The notes under the pieces: generated by a model | Database searches by the model: none | Told to the model about the DNA's origin: nothing | Seen by the model: only the letters and a program-made list of their open reading frames with translations | Translations under genes and position numbers: made by a program | In this document: positions 1-64,000 of the stretch, one piece after another | Numbering within the stretch: the first letter of the stretch is position 1 | Layout of the letters: every line of letters starts with the position of its first letter | Assembly (NCBI GenBank): GCA_022843805.1 | Contig: JALHMY010000045.1 | Location: forward strand, 1-64,000 | Source of the DNA: Fuerstiella sp. | GTDB lineage: Bacteria > Planctomycetota > Planctomycetia > Planctomycetales > Planctomycetaceae | Length of the DNA stretch: 64,000 nucleotides | Direction: 5' to 3'

Positions 1-165
1 TTGTCCGTGGTATTGCGAGGCTGAGCATAGCGGTACGGTTCACCCGTCGTCAGTAGCCGCCAGGCAATCACGGCCAGTTTGCGAGCGGTGGCCACCACCG
101 CCACGTTGTGGTTTTTGCGTAAGCGCACGGCGAACCGCAGGGCCGTTTTATCGGCCCTGGGCAGG
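1..165 (-). pseudogene. IS110-family transposase C-terminal fragment, runs off the left edge
   Basis: Reading the minus strand from about 165 to the window edge gives an open frame with the peptide pieces TALRFAVRLRK, VAVVATARKLAVIAWRLL and TGEPYRYAQP. This arrangement (basic stretch, then VAVVA.ARKL, then a hydrophobic helix and TGEPY) is what I remember of the C-terminal end of IS110/IS116-type transposases. The upstream part of the protein is missing because the sequence on that side is the end of an IS66 remnant. It is therefore a truncated transposase whose far end lies outside the window. The family call is from memory of the motif, not from a search. Confidence 0.5.
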
Positions 166-890
166 TCGCTTGCTGATCTTCTGTTGTCGAGACCGGTCTC
201 GCTCCACTTTGCGGATGTCGTCAATTTTCCAACGGTGTGCGGGGTGAGCTTTCAGCCAGGCATCCTGGAGCAGGTCACTCAGGTCCGGCGGATTGTCCGG
301 GTCGGAGTTGGTGCTCGCCAGACGAATGGGAAGCTCCTTCAGTACGGCATTCAGCCATGCCCATGGCTCCACTTTGCAGAGCTTTGCGCTGGCGATGATG
401 CTCAGCAGAATGGCGGCTCGATCACCACCCGAATGACTTCCAACAAACAGTGGTGCAGGCCCAGGGATTGCACCTGGGCCCCAACCCGGACGTGCAAGAT
501 CTCCAGGCATCCGGCTTTCCAGAGTGCCTCAATCAGCTCGCACAGGTTTTCCGCTTGTGGCACTCCTGACATAGCGTCTGAAGATTCAGCAGGAAGGTCG
601 CCTGTTCATCGCTGGCGAAGCAATGAGCTTTGCCGCGAGAACGTTGCAGCACTCGGTGGCATGCCGCTGCAATCCATTGCGGCTGATGCATCAGATCCAT
701 CTGGCGCACTCCACTTACGGCGTCCAATCGCCAGAGCGAGAACCGTATGTTTACTCAGATTGTTGTCAATCGTCAGAGCCTGCTCAAAGCAGCGATGTGC
801 GTGAGCCCGGCTCGCGACTTCAATAATTCGTCGGTTGCTCTGATGAATCAAAGGATCATAACCGCTGCAGGCGTGTGGGAGTTCCATTCA
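148..890 (-). pseudogene. Degenerate IS66-family transposase
   Basis: Pieces of an IS66-type DDE transposase appear in order on the minus strand but in different frames. Near 890-700 are IIEVASRAHAHRCFEQA, resembling the WAH.RR.F motif, and directly after it IDNNLSKHTV followed by GRRKW, resembling DNN..ER..R...GRKNW. In an intact protein these two motifs are far apart, so an internal deletion has fused them. After about 200 bases of unrelated sequence the C-terminal part resumes at about 450-150 with GSHSGGDRAAILLSIIASAK and VEPWAWLNAVL, then ends at a TAA at 148-150. The element has both an internal deletion and an insertion or frameshift, so it cannot make an active transposase. Confidence 0.65.
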
Positions 891-943
891 GTTAACTCTT
901 CCACCATCCGGTCATTGCCTGTTGCGGTCCAGCAGACACACAC

Positions 944-973
944 AAAGAGCCGTGATCAGGTCACGGCTCTTTG
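944..973 (-). terminator. Rho-independent-type hairpin downstream of hemH
   Basis: A perfect 12-bp inverted repeat (AAAGAGCCGTGA / TCACGGCTCTTT) with a 5-base loop lies immediately after the ferrochelatase stop codon. On the minus strand the stem ends in a short T run. Position and shape fit a transcription terminator for hemH. Confidence 0.65.
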
Positions 974-979
974 CCGTTA

Positions 980-2044
980 TCAGGTACCAGGTGGACGGCC
1001 CGCTGATGTCATGGGCGGGCGAGGGGGCGCGGGGCAGCAGTCCGTTGGGCAGACATCATGGTTGGGACCATACTGACCGATGCATTCCCGAGGACCATCG
1101 GAAATTCGTTCCTGAATGAGCTTCCGAATCATCGAGACGAATTTGGGATGAGCACCCGGAGTCGCCGCGCGGCTCATTTTCATTCCCAGCGAATCGCAGC
1201 ACTTCTTTGCCTCATCGTCCAGGTCATACAGCACTTCCATATGGTCAGAAAGGAAACCAACCGGCGAAATGACAACTTTTCGGGTACCGGCTGTCGCCAG
1301 TGAGCGAAGGAAGTCACAGATGTCAGGTTCCAGCCATGGATCCTGAGGTCGTCCGCTGCGGCTCTGAAAAACGAGTTTCCATCGGTCCGCGGGCAACTGA
1401 AGATTCTCGGCAATCAGCCGACAGGTCTCCAACAGCTGCTTTTCATAGTCCGAGGTTGACGACATGCTGAGAGGGATGCTGTGCGCTGTAAACGCAACGA
1501 ACACGTCACTGTGGGCGTTATCCGACGACTGATCCGCCAACGACTGAATTGACCGATCAACGCTTTCTGTGAGCACAGAAACAAAGTCCGGATGGTTATA
1601 AAACACTCGGATTTTTCCGATTTCCATCTCCGTGGCATCGGCTTCCTGCAGCGCAGCCGCCACATTCTCTCGGTACTGTCGGCATCCGGAATAGCAGCTG
1701 AAACCGGAGGTGATGTAAATCAGCGGTCGCCTGATTCCGTCCGCTTTCATCTGTCGGATGGTACCGGGAAGCAACGGATCCCAGTTTCTGTTTCCCCAGT
1801 AAATCGGCAGCGAAATTCCATGGGAGTCCAGTTCCTTCCGCAATGCGTCGATCAGTTCACGGCACTGAGCATTGATCGGGCTAACACCGCCGAAATGATA
1901 GTAGTGTTCGGCTACTTCAAGCAGGCGTTCCCGGGGAACGGGCTTTCCCCGCAAAACGTTCTCCAGAAACGGGATCACGTCTTCCCGCTTCTCAGGGCCG
2001 CCAAAGGACACAAACAGGACGGCATCGAAATTGTCGGCGGTCAC
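980..2044 (-). CDS. hemH: Ferrochelatase (probably coproporphyrin type, possible 2Fe-2S)
   Basis: Inserts ferrous iron into a porphyrin in the last steps of heme synthesis. The 354-residue protein has the family layout: FVSFGGPE near residue 11, YHFGGVSPIN near 49, the ITSGFSCYSGC segment at 111-121, the metal-binding/catalytic histidine in AFTAHSIP (H188) and the glutamate in SDHMEVLYDLDDE (E270). The SCYSGCRQYREN segment resembles the coproporphyrin ferrochelatases of Gram-positives and relatives more than the proteobacterial enzymes. The C-terminus carries four cysteines (C321, C332, C336, C337), compatible with a [2Fe-2S] cluster as known for some bacterial ferrochelatases. A proline-rich tail follows. 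The gene stands alone, ends at a clear hairpin, and no other heme gene is in the window. The enzyme call is secure; the coproporphyrin subtype and the cluster are inference. Confidence 0.93.
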   Translation of the reverse strand: MTADNFDAVLFVSFGGPEKREDVIPFLENVLRGKPVPRERLLEVAEHYYHFGGVSPINAQCRELIDALRKELDSHGISLPIYWGNRNWDPLLPGTIRQMKADGIRRPLIYITSGFSCYSGCRQYRENVAAALQEADATEMEIGKIRVFYNHPDFVSVLTESVDRSIQSLADQSSDNAHSDVFVAFTAHSIPLSMSSTSDYEKQLLETCRLIAENLQLPADRWKLVFQSRSGRPQDPWLEPDICDFLRSLATAGTRKVVISPVGFLSDHMEVLYDLDDEAKKCCDSLGMKMSRAATPGAHPKFVSMIRKLIQERISDGPRECIGQYGPNHDVCPTDCCPAPPRPPMTSAGRPPGT

Positions 2045-2115
2045 CGGGGCACTACTTTCATCAACGAACTGAGGGAACGATTCAATCGAACTGCATCAGA
2101 CTATAAGCGGAAAGA

Positions 2116-3009
2116 CTATCGGATTCGATCCAGCTCCGGAACTTTGTTCCGCGGTCCGATTGTTCGAGCAAATGCTTCCAGATGGCGGTAATTGTCACAA
2201 TAAGTGGTGTAACGCAAACCCTGTCGAATCTCGCTTGTCAGCGCCTGACCTCCCACGACAAGTGCCGCGCCGACTGACTGAGCGGTATCAAAAAGTATAT
2301 TCATACTGGATGTGAAGCGATCGGGATCTCGAATCACGGTCACACTGATCCACATCAGCTGCGGCCGATCTTTCATTAATGCGGAATTCAAAGAGCTGAA
2401 TGGAAGCATGTTTCCAAGTGATGATGCCCTCCAGCCAGCATCACGCAGCACCAGTTCCGCCATAGTTGTCGCGAGCGTATAAGGGTCACCATCCACCGTG
2501 CCGCCGATTGCAAAAGCGCCGTCAGGTGGCCCTTCCCCGACCGCTCGTCGCAGTTCATGCAGAACTCTCAGGCAAACTTCGCAAGCCCGCCGTTCCTGGT
2601 AGACGTCAAGGTCCCCACATCGCCACAGATCGCCAACCTGATGAAAAACTGATGTGATCGTGCCATCACAAATTTTGGACACACTCGTACCGGAGAGGTA
2701 AAGATCCATCACGATTCGCCGGGCCAGCATTTCATCTCCGGTCACCATTGCCTGCAGAAACTCGTTTCCGCTGATCTCTTCAGAACGAGCAGTGGCACCA
2801 ACGCCAGCGGGCAATCCGATAAGTTCGGGGCGGACGAGACCTATGCCTTCGCTTCTCACATAGTTCAGCACGGCATCCAGTGCCAGGCGACGGTGGCCCC
2901 CGGCTGTCTTCTCCGCACGAATCAAACCTTTGTCGACCCACCGCTTCAGAGATGACTCGCTCACTCCGATCGCAATGGCAATTTCTTTCGGTGAAAAGTA
3001 CTGGGACAA
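2116..3009 (-). CDS. CarH/LitR-like MerR-type regulator with B12-binding-like domain lacking the cobalamin histidines
   Basis: The N-terminus (residues 5-50) is a MerR-type winged helix: FSPKEIAIAIGVSE, then KRWVDKGLI and AGGHRRL. Residues 85-160 match the four-helix cap, and 165-285 the Rossmann-like cobalamin domain, of the CarH/LitR light sensors. In CarH a W-H pair, an E-H pair ten residues later and a lower axial histidine in E.H..G hold adenosylcobalamin. Here the corresponding residues read W129-R130, E139-R140 and G-D-P-Y177, so all three histidines are replaced. The protein probably does not bind B12 as CarH does. It may act as a B12-independent repressor, as known for some CarA proteins, or sense something else. 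It is divergent from the oxidoreductase/DUF1365/methyltransferase run, which is the likely target. Fold and family are well supported; the ligand is unknown. Confidence 0.85.
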   Translation of the reverse strand: MSQYFSPKEIAIAIGVSESSLKRWVDKGLIRAEKTAGGHRRLALDAVLNYVRSEGIGLVRPELIGLPAGVGATARSEEISGNEFLQAMVTGDEMLARRIVMDLYLSGTSVSKICDGTITSVFHQVGDLWRCGDLDVYQERRACEVCLRVLHELRRAVGEGPPDGAFAIGGTVDGDPYTLATTMAELVLRDAGWRASSLGNMLPFSSLNSALMKDRPQLMWISVTVIRDPDRFTSSMNILFDTAQSVGAALVVGGQALTSEIRQGLRYTTYCDNYRHLEAFARTIGPRNKVPELDRIR

Positions 3010-3340
3010 GGCTTTACTTCTTCAAAGGTGGACCGATTTTATTATGAACCGCGACAATGCTTCACACCGAACATTCTTGTAATCAGACTGCTTACAGCAG
3101 ACGGAGAGCAATTCTCCCGATTCTTCCTTACTGGCTCCCCGAACTTTGTAGATCGGAAACAGATCTGTGGCCAGGGTATTCCGGCCCCGGATGGACGTTT
3201 TCGACTGGAATTCCGCTGGACACACGAGAAACAGTGGCTAGAAAGCACAGTGTTCGTGGTTAAAATGACCGTTCTGGCCGTTTGGTTCTGGTTGCATGCG
3301 ACTAACTGGCCTTTCAATTTGAGTCTGGATTAGGCGGATC
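3010..3340. promoter_or_regulatory. Divergent intergenic region between the CarH-like regulator and the FAD/DUF1365/CFA run
   Basis: About 330 bases separate the two divergent start codons, so promoters for both directions and the regulator's operator should lie here. I could not pick a convincing repeated operator by eye. Small palindromes such as CAGATCTG near 3160 and GCATGC near 3295 are noted only as candidates. Open frames through this stretch look like chance frames. Confidence 0.4.
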
Positions 3341-4681
3341 ATGAAGATCGCGATCATCGGGGCGGGTATTTCGGGTCTGACCGCAGCGAGGCTGCTGCAT
3401 ACCGAGCATGAAATCCATGTTTTTGAGTCATCGGAACAGCCGGGCGGACACTCAAATACCGTCTGCTTCGAACTGGATGGTCAGCAGTACAGCATTGATA
3501 CAGGTTTCATCGTGTTCAATGATCGGACGTATCCGAATTTCATCGCCCTGCTGAAGACGCTTGGAGTCGAAGGTCTTGCGACGACAATGAGTTTCGCAGT
3601 TCGCTGTGATCGAACCGGCACGGAATACTGCGGATCAAATCTGAACGGACTGTTTGCTCAGCGCAGCAACCTCTGCAGACCATCGTTTCTGAAAATGGTT
3701 TACGATATTCTGCGATTCAATCGGCTTGGTACGAACGATGGTCATGACAGCGGCGAAGAAATGACCGTGGCAGAGTATCTCCGGTGGCGAGGATTCGGAA
3801 AAGAATTCGCAGAACATTATCTGCTGCCGATGGGTGCCGCAATCTGGTCCTGCCCGACCGGCACGTTTCAGAACTTCCCGATTCGTTTTATCCTGGAGTT
3901 CTACAGGAATCACGGGTTGCTGAGCCTGACGAACCGGCCACAGTGGTACACTATTCCGGGTGGATCCCGAAAATATGTCGAGCGTTTGTGCGATCCGTTT
4001 AAGCATCGAATTCATGTCAGGTCGCCGGTCCTTGCAGTGACCAGGGAGACGAAAAGTGTGCGAATTAAGACAAAAGACAACGAAGCCGAGTTTGATGAAG
4101 TCATCTTCTCCTGTCACAGTGATCAGGCGATGCGAATGCTGACTGATGCGACGACGCTGGAGCGCGAAGTACTTTCATCCTTTCTGTGGGAGGTCAACGA
4201 CACCGTTCTGCACACCGACACATCGGTGCTTCCGAGTCGTCGAAACGCATGGGCCGCATGGAATTACCGAATTCACAGGAATGACGTCAACCGGGCCACA
4301 GTCAGTTATAACATGAATATACTGCAACATCTGAAATCCTCGCACACGTTCTGTGTGACGCTGAATGACAGCGAATCGATCGCTCCTGAAAAAATCATCT
4401 CCCGACATACTTACTCGCACCCCGTATTCACGACCGCTCGCTCGAAAATGCAGCGAAGGCACGGGGAACTGATTCGTAACAATCGAACTTCTTACTGCGG
4501 AGCGTGGTGGGGAAACGGGTTTCATGAAGATGGAGTCACCAGTGCAATTGCAGTCTGCGAAAAATTTGGCATCAGTCGGGCATTTCTGAATGAATCGGCA
4601 GGCCCGGACGCGAGAGAAGGTCAGACACTGAAGGCTGAAAGCATCGCCGCTCTGGTCAATGAGGGAGCGGCCTGTGAATAG
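3341..4681 (+). CDS. FAD-dependent oxidoreductase (amine-oxidase/desaturase-like flavoprotein)
   Basis: The protein starts with a classic FAD-binding Rossmann motif, [12 protein letters not shown] at residues 4-15, followed by the acidic FES pocket and GGHSNTV, typical of the flavin-containing amine oxidase/phytoene desaturase superfamily. The next conserved block, [16 protein letters not shown], is characteristic of the COG2907-type flavoproteins that accompany DUF1365 and cyclopropane-synthase genes. The C-terminus has [13 protein letters not shown], the usual second FAD contact. The gene overlaps the next start and probably heads a translationally coupled operon. Its substrate is unknown; a role in modifying membrane lipids or responding to light or singlet oxygen is inferred from the neighbourhood. 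Length (446 residues) is normal for the family. Confidence 0.85.
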
Positions 4682-5525
4682 CTGTATTTATTCGGGATTC
4701 GTACGTCACAGGCGTTTTCAGCCAGCTGACAACCAATTCGTTTATCGCATTTTTCAGATGTATCTGGATCTGGCAGAACTTCCCGCACTGTTTGACCCTT
4801 TTCTGTGCTGGTCAGCTCGACGCCCCGCGATTGCCTGGTTCCGGCGTAAGGATTATCTGGGTCCTGCAGAAGAGACACTTGATTCTTCGGTCCGGTCAGA
4901 AGTTGAACGTCAGACCGGCACTCGTCCGGAAGGACCAATAAGGCTCCTTACTAATCTGAGATACTTCGGAATTGGAATGAACCCGGTCAGCTATTTCTAT
5001 TGTTTTGATCCCACTGGCCGTCAACTACAATTTGTACTGGCCGAAGTTCACAATACACCCTGGGGAGAAAGGCACTGCTATGTGCTGACATCTCCTGTGT
5101 GTGATCGCACCGAACATGCGGTGACATTGTGGACCAGAAAGGAATTTCATGTATCTCCGTTCATGCCGATGAACATGCAGTATCGTTGGCGTCTGAATAA
5201 TCCGGGAGAACGACTGATCATTCATCTCGAGAACCACCATGATTTTGAACGAGATAAACTCATAATGTCAGGCAGTGACAAAGGGACCGGGCTGGCCAAT
5301 GAGCGAACGACCGTTTTTGAAGAGGACTCGGGATCAGCAGTGGAAAGACCATTTGATGTCACGCTGTCACTTCGTCGGATTCCAGTCAATCGAATTTCTC
5401 TCGCCCGTACACTCCTGCGACATCCCTGCATGTCACTCAAAATTCTGACCGCCATTTACTGGCAGGCACTCAAACTGTGGCTCAAAGGAGTTCCCTTTGT
5501 TCCTCATCCGCCAGCGGCTGCCTGA
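4674..5525 (+). CDS. DUF1365 family protein
   Basis: Sequence hallmarks are [15 protein letters not shown] at the N-terminus, the [14 protein letters not shown] segment, RRKDYLGP, then [22 protein letters not shown] and [12 protein letters not shown]. These are the conserved blocks of DUF1365. A GTG at 4674 is preferred over the ATG at 4659 because GAGGGAG lies just upstream of it and the overlap with the preceding stop is then only 8 bases. The biochemical role of DUF1365 is not established. It is repeatedly found beside FAD oxidoreductases, CFA-type methyltransferases and light or singlet-oxygen regulators, as here, so a part in fatty-acid modification is likely. The protein is probably cytoplasmic; I see no signal peptide. 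Confidence 0.88.
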
Positions 5526-5617
5526 CTCAGCATGCACTGCCTGACCGAAGGCATTTCCGGCGATACCTAACCTGAGCCGATCAATCTTTTTCAACCTACT
5601 GGATTCTCCGATCACCC

Positions 5618-6949
5618 ATGTCCATTCCTCAGTGTGCCACCCAGACCGAGTCCTGTTCGCTACTTGAGACATCTGCCGCCACGCAATCATTTGGTTCATC
5701 TCATTTACACATCCATGATGATGCGCCTGCGGCTGAAGCACGGACGGTCGGCATCTTTCGTCGGATGATACAGGGCCATTTCAGCCGTGTGGATCGCGAC
5801 CAGCTGATTCTGCAGGAAGGAGATCAGCAGCAGCTGTTTGGACAACGGCACGAGGCAGAGCTGTCGGCAAGGATCTGCATTCATTCTTCCCGATTTTACA
5901 GGAAGGCAGTTTGGGGGGGGTCAATGGGTGCTGCAGAGTCTTACATGGATGGAGACTGGAGCTGCGATTCTCTGACCAGTTTTATGCGAGTCATGCTTCG
6001 AAACGAACAGGTGCTGGACGGCGTCGATTCCCTGTGGAGCTGCGTGACAAGCCTGACAGGACGTATCCGGCACTGGCTGAATCGCAATTCCAGAATTGGC
6101 AGCCGCCGAAATATCGGCGAACACTACGATCTTGGCAATGATTTTTTCCGACTGTTTCTCGACGAAACCATGATGTATTCTTCCGCCATCTTTGAATCGC
6201 CCCAGAGTCAGCTGCGAGATGCATCGCTCAATAAGCTTGATCGGGTATGTCGGTCGCTGAAACTCTCCCCGGCGGATCGTGTCGTCGAAATTGGAACAGG
6301 GTGGGGCGGATTCGCGATTTATGCGGCCCGCAACTACGGCTGCCATGTCACCACAACGACGATATCGAACGAACAATACGTGATGGCCTGTCGTCGAGTT
6401 CAGGAAGAAGGACTTTCAGACCGTGTGACCGTTCTTCTGCAGGACTATCGTGATCTTAAGGGAAACTTTGACAAGCTTGTCTCGCTGGAAATGATCGAAG
6501 CGGTGGGCCGTCAATATTTGCCGCAGTACTTCAAAAAATGTGACAGCCTTCTGAGTTCACGGGGCGCGATGCTGATTCAGGCCATTACGATGCCGGAACA
6601 ACGATTTGCACGTTACGCCAAGTCGGTGGACTTCATTCAAAAGTATGTGTTTCCCGGTGGATTTCTGCCATCTGTTACCGAAATGCAGAACTGCATTCGG
6701 ACATCCACATCGCTCAGACTGCTTTCGCTGGAAGATTTTGGCCTGCACTACGCACTGACTCTGAGACACTGGAATCATCGATTTCACGGTCGGATTGAAG
6801 AAGTGAAAGCGCTGGGTTTCAGCGAACGATTCATCCGGATGTGGCGTTATTATCTTTGTTACTGCGAAGCAGCGTTTCTGGAACGTGCAACCGGCGTGGT
6901 GCAGGCCGTCTGGGCGAAGCCCGAATCGCCGATTGGACTGTCACTCTGA
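5618..6949 (+). CDS. Cyclopropane-fatty-acyl-phospholipid synthase family methyltransferase
   Basis: A SAM-dependent enzyme expected to add a methylene or methyl group to unsaturated acyl chains of membrane phospholipids. Residues 84-185 form the N-terminal lipid-binding part, ending in IGEHYDLGNDFF (167-178) and MMYSSAIF. The SAM-binding glycine motif VVEIGTGWGGFA is at 222-233. SLEMIEAVG, IQAITMPEQR, FIQKYVFPGG and LRHWNHRF are the other conserved blocks of the Cfa family. The N-terminal 45 residues are variable and the exact start is uncertain, but the ATG fits the spacing after the DUF1365 gene (about 90 bases). It is the first of two related methyltransferases in the run, and the closer one to classical Cfa. 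Confidence 0.9.
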   Translation: MSIPQCATQTESCSLLETSAATQSFGSSHLHIHDDAPAAEARTVGIFRRMIQGHFSRVDRDQLILQEGDQQQLFGQRHEAELSARICIHSSRFYRKAVWGGSMGAAESYMDGDWSCDSLTSFMRVMLRNEQVLDGVDSLWSCVTSLTGRIRHWLNRNSRIGSRRNIGEHYDLGNDFFRLFLDETMMYSSAIFESPQSQLRDASLNKLDRVCRSLKLSPADRVVEIGTGWGGFAIYAARNYGCHVTTTTISNEQYVMACRRVQEEGLSDRVTVLLQDYRDLKGNFDKLVSLEMIEAVGRQYLPQYFKKCDSLLSSRGAMLIQAITMPEQRFARYAKSVDFIQKYVFPGGFLPSVTEMQNCIRTSTSLRLLSLEDFGLHYALTLRHWNHRFHGRIEEVKALGFSERFIRMWRYYLCYCEAAFLERATGVVQAVWAKPESPIGLSL

Positions 6950-6996
6950 GCATACCATTACCTGAGATCAATACTTCGTCCAAAGGTGACCAGGCA

Positions 6997-8130
6997 ATGG
7001 CTCTTCAATTGCTGACAGGATTTCTGGTACGACAGGGTGAAAAATCCTGGATGCCGGATATTGTTGTTCGCGCCGGAATTCGCAGATTGCTGACGATTCG
7101 ACTGCAATCTCTGGCCCGAATCGGTGTTGAGCGGTCCAGCGAATTGTTTCGGAGCTTTCAGGAAGAAGCTGGCCACGGACCGCTGGCTCATGTTCCTCAA
7201 AAGGCAAACGAGCAGCACTATGAGTTGCCTGCGGATTTCTTCAGACTGGTTCTTGGCAGCCATTTGAAATACAGCAGCGGCTACTTTCTAAACCCGAATG
7301 ACCACCTGAACAAGGCGGAGGAAACCGCACTGCGACTGACTTGCGAACATGCGGAGTTGTCTGACGGTCAGCGGATTCTTGAACTGGGCTGCGGCTGGGG
7401 CTCTTTGAGCCTGTTTATGGCGAGGCAGTTTCCAAACAGCCGCATTCTGGCTGTTTCGAACTCGCATTCACAGCGACACTTCATTCAGAATGAAATTCAA
7501 AAATTCGGACTCGGTAATCTTGAGGTCAGGACCTGTGATATCAATGATCTTTCGCTGACCGAAACATTCGATCGTGTTGTTTCCGTCGAGATGTTTGAGC
7601 ATGTTCGAAATCATGCAGGATTAATGGAGCGAATTAGTCGCTGGCTGACACCGAACGGAAAATTGTTCGTACACATTTTCTGCCACAACCGGTTTACCTA
7701 CGCTTTTGAAGACGACGGGCCATCCAGCTGGATGGCCCGCCATTTTTTCAGCGGGGGAGTTATGCCGGGACGCGACCTGCTGATGCAGTGTCAGCAGCAT
7801 CTGGCTTTGCAGCAGAGATGGGACTGGGACGGCCGGCATTATCAGAGAACCTGCAACCTTTGGCTGTCGAGAATGGACGATCACGATGAAGAAGTGAACA
7901 GCATTCTGAAACAAACTTACGGAAACGACTGGCTGCTTTGGAAACAGCGATGGCGCATCTTTTTTATGTCATGCGCCGAACTGTTCGGCTTTAATAATGG
8001 CCAGGAATGGCACGTCAGTCATTATCTTTTTCATAAGAACAGACTGAGATTCGAGTCGTCAGATTCCGTAAACCAGAAGGTGAATAATTCGTCGTCTTCT
8101 GCGTCTGACGCAGATGAATCGCTGGTGTAG
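6997..8130 (+). CDS. Second CFA-like SAM-dependent methyltransferase
   Basis: Start taken at the ATG at 6997, 47 bases after the previous stop, preceded by AAAGGTGA; an in-frame ATG inside the upstream gene is less likely. The protein (377 residues) has QHYELPADFF, LKYSSGYF, the SAM motif ILELGCGWGSLSLF, VVSVEMFEHVRNH and SWMARHFFSGGVMP. This pattern is the CFA/coclaurine-N-methyltransferase-like branch, distinct from the neighbouring enzyme, so the pair is unlikely to be a recent duplication. A serine-rich tail ends the protein. In similar clusters such enzymes act on fatty acids, but the substrate here is not shown. The last 100 bases overlap the 3' end of the minus-strand gene at 8031-8954, and an unusual perfect palindrome sits inside the gene. 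Confidence 0.87.
   Translation: MALQLLTGFLVRQGEKSWMPDIVVRAGIRRLLTIRLQSLARIGVERSSELFRSFQEEAGHGPLAHVPQKANEQHYELPADFFRLVLGSHLKYSSGYFLNPNDHLNKAEETALRLTCEHAELSDGQRILELGCGWGSLSLFMARQFPNSRILAVSNSHSQRHFIQNEIQKFGLGNLEVRTCDINDLSLTETFDRVVSVEMFEHVRNHAGLMERISRWLTPNGKLFVHIFCHNRFTYAFEDDGPSSWMARHFFSGGVMPGRDLLMQCQQHLALQQRWDWDGRHYQRTCNLWLSRMDDHDEEVNSILKQTYGNDWLLWKQRWRIFFMSCAELFGFNNGQEWHVSHYLFHKNRLRFESSDSVNQKVNNSSSSASDADESLV
7716..7746 (+). repeat. Intragenic perfect palindrome followed by a T run
   Basis: CGGGCCATCCAG / CTGGATGGCCCG is a 24-bp perfect palindrome inside the second methyltransferase gene, followed two bases later by six T residues. It looks like a rho-independent terminator placed within a coding region. 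The encoded DGPSSWMARHFF is itself conserved in the family, so part of the palindrome is constrained by protein sequence. With no loop bases a simple hairpin needs at least four unpaired centre bases. Confidence 0.5.
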
Positions 8131-8954
8131 CCACTCATGTTGCCTGGAGCTGCGGCTGGTGCGCCCGAAGAAGGCCCTGAAGCTCCCGGAGGTGGTCCGC
8201 CCGGCAAAAGACTGCCATCATAGACAGCTTCCACCACATTACTGACGAGCTCCAGATACTGGTTTGGCTGGCGAGCCCTGATAAACAGATGAATCATACC
8301 AGGCTGTGGTGTGGCCTGAGTCTTCAGATAGAAACGTCCACTGGATCCGGCTTTACCATAGTTAATCCACGGATTATTCGGGCTGCCCTGAGCGACTTCT
8401 ATAAGGTATTCGGCATCCCAGATCAGGTCCGAGTCCGTAATCGTTCCCCAGACGACCAGATTATTCGCATAGGCTTCTGTAACAACTGGAGTGTCATTCT
8501 CATAGGCGGCTACAGGTAAGTGCAGGATCTCTGAAAACTGAGTCTGTTCACCCACTCTCTCCACTGCTCTGAAACCCAGTTCAAAGGCCAGGTGATTATT
8601 GGGTACGGGATCGACGTTGAACTCCCAGCGATACTTGTTGAAATAAGAGTCGTAGAATGCGGGCACTGTGTGTTCAAACGATCCGTCGTCGTTGATGTCG
8701 ACCTGCACGGTCATCGGATTCGGACCACCCGTGGCAATTGAATCGTCTTCAACAAATCCCGTAATCGATGGACGCCCGCCCCATACCACATCCACAACCG
8801 GAGCGGCTCCAAGCGGAGCAGGCATAATCTTAGTCTCGCAGGCCTCGGTACTAACCAGTCTGCTCTTAGCCTTTGAACTGCTTCGGCGAACATTTCGACC
8901 GCCTCTCAGATCACTGCCGGCAAAACGAAACCAGTTAATCAGAGATGAAAGCAT
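8031..8954 (-). CDS. Secreted surface protein of unknown function
   Basis: Start placed at the ATG at 8954, which has GGAGA at good spacing; the longer frame upstream lacks support. The N-terminus is short, basic and hydrophobic (LSSLINWFRFAG, then RRSSSKAKS). A segment resembling the planctomycete LEPR-XLL type of export motif follows (STEACETKIMPAP). The middle (about residues 50-250) is beta-rich with acidic loops such as DINDDGSF and looks like one or two immunoglobulin-like domains. A proline/glycine/serine-rich linker and an acidic serine-rich tail close the protein. No enzyme motif is seen. It is convergent with, and overlaps by 100 bases, the second methyltransferase gene. It is probably cell-surface or periplasmic, but its function is unknown. 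Confidence 0.6.
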   Translation of the reverse strand: MLSSLINWFRFAGSDLRGGRNVRRSSSKAKSRLVSTEACETKIMPAPLGAAPVVDVVWGGRPSITGFVEDDSIATGGPNPMTVQVDINDDGSFEHTVPAFYDSYFNKYRWEFNVDPVPNNHLAFELGFRAVERVGEQTQFSEILHLPVAAYENDTPVVTEAYANNLVVWGTITDSDLIWDAEYLIEVAQGSPNNPWINYGKAGSSGRFYLKTQATPQPGMIHLFIRARQPNQYLELVSNVVEAVYDGSLLPGGPPPGASGPSSGAPAAAPGNMSGYTSDSSASDAEDDELFTFWFTESDDSNLSLFL

Positions 8955-9775
8955 CACATTTCTCCACATCGCACAGAAAATCGCGCAAAGGATCAGCACC
9001 AACCGAAGTCGTCCTATTACTGTTGCCGAACCACGTTCGTGGAACTCTCGAAACAGTCGCTGAACCTTCAAAACAGTCGCGGAACCGTAAACTCTTCAGC
9101 TCCTCCGGGAACCAATGCTCCAACGATCATTCAGTGAATCGCAGATGTCGGTTTGGACCGGACACAGGAAATCTGCCGGTTAAAAAAATTCCTTCGACTG
9201 TGCCGGAAACAATGAGGAGCCAAAGATGCACGCAAATCGGACCTGTTCCGTGTGGAGCAGGTGTTCGTATATTCACGCACAACTACAACAGAGTCCCCAT
9301 TTCCTGGACCAGGGAAAATTCTGCAGAACACTTGCAGCTGACGCTATGGCTATTCCCTGCTGGAAGAGCGAAAACGATTGTGCTGGCGGGACGGTCGCAA
9401 CGATTGTTACGCCATTGAGCAAAACACATGGGGTCAGTGGCGGTTTCTGCCGGAACGACTTCAATTCCAAACCGGGAGCCGGATCGTGGACGCTGATTGT
9501 TTGCAGGTCTGTGTTAAGACGGGCAAATACCGAAGACCGAAACCCGTGCAGTTCAGGCGACTCTTCCAAAGCAGCGAGTCCGGAGGAAATGCGCTTGAGC
9601 AGTTGTCCTGATTTTGACGATCTTCCGACTACGCAGGGCTGCTCCGGTCTTTACGTCTGCGTGCGCCTGCACAAAAGTGACGTTCGATTTGCCCTGTCGC
9701 AGTTTCGGCTGACACACACAGACCCCATCCAAAGACAGTCAGCATTAACGTGTCTATTGCTGGCCAGGAATGGTC
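8955..9775. other. Long intergenic gap, no convincing gene
   Basis: Open frames cross this stretch on both strands, but none shows a recognisable domain, a good ribosome-binding site and sensible composition together. A small direct repeat (AAACAGTCGC followed by GGAACC or TGAACC) occurs near 9051-9086. It probably contains the promoters of the secreted-protein gene (minus) and of the RND exporter (plus). Confidence 0.4.
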
Positions 9776-12700
9776 ATGACGGTATCCGAAGAGAATGCAG
9801 CAACTCTGTCACTGTCTGCCCGGTTTCTGGGTGGGTTAGTGACTGCAGTTTCAGCACGCCCGCGGTTCACACTTTGGTGTGTTCTGTCGCTTGCATGCGC
9901 TGCGGTCGGAATTACGGTCGCCCACCTGACTGTTCGCACAAGCCGGGCCGATCTGCTCAATCCGGCTGCCGAATTCGCGAAATCGTGGAAAACGTACGCA
10001 GAAACATTCGGTGCGACCTCAGATCTGATCGTTGTCGTCGAATCAAAAACCACAAATCCGCAGCTTTTGCAGTCAGTGCTTAATGATCTTGGGCAGCGCG
10101 TGGAGCGTGAAAGCGAGCTCTTTTCGAAGGTCCTTTATCGCATTGATCAGCAGTCGCTTCGTTCAAAAGCACTTCAGTTTCTTTCGCCGTCACAGCTGCA
10201 GCGAACGGCCAGCCGAGTTGAAAGGTATAGTCCGGTTATTCGTAATCAGCAGTGGGACAGACTGCGGACGGAGAATCTGGTGGCCCAGCTGCGGACCGGA
10301 ATTCTGAAGGCAGAAAAAACCGGCGCGACGGCTGAGTCTCTTTATGCCCATGCTGATCGCTTTGCTGAAAGTCTTCTGCGGTTCCAGCAACAGGCTCAGA
10401 ATGGATCCAACTTCGAAGCAGCCAGTTTTTATTCACCGTTATCTGAACTTCTGAAGACACAGGCAGATGCCGGAACTACAGACAGCGATGTGGCCTATTT
10501 GATGAATGCGGAGAAAACGGTCGGACTCCTGCAGGTCTTTCCGGTGTCTCAGCCGGATGAAATCGACGAAAACAGTCGTTCCATTCGAAAGCTCAGGGAG
10601 CTGATGAATGTTGTCGCGGCAGAATATCGACCGTTGTCTGAAGAACTATCGCTCTCTCTGACGGGCGTCCCGGTTCTTGAACACGACGAGATGCACCGAA
10701 GCGCTGCGGACATGCTGAACGCCGGAATGATTGCCTTCGCACTGGTCAGTGTCGTGCTGTTCCTGGGTTTCCGAAGCATGCGGCACCCGATGCTGGCAAT
10801 CATGACACTCGTGGTTTCGATCTGCTGGACTTTCGGCGCCGCAACTCTTGTGATTGGCCACCTGAATATACTGAGCGTGTCTTTTGCAGTCATCCTGATT
10901 GGACTTGGCATTGATTTCTCAATCCATTTCCTAAGCCGTTATCTGTCTCTTCGACATGAGCTTTATGACCTGGGCGACGCACTGCGCAAAACGGCGCATA
11001 CTGCCGGAACCGGCATTTTGATGTCTGCCATGACGACCGCTCTGGCCTTTGGAAGTGCGATGCTGACGGGAGTCCCGGGCCTGGCTGAACTGGGTCTGAT
11101 TTCCGGGATGGGCATTTTAATCTGTGCTGCGGCGACATTTGTTTTCCTGCCCGCTCTGATTGCCCTGTCTGATGCTGAACTCGATGTGGAATCTCTTCCA
11201 CATCCTTTTACAAGCCCGCTTTACCGGCGTCTGATCACCACCTGGCCAGTCGTGGTCGTCGCGTTCAGTGTTATTGGAATTGGCGCTATCGCATCTCGAG
11301 CGTTCTCGTATACGGATGGAAGCGTGACATGTCGTGCCCGGTACGATTCAAACCTGATGAAACTGCATGATCAGTCTCTGGAATCCGTACGAGCTGAGTC
11401 GCGACTCTTTGAACAGACCAGCGAGTCTCTGCTTTACGCTGTGGCCGTTGCGGACAGCTGGGAAGATGCAATACGCCTTCGAAACGAATTTCAGAAGCTG
11501 CCAACGGTCGGTCGCGTCAGCGAAATGGCCAGCCGTTTGCCACCGCCGCCAACCAGCGAACAAAGGCAGCTGATTCAGGAGCTTCGAAATCAGATCTACT
11601 CGATGCCAAAGTCGCGCCCGCAGTTTCAGCCAGTCAGCCTTTCTCTTGTCGGACGTGAGATCGAATCGCTCTATCGCATCCTGAACTCCTCTCCCAGCGT
11701 GACTGCAAGAAATGCGGCCGGCAAACTGAATGCGTTCCTTGATGAACTGGAAAGTATGTCAAAGGGAACGGGAGACAAGGCAGTCGCTCTGATGGAGGCC
11801 TATCAGATGATGGTCGCCAGATCTCTTCTGCAGGAACTTGATCGAGTCGCAATTGCGTCGAAGATGGAACCGGTCAGACCATCGGACCTGCCCCCTGAAC
11901 TGCAGGCACGGTATGTGGTGGCTAAAGGAGATCAGCAGGCATGGCTGGTCAAGGTTTATCCGCGGCAGCCAGTCTGGGATGCAAAGCCGCTCGCCGCTTT
12001 TGTTCGTGATGTGCGATCGGTTGCCCCTGATATCTCCGGTGTACCGATTCAGAATTATGAATCGGCCGGACTGTTGCATGTCAGCTACAAGACCGTCGGG
12101 CTCTACTCACTGGCGGTCATTTCGTTCTTTCTGCTGTTCGATTTCCTCAGACCCGGGCAAAAACTGCTGACCGTTATTCCGCCTGTTGCTGTTGCGGCAT
12201 TCGTTGGTTACTCGATGCATCAGCGAACAGGAAACGTCAATTTGAATATGCTGGTCATGATTGCAATGGGATTAATGGTGCTGATCGCGTCTGTTCTTGA
12301 TTATCGAAATCTCCGTGACAGCGTTCTGGCTATGTTTCCGTCGATCGGCGGAGTGATTCTGCTTCTGGGTGTGATGGTCATCACCGGACTGAACTTTAAC
12401 CCTGTGAATCTGATCGTACTGCCGCTGATACTGGGCATTGGCGTGGATAACGGAATTCACCTGCTTCAGGACTTCCGTCGGCAAATTGCATCAGGGGCCG
12501 ACTCTTATGCTCCATCGCCCGATACGACCAACGGGGTACTGATGACTTCTCTGACGTCAATCGTCGGATTTGGAAGTATGATGGTTTCCGCTCATCAGGG
12601 CCTGTTCACGATAGGAATTCTGCTGGCCATCGGCATTGCCGGCAGTCTTCTCATCGCCCTGATTCCACTGCCCGCTTTACTGACTCTGGTCGGTCGACAT

Positions 12701-12817
12701 CAGCCCGCTTCCATGGAACCGGTAAGACTGCGGCCCGGCAAATCCGAAGTGTCGGAATCAACGACACAGTCGTCACCGACGAAACAACAGCCTCAGAAGT
12801 CAAAGAAGGCGGCGTAG
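9776..12817 (+). CDS. hpnN: HpnN-like RND/MMPL family exporter
   Basis: A 1013-residue inner-membrane transporter with the duplicated RND layout. One transmembrane helix lies near residue 30, and a large periplasmic loop starts with RTSRADLLNP, typical of the hopanoid-associated HpnN proteins. A five- to six-helix bundle follows (about 310-460) containing GLGIDFSIHFLSRYL, then a second periplasmic loop (about 490-760), a second bundle with GIGVDNGIHLLQDFRR (about 880-895), and a lysine-rich cytoplasmic tail. HpnN moves hopanoids to the outer membrane in known cases. No other hopanoid gene is nearby, so the cargo is inferred. The ATG at 9776 is preferred over the one at 9770 because AGGA lies seven bases before it. 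Confidence 0.82.
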   Translation: MTVSEENAATLSLSARFLGGLVTAVSARPRFTLWCVLSLACAAVGITVAHLTVRTSRADLLNPAAEFAKSWKTYAETFGATSDLIVVVESKTTNPQLLQSVLNDLGQRVERESELFSKVLYRIDQQSLRSKALQFLSPSQLQRTASRVERYSPVIRNQQWDRLRTENLVAQLRTGILKAEKTGATAESLYAHADRFAESLLRFQQQAQNGSNFEAASFYSPLSELLKTQADAGTTDSDVAYLMNAEKTVGLLQVFPVSQPDEIDENSRSIRKLRELMNVVAAEYRPLSEELSLSLTGVPVLEHDEMHRSAADMLNAGMIAFALVSVVLFLGFRSMRHPMLAIMTLVVSICWTFGAATLVIGHLNILSVSFAVILIGLGIDFSIHFLSRYLSLRHELYDLGDALRKTAHTAGTGILMSAMTTALAFGSAMLTGVPGLAELGLISGMGILICAAATFVFLPALIALSDAELDVESLPHPFTSPLYRRLITTWPVVVVAFSVIGIGAIASRAFSYTDGSVTCRARYDSNLMKLHDQSLESVRAESRLFEQTSESLLYAVAVADSWEDAIRLRNEFQKLPTVGRVSEMASRLPPPPTSEQRQLIQELRNQIYSMPKSRPQFQPVSLSLVGREIESLYRILNSSPSVTARNAAGKLNAFLDELESMSKGTGDKAVALMEAYQMMVARSLLQELDRVAIASKMEPVRPSDLPPELQARYVVAKGDQQAWLVKVYPRQPVWDAKPLAAFVRDVRSVAPDISGVPIQNYESAGLLHVSYKTVGLYSLAVISFFLLFDFLRPGQKLLTVIPPVAVAAFVGYSMHQRTGNVNLNMLVMIAMGLMVLIASVLDYRNLRDSVLAMFPSIGGVILLLGVMVITGLNFNPVNLIVLPLILGIGVDNGIHLLQDFRRQIASGADSYAPSPDTTNGVLMTSLTSIVGFGSMMVSAHQGLFTIGILLAIGIAGSLLIALIPLPALLTLVGRHQPASMEPVRLRPGKSEVSESTTQSSPTKQQPQKSKKAA

Positions 12818-12839
12818 GGCTCCGTCAGGATAAAGAGCT

Positions 12840-13335
12840 CGGGTTGGAGGTAGTGGATCCTGCTAAAGATCCCGTAGCCGTAGCTGCAGGACCTTTAGCA
12901 AGGTCCACTACGCGACAGACGGGAGGGCGAGGCTCCTGCCGAGCCGAAAAAAGCACACCGGAGGGCTCGGGTTGGAGGTAGTGGATCTTGCTAAAGATCC
13001 CCTGGCTGCGGGACCTTTAGCAAGGTCCACTACACGAGATTTAAAGCTTGATAAAGCGATAGTAACCGGCTATCCCACACGCGAGGGCGAAGCTCCCGCT
13101 GAGCCGAAAAGCACACGGGAGGGCTCGGGTTGGAGGTAGTGGATCTTGCTAAAGATCCCCTGGCTGCGGGACCTTTAGCAAGGTCCACTACGCGAGATTT
13201 AAAGCTTGATAAAGCGATAGTAACCGGCTACCGCACACGGGAGCTCGGCTCGGCAGGAGCCTCGCCCTCCCGAAAAAAAGCTCGGCTCGGCAGGAGCCTC
13301 GCCCTCCCGAGAAAAAAGCCCTCCCGGTAAAAAAC
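12840..13335. repeat. Cluster of palindromic repeats (families A and B)
   Basis: Family A is a hairpin with arms GTAGTGGATCTTGCTAAAG and CTTTAGCAAGGTCCACTAC around a short GC-rich centre. Copies span 12850-12911, 12978-13033 and 13136-13191. The last two share about 100 bases including the flank AAAGCTTGATAAAGCGATAG. Family B (GGCTCGGCAGGAGCCTCGCC or its complement) occurs near 12926, 13083, 13245 and 13281, often next to A-rich runs. The copies alternate and occupy the entire gap between the convergent exporter and yidC genes. Small open frames through family A encode MEVVDLAKDPLAAGPLA, which I attribute to the palindrome. The elements resemble REP-type intergenic palindromes. Confidence 0.85.
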
Positions 13336-13427
13336 GATTTCGCCGCTCGCCTAACGACAAAGTGAGGACTGCGGATGAGATGCACTCCCGCCTCGACCTT
13401 CTGTTTCTTTGGTGTTGGTCGTTTCAA

Positions 13428-15605
13428 CTAACGGTTGCGTTTTTTTCGATTCGGGGTCGAATCTTTCTTGCTCTTTTCGGCATTCTGCCGGGCCTCCTCG
13501 GCCATCTCCAACAGTTTCTGCATAAAGCCTGGCGGTTTGGCGGATGCTTCCGGTTTCGGCGTTACAACTTTCACCGATGGCTTTCCACTGGCAGACGGCC
13601 TGCCCGCATCATCGCCTCGCTCAGGAACTTCGCCAGATGTCTCATCGGTTGTCGCGGTTGCCACAGAGGTATTGCCCAGCATCGTTCGTTCTGCAATGCC
13701 CCAAAGACTTGAGGCGATGAAGTAAATGCAGAGGCCAGCGGGCTGATGCCAGAACATAACTCCCATAAATATGGTCATGAAGTTCATCATCTTCTGCTGA
13801 GCGACCTGCTGTTCATCCAAAGCTGGCGGCATAAACATCTTCTGCTGCAGCAGGAACAGGACGACGGTAATACACGGCAGAAGGCTAAAGTCAGCCCCCA
13901 GTCCAAATGGAAGTTCAAAGGGAAGCCGGAAAAGGGCATCCGGGCCAGCGAGATTTTCGATCCACAGGAAACTTGCCATCCTCAGGTCGACCGCGGTATT
14001 AAGCGATGTGTACAGCCCGATAAAGATCGGGAACTGAAAGAACAACGGCAGACAGCCGCCCAATGGATTGATATTGTGTTTCCGCCAGAGCTCCATCTGA
14101 GCTCGCGCCATTTTCTCCTTATCGTCACCAAACTTGAGCTTGAGTTCTGCAAGTTTCGGCTGCAGGTCCTTCATCTTCGCCGCGCTGATGGCCTGTTTCT
14201 TCGATAACGGGAAGAGTAAGCCGCGAACCAGGACGGTCAGCGAAATGATCGCGAGCACATAGGGCATTCCGATGCTGTAGAACTGATCCAGCAACCAGTG
14301 CATGCCGCGAGCGATAAATCCGAACCATGATCCATAGTCGAGCACGCGGGAAGCGGCTAAAGGGAGTGGGTCGAGCAGTTCACGTCGTTTCGGACCAGCA
14401 AAAAAGGCGTACTGATGACTTACACTGTCGGCTCCACCTTTTGCTTCAAGTTTGACAGGTGTCGATACCATCCTAAAGCTGATGTCACTCTTCCGGTCAT
14501 CTCGCCGATCCTTCTCCACAATCATCGGGTATGTCCGGTCAATCAGTTTCTGCTCGGCACGAAGTTCCGGACTTCGATCATCGAGAGGGGCCACAAGTGC
14601 GGCAAAGAACTGAACGTCGATGCCGGCGTAGCGAAACACGCCCGTCCATTTATCCTTTGATTTCAGTAATTCAAAAAGTTCTTTGCGTTCCAGTGCATGC
14701 CCTGCCTGCTCTTCATGCTCTTCCACACTGCTAACGATTTCTTTGGGGGTCGTTGTAACGTCATCGCCGCCAGCAAGGAATTCAATCTTAATATCACGGT
14801 ATTTGCTGGTGTGCTCTTCGTTTTCCAGGAGCATTCCGACTGGCCCCTGCATTTCGTAAACGAGTTCCTGAGGTTCTGCTGACAGATTAATCAGTTTGAA
14901 CTCGATACGAACCGTATACCCGGACGGATCAGAGCGGAGGGCCGTCCGCAGTTGTTCGGGAACCACTTTAATACGTGGCAGGTGATATGTTTTCTCCAGT
15001 CGCACCCGGCCATCAGGCGAATCAAATGAAAATGTGGCTGACATCCCGTCGGGGTTCTCCGTTTGCTGCTCCAGTTTCCATGAAACAGCTTCAAGAGACA
15101 GCGGAGTATGCTTCAGCAGCTGCTGATCGATGAAATCCACAGCCGTTGTAAAGGAACGGTCTGCGGATGAGTTATTGCCGATGACACGAGCCTGTTTATC
15201 TGTTAGTTTCAAATCCCGAAACTGCGGGTCGGTCAGCCAGACTTCTTCAATTGCTGCTCCTTCAGATGTCAGGACAACCTGCAGCGCGTAACCGGAACCA
15301 GGTTCGAGGGATCCCAGATTAACTTTAACTGATGGGTGAACAGCGGGAGCCGCTTCACCATTCCCGTCGGCGGAAGCCTGCTCGCCATCTGCCGGCTTTT
15401 CGGCAACGGCGGAATCGACAGCCCCTGCCGCGATCGAATCGTCAGAAATCCCCGGCTCTGATTTCTTTGCACCGTCAGCGTCGACCTGCTGGGGAACTGG
15501 TTTCTTCGGAGGGGGAGGAAACAGTTTTGGTGCGACCAGTTGCCCCCATATCCAGAAGGTGGCCACTGAAAGGAACATAAAAGCAAACAGACGTCGATTT
15601 TCCAT
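13428..15605 (-). CDS. yidC: Membrane protein insertase YidC
   Basis: Inserts proteins into the inner membrane, alone or with SecYEG. The first hydrophobic helix is at residues 4-22 of the ATG form (RRLFAFMFLSVATFWIW), followed by a proline/acidic linker. The large periplasmic domain (about 95-430) is typical of Gram-negative-type YidC. The conserved five-helix core begins about residue 445, with GLLFPLSKKQAISAAKM, a coiled-coil hairpin with LKFGDDKEKMARAQMELWRKH, INPLGGCLPLFFQFPIFIGLY and FMGVMFWHQPAGLCIYF. A lysine-rich tail follows, as is common for ribosome contact. ATG at 15605 is chosen; a TTG three codons earlier is possible. The gene is separated from the usual rpmH-rnpA neighbours, which are not in this window. 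Confidence 0.95.
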   Translation of the reverse strand: MENRRLFAFMFLSVATFWIWGQLVAPKLFPPPPKKPVPQQVDADGAKKSEPGISDDSIAAGAVDSAVAEKPADGEQASADGNGEAAPAVHPSVKVNLGSLEPGSGYALQVVLTSEGAAIEEVWLTDPQFRDLKLTDKQARVIGNNSSADRSFTTAVDFIDQQLLKHTPLSLEAVSWKLEQQTENPDGMSATFSFDSPDGRVRLEKTYHLPRIKVVPEQLRTALRSDPSGYTVRIEFKLINLSAEPQELVYEMQGPVGMLLENEEHTSKYRDIKIEFLAGGDDVTTTPKEIVSSVEEHEEQAGHALERKELFELLKSKDKWTGVFRYAGIDVQFFAALVAPLDDRSPELRAEQKLIDRTYPMIVEKDRRDDRKSDISFRMVSTPVKLEAKGGADSVSHQYAFFAGPKRRELLDPLPLAASRVLDYGSWFGFIARGMHWLLDQFYSIGMPYVLAIISLTVLVRGLLFPLSKKQAISAAKMKDLQPKLAELKLKFGDDKEKMARAQMELWRKHNINPLGGCLPLFFQFPIFIGLYTSLNTAVDLRMASFLWIENLAGPDALFRLPFELPFGLGADFSLLPCITVVLFLLQQKMFMPPALDEQQVAQQKMMNFMTIFMGVMFWHQPAGLCIYFIASSLWGIAERTMLGNTSVATATTDETSGEVPERGDDAGRPSASGKPSVKVVTPKPEASAKPPGFMQKLLEMAEEARQNAEKSKKDSTPNRKKRNR

Positions 15606-15972
15606 AGGAAACAAACACTTGTTTCATGGCGGCCAGCGCATCCAGTGCGTCGGCAACAGCCTCAGTTTGATAATCGCCAGTTCACATCAGGAACTCGGCA
15701 AAAGTCCCCATAACGAAGCTGGCGGACCGAGAGATTAAAGTTTCTCCGGCCCGAAATAGTTCAGTATTACGGCAGTACGTGACGTTGCAGAATACCGAAA
15801 CCGGGGCCGTCATTGAACACTCAGCGAACCAGAACTGCGGTTTCGCGCGAGTTTCTCGCCCATGCCTGGAATTCGGAAGCTGCACCAAAAATGCCGACAG
15901 CAACCTGATCACCAGCAAATTAATACGGAAATACAGGCATTGGTGTCAGTAAAAAATCGCGGCAGACAATGA
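15606..15972. other. Intergenic gap upstream of yidC
   Basis: About 370 bases with no recognisable gene. A 78-codon minus-strand frame crosses it but shows no domain or ribosome-binding site. The yidC promoter should lie in the left part of this gap. Confidence 0.4.
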
Positions 15973-16719
15973 CTATCTGCCCTCGCGGAGGCGATCGCCG
16001 AGGAAGTTGTCGAGTTCAGAAATGGCGTAGATTTTCTCAATTGTCTTTTCAAAATCGTATGGAACTCGATGAAACTTTACGACTGGCCCGTCAACGGTCA
16101 CATATGACGACCGCGGGTCATTGTTGCGGGGTTGTCCGACCGAGCCCACATTGATCATCACTTTCGGATCGCCCAGTTTGTACTGAAAATCCACTTCTTC
16201 GGGAGAAAAGAACTCCAGTGATTCAGTAAAGACGCCCGGGATATGGGTGTGACCCTGAAAACAGTAATGTTCAATCAGGGCAAAGATCTTCTCCATCTTC
16301 ACCTGGTTATAAATATCATCGGGGAAAACATATTCATTCAGAGGATTACGAGCAGAACCGTGTACGAAAATTGTTTCGGCTGCCTCATCCCTGTATCGAC
16401 GAGTCAGCTCGCCCAGAAAGTCCCAGCGTCGTTCTGCCTGCGGACCTGTACCTCGTTCCAGAACTGATCGGGTCCAGAAGATTGCTCGTTCTGCCCCGGC
16501 ATTGAACCCTTCAGGATCAAAAAGTGCCGCCTGGTCATGGTTTCCCAGCAGACACATATCCAGTTCCATGATCAGATCGATACACTCTGACGGGTTTGGA
16601 CCATAGCCGACGACATCGCCGAGGCAAAAAATTTCCGTAATTCCCTTGCTTTTGATGTCGGCTAAGACAGCCTGCAATGCCTCCAGATTTCCATGGATGT
16701 CGCTGATCAGGGCTCTCAA
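15973..16719 (-). CDS. Calcineurin-like metallophosphoesterase (YfcE/MJ0936-like)
   Basis: A two-metal phosphoesterase. All family motifs are visible: ISDIHGN at the N-terminus, [23 protein letters not shown] and FQGHTHIP, followed by [10 protein letters not shown]. The pattern matches the small cytoplasmic phosphodiesterases of the YfcE/MJ0936 type, about 240-250 residues long. The frame is open 25 codons further upstream, but a TTG at 16719 with AGAGGA eight bases before it gives a protein that starts [11 protein letters not shown] (initiator Met), the normal beginning for this family. I therefore use that start. The physiological substrate is unknown. It is a single gene with no obvious partner. 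Confidence 0.85.
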
Positions 16720-17091
16720 CTGATGTATCCTCTGCCGGAAAAAGACGGACCGCTCACATATGGTTCTGTTTGTGGTAAATGAATTCTGCCACAATCATTT
16801 AGTAAACGGGTCCTAAAACAGCAAACATCCTGGCAAATCTCTAATCGAAGTGGAACGAATCGGAAGATTCGACCGCAATGTTCACGGGCTGATTGTGCAT
16901 GGAAATATCCTGGAAAATCAACTCTCCGGGATTTCAGCAATCGAGAGGAGTTTATTTTTCAGTATGACTCAGGACAAGGCAGGTACTCCGATTCATGCTG
17001 TTCCGGCCCAAACTATCCTGCCACCGGACCTCATCGGTATTACATCGTCATCGGTATTGCATCGTCGTTCTGAGTTCTGAAAGTCTCGCCA
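16720..17091. other. Intergenic gap between divergent genes
   Basis: No gene is recognised. Promoters for the minus-strand phosphoesterase and the plus-strand TfoX-like gene presumably lie here. Short frames crossing it lack recognisable features. Confidence 0.4.
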
Positions 17092-17367
17092 ATGAACTCA
17101 AAAAGTTCGAATCCCTTCCTGAATCTGCCGAATTTAGGTCCAAAATCGTCAGAAATGCTCCGCGCGGCAGGTATTTCCAGCGTGCAGCAACTGCAGTCAA
17201 TTGGTGCCACAGATGCATTTCTCATGGTTTTTCAGGCAGGATATCGGCCCAGCCTGAACCTCCTGTGGGCATTGGCCGCCGGACTTCAGAATCGACACTG
17301 GAATGATCTTTCCACCTCGGAAAAAGCCGATCTGAAGCGGCAACTACAGTCGCGGGGATTTACCTGA
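17092..17367 (+). CDS. Small TfoX C-terminal-domain protein
   Basis: A 91-residue protein that matches the C-terminal domain of TfoX/Sxy competence regulators: LPNLGPKSSEMLRAAGI at 12-28, IGATDAFLMVF at 37-47 and NLLWALAAGLQ at 56-66, with W70 before the final helix. The N-terminal TfoX domain is absent. This kind of stand-alone domain has a helix-hairpin-helix-like fold and an unknown role. The stop lies two bases from the end of the convergent C45 hydrolase gene, leaving no room for a terminator between them. Confidence 0.8.
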   Translation: MNSKSSNPFLNLPNLGPKSSEMLRAAGISSVQQLQSIGATDAFLMVFQAGYRPSLNLLWALAAGLQNRHWNDLSTSEKADLKRQLQSRGFT

Positions 17368-17369
17368 AT

Positions 17370-19274
17370 TTACGGACCAGACGCCTGCGGTGACTCGACC
17401 GAATGACTTTTCAACAACTCTCGAAGATCCAGTTTCACGTAGGGCATTTCCGCAGCCGGACGTTTATGGCTTGCATTGGCAATATACAGCACTCGATCCG
17501 CCGGGACGAAAAGTACGTTATGCAGGTTCGACTCCATCGCAACCGGACGGCTCATCAGCCACGTACCGGTCTGTTCATCAATCTGCCCATGCTTTTCCGT
17601 GACTCGCTTTCGCAGTTCCTGAAGGCGGCTGCCCGCCGACAGAACGACAGCATCCGAAATACCGTCTCCCAGGAGTTCGTGCGACTGCCCCGGCCCGATA
17701 AACTGCAGCATCTGCGGTGTGGCTGAAACTCCCACGGCTTCGTTCGTCTTCCCATCTGCGAAGACATAGTAGTATTCACACGTACGAGGGCTCGCTGTCC
17801 AGAGTGTCTTAACTTCCTCGAGTGTTCGACATTCTTCAAGCGCACGACGCATCAGGGTCGCCATGGGGACACCATCCCACTGGCCTTCACCTCGACCGCC
17901 CATCTCACCCAGCGAAATCGCCTCGACATTCATGCCGCTGACGCTTCCGATAAATCCGGCATAGCCAACGTTCACGAACGGAATCTGGCCAGTTGCCTGA
18001 ACAACAAACGTAGTGGCGGCATCCTGCAACCCAATGGTTGTCATGTAATCCAGCACTCGACCATGGTAAAGTCGACCGTCCTTCGTGGCCGATCCAAAGA
18101 CGGCAAATCCGGAACAGTGAAAAAGTTCCGGGAAGACGTTCAGCACTTCAACAAGTCGAGGCTCAAGATCCAGCGCGACGGCCAGGGCTTTCGTCTCCGC
18201 TTTATGTCGTTCAGGGATGTGCGGTGCGAGTCGAACATATGCCGCCTCCAGATCGTGCCGAAACCATGTTCCGGTGCGAATCGTATTCACAGTTCCGAAT
18301 GCATAGAGCACAGATTCAATACATCGCAACGATTCTTCATGCAGCAGCTGGCCATGCGCCTTACCGATCTCTTCAGGAGTGCCATGCAGCAATGCAACCC
18401 TTTGCCCTTCGACCCAGATCAGTCGGCCATGCGGAACATCTCGAGCTTCCGCCACGGGCGACGTCAAAAGGGAAGATGGCTGAAGAATCTCACCCGTGCG
18501 GCGGAGTCCGCGCAGAAGTGTGCGTTCCAGTTCTCCCCGCTCCAGCTGAACGACTGTCATTCCGGGCCAGTGCTCGGCAGCCACCGGAACAGCGACTTTC
18601 GTGACAACTTTCAGCTTCACGACTGTATCGCCAACCGTCACGGTAGTTTCCCCAGGAGCGGGAACAGTAACTGTGGCATTTCCATGAACAAGCCAGCTGT
18701 CAGCCTTTGAGTCATAGCTGACCCTGGCATTGGGTAGCATCGCCCGAACGGTCGCGTCGAGATCGCCTAATGACAGCAAATTGATGATCGGTAACGCGGT
18801 GGACAGGGCTGATCGAGGTGAACTGAGACGTTCCCAGATTTTTTGCGGACTCAGTCGGTCGGCAGAAGCTACTTCGCCGCGCCCAACAAACACTTTGCCA
18901 TGTTTTGGCAGACCAAGAGCCGTCACATCGGCCCTTCGCCGAAGGCTTACCGCGTATTCCTGATGCGTCAGCACCAAATCAAAGGACTCGTTGTCATACC
19001 GCACGGCCTGAATTTCGACGGTCTGAACGTTTCCCGAAATGGGGATGTGCACGGTTCCTGTAAGCTCAAACTGCGACTCACGCCCAACAAGACTGGAGAT
19101 CAGGGGACGAACACCCTGCAACAGTCGATCAGTTCGAAGCGGATCACTGTTCTCGTCCCCGCAGACAATTGCGAGCCCGGCACCCGGGAGAATCAGGCCC
19201 GTGAGCGGAAAAAAGATCAGTGCCAACAACACATGAACGACCAAGCGCCAGGCCTGATTTCCATGAACGAGCAT
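17370..19274 (-). CDS. C45-family autoproteolytic Ntn hydrolase/acyltransferase-like protein with long N-terminal extension
   Basis: The start is the ATG at 19274, which has AGGAG eight bases upstream. The protein then begins with a signal-anchor helix (WRLVVHVLLALIFFPLTGLIL). Residues about 50-270 form an extra beta-rich region without a recognised domain. Residues about 290-615 match peptidase family C45/acyl-CoA:6-APA acyltransferase-like proteins: LLHGTPEEIGKAHG, the probable processed nucleophile cysteine in FHCSGFAVFG (C387 in this numbering), then GRLYHGRVLDY, a typical Ntn start, and GFIGSVSGMN with SLGEMGG. In the family, self-cleavage before the cysteine makes an amide or acyl hydrolase. 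Substrate unknown; probably extracytoplasmic. Confidence 0.78.
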   Translation of the reverse strand: MLVHGNQAWRLVVHVLLALIFFPLTGLILPGAGLAIVCGDENSDPLRTDRLLQGVRPLISSLVGRESQFELTGTVHIPISGNVQTVEIQAVRYDNESFDLVLTHQEYAVSLRRRADVTALGLPKHGKVFVGRGEVASADRLSPQKIWERLSSPRSALSTALPIINLLSLGDLDATVRAMLPNARVSYDSKADSWLVHGNATVTVPAPGETTVTVGDTVVKLKVVTKVAVPVAAEHWPGMTVVQLERGELERTLLRGLRRTGEILQPSSLLTSPVAEARDVPHGRLIWVEGQRVALLHGTPEEIGKAHGQLLHEESLRCIESVLYAFGTVNTIRTGTWFRHDLEAAYVRLAPHIPERHKAETKALAVALDLEPRLVEVLNVFPELFHCSGFAVFGSATKDGRLYHGRVLDYMTTIGLQDAATTFVVQATGQIPFVNVGYAGFIGSVSGMNVEAISLGEMGGRGEGQWDGVPMATLMRRALEECRTLEEVKTLWTASPRTCEYYYVFADGKTNEAVGVSATPQMLQFIGPGQSHELLGDGISDAVVLSAGSRLQELRKRVTEKHGQIDEQTGTWLMSRPVAMESNLHNVLFVPADRVLYIANASHKRPAAEMPYVKLDLRELLKSHSVESPQASGP

Positions 19275-19433
19275 GCCCGTGTCTCCTGCAAAATGCATGA
19301 CGGTCGGACTGGCAGTCACATGCCGCCTTGCTGCCGGGCCATCAATGCATCCGGATGCTAACAGGAATTGCCCGAATAAATCTTCTCAAAATAATCCGGA
19401 AAACCGAAATTTTTGAGGCTGTCCTTCAACGCC

Positions 19434-20312
19434 TTATTTGGCTGCGAGAGTTGGCGTGTGATGTTTTTGAAGTTTCGCAAGATGAACCAGAAGCGATCGG
19501 TTGTCGACGAATGGAGTCAGTCCCGTATTGACCCATGTCACTGTTCCCTCAGAATCCAGCAGATAGGTGCCATGCTTCAGCAAACCATCAGACTCACTCG
19601 TTGGAAGTTCAGTACAACCATAAAGCGCTGAAACCGCATTTCCCGGATCAGAGAGCAAAGGAAAGCCAAAGGCACCATATTCATCAAGAGCCTCTGCCGT
19701 GACTTCCGGCTTATCATGGCTGATTGCCACAATCCGGATTCCCAGCTCGCGAAAGTGCTTCAGGTCATCGTTAATTGCAAAAAGCTGAGCCACACAATGG
19801 CTGCAATGGAATCCATAATAGAACACAACCATGACCGGTCCGTCATTGAGGAAATCCTGAAGACTTTGGATCTTTCCTTCATGACTCAGCAGCTCGAAAT
19901 CGGGCGCTTTCTGACCGAGCAGCGAATGAGTCTGAGTTTCGGCAGGCACAAAAGAGCTGTCCGACAGGATATCACTCAGTGCCTCCGACAGCGGTTTGGC
20001 TTCCACGGCCGTCAAAAACGCCCTCGCATCGTGCCGAACGTTATTCGTTGATACCAGTCCGTATCGAAGGCAAATTTGCCGACACTGCTCAAGAAACGCT
20101 TGTCGTGCAGGAGCACCGGGCGGCACACTGACATGATAAATCAGCACGGCCGCATAAAGTATGGACACGCCTCCCAGCAGAAACAGAAACAGCTTACTGC
20201 CCGCAGATCGTTCCAGGGGTTCCATCCGGTGGTTGACATCCGGAGTATCATCTGCGGACGATGTTTCTGTGGTTTCTTCCATTGGAGTTCCGCCCTTTCC
20301 AGGGATGTCCAT
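19434..20312 (-). CDS. Membrane-anchored thioredoxin/peroxiredoxin-like (AhpC/TSA) protein
   Basis: Residues 38-60 form a single transmembrane helix (KLFLFLLGGVSILYAAVLIYH). The C-terminal domain from residue 131 starts with GQKAPDFELLSHEGK, a typical AhpC/TSA opening, and has FYYGFHCSHCVAQL with a CxxC pair (C170, C173), followed by VAISHDKPE and FPLLSDPGNAVSALYG. This places it among thiol-redox proteins that face the periplasm, combining a peroxiredoxin-like fold with a thioredoxin-like CxxC. A linker of about 70 residues with two extra cysteines (C77, C81) sits between the membrane and the domain. It could act as a peroxide reductase or a disulfide-handling protein. A methionine at residue 11 is an alternative start. 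Confidence 0.78.
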   Translation of the reverse strand: MDIPGKGGTPMEETTETSSADDTPDVNHRMEPLERSAGSKLFLFLLGGVSILYAAVLIYHVSVPPGAPARQAFLEQCRQICLRYGLVSTNNVRHDARAFLTAVEAKPLSEALSDILSDSSFVPAETQTHSLLGQKAPDFELLSHEGKIQSLQDFLNDGPVMVVFYYGFHCSHCVAQLFAINDDLKHFRELGIRIVAISHDKPEVTAEALDEYGAFGFPLLSDPGNAVSALYGCTELPTSESDGLLKHGTYLLDSEGTVTWVNTGLTPFVDNRSLLVHLAKLQKHHTPTLAAK

Positions 20313-20774
20313 TCACTTTTCCGGCCTGACTGACCCCGATCAATTCTTATTCAACTTTCTTCAACTGCCGCCGATCGAGCTGAATTTTCTGACTCGCTTT
20401 TATAACTTTCGACTAGTCTTCTGTTCCGTGTCGAGGAATGTCAACACTGTCCTTGGCGAGCTCTCACGAATGCACTCTGACTTCTCGGCATCGGGAACGT
20501 TTTGGCGTCTTTTCCGGCGAAATTCGCCTCAGTTTGCCCTCGTAAGACGTTTCTCCCGGATGTGCTCCGCGAACACCCGAAACAACGTCTCCCCTCGGCT
20601 CCGGGGGTTCGAATTTGTTCGTTCATCAGCCAAAGTGGTCTATTTTTGAACAGCAACAATGTCCATGCCCGCCCGGACAACCATAATGCAATCGGGATCG
20701 CGAAAATCGTGCCGACCATTTTCCCCGTGATGGATTGTGCCAGGTGATAGATTGTTTCTGTGACGGAAGCTTTG
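20313..20774. other. Intergenic gap between divergent genes
   Basis: About 460 bases without a supported gene. Frames on either strand give arginine-rich, low-quality peptides. It should contain the promoters of the redox protein (minus) and the DUF72 gene (plus). Confidence 0.4.
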
Positions 20775-21656
20775 ATGGTTCTAAATATTGGATGTCCCGT
20801 CTGGGCCTGTGATCACTGGCGAGGTTCACTGTTTACGGCAAAGGCTTCTCGTGAAGACTGGCTGAAGCAGTATTCATCTGTTTTCAGTACCGTCGAAGGC
20901 AACAGCACATTTTACGCGATTCCCAAACCATCGATCGTTCAGCGATGGGTGGATTCTGTCGCCCGCGATTTTCACTTTGCACTGAAATTCCCTCGAGTGA
21001 TTTCCCATGATCCGGGCCTGAGGGATTCCGGGAAAGAAACGGGCGAGTTTGTGGATTTACTCAACATTCTGGACGCTGGAAGAAAACTCGGCCCTTCGTT
21101 TCTGCAATTGCCGCCGGATTTTTCTCCGGATCAGTTTTCGGTGCTGGAGAAATATCTTCGAGCCCTGCCAGCGTATCTGCCATGGGCGGTCGAGGTGAGG
21201 CATCATGACTGGTATGACTCGGGCATCAATGAATGGCGTCTGGATGAGTTGTTGAGGGATCTTGGCATCGACAAGGTGATTTTCGACAGCCGACCTCTGT
21301 TCTCCCGCCCGCCGGCGGATGAGATAGAGGTCGTGTCCCAAAAGCGTAAACCCAGGACGCCCGTTCGCCGTACAGTGACCGGCAAGTGCCCGTTTCTGAG
21401 AATTGTGGGACGCAATCAGCTGTCGGACGTCACTCCCTGGATCGAAGAGTGGGCTCCGGTCATCGCTGACTGGCTGCAACAGGGGTTAACTCCGTATATC
21501 TTTACGCATGCACCCGACGACCGATTTGCGCCGGAGTTTGCCCGAATGCTTCACAACCGTATTCGCAGCTTTCGTCCGGAGCTTCCACCGATGCCTCCCT
21601 GGCCCGGTGAAAAGCCGTCAGGTCTGCGACATGTGCAACGTCCGCTGTTCGAATAA
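20775..21656 (+). CDS. DUF72 family protein (YecE-like)
   Basis: A TIM-barrel-like protein of unknown activity. Family blocks are IGCPVWACDHWRG near the N-terminus, STVEGNSTFYAIP, FHFALKFPRVISHD, FLQLPPDFSP, WAVEVRHHDWY and the C-terminal YIFTHAPDDRFAPEFAR. The ATG at 20775 has GGAAG before it; a GTG five codons earlier is possible. The motifs and length (293 residues) are standard for the family. It is a single gene next to xylulokinase in the convergent orientation. No function should be assigned. Confidence 0.87.
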   Translation: MVLNIGCPVWACDHWRGSLFTAKASREDWLKQYSSVFSTVEGNSTFYAIPKPSIVQRWVDSVARDFHFALKFPRVISHDPGLRDSGKETGEFVDLLNILDAGRKLGPSFLQLPPDFSPDQFSVLEKYLRALPAYLPWAVEVRHHDWYDSGINEWRLDELLRDLGIDKVIFDSRPLFSRPPADEIEVVSQKRKPRTPVRRTVTGKCPFLRIVGRNQLSDVTPWIEEWAPVIADWLQQGLTPYIFTHAPDDRFAPEFARMLHNRIRSFRPELPPMPPWPGEKPSGLRHVQRPLFE

Positions 21657-21744
21657 AGTGCGTGTCGTCGCACCAACTGAGTACTCAAACCAAATCCCGA
21701 TGAATGGGAAAATGGTGCCGATCCGCAGGTTTCGCCCGTCCGGA

Positions 21745-23286
21745 TCACTGTCGTTTCGAAATCAGTTCCTGAATAGCGGCAAAGTCGTCGCGCAGTGACA
21801 GATAGAGCTTCTGGTAAACCGGAAAAGCGGCATTATATGTCTTCGCGGCAGCTGCCCTGACAGGAGTCTTTGTCACAACGCTGATCGTGGCCCGGCATGC
21901 TTCCGTAACATCCTGGTAACTGCCGGTTCCGGCAGCGGCCAGAAGAGCGGCCCCATAGGCCGGACCCTCTTCCGCATTGATCGTGCAAACCGGCTGTCCA
22001 TAAATATCAGCCTGAAGCTGACGCCAGAACTGACTCCTGGCACCACCTCCCGAAACGCGAATTTCTTTAACGGGAATCTGCATGGACCGAATGATTTCGA
22101 GGCTGTCCCGCATCGCAAAGGTTGCCCCTTCCATCACCGCGCGAGCCATATGGTTCCGGCCGTGCCTCAGGCTCAGTCCAATCCAGCATGCCCGTGCAAA
22201 CGGATCAGCATGGGGCGTTCGTTCGCCTGTCAGATAGGGCAGAAAGAATAATCCTTCAGAACCGGCAGGAGCTTCAGACGCCGATTGTGTAATGATTTCG
22301 TACGGATCGATCTTCTGTTTTTTGGCGAGTGCGACTTCCGACTGGCACAGTTGATTCCGGAACCACTGCAGACTGCCTCCGGCGGACAGAACGCAGCCCA
22401 TCACATGCCATTTCCCTCGAACGGCATGGCAAAAAGTATGCAGGCGACCAGCAGGATCCACCTGTACTTCATCACTGTGAGCAAAGACGACTCCACTCGT
22501 GCCCATCGTTGCGGAAACTACTCCGGATCTCACAATCCCGTTACCAATGGCGCTGGCTGCCTGATCTCCTCCGCCACCGACAACCGGAGTTCCCGGCAAG
22601 AGGCCCATTTCCGCAGCGATTGATGCAGTCAGACGCCCGGTAACGTCCTCCGATTCGTGAACATCAGGCAGCAGGCTGCGATCGAGCTGCAGCTTTTCCA
22701 GAAGTTCGGTTGACCAGCAGCGACCAACAACATCCAGCAGCAGAGTGCCGGAAGCATCACTGACTTCAGTAGCGAACTCGCCCGTCATGCGATACCGAAC
22801 ATAGTCCTTGGGAAGCAGAATCTTAACGGTCCTGTCAAAGTTCTTCTTTTCCCGACGCCGCAGCCACAGAATCTTGGGTGCTGTAAACCCCGTTAATGCC
22901 GGGTTGGCTACCAGCTGGATCAGCCTTGTGCGGCCGCCCGCCATGGATTCAATCTCATGACATTCGTCGGCAGTACGCTGATCATTCCACAGCAGAGCAG
23001 GACGAATGACTTTTCCGGCCTTGTCAAGAAAAACGGATCCGTGCATCTGTCCGCTCAGACCGATGCCCGCAATATCGGCCCCTCGCAGCTTCGCAGACTT
23101 CATCACTCGCCGAACGGTTTGTATCGAGGCTTGCCACCAGTCTTCCGGGTTTTGTTCGGACCAGCCAGGTTTCGGACTGCTGAGCGGATACTCCACCGTG
23201 GCTGAGGCGAGAATGGTCCCGTCTTCCTGCATCGCCAGAGTTTTCGTTCCACTTGTACCGATATCAATTCCAAGAAATACGGCCAT
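21745..23286 (-). CDS. xylB: Xylulokinase
   Basis: A FGGY-family sugar kinase that phosphorylates D-xylulose with ATP for entry to the pentose phosphate pathway. The N-terminus has the ATP-binding [29 protein letters not shown] and [15 protein letters not shown] are specific to xylulokinases, including the substrate-binding [19 protein letters not shown] carries the catalytic aspartate region. [16 protein letters not shown] and [15 protein letters not shown] are the FGGY signature and the adenine-binding loop. Length (513) is normal. AGGAG lies eight bases before the ATG. No xylose isomerase or transporter is beside it. Confidence 0.94.
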
Positions 23287-23450
23287 ACCCCGACACTCCT
23301 GTTGTGCAATGTTTTAATGTTCAGTCTATTCAGCCTGCTCGTGTTCGCCAAGGGCCTGCATTCCCGGAGCCCTGAGTTCTCAGGCACGGTATTTCTCGAA
23401 GGGCTTCGTCAGAAAATTTGAGGACAATACCAATCCTGTTCGGCACACAC

Positions 23451-23591
23451 CACGTAGGCGAGTCTCTCCGAGACTCGCGAATTTTTCCCCACGTAGGCGA
23501 GTCTCTCCGAGACTCGCGAATTTTTCCCCACGTAGGCGAGTCTCTCCGAGACTCGCGAATTTCGGCGTCTCGGAGAGACGCCGCTACGTGG
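23451..23591. repeat. Tandem 39-bp palindromic repeats (family C) plus an inverted partial copy
   Basis: Three copies of a unit with CACGTAGGCGAGTCTCTCC and GAGACTCGCGAATTT start at 23451, 23490 and 23529, exactly 39 bases apart and practically identical. They are followed by an inverted variant (GGCGTCTCGGAGAGACGCC then GCTACGTGG) up to 23591. Each unit contains its own hairpin (CGAGTCTCTCCGAGACTCG). Related single palindromes occur at 55291-55355 and 57769-57832. A frame across it encodes repeated VGESLRDSRI, but this follows from the repeat and is not treated as a gene. Confidence 0.9.
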
Positions 23592-24142
23592 ATCCGCCCT
23601 AATCGCCGCATCGATTCAAATGAACTCCTGACAAATGAGGTGGCTGCATGACAGAGCATTAGTCACGTCTAAGCCTGCAGATTATGCCAGACCACGCACC
23701 GATCAATATTGCCAACTCTCCTGAATAATTCATGACCTGATATCCGGAAGAATTCTGTGGCAGCAACGGAATTGCGAAATGGCACAAGGCTGTGGCTGTA
23801 CCTGATAAAGTCAATGGCAACAAGATACGCCAGACAGGAGAAGCAACAGCAGCGCGTGCTGTAGATGACAATGCAAACCGTGTGATCAAAAACGACACGC
23901 CGCAATAGAATATTTTTGGAAATAACAAGTCAGGGTAAACCAACGACCGTTCCTTCAATGAAATCACAGGGCACGCGCGGATTGAGAAATATGCGAGAGT
24001 CTAATGGCAGCCAGAATCGAATCGGCCAACAACCGATGTTTTTTGCCGAAGGCATTTGCATCAGCCAGAGGTTTTGTGAGACTACCCGATTCTGAAATGT
24101 CCGCGACCCGCTCCCCGTACTTTACCTGGTTCTCATTCGTTC
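23592..24142. other. Intergenic gap before aroA
   Basis: About 550 bases with no convincing gene. A 102-codon minus-strand frame (23659-23967) encodes two hydrophobic stretches, but no domain, ribosome site or homology is recognisable. I leave it as unlikely. The promoter of the aroA operon should lie near the right end. Confidence 0.35.
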
Positions 24143-25471
24143 ATGCATGAATCTCTGGAAATTTTGCCCGTCTCCGGTCCGGTCACGGGCACCATTCGCC
24201 CGCCCGGATCGAAAAGCATCACTAATCGCGCATTCGTCCTTGCTGCACTTGCCGATGGCCCAACAACTTTGAGCGGAGTTCTGGACAGCCAGGACACCCG
24301 TGTCATGATCGAAAGTCTGAGGCGTCTGGGTTTTGAGGTGCAACAGGATTTGTCAGCGAATGTCTGTGTGGTACATGGTCAGGGCGGAAGGATTCCCGCT
24401 GCCAGGGCAGATTTATGGCTTGAGAACAGTGGAACCAGCATCCGGTTTCTGACGGCCGTCTGTGCTCTTGGATCGGGTCACTTTCGGCTCGACGGCGTCG
24501 CCCGCATGCGACAGAGACCGATTGGTGATATTGTCCGGTCGCTGAATCAGCTGGGAGCTGCGATTACGTTTGAGAATCCGGACAGCGATTGTCCTCCCAT
24601 TTTGATTGATGGCAGCAACTCCCGATTTGCCGGAGGAGATGCTGATATCAGCGGAGATATCTCAAGTCAGTTTCTGAGCGGACTGCTGATGGCAGCTCCG
24701 GCCTGTTCACAATCAGTCCGACTGCAGGTGCGGGGAGAACTGGTCTCGAAGCCCTATGTAACAATGACTCTGCAGATGATGCAGGCTTTTGGAGGAAGAG
24801 TGGATTTTCCTGACGATTTGTCGAGTTTTCATGTGTACCCTCAGCCTTACCGCAGTGGTCTTTATGACATTGAACCGGACGCATCCGCGGCAAGCTATTT
24901 TTTTGCAGCGGCCGCTGTTACGGGTGGATCGGTCACGGTGACGGGGTTGTCGGAAAATGCTCTTCAGGGCGACGTTCAGTTTGTCAGCGCGCTTGAGCGG
25001 ATGGGATGTGAAGTTCAATGGCAGTCCGATCGGATTACTGTGACCGGTCGGCCGCTGCACGGTATCGACATCGATATGAATGCCATCAGTGATACCGCTC
25101 AAACTCTCTCTGTTGTTGCCGTGTTTGCCGACAGTCCCACAACAATTCGAAATGTGGGTCATATGCGTCACAAAGAAACGGACAGAATTTCTGCCGTGGT
25201 CACCGAACTGCGTCGAGCCGGAATTACGGCTGAAGAATTCGCGGACGGGCTGACGATTCATCCTGGAAAACCTCATCCTGCCGAGATACACACCTATGAC
25301 GATCATCGAATGGCGATGAGTTTTTCGCTCCTGGGCCTGCGTGCTTCCGGAATTCGTATTCTCGATCCTGACTGTACCGCCAAGACTTATCCCAATTATT
25401 TCCGGGATCTGCAGCAGTTATGCTCTGGCAAATGCTTAGAGACGGGTAAATCTGCAGGAGCTGCAGAATGA
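24143..25471 (+). CDS. aroA: 3-phosphoshikimate 1-carboxyvinyltransferase (EPSP synthase)
   Basis: Joins phosphoenolpyruvate and shikimate-3-phosphate in aromatic amino acid synthesis. Conserved blocks are [18 protein letters not shown] (lysine 24 and arginine 29 bind substrates), [37 protein letters not shown] and [15 protein letters not shown] near the end. The length (442) is standard. The glyphosate-site motif reads [10 protein letters not shown], with serine in place of the alanine of the usual NAGTA/T motif. The last four bases overlap the start of rsmB (ATGA), indicating translational coupling. Other shikimate genes are not in the window. Confidence 0.95.
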
Positions 25472-26976
25472 CTGCCGAAAGAAATAATCCATGGGATTCC
25501 AGCCGACCGAAATTTCGACGACCTCCCGCTGCATCATCGGCGAATCGAATATCGGCAAACCGAAGTTCCCGCAGTTCAAAGCCGACTGCGAACAACACCG
25601 GTGACGAAGCTGTCGTCCGGGACATCACAACTGGGCGACTGCTTGCATGGCACGTGCTGCAGCAGCACGATATGACAGACCGTTTTCTTCAGGATCTGTT
25701 TGCCGCCACTGACAGCCTTCATTCTCTTTCATCTCAGGAGCGAGCAGCTGCCGTTGATATCGCTGCCGGTGTCGTTCGTCGAAGAAGGACAATCGATGCG
25801 CTGATCCAGGCACAGGTGACGCGAGAAAAACACCAGATCGAACCGGATCTCTGGCGAGTACTGCAGCTGGGAGTCTTTCAGCTTGTCTTTGCACGAACAC
25901 CGGACCACGCCGCAGTGGACACAACGGTGGAACTCTGCCGTGCAATCGACCGGGAACGCTGGACGAAGTTCACCAATGGAGTACTGCGAGGAGTAGGACG
26001 ACTGCTGACAGACCAGACATGTGCCAGTCCTTCACCCTGTGCGGTGCCCGTGAGTGGAGGTGAATTTCGCCTGCTGAATTCTCCGGTGTTCCCCGATCCG
26101 GCAATCGACATGGCTGGCTATATTGCCGATGCATTTTCTCTGCCGACACTGCTGGCAGCTCGCTGGGTCTCACGGTTCTCTGAAAAGGAATTGCTGGCTG
26201 CCTGTTTTCACAGCTGTGATCCTCCTCAGATCACGCTTCGAGTCAATCGACTGCGTGCAGTGCCTCAGGAAGTGGCAATTCGTCTGACAGAAAAAGGCTG
26301 TGTTGTCCGACCTGGGGTTTATCGGCAAAGTCTGGTCGTGTCCGGGACCAGTCGAATTGAACGACTGCCTGGATTCGATACCGGCGACTGGAGCATTCAG
26401 GATGAGGCCGCAATGGCCGCTGCGGTGCTTCTGGCTCCGAGGCCTGGCGAACGAATTCTGGATATTTGCGCTGCTCCAGGTGGCAAGACATGCCACCTGG
26501 CTGAACTGACGGACGATCGGGCACATATTGTCGCCTGTGATATTTCAGATTCCCGGCTGCAGCGAGTAAAGGAAAATGCTGAACGACTGCAGCTTCAAAG
26601 TATTTCGACACAGGTAATCGGACGGCAGGGAGAAGATGTTCCTGCCGGTCCGTTTGATGCAGTGCTCGCTGATGTTCCCTGTTCCAATACTGGTGTTTTG
26701 AGTCGACGGCCGGAAGCGAAATGGAGGTTTCAACCGGCAGAGCTGCAGAATTTGATCGTGATGCAGACTCGCCTGCTGCTGCAGGCATGCGAACGAGTAT
26801 CAGTCGGTGGGCGAATTGTTTATTCGACATGCAGCCTGGAGCCGGAAGAAAACCGCGGAGTAGTCGATGCGGTGCTCAGAGCTTTTCCGAAATTTCAACT
26901 GAAGAAAGAACAGTTGTTTTTGCCCGGACAACCGTCGGATGGAGCATACCAGGCCCTTCTGATTCGTGAATCGTAA
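25468..26976 (+). CDS. rsmB: 16S rRNA m5C967 methyltransferase (RsmB-type)
   Basis: The N-terminal third (residues about 50-190) is a NusB-like RNA-binding domain, with [32 protein letters not shown] and [18 protein letters not shown]. The C-terminal two thirds is a NOL1/NOP2/Sun methyltransferase: [18 protein letters not shown]-binding [16 protein letters not shown], the catalytic [18 protein letters not shown], and [11 protein letters not shown] with the second cysteine. These two cysteines are the pair used by m5C methyltransferases. The first 40 residues are a basic, disordered, serine-rich extension. It is coupled to aroA by a 4-base overlap. The domain pair supports RsmB over other m5C enzymes. 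Confidence 0.92.
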
Positions 26977-27045
26977 AGAGCGTGCCATTTGGCGCAGTCC
27001 TGGAACCGAAATGGCATCAGCAAATGCAGGAATCGAGTATTCTGT

Positions 27046-27822
27046 ATGAACCCTCCGCTCAACCCTCAGTTTGATGATGCCGATGTGGATCTTCAGCGAC
27101 AGACTCGCTGCGGTTTTCCGGAAGTCATTTTTGGAGAAGGAAAATCGCCCGAAGTTGTTGTCAGCATCCTTGCACAGCAGCATTCGGCGGGTCAGACAGG
27201 ATTCGTAACTCGGGTTAATGAGCGACAGGCAGAAACGGTTCGGACCGCCTTTCCTCAGACGATCTATAACCCGGTCGCCCGAACTCTGCGGATTCCGCCT
27301 CATCTGAATGATGGCCTGTCCCCTCTGAACGCAGACAGTTCGCCGAAGAATTCCCCACACACTGCAGAGCACCCGGTACCTCCTCAGATTTTTGTCGCTG
27401 TTGTCACAGCTGGCACCAGTGATCGACCGGTTGCTGAGGAAGCAATGGAAACTCTGATCTGGATGCAGATTGCCTGCGAACTTTTCACAGACTGTGGCGT
27501 GGCCGGCCCTCATCGGCTGCTCAGACATGTTCCCCGGCTGCAGCAGGCAACAGCCATCGTGTGTGTCGCCGGAATGGAGGCTGCTCTTCCGTCAGTTCTG
27601 GGAGGTCATGTCGGCTGCCCGGTGATTGGTGTTCCCACATCTGTTGGTTACGGAGCATCTCTGAACGGGATGACGGCCATGTTATCGATGCTGACGTGCT
27701 GCGCCTCGAATGTTGTCGCGGTCAACATTGATGCAGGATTTAAGGGGGGATATGTGGCTGGCCTGATCGCCAGCCGAACCGGGGCTGCCCTTTCGCGAGA
27801 TGTCAGGGGAATTTCTTCGTGA
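27046..27822 (+). CDS. larB: Nickel-pincer cofactor biosynthesis protein LarB
   Basis: LarB carboxylates and hydrolyses nicotinic acid adenine dinucleotide to give pyridinium-3,5-biscarboxylic acid mononucleotide, the first step to the nickel-pincer cofactor. The protein has RCGFPEVIFGEGKSPE near the start and VAVVTAGTSDRPVAEEA in the middle. GVAGPHRLL, VCVAGMEAALPSVLGG, VGCPVIGVPTSVGYGAS and MLTCCASNVVAVNIDAGFKGGY follow, all conserved in the PurE-like fold. Start chosen at ATG 27046, giving an N-terminus of normal length; the longer frame adds 19 weak residues. No larA, larC or larE is in the window. The stop overlaps the vsr start (GTGA), so the two genes are probably co-translated although functionally unrelated. 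Confidence 0.92.
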   Translation: MNPPLNPQFDDADVDLQRQTRCGFPEVIFGEGKSPEVVVSILAQQHSAGQTGFVTRVNERQAETVRTAFPQTIYNPVARTLRIPPHLNDGLSPLNADSSPKNSPHTAEHPVPPQIFVAVVTAGTSDRPVAEEAMETLIWMQIACELFTDCGVAGPHRLLRHVPRLQQATAIVCVAGMEAALPSVLGGHVGCPVIGVPTSVGYGASLNGMTAMLSMLTCCASNVVAVNIDAGFKGGYVAGLIASRTGAALSRDVRGISS

Positions 27823-28298
27823 CCGATGTGCATTCTCCCGAAGGCCGGTCGTTCAATATGTCACGAATTCGATCTCGTGATACGAAGCCGGAGCTCATCG
27901 TACGTTCGCTGGTGCATCAGTTGGGATTCCGGTTTCGCCTCCACCGAAAGGATTTGCCTGGAAAACCGGATCTGGTTTTGCCGGCTCACCGGAAAATCAT
28001 TTTCGTGCACGGATGTTTCTGGCACATGCATCGCTGCCGCTATGGAAAAGTTGTGCCAAAGACAAATGCTGAATTCTGGCAGACGAAACGTCGTGGAAAC
28101 GTGCTTCGCGATCGCGCAAACCAGCGAATGCTCAGAAAACTCGACTGGGAAGTGCTCGTTGTCTGGGAATGCTGGACGAAGAATATCAATGAGCAGCTCC
28201 TGCCCGCTTTGCAGTCGTTTTTGGCAACCGTTGATCGTTGTGTTGAATTCAAACAGGAGGTCACAGAGGAAACGGAGGAGTCAACGGGAATGCGCTGA
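27819..28298 (+). CDS. vsr: Very-short-patch-repair (Vsr-like) endonuclease
   Basis: A DNA mismatch nickase family, normally repairing T:G mismatches produced by deamination at cytosine-5-methylation sites. Visible blocks are RSFNMSRIRSRDTKPELIVR, GFRFRLHRKDLPGKPDLVLP with the catalytic aspartate, and FVHGCFWHMHRC, a zinc/metal-binding signature. WQTKRRGNVLRD and WEVLVVWECW follow. A GTG start overlaps the larB stop by four bases. No cytosine methyltransferase is present in the window, so this is an orphan here. The last 20 or so residues (from about VDRCVEFKQEV onwards) are encoded by the left end of the repeat that starts at 28226 and are probably not part of the functional fold. Confidence 0.88.
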   Translation: MTDVHSPEGRSFNMSRIRSRDTKPELIVRSLVHQLGFRFRLHRKDLPGKPDLVLPAHRKIIFVHGCFWHMHRCRYGKVVPKTNAEFWQTKRRGNVLRDRANQRMLRKLDWEVLVVWECWTKNINEQLLPALQSFLATVDRCVEFKQEVTEETEESTGMR

Positions 28299-28762
28299 AT
28301 GATTGCTGAACTCCGTTTCCTCTGTTTCCTCATGTTCAATTCCAGGTCACCGTCGATGGTATCAGCCGTGCAGGAGCGCAACGCTGTAAAGCGTTTTTTC
28401 GAGAAAGGGTTCCACAAGGCAGCGATCGATCGTTAATCGTCTTGTGGAACCCCGTTGGGCAACGCCGTTAAGGATTCCTGCACCGAAAAACTGAGACGTT
28501 TAACCCGTGGCCGAGAGGCCAGGCCACAGCGAGTCTGAACAACCTGGCCTCTCGGCCACGGGTTAAACGATTCAAAATCCTTAACGGCGTTGCCCTGTCG
28601 GGGTTGGAAAAACAGACATCGTCTGGCCACCAGAGAGGCTGCCATATTTGCAGATCGAAATGCTTCACAGCGTTGGCAGGATCGCTGACCATCGCATTTC
28701 GGCTTCGATCAAGATGCGGTCTGCAATGCTCGATTCAGCGCTGCTGATTTTTTTGGGGAACG
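28226..28762. repeat. Large hairpin-rich repeat F, copy 1
   Basis: A roughly 530-bp unit repeated at 28786-29316 with high identity over most of its length. It carries three inverted-repeat systems. The first has arms CAGAGGAAACGGAG and CTCCGTTTCCTCTG near 28264-28323. The second has GGGTTCCACAAG and CTTGTGGAACCC around 28406-28452. The third is a long nested hairpin at 28450-28604 whose inner arms (28498-28523 and 28543-28568) are 26 bases of perfect complement around a 19-base spacer; its outer arms include AACGCCGTTAAGGATT and AATCCTTAACGGCGTT. The left end lies inside the vsr coding region. No open frame of gene quality is seen. It may be a non-autonomous mobile element. Confidence 0.85.
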
Positions 28763-28785
28763 CGGCGTCTGAGCAGTGAACACGC

Positions 28786-29316
28786 AACCGGCGATCGTTC
28801 TGTCGAATTCAAACAGGAGGTCACAGAGGAAACGGAGGAGTCAACGGGAATGCGCTGAGTGATTGCTGAACTCCGTTTCCTCTGTTTCCTCATGTTCAAT
28901 TCCAGGTCACCGCTGATGGCATCAGCCGTGCAGGAGCGCAACGCTGTAAAGCGTTTTTTCGAGAAAGGGTTCCACAAGGCAGCGATCGATCGTTAATCGT
29001 CTTGTGGAACCCCGTTGGGGTTCAATAGCATTTTCCAGTTTTTTTCTGGGGTGCGCCGTGTTCACGGCGAGGCCAGGCCACAGCGAGTCTGAACAACCTG
29101 GCCTCTCGGCCACGGGTTAAACGATTCAAAATCCTTAACGGCGTTGCCCTGTCGGGGTTGGAAAAACAGACATCGTCTGGCCACCAGAGAGGCCGCCAGG
29201 TTTGCTGATGGAAATGCTTCACAGCGTTGGCAGGATCGCTGACCACCGCGTTTCAGCTTCAGTCAAACTTCGGTCTGCAGTGTTCGACTCAGCGCTGTGG
29301 GACTTTCTGGGGAACA
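28786..29316. repeat. Large hairpin-rich repeat F, copy 2
   Basis: Second copy of the unit described at 28226-28762, in the same orientation and starting about 20 bases after it. The first 225 bases match closely. The left arm of the long nested hairpin has been replaced by a short segment (GGGGTGCGCCGTGTTCACGG), so only the right half of that hairpin remains paired to a shorter partner. The last 250 bases again match. A related but shorter piece, including GGGTGCGCCGTTTTCACGGC and ATGCTTCACAGCGTTGGC, appears at 60017-60155. The replaced segment suggests recombination between family members. Confidence 0.82.
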
Positions 29317-29333
29317 GAGCCTGATGGATCATG

Positions 29334-29366
29334 AAAAAAGCCCGCCAGTTCACCTGGCGGGCTTTG
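29334..29366 (-). terminator. Rho-independent terminator of the FN3-repeat protein gene
   Basis: A strong GC-rich hairpin (AAGCCCGCCAG / CTGGCGGGCTT, 5-base loop) whose minus-strand form ends in six T residues lies about 85 bases downstream of the stop codon of the minus-strand gene at 29450. It has the standard form of an intrinsic terminator. Confidence 0.85.
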
Positions 29367-29449
29367 TACTTGCTCACTTGTTGTCCGGAATGATCACAAC
29401 ATATTTGCGCCTGGCCTGCTGTATTGTCACATCAGACTGGCGACGCCAA

Positions 29450-31402
29450 TTATGTTGTCGACCACCATTCCGTATGGACACAGCTTTCAGCCAGCAGGTT
29501 GATGGCCTTTGCTGACAGCAGTGCATCTGACTGCAGATCAGAAGCCGCTGCGTTCAATGCTGCAGCATTCAGAGCTGCTGACATCGGCGTCAGAGTTGAA
29601 TCTTCGGCGGCGGATCGCGCCTCAGACTGTGCAACATGTTCGAACATCTGATCGGAATTCACCGAGTCAGCCTGATGACCGGCAACTGAGACCGTTGCTG
29701 TTTCGACTTTCGCGGTGTCGTGACTTTCAGCGGTTGTCTGCTGCCTGTCAACGAGGATCCCCGTTGTCAGCACACTGGCCAGAGCTGACTCGGATGATTG
29801 CTCTGACGCTCCCACAGTGACGGTGAAGTTGATTCCGGCACTCCAGTTCAGAGCTGTCCCGTCCGCCAGCACAGCTCTGACCCATGCCCGATACGTTCCA
29901 GCCGGAAGCTCTGTCTCGACCATGTGGCTTTCGGTTGGAATGTCAGATTTTACATAAAAGTCGAAGTCGACACCGACATAGGAAATCCAAAGCTCGTAGG
30001 AAGCGGCGTTACCAACCGGCGTCCATGTAAACTCCGGCTGGGTTCCAAGAGGAGAATTGTCGGCCGGCGAAAGAATGATGGGAGCCCCGCCGGTTGCCTG
30101 AAATTCAAACGCGGGACTCCATGCAGTCGGTACCCCTCGCGTGCTGACAGCGCGAACCCAGGCAGTATAACGACCGGCGGCCAGATCTTCTGTCAGCGTG
30201 TACGAGTTTGTTGAGCTCGTCGTTCGCAGATAACCGGCAGGACCGAACCCGCGGTCGATCCAGAAGTCGTATCGGGCAGCTCCGTCAAACTCTGTCCACT
30301 CAAAGGTCGGACGGGTTTCAGTCACAGTCGTTACACCCGGAGTGACTCCATCGGTACCGACGGGAGCAGTGATCTCCGGAATGGTTGCCTTTGAGAACGT
30401 CGCTGCGTCGCTCCAGATACCGGTGACATCCGGATTACCAGTCGATTTATGAATCGCTCGAACCCAGAATGTGTAGGTACCGTTGCCGATTGGTCGGGGA
30501 ATCTGCCACGATGTCGTGGTCAGGAGTCGTTCCCGATAAAGACCCTGGCGGCCTTCTCCGTCTACCTGAAGTTCATAGTGCGTCGCGGATTCCACGGGAG
30601 ACCACTCAAGAACGGGCTGAGGAAAAAGAGTGGCAGTGCTGGGACGCAGAATGTCCACCTTCGGCGCCACCTCGAACTTCAGTGAATTGCTCCAGCGAGT
30701 CACACGTCCTGCATCATCGGTTGTCCGAATCCAGACTTCATACCGACCCATGGGCAGGGATTCAGGAAGCGTGAAGGATCGAACCTCAGTTCGGATGATA
30801 TTTCCGCTGTCGTCGAGTGTCGGGTTTCCCTCGGAGTCCAGCACAGGAGTCAGATTCGGAACCACATAGGTCGTGTATTCTTTGGTACTTCTGTCGGCCA
30901 GCCAGATTTCGAATGAAGATGAACCGGGTGCGGCATGCCAGGTAATCGTCGGCGTGTGGCTGTCAATTTTCTGAGGAGAACGGGGAAGCAGCGGGTTCAC
31001 CGGGCCAGTTACCGTTGGCACGGCCTGAACTCGAAAAGTCACCGGACTCGACCAGTCAGGTGCTGGCCCGCCTGAGAGTTGAGCACGTACCCAGACTCGC
31101 ACATTTCCCTGATTCAGATCGACCGTTGGAGTATAGCGATTGTCGAGAATATTTCCCTGGACAAGAATGATTGAGCGGCTGTCAGCGTCAGTAATCCAGA
31201 TGTCGTAACTGACCGCATTATCAACGGGCGTCCATGTAATTTCCGGACGAGCGGTTGTCACCACACTGTTGGCAACGGGAGCCAGTATGGCTGGCGTCGT
31301 CATGAGTGCCCGCTGCTCATAGGTTTCCGCAGCCACTGGTGCGGAGCCTGTTTGTCGGCGGCGGTTGGAGCGAACTGGCCCGGTAATTGGATTAAATTTC
31401 AT
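29450..31402 (-). CDS. Surface protein with tandem fibronectin-III-like repeats
   Basis: The start at ATG 31402 gives an N-terminus with basic residues and the segment ETYEQRALMTTP, which resembles the planctomycete LEPR-XLL export motif. The rest (650 residues) consists of about five repeats of roughly 100 residues. Each carries the pattern P.I.W.PV..A.SYDIWI, a variable strand, then AGRYTAWVRA and a tryptophan-serine pair before the final strand (WS..F.V), all typical of fibronectin-III-like folds. An alanine/serine-rich C-terminal tail ends it. The same repeat type recurs in the giant protein at 60185. It probably sits on the cell surface and mediates binding, but no enzyme motif is visible and the ligand is unknown. 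Confidence 0.72.
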   Translation of the reverse strand: MKFNPITGPVRSNRRRQTGSAPVAAETYEQRALMTTPAILAPVANSVVTTARPEITWTPVDNAVSYDIWITDADSRSIILVQGNILDNRYTPTVDLNQGNVRVWVRAQLSGGPAPDWSSPVTFRVQAVPTVTGPVNPLLPRSPQKIDSHTPTITWHAAPGSSSFEIWLADRSTKEYTTYVVPNLTPVLDSEGNPTLDDSGNIIRTEVRSFTLPESLPMGRYEVWIRTTDDAGRVTRWSNSLKFEVAPKVDILRPSTATLFPQPVLEWSPVESATHYELQVDGEGRQGLYRERLLTTTSWQIPRPIGNGTYTFWVRAIHKSTGNPDVTGIWSDAATFSKATIPEITAPVGTDGVTPGVTTVTETRPTFEWTEFDGAARYDFWIDRGFGPAGYLRTTSSTNSYTLTEDLAAGRYTAWVRAVSTRGVPTAWSPAFEFQATGGAPIILSPADNSPLGTQPEFTWTPVGNAASYELWISYVGVDFDFYVKSDIPTESHMVETELPAGTYRAWVRAVLADGTALNWSAGINFTVTVGASEQSSESALASVLTTGILVDRQQTTAESHDTAKVETATVSVAGHQADSVNSDQMFEHVAQSEARSAAEDSTLTPMSAALNAAALNAAASDLQSDALLSAKAINLLAESCVHTEWWSTT

Positions 31403-32129
31403 GGTTTGCTCTGCCACGCACATCAAACATTGTGGGAAGACACGAATTCTCTCTCTGGATATCGCCAATTAAACCTCATTGATTTTACGGGCTCACCCCT
31501 ACGATCGGCAGAATACATAACTGAACAGCTCGCTGCCGCGCGCTGCTTTTGTGATGCTTAAATTCTCTGCAGGCTGCCTGTCCTTCGTAACCGCCACGAT
31601 CGGCTGTCGGAGCCATGACTGGTGCGGGGAATTCTGCAGGAGTTGCCGTTCGGCACTCCGGAAGGACGCTCCTCTGCCGAATTTCTAACACGAAGTGGCT
31701 TTCGGACATTTGGTTTTCACGCCGCTTCCCGACAATCGCAATCCTTAATCGTTCTCCGCCGGAATCCTGGATTTAAAAATGAACTTGCCACTGACCTTTG
31801 TACATCCGGACATCGGCAGCGCCGTCTGACTGCTCGGTCAACGTCGTCACTCAGTCCTCACCGCAGTCAGAATCGTGCGAACCGAATAATCGGTCTGGGC
31901 AATCCTTGATCGTGACTGGCGGAAAACCTTCATGATTCCATCGGGCTGCAGGGTTCTGTTCGTGATTGTTGTGATAAAGGGGATATTTTTTGCCCTGAGC
32001 GGGGCAATAGTTTTACAGTCGTCTGTAACGACCCCGACTGACGTCAAGTACCGTACTTCCCGTACCAGTCTCCTCGCAATGACGTCGCAGGAAACCGGCG
32101 TATGGTGACAAAGCAATCGGACGAATCTC
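31403..32129. other. Divergent intergenic gap, no gene recognised
   Basis: About 730 bases between the divergent FN3-repeat gene and the VKOR fusion gene. Frames on either strand are short and lack features. It should hold both promoters. Confidence 0.4.
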
Positions 32130-34034
32130 ATGTCGACAGTTTCCCCTTCCTCTGAATCACTCAGTCCGGCGACTCCCCGATTTTCATCCGGGCTCGTTTG
32201 GGTATTGCGTCTTCTCTGCACGATCGCTCTGGGAGTTTCCGGATACCTGGCATGGACTGCGTTCAACTCTGTTGAAGTCTACGGATGTGGTGGAGATGTC
32301 TTCGACTGCGGACATGTGCTGACCAGTGGCTGGTCAAGATGGTTTGGCATTCCAGTCAGCATGCCGGCGTTTGCGCTTTATGCCAGCCTGCTGGCGGTGC
32401 TGGTGTTTATTCGAAAAGACGCACCAGATCAGGTGCTCCGCGCTGGATGGCGGATTATGCAGAGCGGAAGTTTGATGGCTGCTCTGGCTGCTTTGTGGTT
32501 CATCGGCCTTCAGATCTTCGTAATTCGTCACCTCTGTATTTATTGCCTTGCCGCTCATACATGTGGATTGCTTCTGGCGGCCCTGATATTCTGGTATCAG
32601 CCAGGTGGCGTTCTCCGACGATCGCTGCTTCCGATTGTGCCCGGAATTCTCGGCCTGGCAGTGCTGATTGCCGGCCAGTTCCTCGGCCCGGCTCCTCAGA
32701 CATTCGTCGTTGAACATTTCGAAGACGAGCCGACCATTGTCGAAACAGACGGACTGGCTCAGACGGATACAGAATCCGACTTCTTCGCGGCACCAGGAGA
32801 AGATGGATTGCCGGGAGACGCTGCCGACGAATCGACTGAAGTCTTCGCGTCACCTGAAATCTTCGCGGCGCCTGAAGTCACCGTCGAATTGGTCACGCCT
32901 GAAACGACGAACTCTGACGCATCTGGCAGTCAGCTCGCAGCACCCGGAGTTCCATCGCCTCAGAAGGAGGCAAGTCTGGCAAATGCAGCTGGTGCGATCA
33001 TCGAAGAGAAATCCGATGGAACCGATGCCCTCGAGGCCCCGGCAAAACCTGTCCCGACAGTTGAAGAAACTGACGGAAAAGTAAAATCCGATTCGGAAGA
33101 TTCGGCTGAGGCGGAAAAAGGAATTGCACCGTCCGGCGGAGCGGGCCAGAAGGCAGCAAACTCTCAGTCCGAGGTCACGAACAGCAAATCTCCCCGAGTT
33201 GCGGTCGGTACTCTGTTGTTCTTCTCTCCCGGTGCCAGCTCTACGATTCAGTTGCTGAGTCTTTTTCAGGAGGCCTCCGCTCAGAGCTCCGGATCCCCCG
33301 TCGGTGATTCGAAAACAGCCGGGGAACAGCCGACATCGGATAATGCGAAATCCTCCGATCAGTCATCTCCAGCCGCAGAAGATGCAACAGCGGCGAAGGA
33401 GGAAGTACAGCCCAAACAGGATGCTCAGCCCGCGGCTGAGAAGCCAGAGCCGCGAATCGTGACGGCTGCCGGGGGCAAGTTTCGCCTAAATGCAGCTCAA
33501 TGGCCATTGCTCGGGAACGCCGACGCAAAGTACATCATTGTCGAAATGTTCGACTACACCTGTCCCCACTGTCGGAACACTCATCGGACCATCAAGGATG
33601 CACTGAAGAAATATGGTGACGATCTCGCTGTCATCGCACTGGCCGTCCCGCTCAATCCCGCCTGCAACAGCACATCACAAACCAGTAATGCTCAGAATAT
33701 CGACGCCTGTGAGCTCGCTCGACTGTCGGTCGCTGTATGGCGAGTTTCACCGAAACAGTTTTCCGAATTCCACAGCTGGTTGTTTGACGGGGGTCGAAAT
33801 CGCACGGCCGCAGAAGCGAGGCGGCAGGCCGAGCAGCTGGTGGGGAAGGAAGCGTTAGTTAAAGAGCTGAATCAGAAAACCGCCTCCGAGTATATTTCCC
33901 GCCACGTTGAGCTCTATCGCCGCGTGGGCTCGGGTTCCGTACCAAAGCTGCTGTTTCCCAAAAGCACAATGACGGGTGAAGTTGGATCCGTTTCCGCGAT
34001 CAGCCAGGCGATCGACCGCGAATTCGCCCAATAA
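32130..34034 (+). CDS. VKOR-DsbA fusion: membrane quinone-linked disulfide generator with thioredoxin-fold domain
   Basis: Residues 22-185 form a vitamin-K-epoxide-reductase-type four-helix membrane domain with C53/C60 in the loop after helix 1 (the CGGDVFDCG region) and the CIYC pair (C136, C139) in the fourth helix. WFGIPVSMPAFALY is also conserved. A disordered, acidic and alanine/proline-rich linker covers about residues 190-445, interrupted by one hydrophobic segment (about 357-375). The final part, from about 450, is a DsbA-like thioredoxin domain with CPHC (C478, C481) in MFDYTCPHC and a cis-proline candidate in SGSVPKLLF. VKOR passes electrons from a DsbA-type partner to quinone, so the fusion can form disulfides in the periplasm on its own. 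The linker is unusually long. Confidence 0.88.
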   Translation: MSTVSPSSESLSPATPRFSSGLVWVLRLLCTIALGVSGYLAWTAFNSVEVYGCGGDVFDCGHVLTSGWSRWFGIPVSMPAFALYASLLAVLVFIRKDAPDQVLRAGWRIMQSGSLMAALAALWFIGLQIFVIRHLCIYCLAAHTCGLLLAALIFWYQPGGVLRRSLLPIVPGILGLAVLIAGQFLGPAPQTFVVEHFEDEPTIVETDGLAQTDTESDFFAAPGEDGLPGDAADESTEVFASPEIFAAPEVTVELVTPETTNSDASGSQLAAPGVPSPQKEASLANAAGAIIEEKSDGTDALEAPAKPVPTVEETDGKVKSDSEDSAEAEKGIAPSGGAGQKAANSQSEVTNSKSPRVAVGTLLFFSPGASSTIQLLSLFQEASAQSSGSPVGDSKTAGEQPTSDNAKSSDQSSPAAEDATAAKEEVQPKQDAQPAAEKPEPRIVTAAGGKFRLNAAQWPLLGNADAKYIIVEMFDYTCPHCRNTHRTIKDALKKYGDDLAVIALAVPLNPACNSTSQTSNAQNIDACELARLSVAVWRVSPKQFSEFHSWLFDGGRNRTAAEARRQAEQLVGKEALVKELNQKTASEYISRHVELYRRVGSGSVPKLLFPKSTMTGEVGSVSAISQAIDREFAQ

Positions 34035-34216
34035 CCTGAGCCGCTGAGGATTGCGTGCCCAGTGGCGAACCTGGGCGCTAATGTCTCGAACATAAGGGCA
34101 GAAATTCGTCGTTCGCTTGCGATTTTGAGTCGTCAGAAGGAATAATCCTGCTTGTCGAACGCGAGAAGCGTGCTGGCAGGGATTCGTGAACGTTCTGATA
34201 CTTCTCAGGAAAGCAA

Positions 34217-35143
34217 ATGGTAATGGCGGTACCTCAGATTGTTGCAGGAAAGACTCGTATTGGCTGGATCGGCACCGGGGTCATGGGATCCAGCATGTGT
34301 GGCCACCTGATCAGCGCGGGTTTTTCAGCAACGGTATATTCCAGAACACGTGAAAAGGCCGAGCCTCTGCTGGCAAAAGGAGCTGCCTGGGCGCCGACTC
34401 CGCAGGCAGTGGCTGCGGAGTCGGACGTGGTTTTTTCCATCGTTGGCTTCCCGTCGGACGTGCGCGAGGTAATGCTTGGGCGGGAAGGTGCTCTTTCAGG
34501 CGCTGCGGCTGGCAGCGTGCTTGTTGACATGACTACCAGTCAGCCAACGCTGGCTGTGGAAATTGATGCGGCTGCTCGAGCGAAGCGAGTTCACAGCATT
34601 GATGCTCCGGTTTCCGGTGGCGACATCGGTGCAAGGAACGCTGCACTTTCAATTATGATTGGTGGTGATCGGGAGATCGTTGACGCACTGCAGCCATTGT
34701 GGCAGGCAATGGGAAAGACAATTGTCTATCAGGGTCCGGCAGGTTCAGGTCAGCACACCAAGATGGTCAACCAGATTCTCATTGCATCGGGTATGGTGGG
34801 AGTTTGTGAAGCGATCCTGTACGGATATCGGGCGGGGCTGGATCTGAAAACCGTATTGCAGTCCGTCAGTAGCGGAGCCGCAGGCAGCTGGTCGCTCTCC
34901 AACCTTGGCCCTCGCATTATTGACAACAACTTTGATCCTGGTTTCTTCGTCGAGCATTTTATCAAGGACATGGGTATTGCGCTCGAAGAATCACGTCGCA
35001 TGGGACTGTGTATGCCCGGGCTGGCTCTGGCACAGCAGTTGTATCAGGCGGTGATGGCTCAGGGATTCGGCCGAAACGGAACCCATTCTCTGCAGCTGGC
35101 CCTGGCAAATCTCGCAGGAATTGACTGGCGAAAACGCGGTTAA
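34217..35143 (+). CDS. NAD(P)-dependent beta-hydroxyacid dehydrogenase (3-hydroxyisobutyrate dehydrogenase-like)
   Basis: An oxidoreductase of the GarR/MmsB/GLYR family. The N-terminal Rossmann motif is [17 protein letters not shown]. The substrate-binding motif [22 protein letters not shown] is in the middle, the catalytic lysine lies in [11 protein letters not shown] and the C-terminal helical domain contains [30 protein letters not shown]. The family converts 3-hydroxyisobutyrate, tartronate semialdehyde or related acids. I cannot choose the substrate from sequence. The start at 34217 has AGGAAAG before it; a second ATG lies two codons later. It is followed by dapA about 115 bases downstream, without a clear functional link. 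Confidence 0.88.
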
Positions 35144-35257
35144 AGTTTCCAGGGAAGACGGTGCGACCAGCCACTCGCTGCAAGAGCTCGTGTATCCATA
35201 CCATCCACATATTTCCTGCACATACTGCAGATTCTTATCCAGCAAAAGACAGGTACA

Positions 35258-36157
35258 ATGGCACGCAAAGGTGAAATGTTTTCGGGATTGACAGTCGCTC
35301 TGGTAACCCCGATGAACAGTGACGGATCAGTGAACGAAGCTCAGCTCCGCAGTCTGGTGGATTTTCATGTGGAAGCGGGAACAGACTGCGTGAGCCCGGT
35401 TGGCACGACGGGCGAAAGTCCAACGCTGTCGCACGAAGAACACGAACAGGTTATCAGCATCGTCTGCCATCACGCGGCCGGCAGAATCAAGGTGATGGCT
35501 GGCACGGGTTCCAATAGTACTGCGGAAGCTATTCGACTCACAAAGTCCGCGAAAAAAGCGGGGGCCACAGGAGCACTGATGGTGGCCCCCTATTACAACA
35601 AGCCAACTCAGGAAGGTTTTTATCTGCATTTCAAGGCCGTGGCTGAAGCCGTCGACATCCCCATTGTTCTCTATAACATTCCCGGTCGAACTGCAAAGAA
35701 CATGGAGCCCGAAGCGATTTGTCGAATTTCTGAATCCTGCCCAAATGTGGTCGCGATCAAAGAATCCACCGGGTCAATGGATCAGGCGTCGCAGATTCTT
35801 TCTGCTTCAGAACTGACCGTTCTTTCCGGCGACGACAGTCTGACCCTCCCTTTAATGGCTTTGGGGGGAAGCGGAGTGGTTTCGGTCGCTGGAAACATTG
35901 TTCCTCAGGACGTCAGGGCAATGATTACGGCGTTCCAGTCCGGAGACCTGAAAAAAGCTCAGGGATTGCACCACAAACTGTTTCCGCTGTGTCGCGATAT
36001 GCTGTCGCTTTCGACCAATCCGATTCCTGTTAAGGCTGCGATGGCTCTGCTGGGCCGAGACTGTGGCAATGTGCGACTGCCGCTAACGCCTCTGTCAGAA
36101 AAGGAAATTCAAGCATTGCGGGCGACGCTGCAGAAATACGGCATTCTGAAAGGATAA
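35258..36157 (+). CDS. dapA: 4-hydroxy-tetrahydrodipicolinate synthase
   Basis: Condenses pyruvate and aspartate-semialdehyde in the lysine/diaminopimelate pathway. It has all markers of the TIM-barrel family: [38 protein letters not shown], the tyrosine in [12 protein letters not shown] (Y139), the Schiff-base lysine in [10 protein letters not shown] (K168), [24 protein letters not shown] and [10 protein letters not shown]. The length of 299 is standard. Functional DapA is strongly supported, and residues that would point to other members of the superfamily are absent. No other lysine gene is adjacent. Confidence 0.94.
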
Positions 36158-36612
36158 CCCGAATTATTGGGACAAATGCCCCGGACGACTTTTTGGATGA
36201 GCATTTTCCGGCAGGGATTCGGGTGGGCATTGAATTGACGAAACCCGATGGCGAACGCTGGGTCAAACCGCCGGTTTTTCTCAGCTCCCGCTGAAATTCG
36301 GAATTTCCCAGGATCTGCCGAGCACACGATGCGCTCGACGCGCGGGTTTTTGGACGCCCGGCTGCGAATTTGACGAACAGTCGCCCGTTCGGAGCGCGTT
36401 TTACATTGAGATGACGTGAAATTACGCGGAATTTCGAGACAGTTTGATCGCTGTTAATGCGTAAGTCGTTGATAACCAGCATGATACAGTGCGTCGGACG
36501 TCTCGAAAACGTTGCTTTCGCTGCATTTTCAGTGTAGTATTGAGTGCTGCAAACCGGGAAAGAATGCTCTCTGTTTGCCTCGTCTGGAACTGAATCTCCC
36601 GGGAGCCTTGTT
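36158..36612. other. Intergenic gap downstream of dapA
   Basis: About 450 bases before the likely start of the vWA gene. The segment just after dapA has no classical terminator that I can see. The right part must contain the promoter and leader of the vWA gene. Confidence 0.35.
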
Positions 36613-38574
36613 TTGAGCACCATTCAGGCCACTTCGACGTCGACATCTTCAGATGTTCCGACGGAACTTGAAGGCGCAGGTTTTTGGGCTGGCCTGTATG
36701 ACATGCCAGCCTGGGGAATCAGTCTGGCTGTGCATTTAATTGCGGTTTTGGTCGCCGCCAGCATCACTTATGTGACAGTGATTGAGCCTGAACTGCTGCT
36801 GACGTCGGAGGTCATTCCGGAGGAAATTCGGCAGGTCGAGTATGTCATAGATACCGCCCCGGAAATGCCAGGCAGTAAAAGCGACCTGAATATTGCTGGC
36901 CCGTCCATGGCAGCTGCCCAGCATCAGGGCATGGACAATCATCGTGAAGAAGAACGGCGTCTGGATGAACGTATCGTGAATGTGCAGGTGCCGGATCTGG
37001 AAACTCTGCCCACTCCCAACGAAGCCGATTTAACAGCCAGTATCGATCTGACAGGCACCACGGAGTATGCCGGTGGAACCGCGGGAGCAGTCGACAGAAT
37101 TACTCAGGAAATCGCAGCTTCTCTTCGACAGCGAAGAACGCTGGTGGTGTGGTTGTTCGATGAATCCGGTTCTCTGACGGCAAGGCGGGAGGAAATCACT
37201 CAGCGTTTTGAGAATATCTACCGACAGCTGGGACTCATGGATGATCTCGACACCCAGGATGCCCTGAAGACCGGAATTATCGGCTATGGACGTGAAGTGC
37301 ATGCTTTGCAAAAGGAAGCCACGGGAGACATTGAAGCACTGGTCAAAGCTGTGCGAAGCATCCAGGAAGACAAATCCGGCGAAGAGCGGGTTTTTACTGC
37401 CATTGCAGAAGCGTTGAAAATCTATCTGCCTGAACGCCGCAAAATGCGAGCCAACATGATGTTCATCATCGTGACAGATGAACGCGGGGATGATTTTCAG
37501 CTGATGGAAGATGTCGTTCGAAAATGCTCCCGCGAAGGAGTGAAGGCCTATTGTATTGGAAACACGTCGATCTTCCTGAAGGCGAAGGGATACGTTCATC
37601 ACAAATGGGAAGCTCAGGGCGAGACGTTCGAGGAAGATATTGAAGTCGATCAGGGTCCGGAAACTCCGTTTGTACTGGACTCTGAATCGTCACTGTCCTC
37701 CTCTGAAGGGGTCCAGATACCGTTCTGGACCGGCAAGGCACGTGGGCTCGAACGTATGTCGTCAGGCTATGGCCCTTATACGCTGGCTCGACTTTGTTCC
37801 GAAACCGGTGGCATTTTCTTCATCGCCGATGACAGTGCCGGTCGTCGGTTTGAGCCGGAAGTGATGAGGCGTTATGCGCCCGATTATCGTCCTTTGAATG
37901 ACTATCAGCGGCAGGTGGCTACCAATGCGGCAAAGTCGGCTCTGATCACAGCTTCCCGCATCACGATGGTGGATAACGTCCCCATCCCGCAACTGTCATT
38001 TCAGGCCAACAATGACAATGTGCTGCGAGAGCAGATTACCGAAGCGCAAAAGCCACTGGCGACTCTGGATTACTTTTTGCAGCAGGTGCATACTGTCCTG
38101 GAACAGGGTGAAAAGCACCGTGACAAGCTGGATTCCGATCGATGGCGTGCCAGTTTTGATCTGGCTATGGGACGCGTGCTGGCCATGCGAGTGCGTGCCT
38201 TTGGTTATAATTCGGTGCTGGCCGAAATGAAGTCCAGCCCGAAGAAATTCGAGCGATCCGAAAGCAACCAGTGGAGACTGGAGCCATCGGAAGAAGTTAA
38301 CGCCGGTGCGACAGTCAAACGAATGCACGACAAGGCTGTTGAATATCTTTCGCGGGTTGTCAACGAGCATCCCGGAACACCATGGGCGTACCTCGCAGAA
38401 GTCGAACTGGGTGACCCGCTGGGATGGAAATGGGTCGAATCAACCATGCAGATTGCTCAGATGAATAATGGCAACAATGCCAATACTCCCCGATTTGAGC
38501 CCGAAGAAGAAATGCGGCGCCAGCAGGAACGAGTGCGCCAGCAGAAGCGTGACGCCAGCCGCCCGAAACTGTAA
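36613..38574 (+). CDS. Membrane-anchored von Willebrand factor A domain protein
   Basis: A TTG at 36613 with GGGAG seven bases upstream is chosen as start; the frame continues back to a GTG at 36544 without a ribosome site. One transmembrane helix (WGISLAVHLIAVLVAASITYV) follows a short cytoplasmic segment. The central vWA domain begins with TLVVWLFDESGSL, where DESGS is the metal-ion MIDAS motif, and includes NMMFIIVTDERGDD and VKAYCIGN. The C-terminal region (about 470-670) is helical, glutamine- and arginine-rich, and ends in a basic EEEMRRQQERVRQQKR stretch. vWA domains usually act by protein-protein contact. The gene ends 34 bases from the minus-strand TolQ/ExbD-type operon and may work with it. 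Role unknown. Confidence 0.75.
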   Translation: MSTIQATSTSTSSDVPTELEGAGFWAGLYDMPAWGISLAVHLIAVLVAASITYVTVIEPELLLTSEVIPEEIRQVEYVIDTAPEMPGSKSDLNIAGPSMAAAQHQGMDNHREEERRLDERIVNVQVPDLETLPTPNEADLTASIDLTGTTEYAGGTAGAVDRITQEIAASLRQRRTLVVWLFDESGSLTARREEITQRFENIYRQLGLMDDLDTQDALKTGIIGYGREVHALQKEATGDIEALVKAVRSIQEDKSGEERVFTAIAEALKIYLPERRKMRANMMFIIVTDERGDDFQLMEDVVRKCSREGVKAYCIGNTSIFLKAKGYVHHKWEAQGETFEEDIEVDQGPETPFVLDSESSLSSSEGVQIPFWTGKARGLERMSSGYGPYTLARLCSETGGIFFIADDSAGRRFEPEVMRRYAPDYRPLNDYQRQVATNAAKSALITASRITMVDNVPIPQLSFQANNDNVLREQITEAQKPLATLDYFLQQVHTVLEQGEKHRDKLDSDRWRASFDLAMGRVLAMRVRAFGYNSVLAEMKSSPKKFERSESNQWRLEPSEEVNAGATVKRMHDKAVEYLSRVVNEHPGTPWAYLAEVELGDPLGWKWVESTMQIAQMNNGNNANTPRFEPEEEMRRQQERVRQQKRDASRPKL

Positions 38575-38608
38575 TCATGCAACGAAGTGAGGCGGCTTCG
38601 AAAAAGTC

Positions 38609-39202
38609 TTACGGAATCCATCCGTCAACCGCGTGGATTGCATTACTGCCAATACCCTTGTGAGCCAGTTCGTTCTTCAGCTGTTCTTCGGCTGAGAACC
38701 GGGCACTCTTTCGACGCACAATACGGACGCGGATGCCGTTTGAATCGCCCTGAGCGTGACCGGCAAGTTCCACGATGCGTGCGAGTTCCGTCGGACGGTA
38801 AATCGGCTGATTTTCAGAAGGGATTTCAATCAGCCAGGTGTATTCATCAATCAGGACGGTTAACACTTCTCCGGACAAAGCTTTTTTTTCGTCGTCCGTC
38901 AGCCCGGCGGACCGCGTCGAATCGTCGACGATCCCTTTACCGGTCGTGCCGGCAGGCCGGGAAGCAGCGGATGCCAGTGGTGGATTCCTGTTTTCTGTCT
39001 GTCCGGGTTCAGCTGACTTTGTTGTACTGCCATCATCCGAACCATCGCCTGCGTCGCCAGTACCTAATCCACCGCCCATGCGGAAGAACATGAGCATCAG
39101 AAGAGCCAGCATAATGGCAGCGCCGCCGGTTACGGCTTTTGAAGATCCACGAACAACTTTTCCCGGCAGACTTTTTTCTGACTGCTTCACGTCTCTTGCC
39201 AT
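38609..39202 (-). CDS. Membrane protein with ExbD-like periplasmic region, third gene of a TolQ/ExbD-type operon
   Basis: ATG 39202 with GAGACGAG upstream is preferred over a GTG nine codons earlier. A single transmembrane helix (AAIMLALLMLMFFRM) follows a basic N-terminus, then a low-complexity glycine/aspartate/serine linker. The last 80 residues (VLTVLIDEYTWLIEI..., RPTELARIVELAGHAQ, IRVRIVRRKSARFSAEEQLKNELAHKGI) resemble the periplasmic domain of ExbD/TolR in pattern, though the match is weak. Together with the preceding proton-channel gene and the other ExbD-like gene it suggests an energised membrane complex. I call the ExbD relation tentative. Confidence 0.55.
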   Translation of the reverse strand: MARDVKQSEKSLPGKVVRGSSKAVTGGAAIMLALLMLMFFRMGGGLGTGDAGDGSDDGSTTKSAEPGQTENRNPPLASAASRPAGTTGKGIVDDSTRSAGLTDDEKKALSGEVLTVLIDEYTWLIEIPSENQPIYRPTELARIVELAGHAQGDSNGIRVRIVRRKSARFSAEEQLKNELAHKGIGSNAIHAVDGWIP

Positions 39203-39273
39203 GATTGTTCTCGTCTCATTTTCTGCCACGGGAAATTTTGTGCAGCCGTCGACTCATTTTCAGCATACAGACC

Positions 39274-40101
39274 TCAGGGAGCTGCGTCAGAAGCCGGAGA
39301 TTTCTGGTTAAATATCGGTCCCTGTGGCCGAAAGCCCATCAGGGAAAAGTCAAACCACCGCGTATTTGCGGCATCCTGCCGAAGTAACGTAATCAGTCGC
39401 GGCATTCCCTCAGTTGCCGTTCGCCTCACTCCTGCCTGAGCGTCACCGTAAGTCAGCAGTACCAGAACCAGCGTGCGGGGAGCGCTAAAGGACTTGCTGG
39501 CTTCGAATAATCGACTGGAAAAATCGCTCTCTGTCTCGAATGAAACCATATGAGTCTGCTCGCCGTCGGTAAACAGGACTTTCCCATTTGCCTGCAGATG
39601 CACTTCCCATACGCTAACATGTTTCTGCATTTCATCAAAACGAACCATAAATTCCAGAAACTCGGTCCCCCGAGACTTCAATATCTGCCGAAGTCGCTGG
39701 GATGCTGACTGAAGCCGTGCAGCATCAGCCTCCTGTCCGTCCGCCCTGAGTCGGCTGAGTTGTTCGATCAGTTCACCGGGAAGCTGCAGAGCATCCGCAA
39801 GGGCGCTGCCGGCCTTCTGCTGCTGGTCCAGAATACTCTGAAACCTCAGATCATATTCCTTCCTCGTCACTTCAGTGGCCGACTTCAGCTCCGCATATTC
39901 TGATTCCAGCCGAAGCTTTTGCTGCTGATGGTCCTGAAGCAGTCGGTCCTTTTCTGACTCAATCTCCATACGCTCTGCCGCAACTTTCTGCTGGGCAGAC
40001 TGAGCATCCTGAATGACTTCCATATGCTGCGCGAAGATGACGATTAACAGCAAATCCAGTAATGGGGTGAGCTGAAGTGCGATGCGTCTGCGTTCCATCA
40101 T
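39274..40101 (-). CDS. ExbD/TolR-like membrane protein with coiled coil
   Basis: The N-terminus RRRIALQLTPLLDLLLIVIFAQHMEV is the ExbD/TolR-like membrane segment, with a conserved aspartate (LLDLL) that in ExbD/TolR/MotB contacts the proton channel. Residues 30-100 form a strongly predicted coiled coil (repeated charged heptads such as KVAAERMEIESEKDRLL). The C-terminal half (about 140-250) is a mixed alpha/beta region (VSVWEVHLQANGKVLF, APRTLVLVLLTYGD) without a recognised domain. The ATG overlaps the TolQ-like stop (ATGA), so the two are coupled. The length of 275 is about twice that of ordinary ExbD. Confidence 0.7.
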   Translation of the reverse strand: MMERRRIALQLTPLLDLLLIVIFAQHMEVIQDAQSAQQKVAAERMEIESEKDRLLQDHQQQKLRLESEYAELKSATEVTRKEYDLRFQSILDQQQKAGSALADALQLPGELIEQLSRLRADGQEADAARLQSASQRLRQILKSRGTEFLEFMVRFDEMQKHVSVWEVHLQANGKVLFTDGEQTHMVSFETESDFSSRLFEASKSFSAPRTLVLVLLTYGDAQAGVRRTATEGMPRLITLLRQDAANTRWFDFSLMGFRPQGPIFNQKSPASDAAP

Positions 40102-40826
40102 GGGCTGGGTAACTCCGCAGGCTTTGTGTCTTCCCTCGAAAGAGTGGCTTCCCGGGATAAAACGGCCAGTCCCAGTTCCCTCTTGGCACGTGCGACAATT
40201 TCACGAACATGAGCTCGGCTGGCCGTCAGTCGACCAAAACGAGGTTCGAGCACGCTGTTAACGAACATCAGGAAGATCGCAGCGCATAACCCGGCAAACG
40301 TCGACCAGATTGCATCTCCAAAGCGACTTACGATTCCCGATAACGTCGCAGCCGTTGAAACCGCGTCATCGCCGTTTTTTTGCAGCGCCGACCCGATCGC
40401 CAGAATCGTCCCCAACACCCCGGCAAGCGGATACGCCTCAATCATTGTTCGAGCAATATTGCCAATCGTCTCGAACGACAGCGAATCCAGATAAGTCCGG
40501 CGTTCGTCCAGAATATGGATCCGTCGCAGACACTCAACTCGGTCATCCCGCCGATTCGGATCTGTCAGCACATCACTGATATCCTGAACGAATGCGTCTA
40601 TCTGAGTGGTAAGAGGGGATGAACGACCCAGGATACTTCGATGACGCAATCCTCGGGTAAAGTCATCCAGACATGCTGCGATTATTCGAAGGTCGCGGAC
40701 GTACCAGACCCAGAGCACAAAAAACACAAACACGTGAAAAACAGCAAAGCCGGCAATGAGTGGGGTGGAGAGGCTGGAGAGCCAGGCAAGTAATGGTCCG
40801 GGATTCTGAAAATCAGGCAACGTCAT
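40098..40826 (-). CDS. MotA/TolQ/ExbB-type proton-channel protein
   Basis: Start at ATG 40826 (preceded by GAGAG); a TTG four codons earlier is possible. Three transmembrane helices fit the TolQ/ExbB topology: LIAGFAVFHVFVFFVLWVWYV near the N-terminus, then IEAYPLAGVLGTILAIGSAL (the conserved P.LG..GT.. helix) and IWSTFAGLCAAIFLMFVNSVL after a cytoplasmic stretch. Such proteins form the pentameric channel around an ExbD-like pair and use the proton gradient to drive a periplasmic partner. It is the first gene of the minus-strand three-gene operon. No TonB or Pal gene is near, so the driven partner is not obvious. Confidence 0.8.
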   Translation of the reverse strand: MTLPDFQNPGPLLAWLSSLSTPLIAGFAVFHVFVFFVLWVWYVRDLRIIAACLDDFTRGLRHRSILGRSSPLTTQIDAFVQDISDVLTDPNRRDDRVECLRRIHILDERRTYLDSLSFETIGNIARTMIEAYPLAGVLGTILAIGSALQKNGDDAVSTAATLSGIVSRFGDAIWSTFAGLCAAIFLMFVNSVLEPRFGRLTASRAHVREIVARAKRELGLAVLSREATLSREDTKPAELPSP

Positions 40827-41209
40827 GCGTTCTCTCAATCAGCAGGAGCTGTCAGTGCCAGTCTGTTTTGTCCGCAAACCAGAATTTGATCTGCGAAGCG
40901 TATGCCGCAATTCAGGAAAATGTCCAGATCCATTACACGCCACAGCTCGACCGTGTCACTGTTCCGCAAAATTCCACCCGCCGGACGTCACTCAGCACCG
41001 AACGCTCCCGCCTCTGCCCCGGATTCACTTCATCGGCAAAAAATCCGGTTTTACCGACCGTCTGAGTCGTCGTAAGTTCCGGCTGTACCGGATCGTCCGT
41101 ATTTTGCAGTGCTGTCATTCGTCACGGTTTCCCGACCTGTGACAGGCACGAACCAATCTATTCCAGTCACCAGCGCCGCTCGTCGAAACTGTATTCGAAG
41201 GAGGATTTT
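40827..41209. other. Divergent gap between the TolQ-like gene and csrA
   Basis: About 380 bases with no gene. It must contain the promoter for the minus-strand operon and for csrA. Confidence 0.4.
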
Positions 41210-41395
41210 ATGCTGGTACTTTCCCGTCAGAGCGACGAAACGATAATCATCGGTGACAATATTCGAGTCACCATTGTGGAAGTCCGTGGAGACAAAGTGC
41301 GTATCGGAATCGATGCGCCGCGCGATGTAGCCGTACATCGCCAGGAGATTTACGACGCGATTCGCAAAGAATCTCATGCGACCCGACAGGCCTGA
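41210..41395 (+). CDS. csrA: Carbon storage regulator CsrA
   Basis: A 61-residue RNA-binding translational regulator with the standard start MLVLSRQSDETIIIGDNI, then IRVTIVEVRGDKVRIGIDAPRDVAVHRQEIY. The residues that contact GGA-containing RNA (R6 in LSRQ and the VHR segment) are intact. An ideal AAGGAGG sits five bases upstream of the ATG; because it contains GGA it could also be a CsrA autoregulation site. The protein has a short basic tail. No flagellar genes are nearby, unlike many csrA loci; here it is alone and followed by about 1 kb without genes. Confidence 0.95.
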   Translation: MLVLSRQSDETIIIGDNIRVTIVEVRGDKVRIGIDAPRDVAVHRQEIYDAIRKESHATRQA

Positions 41396-41612
41396 TACAG
41401 CGGGTTTTGATAGGTTTCAGACTGTGATTTCCCCCAATTTCGAAGATTCCAGAACGCCTGGTACCTTCAAAGTGCGATCGCTGACTTTCGGCTGCGACGT
41501 GGGAATTCTGCAGGACAAACTTAAAAATCTGCTTCTGCCTGGTTCCTGATTCAGCAGTGCGGAATCGTGCTGATCAGTCGGCATTTCTTTAACAAAAACA
41601 GTGACGAAAAAG

Positions 41613-41650
41613 TGGCATGTGTCGAAATTTTCGGCACATGCCATTTTTCT
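41613..41650. terminator. Terminator-like hairpin downstream of csrA
   Basis: A 13-bp stem (TGGCATGTGTCGA / TCGGCACATGCCA, one G-T pair) around a short loop, followed on the plus strand by TTTTTCTTTT and flanked on the other side by an A run. It could terminate transcription in both directions. Confidence 0.6.
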
Positions 41651-42288
41651 TTTCAAAAACTGGCCAATTCGATGGGTCCCAGATTCGAACGGCCCGGCGC
41701 TGCGTGCAAATCAAATGCACGCCAAACGCGGTCGTTATCCTGCTGCCGCCGTTCACAATACCGCCAGCCCTCGCAGAGCGAAGCAAATCAGTGCACCAAC
41801 CCAAAAAACACGAGAATTCAGCAGTACTGCCGATTCGTCGCTGAGAAAACACTGACCTGTATGGGACAACGACAGATTTTTATGGTCAGTGTCTGAGTCT
41901 CGGAACATTTTGCTGACCTCCCCGGTCCATCTGCGCAGTCGCGGCGTCGCATGATGCCGTTCCACAGATCCATACGCCCGCCATTGCGGTTTAACCGAGC
42001 AGACAGCCCAGTCGCCTCATTTCTCCGCAGGCACCTGAATCTACAGCTGACGCATCCGAAGAAAAAGGTCCGTTTACGAAAACTCTGCGGATTACGACGA
42101 TTTTGCTAAGAACGCAGCCCATGCGGCTCCGATAACACAGAACAAGTGCGGATTCCTGTCCGTGACTGACTCTGTTCTTTGACAACTCGAATTGAAATCA
42201 TGATCAGATGTGATCTATAAACGGGTGTATACTTACAACATCGAATGTTAATCAGGGACGTTGTGCTCGTAGTTCCGTGGGTCAAGGG

Positions 42289-42330
42289 TTGACAGTAAGT
42301 CCTGACAAATCATACACTTGTATCGTTTTC
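42289..42330 (+). promoter_or_regulatory. Candidate sigma-70-type promoter of the HU-family gene
   Basis: TTGACA at 42289-42294 and TACACT at 42313-42318 with 18-base spacing lie upstream of the HU/IHF gene. The start would be near 42325, giving a leader of about 50 bases. The call is by eye only. Confidence 0.35.
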
Positions 42331-42376
42331 AGGATTTGCCAACCGCCTGCTGGCTCATGCTCAGGAGACACGCGTC

Positions 42377-42838
42377 GTGACAAAGAAAGAGATCGTTAAG
42401 GCGATTTCGGAAGAGATGGGTTTGACCCAGCTAAAGACGAAAGAAATCGTCCAGAAGACGTTCGACGCGATCATAGAGACGCTTGTGGACGACCGTCGGA
42501 TTGAGCTGCGAAACTTCGGAGTTTTCGAAGTCAAGATGCGTGCGGCAAGGAAGGCCAGAAACCCTCGAACGGGCGGGCAGGTTGAAGTGCCAGCCAAGTT
42601 TGTGGTCACCTTTAAGCCGGGCAAGGAGATGGAAGAAAAGGTGCGGTTGCTGGAGGAGCAGGAAGCTGCTCGTCGGGCTGCCGTAAAGACGAATTCCGTG
42701 AGCAAGTCCATCAGTGATGGCAACTCGTTATCCGGTCACGGTCATACCGTGATGTCGGACGGGGTGAAATTTCAGCGACGTGATATTGCAGGTACTGCTG
42801 TCTCTGCAATTGATCGCAGCGCACCCGACGCAAAATAG
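42377..42838 (+). CDS. HU/IHF-family DNA-binding protein with C-terminal extension
   Basis: The first 95 residues are a complete HU/IHF fold: [44 protein letters not shown], the DNA-arm region [21 protein letters not shown] with the intercalating proline in NPRTG, and [12 protein letters not shown]. The IHF-like match is stronger than HU. A GTG start with AGGAGA about nine bases upstream is used. A 55-residue tail of basic/serine and charged residues follows; such tails are common in planctomycete-type HU proteins but their role is unknown. It stands alone between csrA and a small lipoprotein gene. Confidence 0.9.
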
Positions 42839-43000
42839 TAAATTCAGGGCAGATCGCATCCGATCATGGTTTTAGTTTGAGTGGCGAACGGTTTGGTTCG
42901 TTCGAGTCAAAGATTCTCAACCATGATGGTTTATCCGAAATGTTGCACAGGCTGTACCGAATGTCGGCGGCTGTGCTTCCGGTGTCCAGGGAAGGACGCG

Positions 43001-43228
43001 ATGATGTCGTTGCGAAAACAACTGATTGTTGGCCTGTTGCTGGTATGTGCATCCGTCAATATGGGCTGCGCTACTCCCATCTGGTCTCCATCCCCTGACG
43101 TTCGCGCTCGACAGCTGATCTATGCATCAGAGAGCATGCGACATATCCCGGAAATCTGGGAACGGATCTGGGGGCTTGAACTGCCAGACCTGGCGACTCC
43201 TTACCGAGTACACGGCGGCGTGATCTGA
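43001..43228 (+). CDS. Small lipoprotein of unknown function
   Basis: Taking ATG 43001 (AAGGACG upstream) gives a 75-residue protein with a clear lipoprotein signal: MSLRKQLIVGLLLVCASVNMGC, where the final cysteine is the lipidation site. About 50 residues after it (WSPSPDVRARQLIYA, IWERIWGLELPD) are predicted to be soluble and exported. A longer frame starts at 42881, but its N-terminal part reads as cysteine-rich noise. No domain is recognised. Confidence 0.6.
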   Translation: MMSLRKQLIVGLLLVCASVNMGCATPIWSPSPDVRARQLIYASESMRHIPEIWERIWGLELPDLATPYRVHGGVI

Positions 43229-43259
43229 CGCTGCGATCTTCTTATTCATTGCGAGAATG

Positions 43260-43287
43260 GCTGCAGCAACCCGATGGTTGCTGCAGC
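43260..43287. terminator. Hairpin between convergent lipoprotein and gyrA genes
   Basis: A perfect 12-bp stem (GCTGCAGCAACC / GGTTGCTGCAGC) with a 4-base loop between two convergent stop codons. No T run follows on either strand, so termination activity is uncertain. Confidence 0.4.
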
Positions 43288-43315
43288 ATGGCCATTCGAC
43301 GCAATGGATGAAGAA

Positions 43316-46198
43316 TCACAGTTCATCTGCCGGCATGCCAGGATCTTCTTCCGGGACTGCAGGAGGAATAACGTCCGCTGCACTTGTGTCGGCTGCAATG
43401 GAAGGTGCGCCCAGGTCTGCTGGTGCAGCGACTATCGCGGCTGCGACTTCTTCGGCATCAAACACATCACTTGGAATAACCGCACAGGATACCAGAGTGT
43501 CGCCTTCGTCCAGACGAATGATGCGCACGCCCTGAGTATTCCGTCCGATTGTGCTGATATCGGCTGCCCGGACTCGCTGGATTTTTCCGCGAGAGGTGAC
43601 CATCAGCACGTCATCGTCATCACAGACGGACAGCACATCAACGACTCGGCCGTTTCGCTGCGAAGTCTTGATATCTCGCAGTCCCTTTCCGCCACGACGC
43701 TGTCGACGGTACTGCATATTGCTTCCGGGAGCTGCTGCATCGGCGCTTTCTTCCGCTTCGACCGCCGAATCGGGTTCCGCATTAATTTCGTCAGTTTCAG
43801 CCTCAGCCACTCCATCGGCGAGGTCGGGTATTTCTCCTGTCGCGGCTTCAGCACTTCCGGCAACTTCACCCGTTCCAAACGGGGTTCTTTTGCCAAAACC
43901 GAATTCGCAGATGCTAAGCAAAGTACGCTGGCTGTCGGCCACGACCATTCCAACTACGGTTTCATCGCCTGAGAGGGTCATGCCTTTCACACCGCGAGTG
44001 GCGCGACCGAGAGGACGAGCATCTTCGTGGGAGAATCGAATGGCCATCCCGCCGGATGTTGAAAGCACCAAATCCTGATCGCCTTCCACAATCCTCACAT
44101 CGACCAGCGCGTCGTCATCGTCCAGTCGAATGGCGATAATACCGCCCTTCATGGGACGTCCATAGGCCGACAATGCAGTTTTCTTGACGATACCCTTTCG
44201 AGTGGCAATGATCAGGAATTTATCATCAGGGAACAGCCGCACGTTGAAGCAGTTGGCGATCCCTTCGCCTTCTTCCAGGGTAATGACGTTCGCCAGAGCA
44301 CGACCGCGTCCTGTTCGAGCCTGCAGAGGGAGATCGTAAACCTTGATCCAGTGAACCCGGCCTCGGTCTGTAAACAACAGCAGGAAATCATGGGTGCTGC
44401 TGACAAACAGGTGCTCGATCGGGTCTTCATCATCGGATTGAGCACCCTTAATGCCTTTTCCGCCACGATTCTGAGCCTGATAAACATCAAGCGGCGTGCG
44501 TTTAATGTATCCTCGCTGAGAAAGCGTCACCACCATCGGCTGTTCGGTGATCAGGGCTTCCTTGTCGTATTCACCCAGTTCTTCGTCACTGATATCCGTA
44601 CGGCGCTTGTCGCTGAAGCGGCCCTTCAGTTCTTCCATATCCTGTCGAATCACGGCACGAATCTGAGCCTCATCAGACAGCAGTCGCAAATATTCCGTGA
44701 TGTCATCCAGCAGCGACTTGTGTTCCCCAACAAGCTTTTCGCGTTCAAGATTTGCAAGAGACCCCAGCTGCATGGAAACGATGGCCTCCGACTGGTTCAC
44801 TGAAAGGAAATAGTCGGTGGCTGTCCCATTCTCGCTGACATAGGCTCGGAAGCCGTCTTCACCCAGCGCTCTGGCAACCATTTCCCCTGGAATCGGTATT
44901 CGCTGCAATGCGTCTTTTGCGGCCGCACGGCTTGGAGATTCCCGAATCGTTCGAATGACGCGGTCGATATCCACCTGGGCCATCAGCAGACCTTCGACGG
45001 TATGCTTTCGCTTGCGGGCCTCACGCAGCATGAATTCCGTTCTGCGGCGAATCACTTCTACTCGATGGCGAATAAACGCATCCAGAAGAGCTCGCAGATT
45101 CATCAGACGAGGGCGGTTACCGTCAAGGGCAAGAACGATCATGCTGACCGTTGTCTGCAGCGGCGAATATTCAAACAGCTGATTCAGAACGACGTCCTTG
45201 TCCGCATCACGCTTCAGCGAAATGTGCAGACGAACCTGCCATGGCGGAATATTGCGGTCTGTCAGGTCCGTGATTCTCGCGATGCCCTTAATCCGTTCAT
45301 CACGTACCAGCAGTTCCAGTTTTTCCCGAATGCGGTCACGAGTTTCCAGATAGGGAATCTCGGTCACCACAATCACATCGGTATTCTTCTCCGTTTCGAA
45401 ATGCGTTCTTGCACGGAGCGTGAGAGTGGATCGGCCCGTCATATAGGCCAGCCGCACGCCCATTCGACCACAGATGATTCCGCCCGTTGGGAAGTCGGGA
45501 GCCGGAAGCAGGTCCATCAGATCGTCCAGAGTGCAATCCGGATCGTCAATCACCTTCATGACAGCGTCACAGACCTCTCCCATGTTATGCGGAGGGATAC
45601 TGGTTGCCATGCCAACGGCAATCCCGTTGGAACCATTGACCAGCAGGTTCGGAAACCTGGCTGGAAGAACAACAGGTTCCATGTGATCGTTGTCGTAGGT
45701 GGGAGTAAAGTCGACGGTTTCCCGATCGATGTCCCGCATCATTTCGGCGGCTGCGGTGGACAGTCGGGCTTCCGTGTAACGCATGGCAGCAGGCGGCAGA
45801 CCAGCCAGCGAACCAAAATTTCCCTGCTTATCAATCAGGACTTCCCGCATCACCCAGTCCTGAGCCATTCGCACCAAAGTCGGGTAAATGGCGCCTTCGC
45901 CGTGGGGGTGGTAATTACCACTGGTGTCCCCGGCAATCTTCGCACATTTCTTCCGGCCACCGTTCGGGCCGAGATTCAGGTCATTCATCGCCACCAGAAT
46001 TCGCCGCTGCGAGGGCTTCAGGCCGTCCCGCACATCCGGCAATGCACGGCTGATAATCACGCTCATCGCATATGTCAGATAGCTGGTCCGCATCTCGTCC
46101 TGTATATCAGTACGAAAGACGCGAGGATCTGCAATGGGGACAAGCTCGCCCTGAGGTTCGTCGGTGGACAACCCGAATTCTCCTGAATGAATTGGCAA
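43316..46198 (-). CDS. gyrA: DNA gyrase subunit A
   Basis: Type IIA topoisomerase subunit that breaks and rejoins DNA and, with GyrB, adds negative supercoils. The N-terminal breakage-reunion domain shows [24 protein letters not shown] and the catalytic tyrosine in [10 protein letters not shown] (Y141). The C-terminal part has GyrA beta-propeller blades with GyrA-box-like motifs QNRGGKG and QRRGGKG, plus a long acidic insert (about residues 800-850). This makes the protein 960 residues, somewhat longer than usual. The quinolone-determining loop reads [10 protein letters not shown], so positions matching E. coli D82, S83 and D87 are E, G and P. It is a single gene; gyrB is not in the window. 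Confidence 0.92.
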
Positions 46199-46615
46199 TC
46201 ATCCGTTTTAAAACGGATCTCAAAAATGACCACAATAGCCCGCCGTTGATCAGGTCAGCATCGACAACAGGTTTTTTCAAAAAACTTCTGACAAGGTGTC
46301 AATCTGCAGAATCTGCCGGTGACGCCATAAGTGCTGGCAAGAAAAGCACTTATGTGATGCGATCATGGAGCGGGAAGTGTAGCAGAAATGCGGCTGCTTC
46401 TCAATTCACGGAGCCTCGCGGCGGGATGCGAAAAGCGAACTTGACCCTAATTTCGAATTCGTCGTATAAACACGGTCACTGCGACGCTGCTCCTTTCCTG
46501 TCCCGGCCGTCTCTGCCGAATCCTGCAGCTCGTATTTGATCGTTCATCCTCGCTCTCCCCCCTCCTCTCAAATCTCCTTCTCTCTTCACTCCATTTGCTC
46601 TACCGGAGACCCGCC
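46199..46615. other. Divergent gap between gyrA and the PpiC-type gene, with an inverted repeat
   Basis: Contains CATAAGTGCT / AGCACTTATG (46326-46335 and 46345-46354) around a 9-base spacer, a good candidate operator or RNA hairpin in the gyrA leader. The part just before the ppiC-type gene is markedly pyrimidine-rich on the plus strand (46545-46590). No gene is recognised. Confidence 0.45.
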
Positions 46616-47695
46616 ATGCTGGAACCACAAAACCCTGACGCAAAACCGTCAATTGATCACCCCCGCCGCAGCCGTGGTGGCATCCTGGTGGGTGGCACCC
46701 TGGTGCTGATGATTTCTGCCGGTATCGGTATGCAGGTCTGGAGAGCACAAAACAGTAAAGCCGCCGAACAGAAGCAGGAAGAACAAGTTGGTCAGGCTCG
46801 TGTCGATGCCCTGAGCCAGGCCGTGGGACGCGTGAATGGCCAGGCGATCAGCTATGAAGATCTGGCTCGCGAATGCGTCGAACGCCACGGCCGTGACGTT
46901 CTGGACAATCTTGTCAACAGAATGATCATTCAGCAGGCGTGTGCAGAACGTGGCATCACAGTAACCGAAGCAGAAGTGAATCAGGAAGTCGTCAATCTGT
47001 CCAAAAAATTCGGACTGGCAGTCGAACAGTATTATCAGCTGCTGGAAGCCGAACGAAATCTCACTCCCATCCAGTATCGACGTGACGTTGTGTGGCCAAT
47101 GCTGGCTATGAAGAAACTGGCTGGACGCGACGTACAGATTACTCGCGAAATGATGCGTGAAGCTTATGTGGACAATTTCGGTCCGCGTGTAAAAGCTCGT
47201 ATGATTGTGTTTGACAACTTGCGACGCGCTCAGGAAGCATGGCCAAAAGCTCAGCAGAATCCAGACGATTTTGAACGTATGGCTCGCGAACTGTCGGTTG
47301 AACCCAACAGCCGTGCTCTGGGCGGGACCGTTCCCCCAATCCGACGAAACTCAGGAGCCCACGAAGCGATTCGCAAAGCAGCTTACGAGATGAAAGAACC
47401 GGGCGAAATCTCGGGAATCATTCAGATCGACTCCCAGTACGTGATCCTGAAGTATGAAGGTCGAACCGAACCGGTTGAGCATGATCCGAAGGACGTTGAA
47501 GCCCAGCTGCACGCAGAACTTGAGGAACGGGAAGTTGCCAGGCTGCTTGCCGAAACGTTCGAAAAAATCCAGGGAGCAGCCCGAGTTGACAACCTCCTGA
47601 CCGGCGAGAGCAAAGGCCCCGTTAAGGCAGTATCGGCCACCAATGCAGATGCAGCTCCCCTGAAAGCCGCTGTTCGCTCGACTGCAAAACAGTAA
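46616..47695 (+). CDS. Membrane-anchored PpiC/SurA-like peptidyl-prolyl isomerase
   Basis: A folding helper facing the periplasm. Start at ATG 46616 with GGAG upstream. A hydrophobic anchor (GGILVGGTLVLMISAGIGMQVW) is near the N-terminus. The SurA-like N-terminal part follows: GRVNGQAISYEDLARECVER, LDNLVNRMIIQQACAERGITVTEAEV. A parvulin-type domain covers about residues 190-290 (VKARMIVFDNLRRAQEAW, FERMARELSVEPNSRALGGTV, EISGIIQIDSQYVILKYEGR). The acidic C-terminal tail is variable. A terminator follows. The gene does not lie next to other outer-membrane assembly genes. Confidence 0.82.
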   Translation: MLEPQNPDAKPSIDHPRRSRGGILVGGTLVLMISAGIGMQVWRAQNSKAAEQKQEEQVGQARVDALSQAVGRVNGQAISYEDLARECVERHGRDVLDNLVNRMIIQQACAERGITVTEAEVNQEVVNLSKKFGLAVEQYYQLLEAERNLTPIQYRRDVVWPMLAMKKLAGRDVQITREMMREAYVDNFGPRVKARMIVFDNLRRAQEAWPKAQQNPDDFERMARELSVEPNSRALGGTVPPIRRNSGAHEAIRKAAYEMKEPGEISGIIQIDSQYVILKYEGRTEPVEHDPKDVEAQLHAELEEREVARLLAETFEKIQGAARVDNLLTGESKGPVKAVSATNADAAPLKAAVRSTAKQ

Positions 47696-47771
47696 AACAA
47701 AACTGTAAACAGTCTGTTTCAAGACTCGAAATCTTCGAATTGAATTTCGAATACTGAGATTCAAAATACAA

Positions 47772-47810
47772 GGGGTTCGGCGCAGATTGCTGCCGAGCCC
47801 TTTTTGTTTT
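47772..47810 (+). terminator. Rho-independent terminator downstream of the PpiC-type gene
   Basis: GGGTTCGGC / GCCGAGCCC (one G-T pair) with a 10-base loop, followed directly by TTTTTGTTTT. Confidence 0.8.
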
Positions 47811-48056
47811 GACGGTGTCTTTTTTACTGTGCAAACTCGGGAATTTGGTAAAACCTCAGGCGGATTTCGGATCTTTAACCAGGCCGAACGCTATTTTCCT
47901 GCACTCTGAGAAGTCTGAGGTGTTCGAATTCTTGCCACAGCGGACGGGCTGGGCAACAATTCCGCTGTTTTCCAGTGACGCGTACTGCCCAGGCGGCAAA
48001 ACGCGAAACCGACCGCGAAATGTAATGCTCCGTCAGGAAAAACGGTCCAATTGGAG

Positions 48057-48112
48057 GTAGTGGATCTTGCTAAAGATCCCCTGGCTGCAGGACCATTAGC
48101 AAAGTCCACTAC
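48057..48112. repeat. Palindromic repeat, family A, isolated copy
   Basis: Fourth copy of the family-A palindrome seen at 12850-13191, with arms GTAGTGGATCTTGCTAAAG and TTAGCAAAGTCCACTAC. The flank AAAGCTTGACGAAGC is also related. This copy has a few differences (GGACCATTAGC in place of GGACCTTTAGC). Confidence 0.85.
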
Positions 48113-48222
48113 CCGAAATTCAAAGCTTGACGAAGCACCAGATCCTGATTCTGCCACTGTGATTTCGAAATCTGTACGAACCGTTTTTTTGACTGCCCGA
48201 TTTTTCAGGCGATGTGGAGCTG

Positions 48223-48684
48223 ATGATGCCCCTCGATGTGTCCGGATGTTTGAATGACTACGAAGCGCACGGCATTCGTTTTCAGTATCCGGATATCTGG
48301 GAGATTCAGGAGGAGTCGGATACCGATGGCGATGTGGTCATCACTGTGCTGACGGAAGGGACCTGTTTCTGGACCATCCGAGTCCTCAACTCTCGCCCCT
48401 CGCCATTGGAAATCATGAACTCGTGCGTTGCGGCCTTCAGGGAAGAGTACGAGGATCTCGACGAGTACAGCGAAAGCGGTGTACTTGCCGGACTGCCGGC
48501 AACGATTCGTCTGCTGGAATTTTCCTGCCTCGAACTGATCAACACCGTTTCATTGTCGTGTGTGCGTGCCGGCGAATTTTCGCTGCTGGTGTGGTGGCAG
48601 GGGACAGATCATGAGCTGGGAGAGATTCGTCCTGTGTTTGAAAAGATTTCGGGGTCTGTCCGTATCGCCCGCCGTCAGGATTAA
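48223..48684 (+). CDS. Hypothetical protein, about 153 residues
   Basis: A soluble acidic protein with several start candidates (GTG 48214, ATG 48223, ATG 48226); 48223 is chosen only as a compromise. It contains YEAHGIRFQYPDIWEIQEE, FWTIRVLNSRPSPLEIMNS and SVRIARRQD at the end. The alternating strands and helix pattern, with GVLAGLPATIRLLEFSC, recalls small single-domain proteins of the DUF1795/PsbP-like group, but I cannot confirm this. It lies upstream of trpE by about 58 bases, so the two may be transcribed together. Confidence 0.6.
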   Translation: MMPLDVSGCLNDYEAHGIRFQYPDIWEIQEESDTDGDVVITVLTEGTCFWTIRVLNSRPSPLEIMNSCVAAFREEYEDLDEYSESGVLAGLPATIRLLEFSCLELINTVSLSCVRAGEFSLLVWWQGTDHELGEIRPVFEKISGSVRIARRQD

Positions 48685-48741
48685 TTCTTTCCGATCTGAG
48701 TGTTTGGCCGGTCCTTCCAACGAGTTCCAGGATTTCTGTTC

Positions 48742-50271
48742 ATGGCTGTCACGACGCTGCCCGAGTTTAACGAGTTTGCATCACTGGCCGCGGAAGCCCG
48801 GCTCGTCCCAGTCTATCGTCAGCTGACGTCAGATACGCTGACGCCTGTCAGCGCCTATGACCGAATCTGCACGGGCAACTGGTCATTCCTGTTTGAGAGC
48901 GTTGTGGGAGGCGAACGGATTGGTCGTTACAGCTTCGTGGGTAGCGGCCCGTTTCTGTCGCTGACGGCCACCGGCAAACATGTTGTCGTGGAAGGACCAG
49001 GAGAGCAGCGAAGGGAGTTTGAAAGCCCCGATCCGCTTAAGGAACTCGATCAGCTGATCTCACAGTATCGTTCAGTTTCTCTGCCAGGGCTGCCTCGATT
49101 CTGCTGCGGGGCGGTTGGTTTTGCTGGTTACGATGTGATTCGTTATACGGAAAACCTGCCCAATGTGCCGACAGATGATCGAGGCCTGCCCGATCTGTGC
49201 TTTGCATTTTACGATTCGATGATCGTTTTTGATCATATCCGGAAGGTTGTCCTGGTTGTTGCGATTGCCGATACCGCGAATGGCGATCTTCACGCAGCCC
49301 GGGCCGATGCAGAAGCTCGACTGGATATTCTATGTCGAAGGCTGGCCGAAGGCAGTGGGGGCGTTCAGCTGAAAGATGTCGATCTGACTGTGGATCCGGT
49401 ACCGGAAGTCCGCTCGAACTTTACTGAGGAAGAATTTTCAACCGCTGTGGAGGCCTGTCGTGAGTATATCCGAGCGGGCGATATTTTTCAGGTTGTGATC
49501 AGCCAGCGACTGAAGTATTCAAGCCCGGCAAAACCTCTGGATGTTTACCGTTCCCTCCGAATGGTCAATCCCAGCCCATTTATGTTCCTGCTGCGAACAC
49601 CCGACGTGGATCTCGTAGGCAGCTCGCCGGAGATTATGGTTCGGGTTGAAGATCGCGAGACAACCATTCGTCCTCTGGCGGGAACTCGACGACGTGGCAA
49701 AACCCCGCAGGAAGACCGAGAACTGGCCGCTGAACTTCTGGCTGATCCGAAAGAACGGGCTGAACATGTGATGCTGATTGATCTGGCTCGAAACGATGTC
49801 GGCAGAGTGGCGGAATTTGGTTCGGTTCAACTGACTGACGTCATGGTTGTCGAACGCTACAGCCATGTGATGCATATCACTTCGAACGTCAGCGGAATGC
49901 TTCGGCCCGGGCTGACCGCGGTCGAAGCTCTGAGAGCCGGATTACCGGCTGGTACGGTTTCCGGTGCGCCAAAAGTCCGTGCGATGGAGATTATTGATGC
50001 CGTGGAACCCCAGAAACGCGGCCCTTACGGGGGTGCTGTCGGCTACATTGATTTCACCGGCAACATGGACACATGCATTGCTCTGCGTACACTCGTGATG
50101 AAAGACGGTATCATTTACGTCCAGGCCGGTGCGGGTATTGTTGCCGACAGTGTTCCCGCTCTGGAATATCAGGAAACTCTGAATAAGGCTCGAGCCATGC
50201 TGAAGGCGATTCACATTGCCGAGTCACAGCTGCTCTCCGCTGAGAATACCAATGCTGCAGTCCTGGGATGA
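48742..50271 (+). CDS. trpE: Anthranilate synthase component I
   Basis: Converts chorismate and ammonia to anthranilate with a TrpG partner. Start set at ATG 48742 (AGGA upstream), since the longer frame adds unrelated residues. The N-terminal part has [20 protein letters not shown], with the LLES-like feedback motif. The chorismate-binding domain has [85 protein letters not shown] and [13 protein letters not shown] near the end. No trpG is adjacent, and no leader peptide or attenuator is apparent. The holB start lies inside its 3' end. Confidence 0.94.
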
Positions 50272-51310
50272 AATGCGCGGCCACCGCGAACAGCGAGAAC
50301 TGTTCAGACGGTCCATTCAGCGGGATCGTTTGTCGCATGCCTATGCGCTGTGCGGTCCGGAAGGGATTGGAAAGCGACAGTTCGCCAGATTGTTTGCCAA
50401 GTCACAGTTCTGCAGAGAACGTTCTCCCGAACAACTGGATGCGTGCGGTATCTGCCGTGCATGTAAAGGATTCGAAGCAGACACATGGCCGGACTTTATC
50501 GAAATTGGCTGCCCCGAAGGCAAGTCACAAATTCCGCTCGATCTGCTGCTCGGATCTTCCGAGAAACGAGGTCACGAAGGACTGCTGTACGAACTTTCGA
50601 TGTCGCCTCAGGCTTCCTCCCGTCGTATTGCCATCATCGACGATGCTCATTATCTGAATGCTGAAGGAGCCAATGCACTGTTAAAGACGCTGGAGGAGCC
50701 TCCCGCCAGCGCGCTGATGATTCTGATTGTTAACAGTCCCGATGCGCTCCTGCCCACCATTCGTTCTCGCTGTCAGGTAGTCAGGTTCTTTCCGCTAAGT
50801 GATCACGACATTCGCGACATACTGCTGTCGGAAAAAATGCTCGAAGATTCTGCGGAGGCGATGGTCGTTGCCGACATGGCTGGAGGAAGTCTGACGGTCG
50901 CCCGGCAATTGCTGAACGCAGAGCTGCGAGCTCTGAAGGATCGTATCGGTGAACAGCTGAATTTTCTGGAAAAAATGCAGCCTCTGGTTCTTGCCAAACA
51001 GGTGGCGGATGAGCTGGAAAAAATCTCCTCCGGCCTTGATGAGCAGCGTCGAAATGCGAACTGGCTGCTGCGTTTCGTTGCCGACTTTATCCAGACCAGA
51101 ATGCGACTGCTGGTGGAAGGAGATTTCTCCGACCCGCTGACCCAGCGACTGGGGGTCCGCTGCGGAATCGATTTGCTTGCGCCTATGCTCGATCGAGTCT
51201 GTGCTGCCACTCATCAGATTGACGGAAACTCTCCCGTTAGACTTGTTCTGGAAGCCTTGTTCGATGATCTTGCCCGACAGATGCGTTTAGGACCAGTTTC
51301 AGCGCGATAG
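50252..51310 (+). CDS. holB: DNA polymerase III clamp-loader subunit delta-prime (HolB-like)
   Basis: Part of the clamp loader. The ATG at 50252 overlaps the trpE 3' end by 20 bases. AAA+ features are the Walker A-like [14 protein letters not shown], a zinc-binding stretch with cysteines at QFC and [39 protein letters not shown] (Walker B region and the hallmark LLKTLEEPP) and [11 protein letters not shown]. The C-terminal domain of about 150 residues (from [12 protein letters not shown]) has the helical collar. Overlap with trpE suggests co-translation although the roles differ. Confidence 0.88.
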
Positions 51311-51416
51311 TTTCAACAGGTCTCCCAACAAGCCGGATTCAGCATACATCGGGCTCACCCCTGCGTTCTCACGTCACACTGAGTTGCACTGACGATAAAA
51401 AAGTGAGTAACTGAAA

Positions 51417-51782
51417 ATGAAGAGCGGAAGCAGTCACGACGAACGAATGGCAAGCATGACATTTGCTTCGGTATATCCCCACTATCTCACGAAAGTTGAA
51501 AAGAAGGGGCGTACGAAAGAGGAATTACTTCAGGTGATCAAATGGCTGACGGGATACAGCGAAAAGAAACTTGAGAAGCATATCCGCGACAAGGTGACGT
51601 TCGAACAATTCTTTCAGCAGGCAGAACTAAATCCCAACGCTCATCTGATTACAGGGATGATCTGCGGCTATCGCATCGAAGAGATTGAGAATCCTCTGAC
51701 TCAGAAGGTGCGATACATGGACAAGCTGGTCGATGAGCTGGCCAAAGGACGGAAGATGGAAAAGATCCTGCGGGCGGAATAA
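51417..51782 (+). CDS. DUF2200 family protein
   Basis: A small protein of 121 residues. [91 protein letters not shown] are consecutive conserved blocks of DUF2200 (quoted here in pieces). Function is unknown. The gene has about 100 bases upstream without a neighbour and lies beside the accessory block. A 56-base, slightly diverged fragment of its 3' end reappears at 57999-58054. Confidence 0.87.
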
Positions 51783-51903
51783 ATGGTTCAACGACAAATG
51801 AAGCACAGATAAAAAGCACAGGCACAAACGCCCCTGTCATCTTTGAAAATCTGTGTCATCTGTGGTTTAGTGAGTTCTGTGTTTTGAGCGCCGATCACAC
51901 AAA

Positions 51904-52236
51904 TTGTATGACCGAAACGGAGGAGTATTCGGTCACTCATGGACGCCCGATTTCGTGGCAAAATTGTCCGCAATAATCGAGGATTGGCGCAATGCGTATT
52001 TGGCTGGAACGCGTGTTGAATTGGGTAGTAAATCTTCTAATTGTCATATTGATATTCATCATCATGATAGTTTCGTTGATTTCTATTTTGGCCCCTGGCA
52101 TACGTTGATGGTTTTCCTCAAGTGTGACCGCTTTCCCGACGTATCCTGCAACATGCACAATATCCGGAATGTCGATCACATTGTCAGAGCTGCAGTCGCT
52201 CAGACACGCATCCGCATCCGACCACAACTGTGCTGA
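51904..52236 (+). CDS. Possible truncated coding fragment
   Basis: A frame starting at TTG 51904 encodes RNGGVFGHSWTPDFVAKLS and IIEDWRNAYLAG, with HIDIHHHDSFVDFYFGPW in the middle, which is better-looking than chance frames nearby. The reading frame runs into the ISKra4-like remnant around 52200 and stops there. It may be the beginning of a gene cut by the element. No family recognised; treat as weak. Confidence 0.25.
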   Translation: MYDRNGGVFGHSWTPDFVAKLSAIIEDWRNAYLAGTRVELGSKSSNCHIDIHHHDSFVDFYFGPWHTLMVFLKCDRFPDVSCNMHNIRNVDHIVRAAVAQTRIRIRPQLC

Positions 52237-52725
52237 CCGTCCATCAGACGCACCAGCAACTGATTCTTTTTTCGACGCTGCTGCACTTCTCGCGCGACCC
52301 ATGACAACGCAAGGATGGAATCGCGAACGATTTCGTCACCCAGGTCTTCGCACAATCGGACTGCGGCGATCTTCGCCTTCGCGATACACATAAGCAGAAA
52401 ATTCATGTTCACCAAAGACTGTTCGCAGGGATCTGGCGACGGGGGCCGAGCTTCGGTGGACCTTCCGGGGTTCGATTGTTTGATCATCGCTGCTGGCGGC
52501 CGGATGAGCGGCCGTCTGACCCAGGCCACCATCTCTCTGAGCAATCAGGAACTGGTCGATCATCCGTTTGCCGGTACAGAGCAATCCTCCGAGCAGTCCG
52601 CGTACAAACTCTTTCATTGTCATTCCCTGCCGAACGGCTTCCTCAGCCAGGGGAAACAACATGACGGCCAATTTCACAAACACATCAGACTTGCTCAGTT
52701 CATCTCCAGTCGTCATGCTCATCAC
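52200..52725 (-). pseudogene. ISKra4-like transposase remnant, copy 1
   Basis: The minus-strand frame from 52725 encodes DVFVKLAVMLFPLAEEAV, GLLGGLLCTGKRMIDQFLIAQ, GGLGQTAAHP and VFGEHEFSAYVY, in the order seen at the N-terminus of ISKra4-family transposases (helical head, LL..G....D.FL..QGDG.LG, then VFG). A second frame downstream (about 52400-52200) carries LCEDLGDEIVRDSI and LLVRLMDGQ, reminiscent of the later MDG motif. The frames do not join, so it is frame-shifted and deleted. Family assignment is from memory of the motifs. Confidence 0.55.
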
Positions 52726-52839
52726 CGCCCTCCATGCCTTGCCTAAGGCGGTTCGTTACACGCGCATAGCATCGCATGGCGGCCAATTCCCCAAACACCC
52801 GGTCTTACCAGAACTGACGTCGCAAGTGCGGTCACACTC
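52423..52839. repeat. 417-bp direct repeat E, copy 1
   Basis: Matches 55395-55811 almost throughout, in the same orientation. It includes the N-terminal part of the transposase remnant and about 110 bases beyond its start codon (ending GCAAGTGCGGTCACACTC). The right ends of both copies coincide closely, suggesting the true end of the element; the left ends coincide at a deletion point. Confidence 0.88.
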
Positions 52840-52910
52840 TGACCCAAGTCCGCCAGTTCTTAAACCAGGGTTGATGAATATCGAGGGATGTGGAGAGGAG
52901 AACATCGCAA

Positions 52911-54950
52911 ATGCCACCGAGTACAAGGAATAGCTCCCATGGTCGAGATGTACTTCGATATCTTGTTCTGATGGGTGTTCTCCTATCCTTGTTGTTTGCT
53001 AACCGCGATATTGCCAACGCCGATGATCCAGCCACAGTTGCTGCGGTGCAGGAATTCTACAGGCATATTGCTGCGGTCGAAGATCTTTGGCAACAGCATT
53101 CACTGATTGACCTCATGGCAGCGCGCTTGGCGGCGGCAGGGCAGTTCGAGTCACTGGAGACTTTAATTCTGTATACCCAGAAAGCGACAGTGAATACGTC
53201 CGCCGTCAGCGCTGCAGTAAATGAGTTGTTAGGATCCGGACATGATGATGAGGCCAGAAGGGTGCTGAGTTGGCAACCAATAGTCCTCCTGCCAGCGAAC
53301 GAAAAGGTGAGGCTGAATGAGGTTCTTATTCCCAGCACAGTGAAAGCCGGGTTTCAGTCGAAGTTTGGACTTGCACCAGATTGGTGCAGTCAGGCAGTAG
53401 CAGGGAAATCATATGACATTCCGGAAGCTGAATTGCCAATGTCCTTCGATGTGTACAGAGTTTTCTGCGTGCTTGTGGCGTTTGCGGAACGGGGTGACAC
53501 AGATTCACTTAATGGCTTTCTAAATCGAGCAGTGGCTCCCGAGCTTCACGATCGTGCCAAAGCGATTGTGGTGTTCAGGCTGGTTCGAACGGGACGGTCA
53601 ACTGAAGCGGGAGCAATACTGGATTCGATACGTGATCCTCTCGTGGTAGAATGTTGTAGAACACTCGCGACGAAAATGAACCCAGCTCTCGGAACGGACA
53701 ACTGGCCCAATTTCGATATTCGGTCGTTCTGTCTTATTTACCCCATGGAAACGGACTGCCAATGGCAGAATCTGGAGCTTTGCCAAATTGAGGCGGCTCG
53801 AGGAAATGCTGTAGCCGCACGGAGGATGCTTCTTCATGAACACGCAGCACTGTGTGCTCGAAAGCCGACTGGAAGAATCGATGTTGGCATATTCCCTGCA
53901 GGGCAGGATGCAAGACAAAGAGCGTTCGTCGCACATCTGGCGGCGGATCAGCAAATGCCGAAAATTGCAATCAGCTCGCTTGAGCCCCTTCGTGTAAAGG
54001 CCTTTGGATTCTGGATCGACATGATTTCAGAAACAGTTCATTTGAACCGTGCCGAAATCCCATCAGATCTCGACCCTGTGCTACTTTGTGCGGCGGCTAT
54101 TGGACAGGTGACCCCAAGAAAAACTACCGTGCCTCGGGAGTGGTCGAGTGAATTCGACGCGTCTCACGCATTGTACTCCGCTTTGAGCGGAATCGAACGA
54201 CTTTCACTAACGCTCCCGGAAAACAAGATTCCGAATTTAGGCAGATGCCGCTTGCTATTACACGCCGCACCCCAATCAAGACTGAAGGAACTACTGCACA
54301 TTGACCATTGGCATGACCTCTCCAGAGCTCACAAGCTTTGGGTATGTTCAATGACCACAGGCTTGATCTCGAACAGCTTCATTGAATTCGAGTTGAACCA
54401 ACGAAGTGATCCGGTGCTGATATGTGCGGCGATGATGCAGATTGAGTCAAGCTCCCCGTTATTTGCTCGCGTCGAAAACATATTGCCTATGTTGCTGCTT
54501 TCGCCGAATCGCGACATTCGGTATTTCGCTTTACGCTGGGCTACAAAGCACGACTGTCAGATTGCCGACGAGTTGCTTGCAGGATTGGCGAGTGACACGG
54601 ATATTGATGTTCGGTTTCTGGCATTGCTGCATCAGGGATCAACTACAGACGAAGTTGCCAGGGCAGCCGAGGATGTGATCAGGTACTCTGAGAATTCACT
54701 GCTCGCAGGTGAGGCAGCTCGATGGGCTTTCGAACAGGAGAATCTCGGTAAATCGACTTCTGGATTAGTCGAAAGAATTCTGGCACAGGGGAAACAATTC
54801 CCCATACTCTGTGGAGTCGAGGTCTGGGTGCAAAACGATCCTGATCGTTCAAAAGCTCAGGCTGAATTGGAGAAGATTGCTACGTCACCAAAGTCACAAT
54901 GGTTAGGTCAACAGTCTCTGCAGTTGTTGTCACAATGTACGACAGATTGA
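52911..54950 (+). CDS. Exported helical-repeat protein of unknown function
   Basis: ATG 52911 has AGGAG ten bases upstream; the open frame reaches back to GTG 52890. The N-terminus (VLRYLVLMGVLLSLLFANRDIANA) is a signal peptide. The mature protein (about 640 residues) is almost wholly helical with many AAARGNAVAAR- and LLHAAPQSRL-like stretches. The C-terminal third contains HEAT-like units (NRDIRYFALRWATKH, DTDIDVRFLALLHQG, LLAGEAARWAFEQ). No enzyme motif is present. It follows the end of the first direct repeat E by about 70 bases. A scaffold or binding role is likely but not shown. Confidence 0.6.
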   Translation: MPPSTRNSSHGRDVLRYLVLMGVLLSLLFANRDIANADDPATVAAVQEFYRHIAAVEDLWQQHSLIDLMAARLAAAGQFESLETLILYTQKATVNTSAVSAAVNELLGSGHDDEARRVLSWQPIVLLPANEKVRLNEVLIPSTVKAGFQSKFGLAPDWCSQAVAGKSYDIPEAELPMSFDVYRVFCVLVAFAERGDTDSLNGFLNRAVAPELHDRAKAIVVFRLVRTGRSTEAGAILDSIRDPLVVECCRTLATKMNPALGTDNWPNFDIRSFCLIYPMETDCQWQNLELCQIEAARGNAVAARRMLLHEHAALCARKPTGRIDVGIFPAGQDARQRAFVAHLAADQQMPKIAISSLEPLRVKAFGFWIDMISETVHLNRAEIPSDLDPVLLCAAAIGQVTPRKTTVPREWSSEFDASHALYSALSGIERLSLTLPENKIPNLGRCRLLLHAAPQSRLKELLHIDHWHDLSRAHKLWVCSMTTGLISNSFIEFELNQRSDPVLICAAMMQIESSSPLFARVENILPMLLLSPNRDIRYFALRWATKHDCQIADELLAGLASDTDIDVRFLALLHQGSTTDEVARAAEDVIRYSENSLLAGEAARWAFEQENLGKSTSGLVERILAQGKQFPILCGVEVWVQNDPDRSKAQAELEKIATSPKSQWLGQQSLQLLSQCTTD

Positions 54951-55121
54951 TTGTTTGTGGCGTTTCTGGAAAAAGTGAGCAAATATGCGGCCATCCATCA
55001 AATTACGGGGCTTTACGGATTTGCCGATTTTGTCAAGGATTGGAGTTTCCACCAAATTCGAGGACCGGCATTTTGTGCCCCGTGGATCTTGCATGGCTTT
55101 CGCACCACCAGCATTTACCTC

Positions 55122-55356
55122 TGTAAAGTGCCAGTTGGGAATTATTTTTCTGGAATCTGAACGGGGGACTGCTGGCCTTTGTTTTTATTGGGTTTGGTCG
55201 TTGTTTTGGATCTCCTCGGAACCACTTGTGGAGCACTGATTTTCTCCGCGAACTCCAGCGTTCCTGTGTCTTTCAGGTGACGAAACTCCGCCACGTATCG
55301 GCGTGTCTCCGAGACGTTGGGATTCGCGAGTCTCGGAGAGACTCGCCTACGTGGGG
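55122..55356. repeat. 235-bp direct repeat D, copy 1, ending in a family-C palindrome
   Basis: Matches 57600-57832. The last 65 bases (55291-55355) are a palindrome of family C (CCACGTA...TACGTGG with inner GCGAGTCTCGGAGAGACTCGC). The preceding 165 bases include TTATTTTTCTGGAAT and GAGCACTGATTTTCTCCGCG. A minus-strand frame through both copies keeps DTGTLEFAEKISAPQVVP, so a short coding origin is possible. Confidence 0.87.
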
Positions 55357-55394
55357 GCGATCGGGTGGATAAACCTTCGTTCTGAAAGTCCTGA

Positions 55395-55697
55395 TCGCAG
55401 GGATCTGCCGGCGGGGGCCGAACTTCGGTGGACCTTCCGGGGTTCGATTGTTTGATCATCGCTGCTGGCGGCCGGATGAGCGACCGTCTGGCCCAGGCCA
55501 CTATCTCCCTGAGCAATCAGGAACTGGTCGATCACCCGTTTGCCGGTACAGAGCAATCCTCCGAGTAGTCCGCGTTCAAACTCTTTCATCGTCATTCCCT
55601 GCCGAACGGCTTCCTCAGCCAGGGGAAACAACATGACGGCCAATTTCACAAACACATCAGACTTGCTCAGTTCATCTCCAGTCGTCATGCTCATCAC
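55395..55697 (-). pseudogene. ISKra4-like transposase remnant, copy 2
   Basis: The minus-strand frame from 55697 encodes the same N-terminal blocks as copy 1 (DVFVKLAVMLFPLAEEAV, GLLGGLLCTGKRVIDQFLIAQ), but the match ends at 55395 and the frame then reads into unrelated sequence. All catalytic parts are missing. Confidence 0.55.
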
Positions 55698-55811
55698 CGC
55701 CCTCCATGCCTTGCCTCATACGGTTCGTTACACCCGCATAGCATCGCATGGAGGCCAATTTCCCAAACACCCGGTCTTACCAGAACTGACGTCGCAAGTG
55801 CGGTCATACTC
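55395..55811. repeat. 417-bp direct repeat E, copy 2
   Basis: Second copy of the repeat described at 52423-52839, equal in length. The two copies flank the 52911-54950 gene and 2.5 kb in all. Copy 2 ends about 145 bases before the lipoprotein gene start at 55956. Confidence 0.88.
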
Positions 55812-55955
55812 AGGGCTTGGTACTGTCGTGGTGATCGGAAGCGAAAAACGAGAATGAGTTCAGGCGCCCGTTCGAATTTTTCCGGGGTCCAAATCACCTT
55901 CCGCCATTTCATTACACACAAAGTATCCCGAACGCTTTTGGGGGGAAGGAATTCG

Positions 55956-57014
55956 ATGAATACATTCGCCATGCCGTTCCAATTCAAACGATATGGATCA
56001 GTCTTGCATCATATTGTTGTACTCGCAGGCTTAACGACGTGCCTCGGTTGTACCTGCTTCGGTTGGAAACAGGCAGACCTGCGGCGATTCGTCACGCAAA
56101 TGCAAGGAAAGTTGTACATAGTCGTAGCGGAATCCGGACACTTGAGAATCAGAGGCATTGATGATCATGCAGAGGAAATCCGTCTTGAGATACCGTCAAC
56201 TTCAAGGATCGTGTCGGTCCATGGTTCCGAAAACAGTCAACGCCTTATTGTGCGCAGTGTTGATGGGAGGTTGCATCTTGTGGATTTGAAGACCTCAAAA
56301 ATCAGCTCAAGCGAACATACATTTTCCACAGTGGCGTTGAACGACAATCGCCTCGTGTTGACATGGACGTCAGATATGAAGAACGAACCACTTCACTTCA
56401 ACTCGCTTGTAGGTTTTTGTCTGCTTCCAAACGATGTGGCAGATTTTGACTCAGTTCTTGCAACGGCTCGTGATGGCGGAAAAATCATCGATTCGGGCGA
56501 CTACATTTATCATGCTGCCGTCAATAATCGCCGGTCTATCGCTTTGTTAGTACTTCAAGGTGGAGACGGAATACTTCTGAATTCAAATAGTGGTGACATA
56601 ATCACACGGTTTACAGTCCCACACTCTCACGACTTTCGTTCATGCGGGATTTCGAGTAGCGGAAAAAGCATCTACATTGTGAACGACGAAGGGAGCGTAG
56701 TTACCATTGACCTGAAATCCGAAATTGAAAGGACGGATCTTTGGAAATGGCACTGGCTTAATGGTTCAATCGTCGCAGCTCACTTTGCATCCGATAGTGA
56801 GGAATTACTGGTCGTAAGGTCGGACGGCAAGGTAGAGCGTTTTATTCCGCAGTCGTATCGAGGAACTTTGCTAACGCAATTCGATGTCCAAAATGAAACC
56901 GATTCCTTTGGTGACGTTCATTTCACGATGGCAGTTGCCCCCGACAATCTGGTGGTTGCAACAAAGCATCGGATCGTCAGAATTGATCTTGAGCAAGATC
57001 CGAAGGAACCTTGA
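55956..57014 (+). CDS. Lipoprotein with WD40-like beta-propeller pattern
   Basis: ATG 55956 with GGAAGGA upstream gives an N-terminal signal ending in a lipobox-like LTTCLGC, so export and lipidation are probable. The remaining 320 residues are beta-rich. There are about six or seven repeats of a WD40/YVTN-like type: LYIVVAESGHLRI, RLIVRSVDGRLHLVDLKTS, ILLNSNSGDIITRF, SIYIVNDEGSVVTIDLKS, LLVVRSDGKVERF. This suggests a beta-propeller. No enzymatic residue set is visible. It is the second exported gene placed just downstream of a copy of repeat E. The role is unknown. Confidence 0.65.
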   Translation: MNTFAMPFQFKRYGSVLHHIVVLAGLTTCLGCTCFGWKQADLRRFVTQMQGKLYIVVAESGHLRIRGIDDHAEEIRLEIPSTSRIVSVHGSENSQRLIVRSVDGRLHLVDLKTSKISSSEHTFSTVALNDNRLVLTWTSDMKNEPLHFNSLVGFCLLPNDVADFDSVLATARDGGKIIDSGDYIYHAAVNNRRSIALLVLQGGDGILLNSNSGDIITRFTVPHSHDFRSCGISSSGKSIYIVNDEGSVVTIDLKSEIERTDLWKWHWLNGSIVAAHFASDSEELLVVRSDGKVERFIPQSYRGTLLTQFDVQNETDSFGDVHFTMAVAPDNLVVATKHRIVRIDLEQDPKEP

Positions 57015-57294
57015 TACACATCTTGCGAGGGCTTGACCAGAGCTTGAATCACCATCCCGCTTGCGATTGGGGCCAGCCACCCGTCACAAGGATGATCAGG
57101 TGTTGTGTATTAATTGAGGCGTTTAGAGTGTTGCCGGGAACCGGTCTCGGTTGACGGTGTCTTTTGCAGCAGGCCAGTGGCGCGCAGTTCGTCGGAATGT
57201 GCTCGCCGAGTGCGAGATTCCGGTGGTTCACTGCGTGTACGTGGTTCACTGCTTTCTCCGTCCGCGCACATTGTCACGGCAGCTTGCCGCTCAG

Positions 57295-57560
57295 ATGGAA
57301 TATGCGTCGATCGATCCACTGAATCGCCGGTCCACATCAGTCTACAACAACGTGGGAGCCGGGACGGATTCTGTCAATCCTGCAGGCAGTCGCAGCACCC
57401 TGGTGTACAACATCGCCGGGCAGACGGTTGCGAGCGTGAACGCTCAGGGAGCCCGATCAACGACCACGTCCAATGCTGATGGTCAGACAACGGCGTCGAT
57501 CAATGCTCTGGGGTATCGCACAACGACAGTGTACAATTCGCTCGGGCAAGGTCGGCACTG
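57295..57560 (+). pseudogene. RHS/YD-repeat fragment
   Basis: A short run of RHS-type units is seen in one frame: ASIDPLNRRSTSVYNNVGA, TDSVNPAGSRSTLVYNIAGQ, VASVNAQGARSTTTSNADGQ and ASINALGYRTTTVYNSLGQ. The sequence upstream and downstream is unrelated and the fragment runs directly into repeat D. It is a remnant of a much larger RHS protein, not a functional gene. Confidence 0.7.
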
Positions 57561-57599
57561 GTGGATGCTCGAGATAACCGCCATAGCTTCACGTACTGC

Positions 57600-57832
57600 T
57601 GTAAAGGTAAGCTGGGAGTTATTTTTCTGGAATCGGAACGGGCGACTGCTGGCGTGTGCTTCTATTGGCTTTGTTCGTTGTTTTGGATCTTCCGGGGACC
57701 ACTTGCGGAGCACTGATTTTCTCCGCGAACTCCAGTGTTCCTGTGTCTTGCAGGCGACGCACCTCAAACACGTATTGGCGTCTCTCCGAGACGCCGGGAT
57801 TCGCGAGTCTCGGAGAGACTCGCCTACGTGGG
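57600..57832. repeat. 235-bp direct repeat D, copy 2, ending in a family-C palindrome
   Basis: Second copy of the repeat at 55122-55356, same orientation. The terminal palindrome is at 57769-57832. The copy begins exactly where the RHS fragment ends. Confidence 0.87.
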
Positions 57833-57998
57833 CGAACAATCGTGTCCGCAGCCTCATGCTTCCGCCTGGAGTTCGGGATGTGTCCCACAAAACGACCGGG
57901 GCCGTCGAAACGGCCAGAGCCGATTGTTGATCTGCATCCCGGTCTCTCGCCGTTCCACGGCGAATGTTTTTGGTTTGATCGGGAGTTTAGTCGTGCAT

Positions 57999-58054
57999 GG
58001 TCGATGAACTGGCCAAAGGACGGTAGATGGAAAACATCCTGCAGGCGGGATAAA
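57999..58054 (+). pseudogene. Fragment of the DUF2200 gene 3' end
   Basis: Fifty-six bases match the last 56 bases of the intact DUF2200 gene (51728-51783) with about seven differences. One difference changes a lysine codon to a stop (GGACGGTAG), so the piece is dead. It lies just before the secreted beta-helix gene. Confidence 0.75.
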
Positions 58055-58109
58055 AAACGTAAGAAGCGCTGTTGTCCGGCGAATCCGGAGCATTTAATGG
58101 AGTGAATTC

Positions 58110-59966
58110 ATGAAGATCGCCGCTCTCGTCATTCTCACTTTTGCCGCTTCCGTCGCCCGTGCGCAGGATTTCCCGATCTGTCCCGGCGTCGTGGATGTCA
58201 CTCAGCCGCCATATTCGGCGAAAGCCGATGGAGTGAATGATGACACGGAGGCTATCCAAAGGGCGATCAGCGAGAATGTCGGGAGGCATCGCCTGCTTTA
58301 TTTTCCTCGGGGAACTTATCTTGTCAGCGCCAGCCTTAAATGGCCGAAGGAGTTTGCAGGACATCAGAACTGGGGCTTTACACGTCTGCGTGGAGAGTCG
58401 CCGGAAGCAAGCGTCATCCGGCTAAAGGATGCGACTTTCCGCGATGCAGAAAATCCGGAAGCGCTGATGTGGTGCGGAGGATTCGGTTCGGCGGACTGGT
58501 TTCACAATTACATCGAAAATTTGACCTTTGACGTGGGCTCGGGAAATCCCGGAGCTGTTGCACTACAGTTTTACTCCAACAACTCAGGTGCGGTACGAAA
58601 CTGCCGATTCCTCGCAGCCCCTGGCAGCGGTCATACGGGGCTCGATCTTGCTCATCGCGATATGAACGGGCCGCTGCTGGTTAGGAACTGCGAAGTCACT
58701 GGATTCCGCCGAGGCATTGCCACGGCTCACGCAGTCAACGGTCAGGTCTTTGAACACATTGCACTGCGAGGACAGGCGGAGACTGGTTTCGTCAACGAAG
58801 GGCAGACCATCAGTATCCGAGGATTCACCAGCAACAATGCTGTACCCGCACTGTCCACCTACGGAACATTGTGTCTGATTGACGCAACGTTTATGGGGCA
58901 TGATCGTGCCGCCGACGTTCCTGCCATCGTGAATTTTAACGGTGGAAAACTTTTCCTGCGTGACGTCACTACAACAGGCTATGCACGAGCACTGGCCGAT
59001 GTGTCGCACACACCGGATTTCGCTGCGGCGTTTCGCGTCCAGGGTGTAGACAAAGCGGGCAGTCAGGGACCCAGTATTTCCGAGTATTGCTCGCATCCTG
59101 TCACTCGTGCGTTTTCTTCACCTTCGACTTCTCTGCGGTTGCCCGTAAAGGAAATGCCCGAAATTCCGTATGATCCTCCAAACTCATGGGCCAATGTGGA
59201 TGAATTCGGTGCGGACCCGACGGGAAATGCTGATTCCGCTGACGCTATTCAGAAGGCGATCGACTCCGGAGCAACGACGGTGTTTTTGCCGGGCAGCTAC
59301 AACCTGCGAAAAACGGTAACGATTCGCGGCAAGGTGCGGCGAGTGATCGGTCTGGCCACCATGATCAACTATGGAAAGGGACTACATCCCGACTTTCGAC
59401 TTGCGGACGGTGATTCGCCTGTCGTGATGATCGAGCATTTCGGCAACATCCATGGCGGCCTTGAAGTGGATACTCGACGCACACTTGTCATGCGAAGTGT
59501 GTCCGACTGTGACCTGACAGGCACCCCGCGAGCTGAGGGCGCAGAGTGGTTCTTCGAGGATTTTGTGACACACAATTTGCAACTGAACGGACAAAAGGTT
59601 TGGGCACGGCAGCTTAACATCGAAAACGAGGGAACACATTTGAGGAACCATGGCGGCGACCTCTGGATACTGGGATACAAGACGGAGCGAGGTGGCACAA
59701 TCGTGCATACGCTCGGCGGAGGCCGATCCGAAATCCTCGGAGGATTCAGCTACACCACCACGGCTGGTCAGCTCGCCCCCATGTTCATCACAGATCACTC
59801 TTCCGTATGGACGTTTTTTGGTGAAGTCTGCTTCAACGGCGACCCCTTCACGACACTGGTTGAAGAACGTCGCGGCGGACTGACAAAGACCATTGGCCGA
59901 GGTGATGGCGATACGACGCCATACTCCGGACAAATACTGTTGCAAGATGCTGCAACAAACCGTTAA
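58110..59966 (+). CDS. Secreted double right-handed beta-helix protein (pectate-lyase/GH55-like)
   Basis: The signal peptide MKIAALVILTFAASVARAQ is clear and GGAG lies eight bases before the ATG. Two pectate-lyase-3-type starts are present. DDTEAIQRAISE and RLLYFPRGTYLVS occur near residues 45-75. AVWANVDEF-like NVDEFGADPTGNADSADAIQ with FLPGSYNLRKTVTIRG occurs near 360-410. This two-fold arrangement is that of GH55/polygalacturonase-like beta-helices. I cannot identify the catalytic residues, so the substrate (glucan or pectic polysaccharide) is unassigned. It is likely an extracellular polysaccharide-degrading or -binding enzyme of 618 residues. Confidence 0.75.
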   Translation: MKIAALVILTFAASVARAQDFPICPGVVDVTQPPYSAKADGVNDDTEAIQRAISENVGRHRLLYFPRGTYLVSASLKWPKEFAGHQNWGFTRLRGESPEASVIRLKDATFRDAENPEALMWCGGFGSADWFHNYIENLTFDVGSGNPGAVALQFYSNNSGAVRNCRFLAAPGSGHTGLDLAHRDMNGPLLVRNCEVTGFRRGIATAHAVNGQVFEHIALRGQAETGFVNEGQTISIRGFTSNNAVPALSTYGTLCLIDATFMGHDRAADVPAIVNFNGGKLFLRDVTTTGYARALADVSHTPDFAAAFRVQGVDKAGSQGPSISEYCSHPVTRAFSSPSTSLRLPVKEMPEIPYDPPNSWANVDEFGADPTGNADSADAIQKAIDSGATTVFLPGSYNLRKTVTIRGKVRRVIGLATMINYGKGLHPDFRLADGDSPVVMIEHFGNIHGGLEVDTRRTLVMRSVSDCDLTGTPRAEGAEWFFEDFVTHNLQLNGQKVWARQLNIENEGTHLRNHGGDLWILGYKTERGGTIVHTLGGGRSEILGGFSYTTTAGQLAPMFITDHSSVWTFFGEVCFNGDPFTTLVEERRGGLTKTIGRGDGDTTPYSGQILLQDAATNR

Positions 59967-60016
59967 TGCAACGCTGTCCATGCAACATCGTGAAGTGTTT
60001 TTTGAGTGAAAACAGT

Positions 60017-60155
60017 TCTTTTCCTGGGGTGCGCCGTTTTCACGGCGACCCCTGGCTTTGTTGTGGAACCCCTGTCAGGGTTGGAAAACAGACATCGTCT
60101 GGTCAACAGAGATACCGCCATGTTTGCTGCCAGAAATGCTTCACAGCGTTGGCGT
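60017..60155. repeat. Partial copy of repeat F
   Basis: Contains CTGGGGTGCGCCGTTTTCACGG, GTTGTGGAACCCC, AGGGTTGGAAAACAGACATCG and ATGCTTCACAGCGTTGGC in the same order as copies at 28226-29316, but with the long hairpin deleted. Confidence 0.7.
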
Positions 60156-60184
60156 TTATGCCTGAGTACTTGAACACATTACCC

Positions 60185-63100
60185 TCACAGAGACGATTGA
60201 TTCATCAGCATCTCGATGACGATCGAATCGATCAGCTCATCAATGTCCTTCTGTTCATTATGTGATTGAATATTGGTTGCGGTAACGCTCGCTGTCAGCC
60301 AGTGCTGCTCGCGACTATGAGGACTTGCTTCTGCAGAGCCTGATTTCCGTGTGGGCCTTGCCGCATTTGCGGAGACATCGAACGCCGCAGCTGCAGCATC
60401 CACACCTTGTTCATACACGAACGCACTGGCCGCCTGTGAGATCAGAGGTTTTCTCGTCTCCCGATCGGTCAGTTCATCAAAATGTCCCGACAACAGAGCC
60501 AGCGATGCATCCGCCGCATCGGTCTGATCCTGCGTTTGCGGAAGATCTGATGCTGCAACAGAAAAGTTCAGCGCGTTGCTCCATGGCCCATTTTCACTCA
60601 GATTGCTAACTGCCCGAATCCATGCTCGATACGTTGCACCGGAGACCAGTGGCGTTGTTGCGGTATGCTGACTGCCCGTCAGATTCGTCAGTCGAATTAC
60701 TCCGGCCTGCGGGACATCAATGCGGTCAATCTGAAGTTCGTATCGAACTGCATCTCCAACCAAAGTCCACTGCAGGGTCGGCGTTGTCGAATACGTTCCC
60801 GATACGGTTGTAAACTGAGCTCGTCCCCCCACATAGAAGTCAACCGGAGCGGACCAGTTGCCGGCGATTCCATCCGATGCAATGCCGACTGCCCACCAGC
60901 GGTAGTTGGCGTCAATCAGATTTGCCGGCGCCGTCCAGGTGGTTGTCGTCAATCCCGTAATGCTGTAAACAGTCACTCCGGTATTCAGATTTCGCAGCAT
61001 AAACGAGTAGTTGACTGCACCAGTGACGGGAGACCATGAAAACGTGGGAGTACGATCGAAGGTGGAGGTCAGCGGGCTCTGGAGAGTTGGCGCTGTGGCC
61101 ACACGGAAGTTTACTGCGGCACTCCACTGTCCCCAGCGACCGCTGACGTCGATTGCCCGAACCCATAACCGATAGGCCGACATCGGCAGATCGACCGACG
61201 GAGTCCACTGAGTTCCTGTAACGTTGACGTCGCGAATTGCCTGACCCTGGCCTGTTGTCAGATTGCTGAGCCAGACATCGTAGCGGGCTGCCCCGACGAG
61301 CGGCTGCCACTGAATGACCGGACGATGACTGGGCTGCATCGGGTTCGGAGTCACGACACTGACAGGAGTTTCAACGAGGAATCGCTGAACTGCTGACCAG
61401 CCGAATCGAGTACCGTTCGGCATGACCGCGCGAACCCATACATCGAACAGTCCAATACCCAGATCCGCGGTGGGCACATAACTTGCCGAAACAGACGTTG
61501 CCTGCAGATACGGGTTTTGCTGAGTGGAAACATTGCTGATCCAGATTTCATAGCTGGAAGCACCGCCAATTGGAGTCCATGAGATGGCAGGACGCTGAGA
61601 AGCAGTTCTGGCCGATGGCGAATTGATCACAGGAACAGTCGCATCATTGTCTGAGTTTGTGAAGGTCAGACTCTTAGCAGACACTCCGCTGTATGAGGAC
61701 GCTGACAGGGCAGTATTGACGGAGACCGTTACCGTGGCTGTTTTGTTTCCGTCGACAATCAAGTCATCCACACCGGTGACGATGATTGTCCGTGGAATAT
61801 TCCAGTTGAGTGGCGTAAACGTCAGCGTTGACGGACTGACATTGACTTCACCGGTGTTTTGGGAGACGACGTTGAGCACAACGTTCTGCGGAGGGGCAGA
61901 AGTGAGCGACACATAGAGAGTGCGTGAAGTTCCACTTTCGCTGACGATGCGATCACCGGCCTCCCGGATGTGAACGTCGGCGGTCGACAGCCCCTCAAAC
62001 CCGCCTGAAGTATCCAGCGGAGCATATAATCCTGTGGGTGCTGGATCGCGATTTACTGACTGCCAGAGCTGATCCATCCACGTCTGTCCGTCTTCATTGG
62101 TGACCAGGCCCAGTTCGCCGTGCCAGTTGCTGGAAAATGCATCGGTATCGGCGTCGTAGCCGGAAGACACAGCCAGATCCATCAGGAACTGATTGAGTGT
62201 CGGGGATGGATCGCGAATGACCGTCGGGCTGGCAACAACCGGGTTGGCGACGGATGGAATCACCGGCACAACATAAGTATTGAATCGCTTCACCCAGTCA
62301 AACAGTCGGTCTGCTCCCGTATTCGCAATCAGAACGTCAAAGCCACCTCCGCCAAACGCGAAGTCAGCATCGGCGTAAAGAGGCGAGTCGGGTGCATTAT
62401 TCAATCCCGAATTGGTTTCGAGATTGTCGTCGGCGTTCAGAAGGTCATCGCCCATCCCCCCGAACATCCGGTCGTTCTGTGTGCCACCGACAAGCCAGTC
62501 GTGGCCTTCATCACCAAACAGACTGTCAGTGCCGTCATTAATTTTGACGTTGCCCGAGCCGAAAGCGTCAAAGTTTAGCGGGAAATTGCTGATTTTCGAA
62601 AGCGAGTCGGCGGGATTGTACGCTGCAAACATCCGGGTCGCCGAGTTGTAATTCAGCAATGATGCGTCTGACAGCGGTGTAACAAGAAACCATTGGGCAA
62701 GCGCTTCAGCACCCGACATGGCATCATCGCCAGCACCCCCGTGCATGAAGTCGTCACCAAGTCCGCCATACATAACGTCATGGCCGCCCAGCTGATAAGC
62801 AGCGAGGTCCACACTCTTCTTCAGACGCCCCGAAATGTTCATAACGGCGCCAATTAATGTACTTCCAAGATTGACAGTTGTCTGCACGGCTGGGGTTGTT
62901 ACACCATGAAGAGTTTCAGTCATTCCGTTTCGGCTGGTCAGAACCCGACCATCATCTCCCAGGATGCCGTCTTCGCCAGTACCCCCAAAGATACGATCAT
63001 TGCCGGCTCCGCCAATCAGGTCGTCATCCTGTCCATCTCCGAACAGGACATCATGTCCTGACATTCCGTGGATGATATCGTCGCCACTTTCACCATGAAG

Positions 63101-64000
63101 TTCATCGTTCAGCGAAGTGTCGTTGAGAGCACCGAAGGAGTAGTCAAGGTATTGTGTGGTCCGCGGAATGACGAACATCGTGCCATAGGTGTCATACGAG
63201 AACTGCAGGTAACTGCCGGTGCCGACTCCATTTATGCCGGTCACCCGGAAGATGTTTCCATTGTCACCGAGGATTACATCTGCATCCCGAGCATGTCCAT
63301 TGATCGTTTCATCGCCAGCATCGTTCCGTGCTGCACGTGTCCCCGATCCACCGAATATCACATCTTTGCCATCCGGACGGTCTGTCGCGTTCGTCGTTCC
63401 AAACAAATTTGAACTGCCTCCGATCAGATCGTCCTGACCGAGGTTACCGAGAATCTTGTCATTGCCTCCTCCTCCTTCAATATAGTCGTCGCCATCGGTT
63501 CCGATTCCTCCAAGGTCGTCAGCAGACAGATGAGTCGACATGATGTCGTGTGTCAGGTTGCCCGCAAAATTCAGAACAGAACCGTCACCCTGAATCGCAT
63601 CATCACCAAGCTGACCAAAGATCACATCGTCTCCGGATCCTCCTGCAATGATGTCGTTGCCGTACAATCCTGCAGCCGTTGTGCTGTTGTGATTCAAAAG
63701 AGAAATCGTGCGTTTCGGTCGGGCATCCGGATCAGTCTGAGCAGTGTTGGTAACGCTTCCGTTGCCATTGGTTTCCAGAAGCTGTGTGCCCGTGAGTGCC
63801 CTCCAGCGAATGTCGGTCAGCCGAGGTTCACGAAGGATCGTGGCGTTGTCGCCAGCGATCACGTCATGCCCGGATCCCCCATCGATTGTGTCATTGCCGT
63901 CTGATCCATCGCTTACGTTGTGCCCGCCGATAATGTCGTCGTCACCACTCTCTCCAAGGACGCGGTCATTTCCCTGTCCACCAAGTATGATGTCGTCACC
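60185..64000 (-). CDS. Giant RTX / Calx-beta / FN3-repeat surface protein, partial (runs off the right edge)
   Basis: At least 1270 residues are encoded; the N-terminus lies outside the window because the frame continues open to 64000. From the edge inward there are many RTX-type nonapeptide units (GGSGDDVIFG, LGDDAIQGDG, GGGGNDKILGNLGQDDLIGG and others) that bind calcium in hemolysin-type proteins (about 62,300-64,000). A Calx-beta-like segment follows, with DVHIREAGDRIVSESG and VVSQNTGEVNVSPSTLTF near 61,650-62,000. Five or so fibronectin-III-like repeats with ASSYEIWISN and WSAVQRF come next (60,480-61,620), and then a helical tail. It has the appearance of an adhesin secreted to the surface and shares its FN3 type with the protein at 29450-31402. 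Confidence 0.82.
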   Translation of the reverse strand, partial: GDDIILGGQGNDRVLGESGDDDIIGGHNVSDGSDGNDTIDGGSGHDVIAGDNATILREPRLTDIRWRALTGTQLLETNGNGSVTNTAQTDPDARPKRTISLLNHNSTTAAGLYGNDIIAGGSGDDVIFGQLGDDAIQGDGSVLNFAGNLTHDIMSTHLSADDLGGIGTDGDDYIEGGGGNDKILGNLGQDDLIGGSSNLFGTTNATDRPDGKDVIFGGSGTRAARNDAGDETINGHARDADVILGDNGNIFRVTGINGVGTGSYLQFSYDTYGTMFVIPRTTQYLDYSFGALNDTSLNDELHGESGDDIIHGMSGHDVLFGDGQDDDLIGGAGNDRIFGGTGEDGILGDDGRVLTSRNGMTETLHGVTTPAVQTTVNLGSTLIGAVMNISGRLKKSVDLAAYQLGGHDVMYGGLGDDFMHGGAGDDAMSGAEALAQWFLVTPLSDASLLNYNSATRMFAAYNPADSLSKISNFPLNFDAFGSGNVKINDGTDSLFGDEGHDWLVGGTQNDRMFGGMGDDLLNADDNLETNSGLNNAPDSPLYADADFAFGGGGFDVLIANTGADRLFDWVKRFNTYVVPVIPSVANPVVASPTVIRDPSPTLNQFLMDLAVSSGYDADTDAFSSNWHGELGLVTNEDGQTWMDQLWQSVNRDPAPTGLYAPLDTSGGFEGLSTADVHIREAGDRIVSESGTSRTLYVSLTSAPPQNVVLNVVSQNTGEVNVSPSTLTFTPLNWNIPRTIIVTGVDDLIVDGNKTATVTVSVNTALSASSYSGVSAKSLTFTNSDNDATVPVINSPSARTASQRPAISWTPIGGASSYEIWISNVSTQQNPYLQATSVSASYVPTADLGIGLFDVWVRAVMPNGTRFGWSAVQRFLVETPVSVVTPNPMQPSHRPVIQWQPLVGAARYDVWLSNLTTGQGQAIRDVNVTGTQWTPSVDLPMSAYRLWVRAIDVSGRWGQWSAAVNFRVATAPTLQSPLTSTFDRTPTFSWSPVTGAVNYSFMLRNLNTGVTVYSITGLTTTTWTAPANLIDANYRWWAVGIASDGIAGNWSAPVDFYVGGRAQFTTVSGTYSTTPTLQWTLVGDAVRYELQIDRIDVPQAGVIRLTNLTGSQHTATTPLVSGATYRAWIRAVSNLSENGPWSNALNFSVAASDLPQTQDQTDAADASLALLSGHFDELTDRETRKPLISQAASAFVYEQGVDAAAAAFDVSANAARPTRKSGSAEASPHSREQHWLTASVTATNIQSHNEQKDIDELIDSIVIEMLMNQSSL

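Follow-up and report, generated by a model that had tools for sequence, protein, structure and literature searches.

We report here a newly recognised variant of the CarH/LitR regulators that is widespread in planctomycetes and carries a conserved tyrosine, Tyr177, where CarH has its lower axial histidine. It is represented by the protein encoded at 2116-3009 of a 64,000-nucleotide stretch of Fuerstiella sp. DNA (contig JALHMY010000045.1; hereafter the window), and a 9-bp TGAACGTTT operator, newly identified here, recurs beside the regulator gene across the clade. We read the protein as a dark-state repressor with a Tyr177 cobalamin sensor that would be relieved by light and would control a photo-oxidative-stress regulon, and we give this reading as a whole a probability of roughly 0.45. 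Our computations show the substitutions and their conservation, an otherwise intact pocket, the fold, the synteny, and an operator linked with the presence of the regulator; from such material we infer the repressor sign, operator binding, the cobalamin ligand and the light signal.

The regulator and its domains are as follows.
2116..3009 (-): CarH/CtMerR-like regulator, 297 aa, TTG start (ORF, Pfam, AF2 model)
aa 4-53: MerR/BldC-type winged helix-turn-helix (wHTH)
aa 77-157: four-helix domain
aa 166-284: Rossmann domain (AF2 model, high confidence)

Pfam matched a MerR HTH and a B12-binding_2 four-helix domain, to which the AF2 model (mean pLDDT 95.1) added the Rossmann half, and the protein thus has the layout of CarH and class I LitR, with an N-terminal MerR-type HTH and a cobalamin-binding domain (CBD) of four-helix and Rossmann halves. 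This architecture had been claimed in an earlier note on the same DNA and is borne out by Pfam, the model and the fold matches. The HTH is similar to that of BldC. By both sequence and fold the nearest chains were 8jbs/8jbt, the CBD of CtMerR, ahead of CarH (sequence E 2e-37); the dark-state CtMerR CBD was the top structural match (Z 23.8), against Z of about 18 for the CarH CBDs. CtMerR, a MerR-family protein of Chloracidobacterium thermophilum, has been proven to sense green light through AdoCbl (PMC11796333). The score against the NCBIfam CarH equivalog NF052513 was 44.1 bits, with a cut-off of 400.

The pocket residues were located by alignment with CarH of T. thermophilus HB27 (locus L169, plasmid record) and CtMerR (8jbs), in which W131, H132, E141, H142 and H177 of CarH correspond to W129, R130, E139, R140 and Y177 of the regulator.
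2620..2625 (-): W129-R130 (CarH W131-H132); W conserved, position 130 variable
2590..2595 (-): E139-R140 (CarH E141-H142; alignment, tree)
2479..2481 (-): Y177, codon TAT, at the position of the CarH lower axial His177 (alignment)

The three replacements named in the earlier note, and its statement that W129 and E139 of the adenosyl-cap motif are kept, agree with this alignment, which contains no shifted histidine: the loop around position 177 reads GDPYTLA in the regulator, GERHEIG in CarH and GDLHEIA in CtMerR. In the Wx9EH adenosyl-cap motif of CarH the histidine is replaced by R140 while W129 and E139 are present, and Y177 stands in place of the lower axial histidine of D/ExHx2G/P. The pocket signature of the light receptors consists of GxxW, EH, GxxH and GxxxP (PMC11796333); the regulator keeps G126 and W129 (GxxW), E139, and G199 and P203 (GxxxP), with two histidines changed, so that ER and GxxY replace EH and GxxH. 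S222xT224 and G253G254 are kept as well, and so is the D-x-Y-...-SxT-...-GG frame. Judged by motif, the regulator is not a CarH, as it fails on EH, on the histidine and on the NCBIfam score.

Not all three substitutions carry the same weight. The cobalt ligands of CarH are only H177 (dark) and H132 (light), and in TtCarH, where H132 is the light-state upper ligand, the H132A mutation blocks loss of the tetramer (PMC10442372). H142 of CarH is a residue of the adenosyl pocket and does not ligate cobalt. Position 130 is E, D, S, A, R or Q among the relatives and CtMerR also has Arg there, so R130 is not diagnostic and H132, judged by CtMerR, looks dispensable; since TtCarH needs H132 for its light step, that step must differ in CtMerR-type proteins anyway. 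The earlier statement that every cobalamin-coordinating histidine is replaced therefore holds in that all three residues are changed, and overstates the case for H142, which is no cobalt ligand, and for the seemingly dispensable H132.

Of the 150 genomes of the family, 103 carried the regulator, as did 62 of the 294 genomes sampled phylum-wide; a scan of genome contigs found just two loci. In a midpoint-rooted tree of 127 rows, from which columns 130, 140 and 177 had been left out and which has some long branches, the Tyr type formed one clade of 119 planctomycete rows (SH-aLRT 98), apart from the canonical His rows (CtMerR, CarH, a Rhizobium plasmid protein and five planctomycete CarH-like proteins). 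Tyr is found at position 177 in 104 of the 119 clade rows, the remainder being scattered reversals or losses, and in 102 of the 109 with an intact pocket. In this midpoint-rooted tree the change from EH to ER occurred once, inside the Tyr clade (81-row clade, support 98), and R140 was never combined with His177 (0/80 rows). W129 and E139, the upper-face adenosyl signature, are retained in nearly all members. Six rows (L052, L058, L059, L074_2585, L194 and L199) lack G126, W129 and E139 together, and all of them lack Y177 as well. Conserved with an intact pocket and lost with a decayed one, Tyr177 behaves as a working part of the pocket rather than as a product of drift.

Four ligand-free-looking paralogues without G126, W129, E139 and Y177 lie at L052:6035-6913, L058:6596-7465, L059:6078-7004 and L074:2567-3445, the last directly following an intact Tyr-type copy. 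Plasmid searches returned His-type outgroups only; an intact His-type CarH-like ORF on plasmid pTH2c of Rhizobium sp. TH2 (L168:5962-6900) is not annotated in the gene table used.

Retention of the cobalamin frame speaks for cobalamin being bound, with Tyr below its cobalt atom; a cobalamin pocket that is changed yet still functional, Tyr-on or Tyr-plugged, appears likeliest and is preferred over a B12-free one. That the regulator binds some cobalamin is somewhat favoured, and that it senses light through it has a little less than an even chance. This reading is weakened by the loss of the CarH-defining ligand His177 together with that of H142. Tyr moreover reaches about 2 Å further than His, and the corrin or the loop would have to move. 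A review of residues found beneath the cobalt lists His, Cys, Arg, Trp, Asn-water, Leu and Thr, and no Tyr (PMC13331322).

The main counter-evidence to our reading comes from HaAI-2E, whose CBD is of the CarH type, has Arg at the His177 position, and binds only OHCbl, not AdoCbl or MeCbl, independently of light (PMC11796333). It would fit a regulator that binds OHCbl or cob(II)alamin as a redox or oxygen sensor and reports photo-oxidative stress indirectly, as would the coupling of CarH itself to O2 and redox (PMC10442372) and the relation of this class of operon to singlet oxygen (PMC7380195). The retention of W129 and E139 in nearly all members suggests, however, that a bulky group still sits on the upper face, and we regard a cobalamin sensor of this kind, blind to light, as unlikely. 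HaAI-2E differs from the regulator in having Arg rather than Tyr, in lacking the light signature, in being a single sequence rather than a conserved clade, and in not being a transcription factor.

The earlier note had raised the idea of a B12-free or alternate-ligand version of the CarH switch. The near-invariant Tyr, in a cobalamin pocket conserved in other respects, suits an alternate ligand, but the B12-free version is made less likely by the retained GxxW, GxxxP, SxT and GG. In its fullest form it would make the CBD a platform for protein interaction, with the signal carried by a partner such as a LOV protein or an antirepressor, as in class II LitR, a repressor of a comparable gene set that a LOV protein releases (PMC9758184), or in CarA, which works without B12 (PMC9304148). 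Class II LitR, however, lacks the Rossmann half that is kept here with SxT and GG, the recurrent neighbour clusters included no recognisable LOV gene, and the six truly decayed pockets named above lost G126, W129, E139 and Y177 jointly, unlike the other members; we regard such a platform as equally unlikely.

As to supply, the genome of the window encodes a PduO-type adenosyltransferase and has only one match to PF02310, and synthesis of AdoCbl is plausible. Co-occurrence of B12 genes was considered as an indicator of AdoCbl use and rejected: an adenosyltransferase (PF01923) is near-universal in the family (140 of 150 genomes) and cannot separate use from non-use.

The genes around the regulator and the predicted operator are the following.
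980..2044 (-): hemH ferrochelatase, 71 bp downstream of the regulator, same strand
3266..3283 (+): predicted operator, tandem 9-bp direct repeat TGACCGTTC-TGGCCGTTT, 57 bp before the UfaD-like start
3341..4681 (+): UfaD-like FAD amine-oxidase-family protein, gene 1 of the divergent operon (role by analogy to PMC7380195)
4659..5525 (+): UfaO-like DUF1365 protein (Pfam; DUF1365 named in UfaO by PMC7380195)
5618..6949 (+): CMAS-family methyltransferase, UfaM-like (Pfam)
6841..8130 (+): second CMAS-family methyltransferase (Pfam), overlapping the previous gene as listed

The true start of the second CMAS gene is probably downstream of 6841, because the listed ORF overlaps the preceding gene. At the end of this lipid operon lies a 346-aa ORF without Pfam or NCBIfam match (8031-9071, (-)), and further downstream an MMPL/HpnN-like hopanoid-type RND transporter (9770-12817). 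The furan fatty acids that UfaM/D/O produce guard against singlet oxygen (PMC7380195). The divergent operon of UfaD-like, UfaO-like (DUF1365) and two CMAS genes adjoins the regulator in about 30 of 70 loci, often followed by DUF1295. Other genes near the regulator in these 70 loci encode a sigma-70-family protein (17), HemH (13), an SRPBCC protein (11), photolyase (10), an AhpC-type protein (7), a DCC1-type protein (5) and fasciclin (4). In the 17 loci (e.g. L033, L042, L144) the sigma-70-family gene, which has regions 2 and 4, repeatedly runs divergently from the regulator, the 9-bp repeats lying in between, an arrangement that looks as if a light-response sigma factor were under the control of the regulator.

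The hemH gene, probably co-transcribed with the regulator, bears on a further explanation, namely that a porphyrin, either haem or protoporphyrin IX, has taken the place of cobalamin in the pocket and is ligated by Tyr177, so that the protein would detect the photosensitiser directly. Haem is often ligated by Tyr, the AppA SCHIC domain, a cobalamin-like fold used with haem or without cobalamin, is similar in fold to the regulator model (Z 18, 12% identity), and hemH is directly downstream on the same strand in 11 loci of close relatives. This adjacency is confined to the closest clade, however, whereas Tyr177 is phylum-wide, which leaves a haem-sensor reading of hemH as a minor rival only, and the remaining SxT and GG motifs for the nucleotide tail serve cobalamin in known members; we consider the porphyrin pocket very unlikely. 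Separately, a rise of the ferrochelatase (980-2044) in the light would remove the photosensitiser protoporphyrin.

The AAACGTTCA/TGAACGTTT words and their tandem arrangement are common to fourteen regulator-UfaD intergenic regions, with tandem TGAACGTTT-TGAACGTTT as the consensus. Repeat enrichment peaked at a spacing of exactly 9 bp (mean 14.5/18 vs 10.7 in shuffled sequences; other spacings ≤12.6). A pair scoring at least 14 was found upstream of 51% of the ER-Tyr and 68% of the EH-Tyr regulators, and upstream of none of the five His-type ones or in shuffles, and the 53 pairs scoring at least 15 in 1.07 Mb of loci were mostly intergenic beside regulator, UfaD, sigma or SRPBCC genes. The copy in the window is imperfect (14/18), which counts against the main reading; a two-mismatch search of the 64-kb window found 3266-3283 and one other, weaker site. 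CarH-type 11-bp TnnACA repeats occurred in the upstream regions as sporadic pairs only, and a sigma-70 promoter scan of 900-3400 remained at chance level. In several loci the operator lies at or just after a -10-like hexamer (-10/+1 region), most clearly in L062 and L055; in L062, TTGACG-N15-TATAAT is followed 5 bp further on by the repeat. This placement suggests repression, and repression through the 9-bp repeats is probable. BldC binds exactly 9-bp direct repeats in head-to-tail fashion (PMC5859096), and the predicted operators are likewise 9-bp tandem direct repeats at target promoters; from the co-occurrence we infer that the regulator binds them.

Another site in the same genome, outside the window (L207:1501-1517; G000:C74:22275-22291), lies between folE-DPRP (CryB-like) and SDR-DUF2867 genes, a predicted second target, and sites in the genomes of relatives are found at photolyase-folE, SDR-DUF2867, fasciclin, photolyase/sigma and UfaD genes. 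Twenty genomes with the regulator contained 17 site matches; most were strong, and 11 lay next to the regulator or to genes of these kinds, whereas 20 genomes without it had no strong sites and five weak ones (score ≤14), none at these genes. In Pseudomonas, class II LitR puts photolyase, ufaM, folE, cryB and related genes under light control (PMC9758184), and several operator-adjacent genes are members of this known LitR light regulon; the photolyase/Ufa/FolE/CryB set is matched here at the gene level, by synteny and operator sites. Control of this light-stress gene set by the regulator is very likely, and the association with a photo-oxidative operon noted earlier is supported by synteny, operator and regulon sites alike.

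In the mechanism that we favour, the regulator would repress the photo-oxidative-stress regulon in the dark, its BldC-like winged helices binding head-to-tail on the tandem repeats at or just after the -10 of the target. The CarH-type domain would take cobalamin base-off, and the conserved Tyr177 would lie below the cobalt as a ligand or as a non-ligating plug. Light, or an ensuing redox change, would alter the cobalamin, loosen the oligomer and free the promoter.

The regulator is CarH-like by architecture and target genes, and probably by operator logic too. With CarH and class I LitR of T. thermophilus it shares the HTH/four-helix cap/Rossmann order, W and E of Wx9EH and light-stress targets including photolyase, but it lacks His142 and His177, uses a 9-bp rather than the 11-bp TnnACA repeat and falls far below the CarH score. 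Class II LitR (PplR/PmlR2) shares the regulon genes (photolyase, UfaM, FAD oxidoreductase, SDR, FolE, CryB/DPRP); it lacks the Rossmann half and recognises TGTACA-N12-TGTACA sites, whereas the Tyr clade keeps a full CBD. BldC, similar in HTH and operator geometry, has no sensor domain and a different consensus (AATTXXXXC). CtMerR shares the SESSLKRW-type wHTH, the CBD fold, GxxW, GxxxP and the Arg after Trp, and differs in having EH and a lower ligand His204 where the regulator has ER and Tyr177. The protein is best filed in a Tyr-type branch beside CtMerR, its closest characterised relative. A literature search, with subscription papers mostly outside its reach, did not find Tyr as a lower cobalamin ligand or a planctomycete Tyr family described.

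The residue beneath the cobalt sets the chemistry of cobalamin, and with Tyr conserved in a light-receptor pocket that is intact in other respects, the need for a lower ligand in B12 photoreception becomes directly testable. That the family constitutes phylum-wide photoreceptors, with cobalamin (less likely porphyrin) on a Tyr lower ligand gating their own 9-bp-repeat regulon, is a rather doubtful extension. Planctomycetes would gain a candidate regulator of light stress whose operator can be searched for and whose regulon is predicted, and a new optogenetic part might also result.
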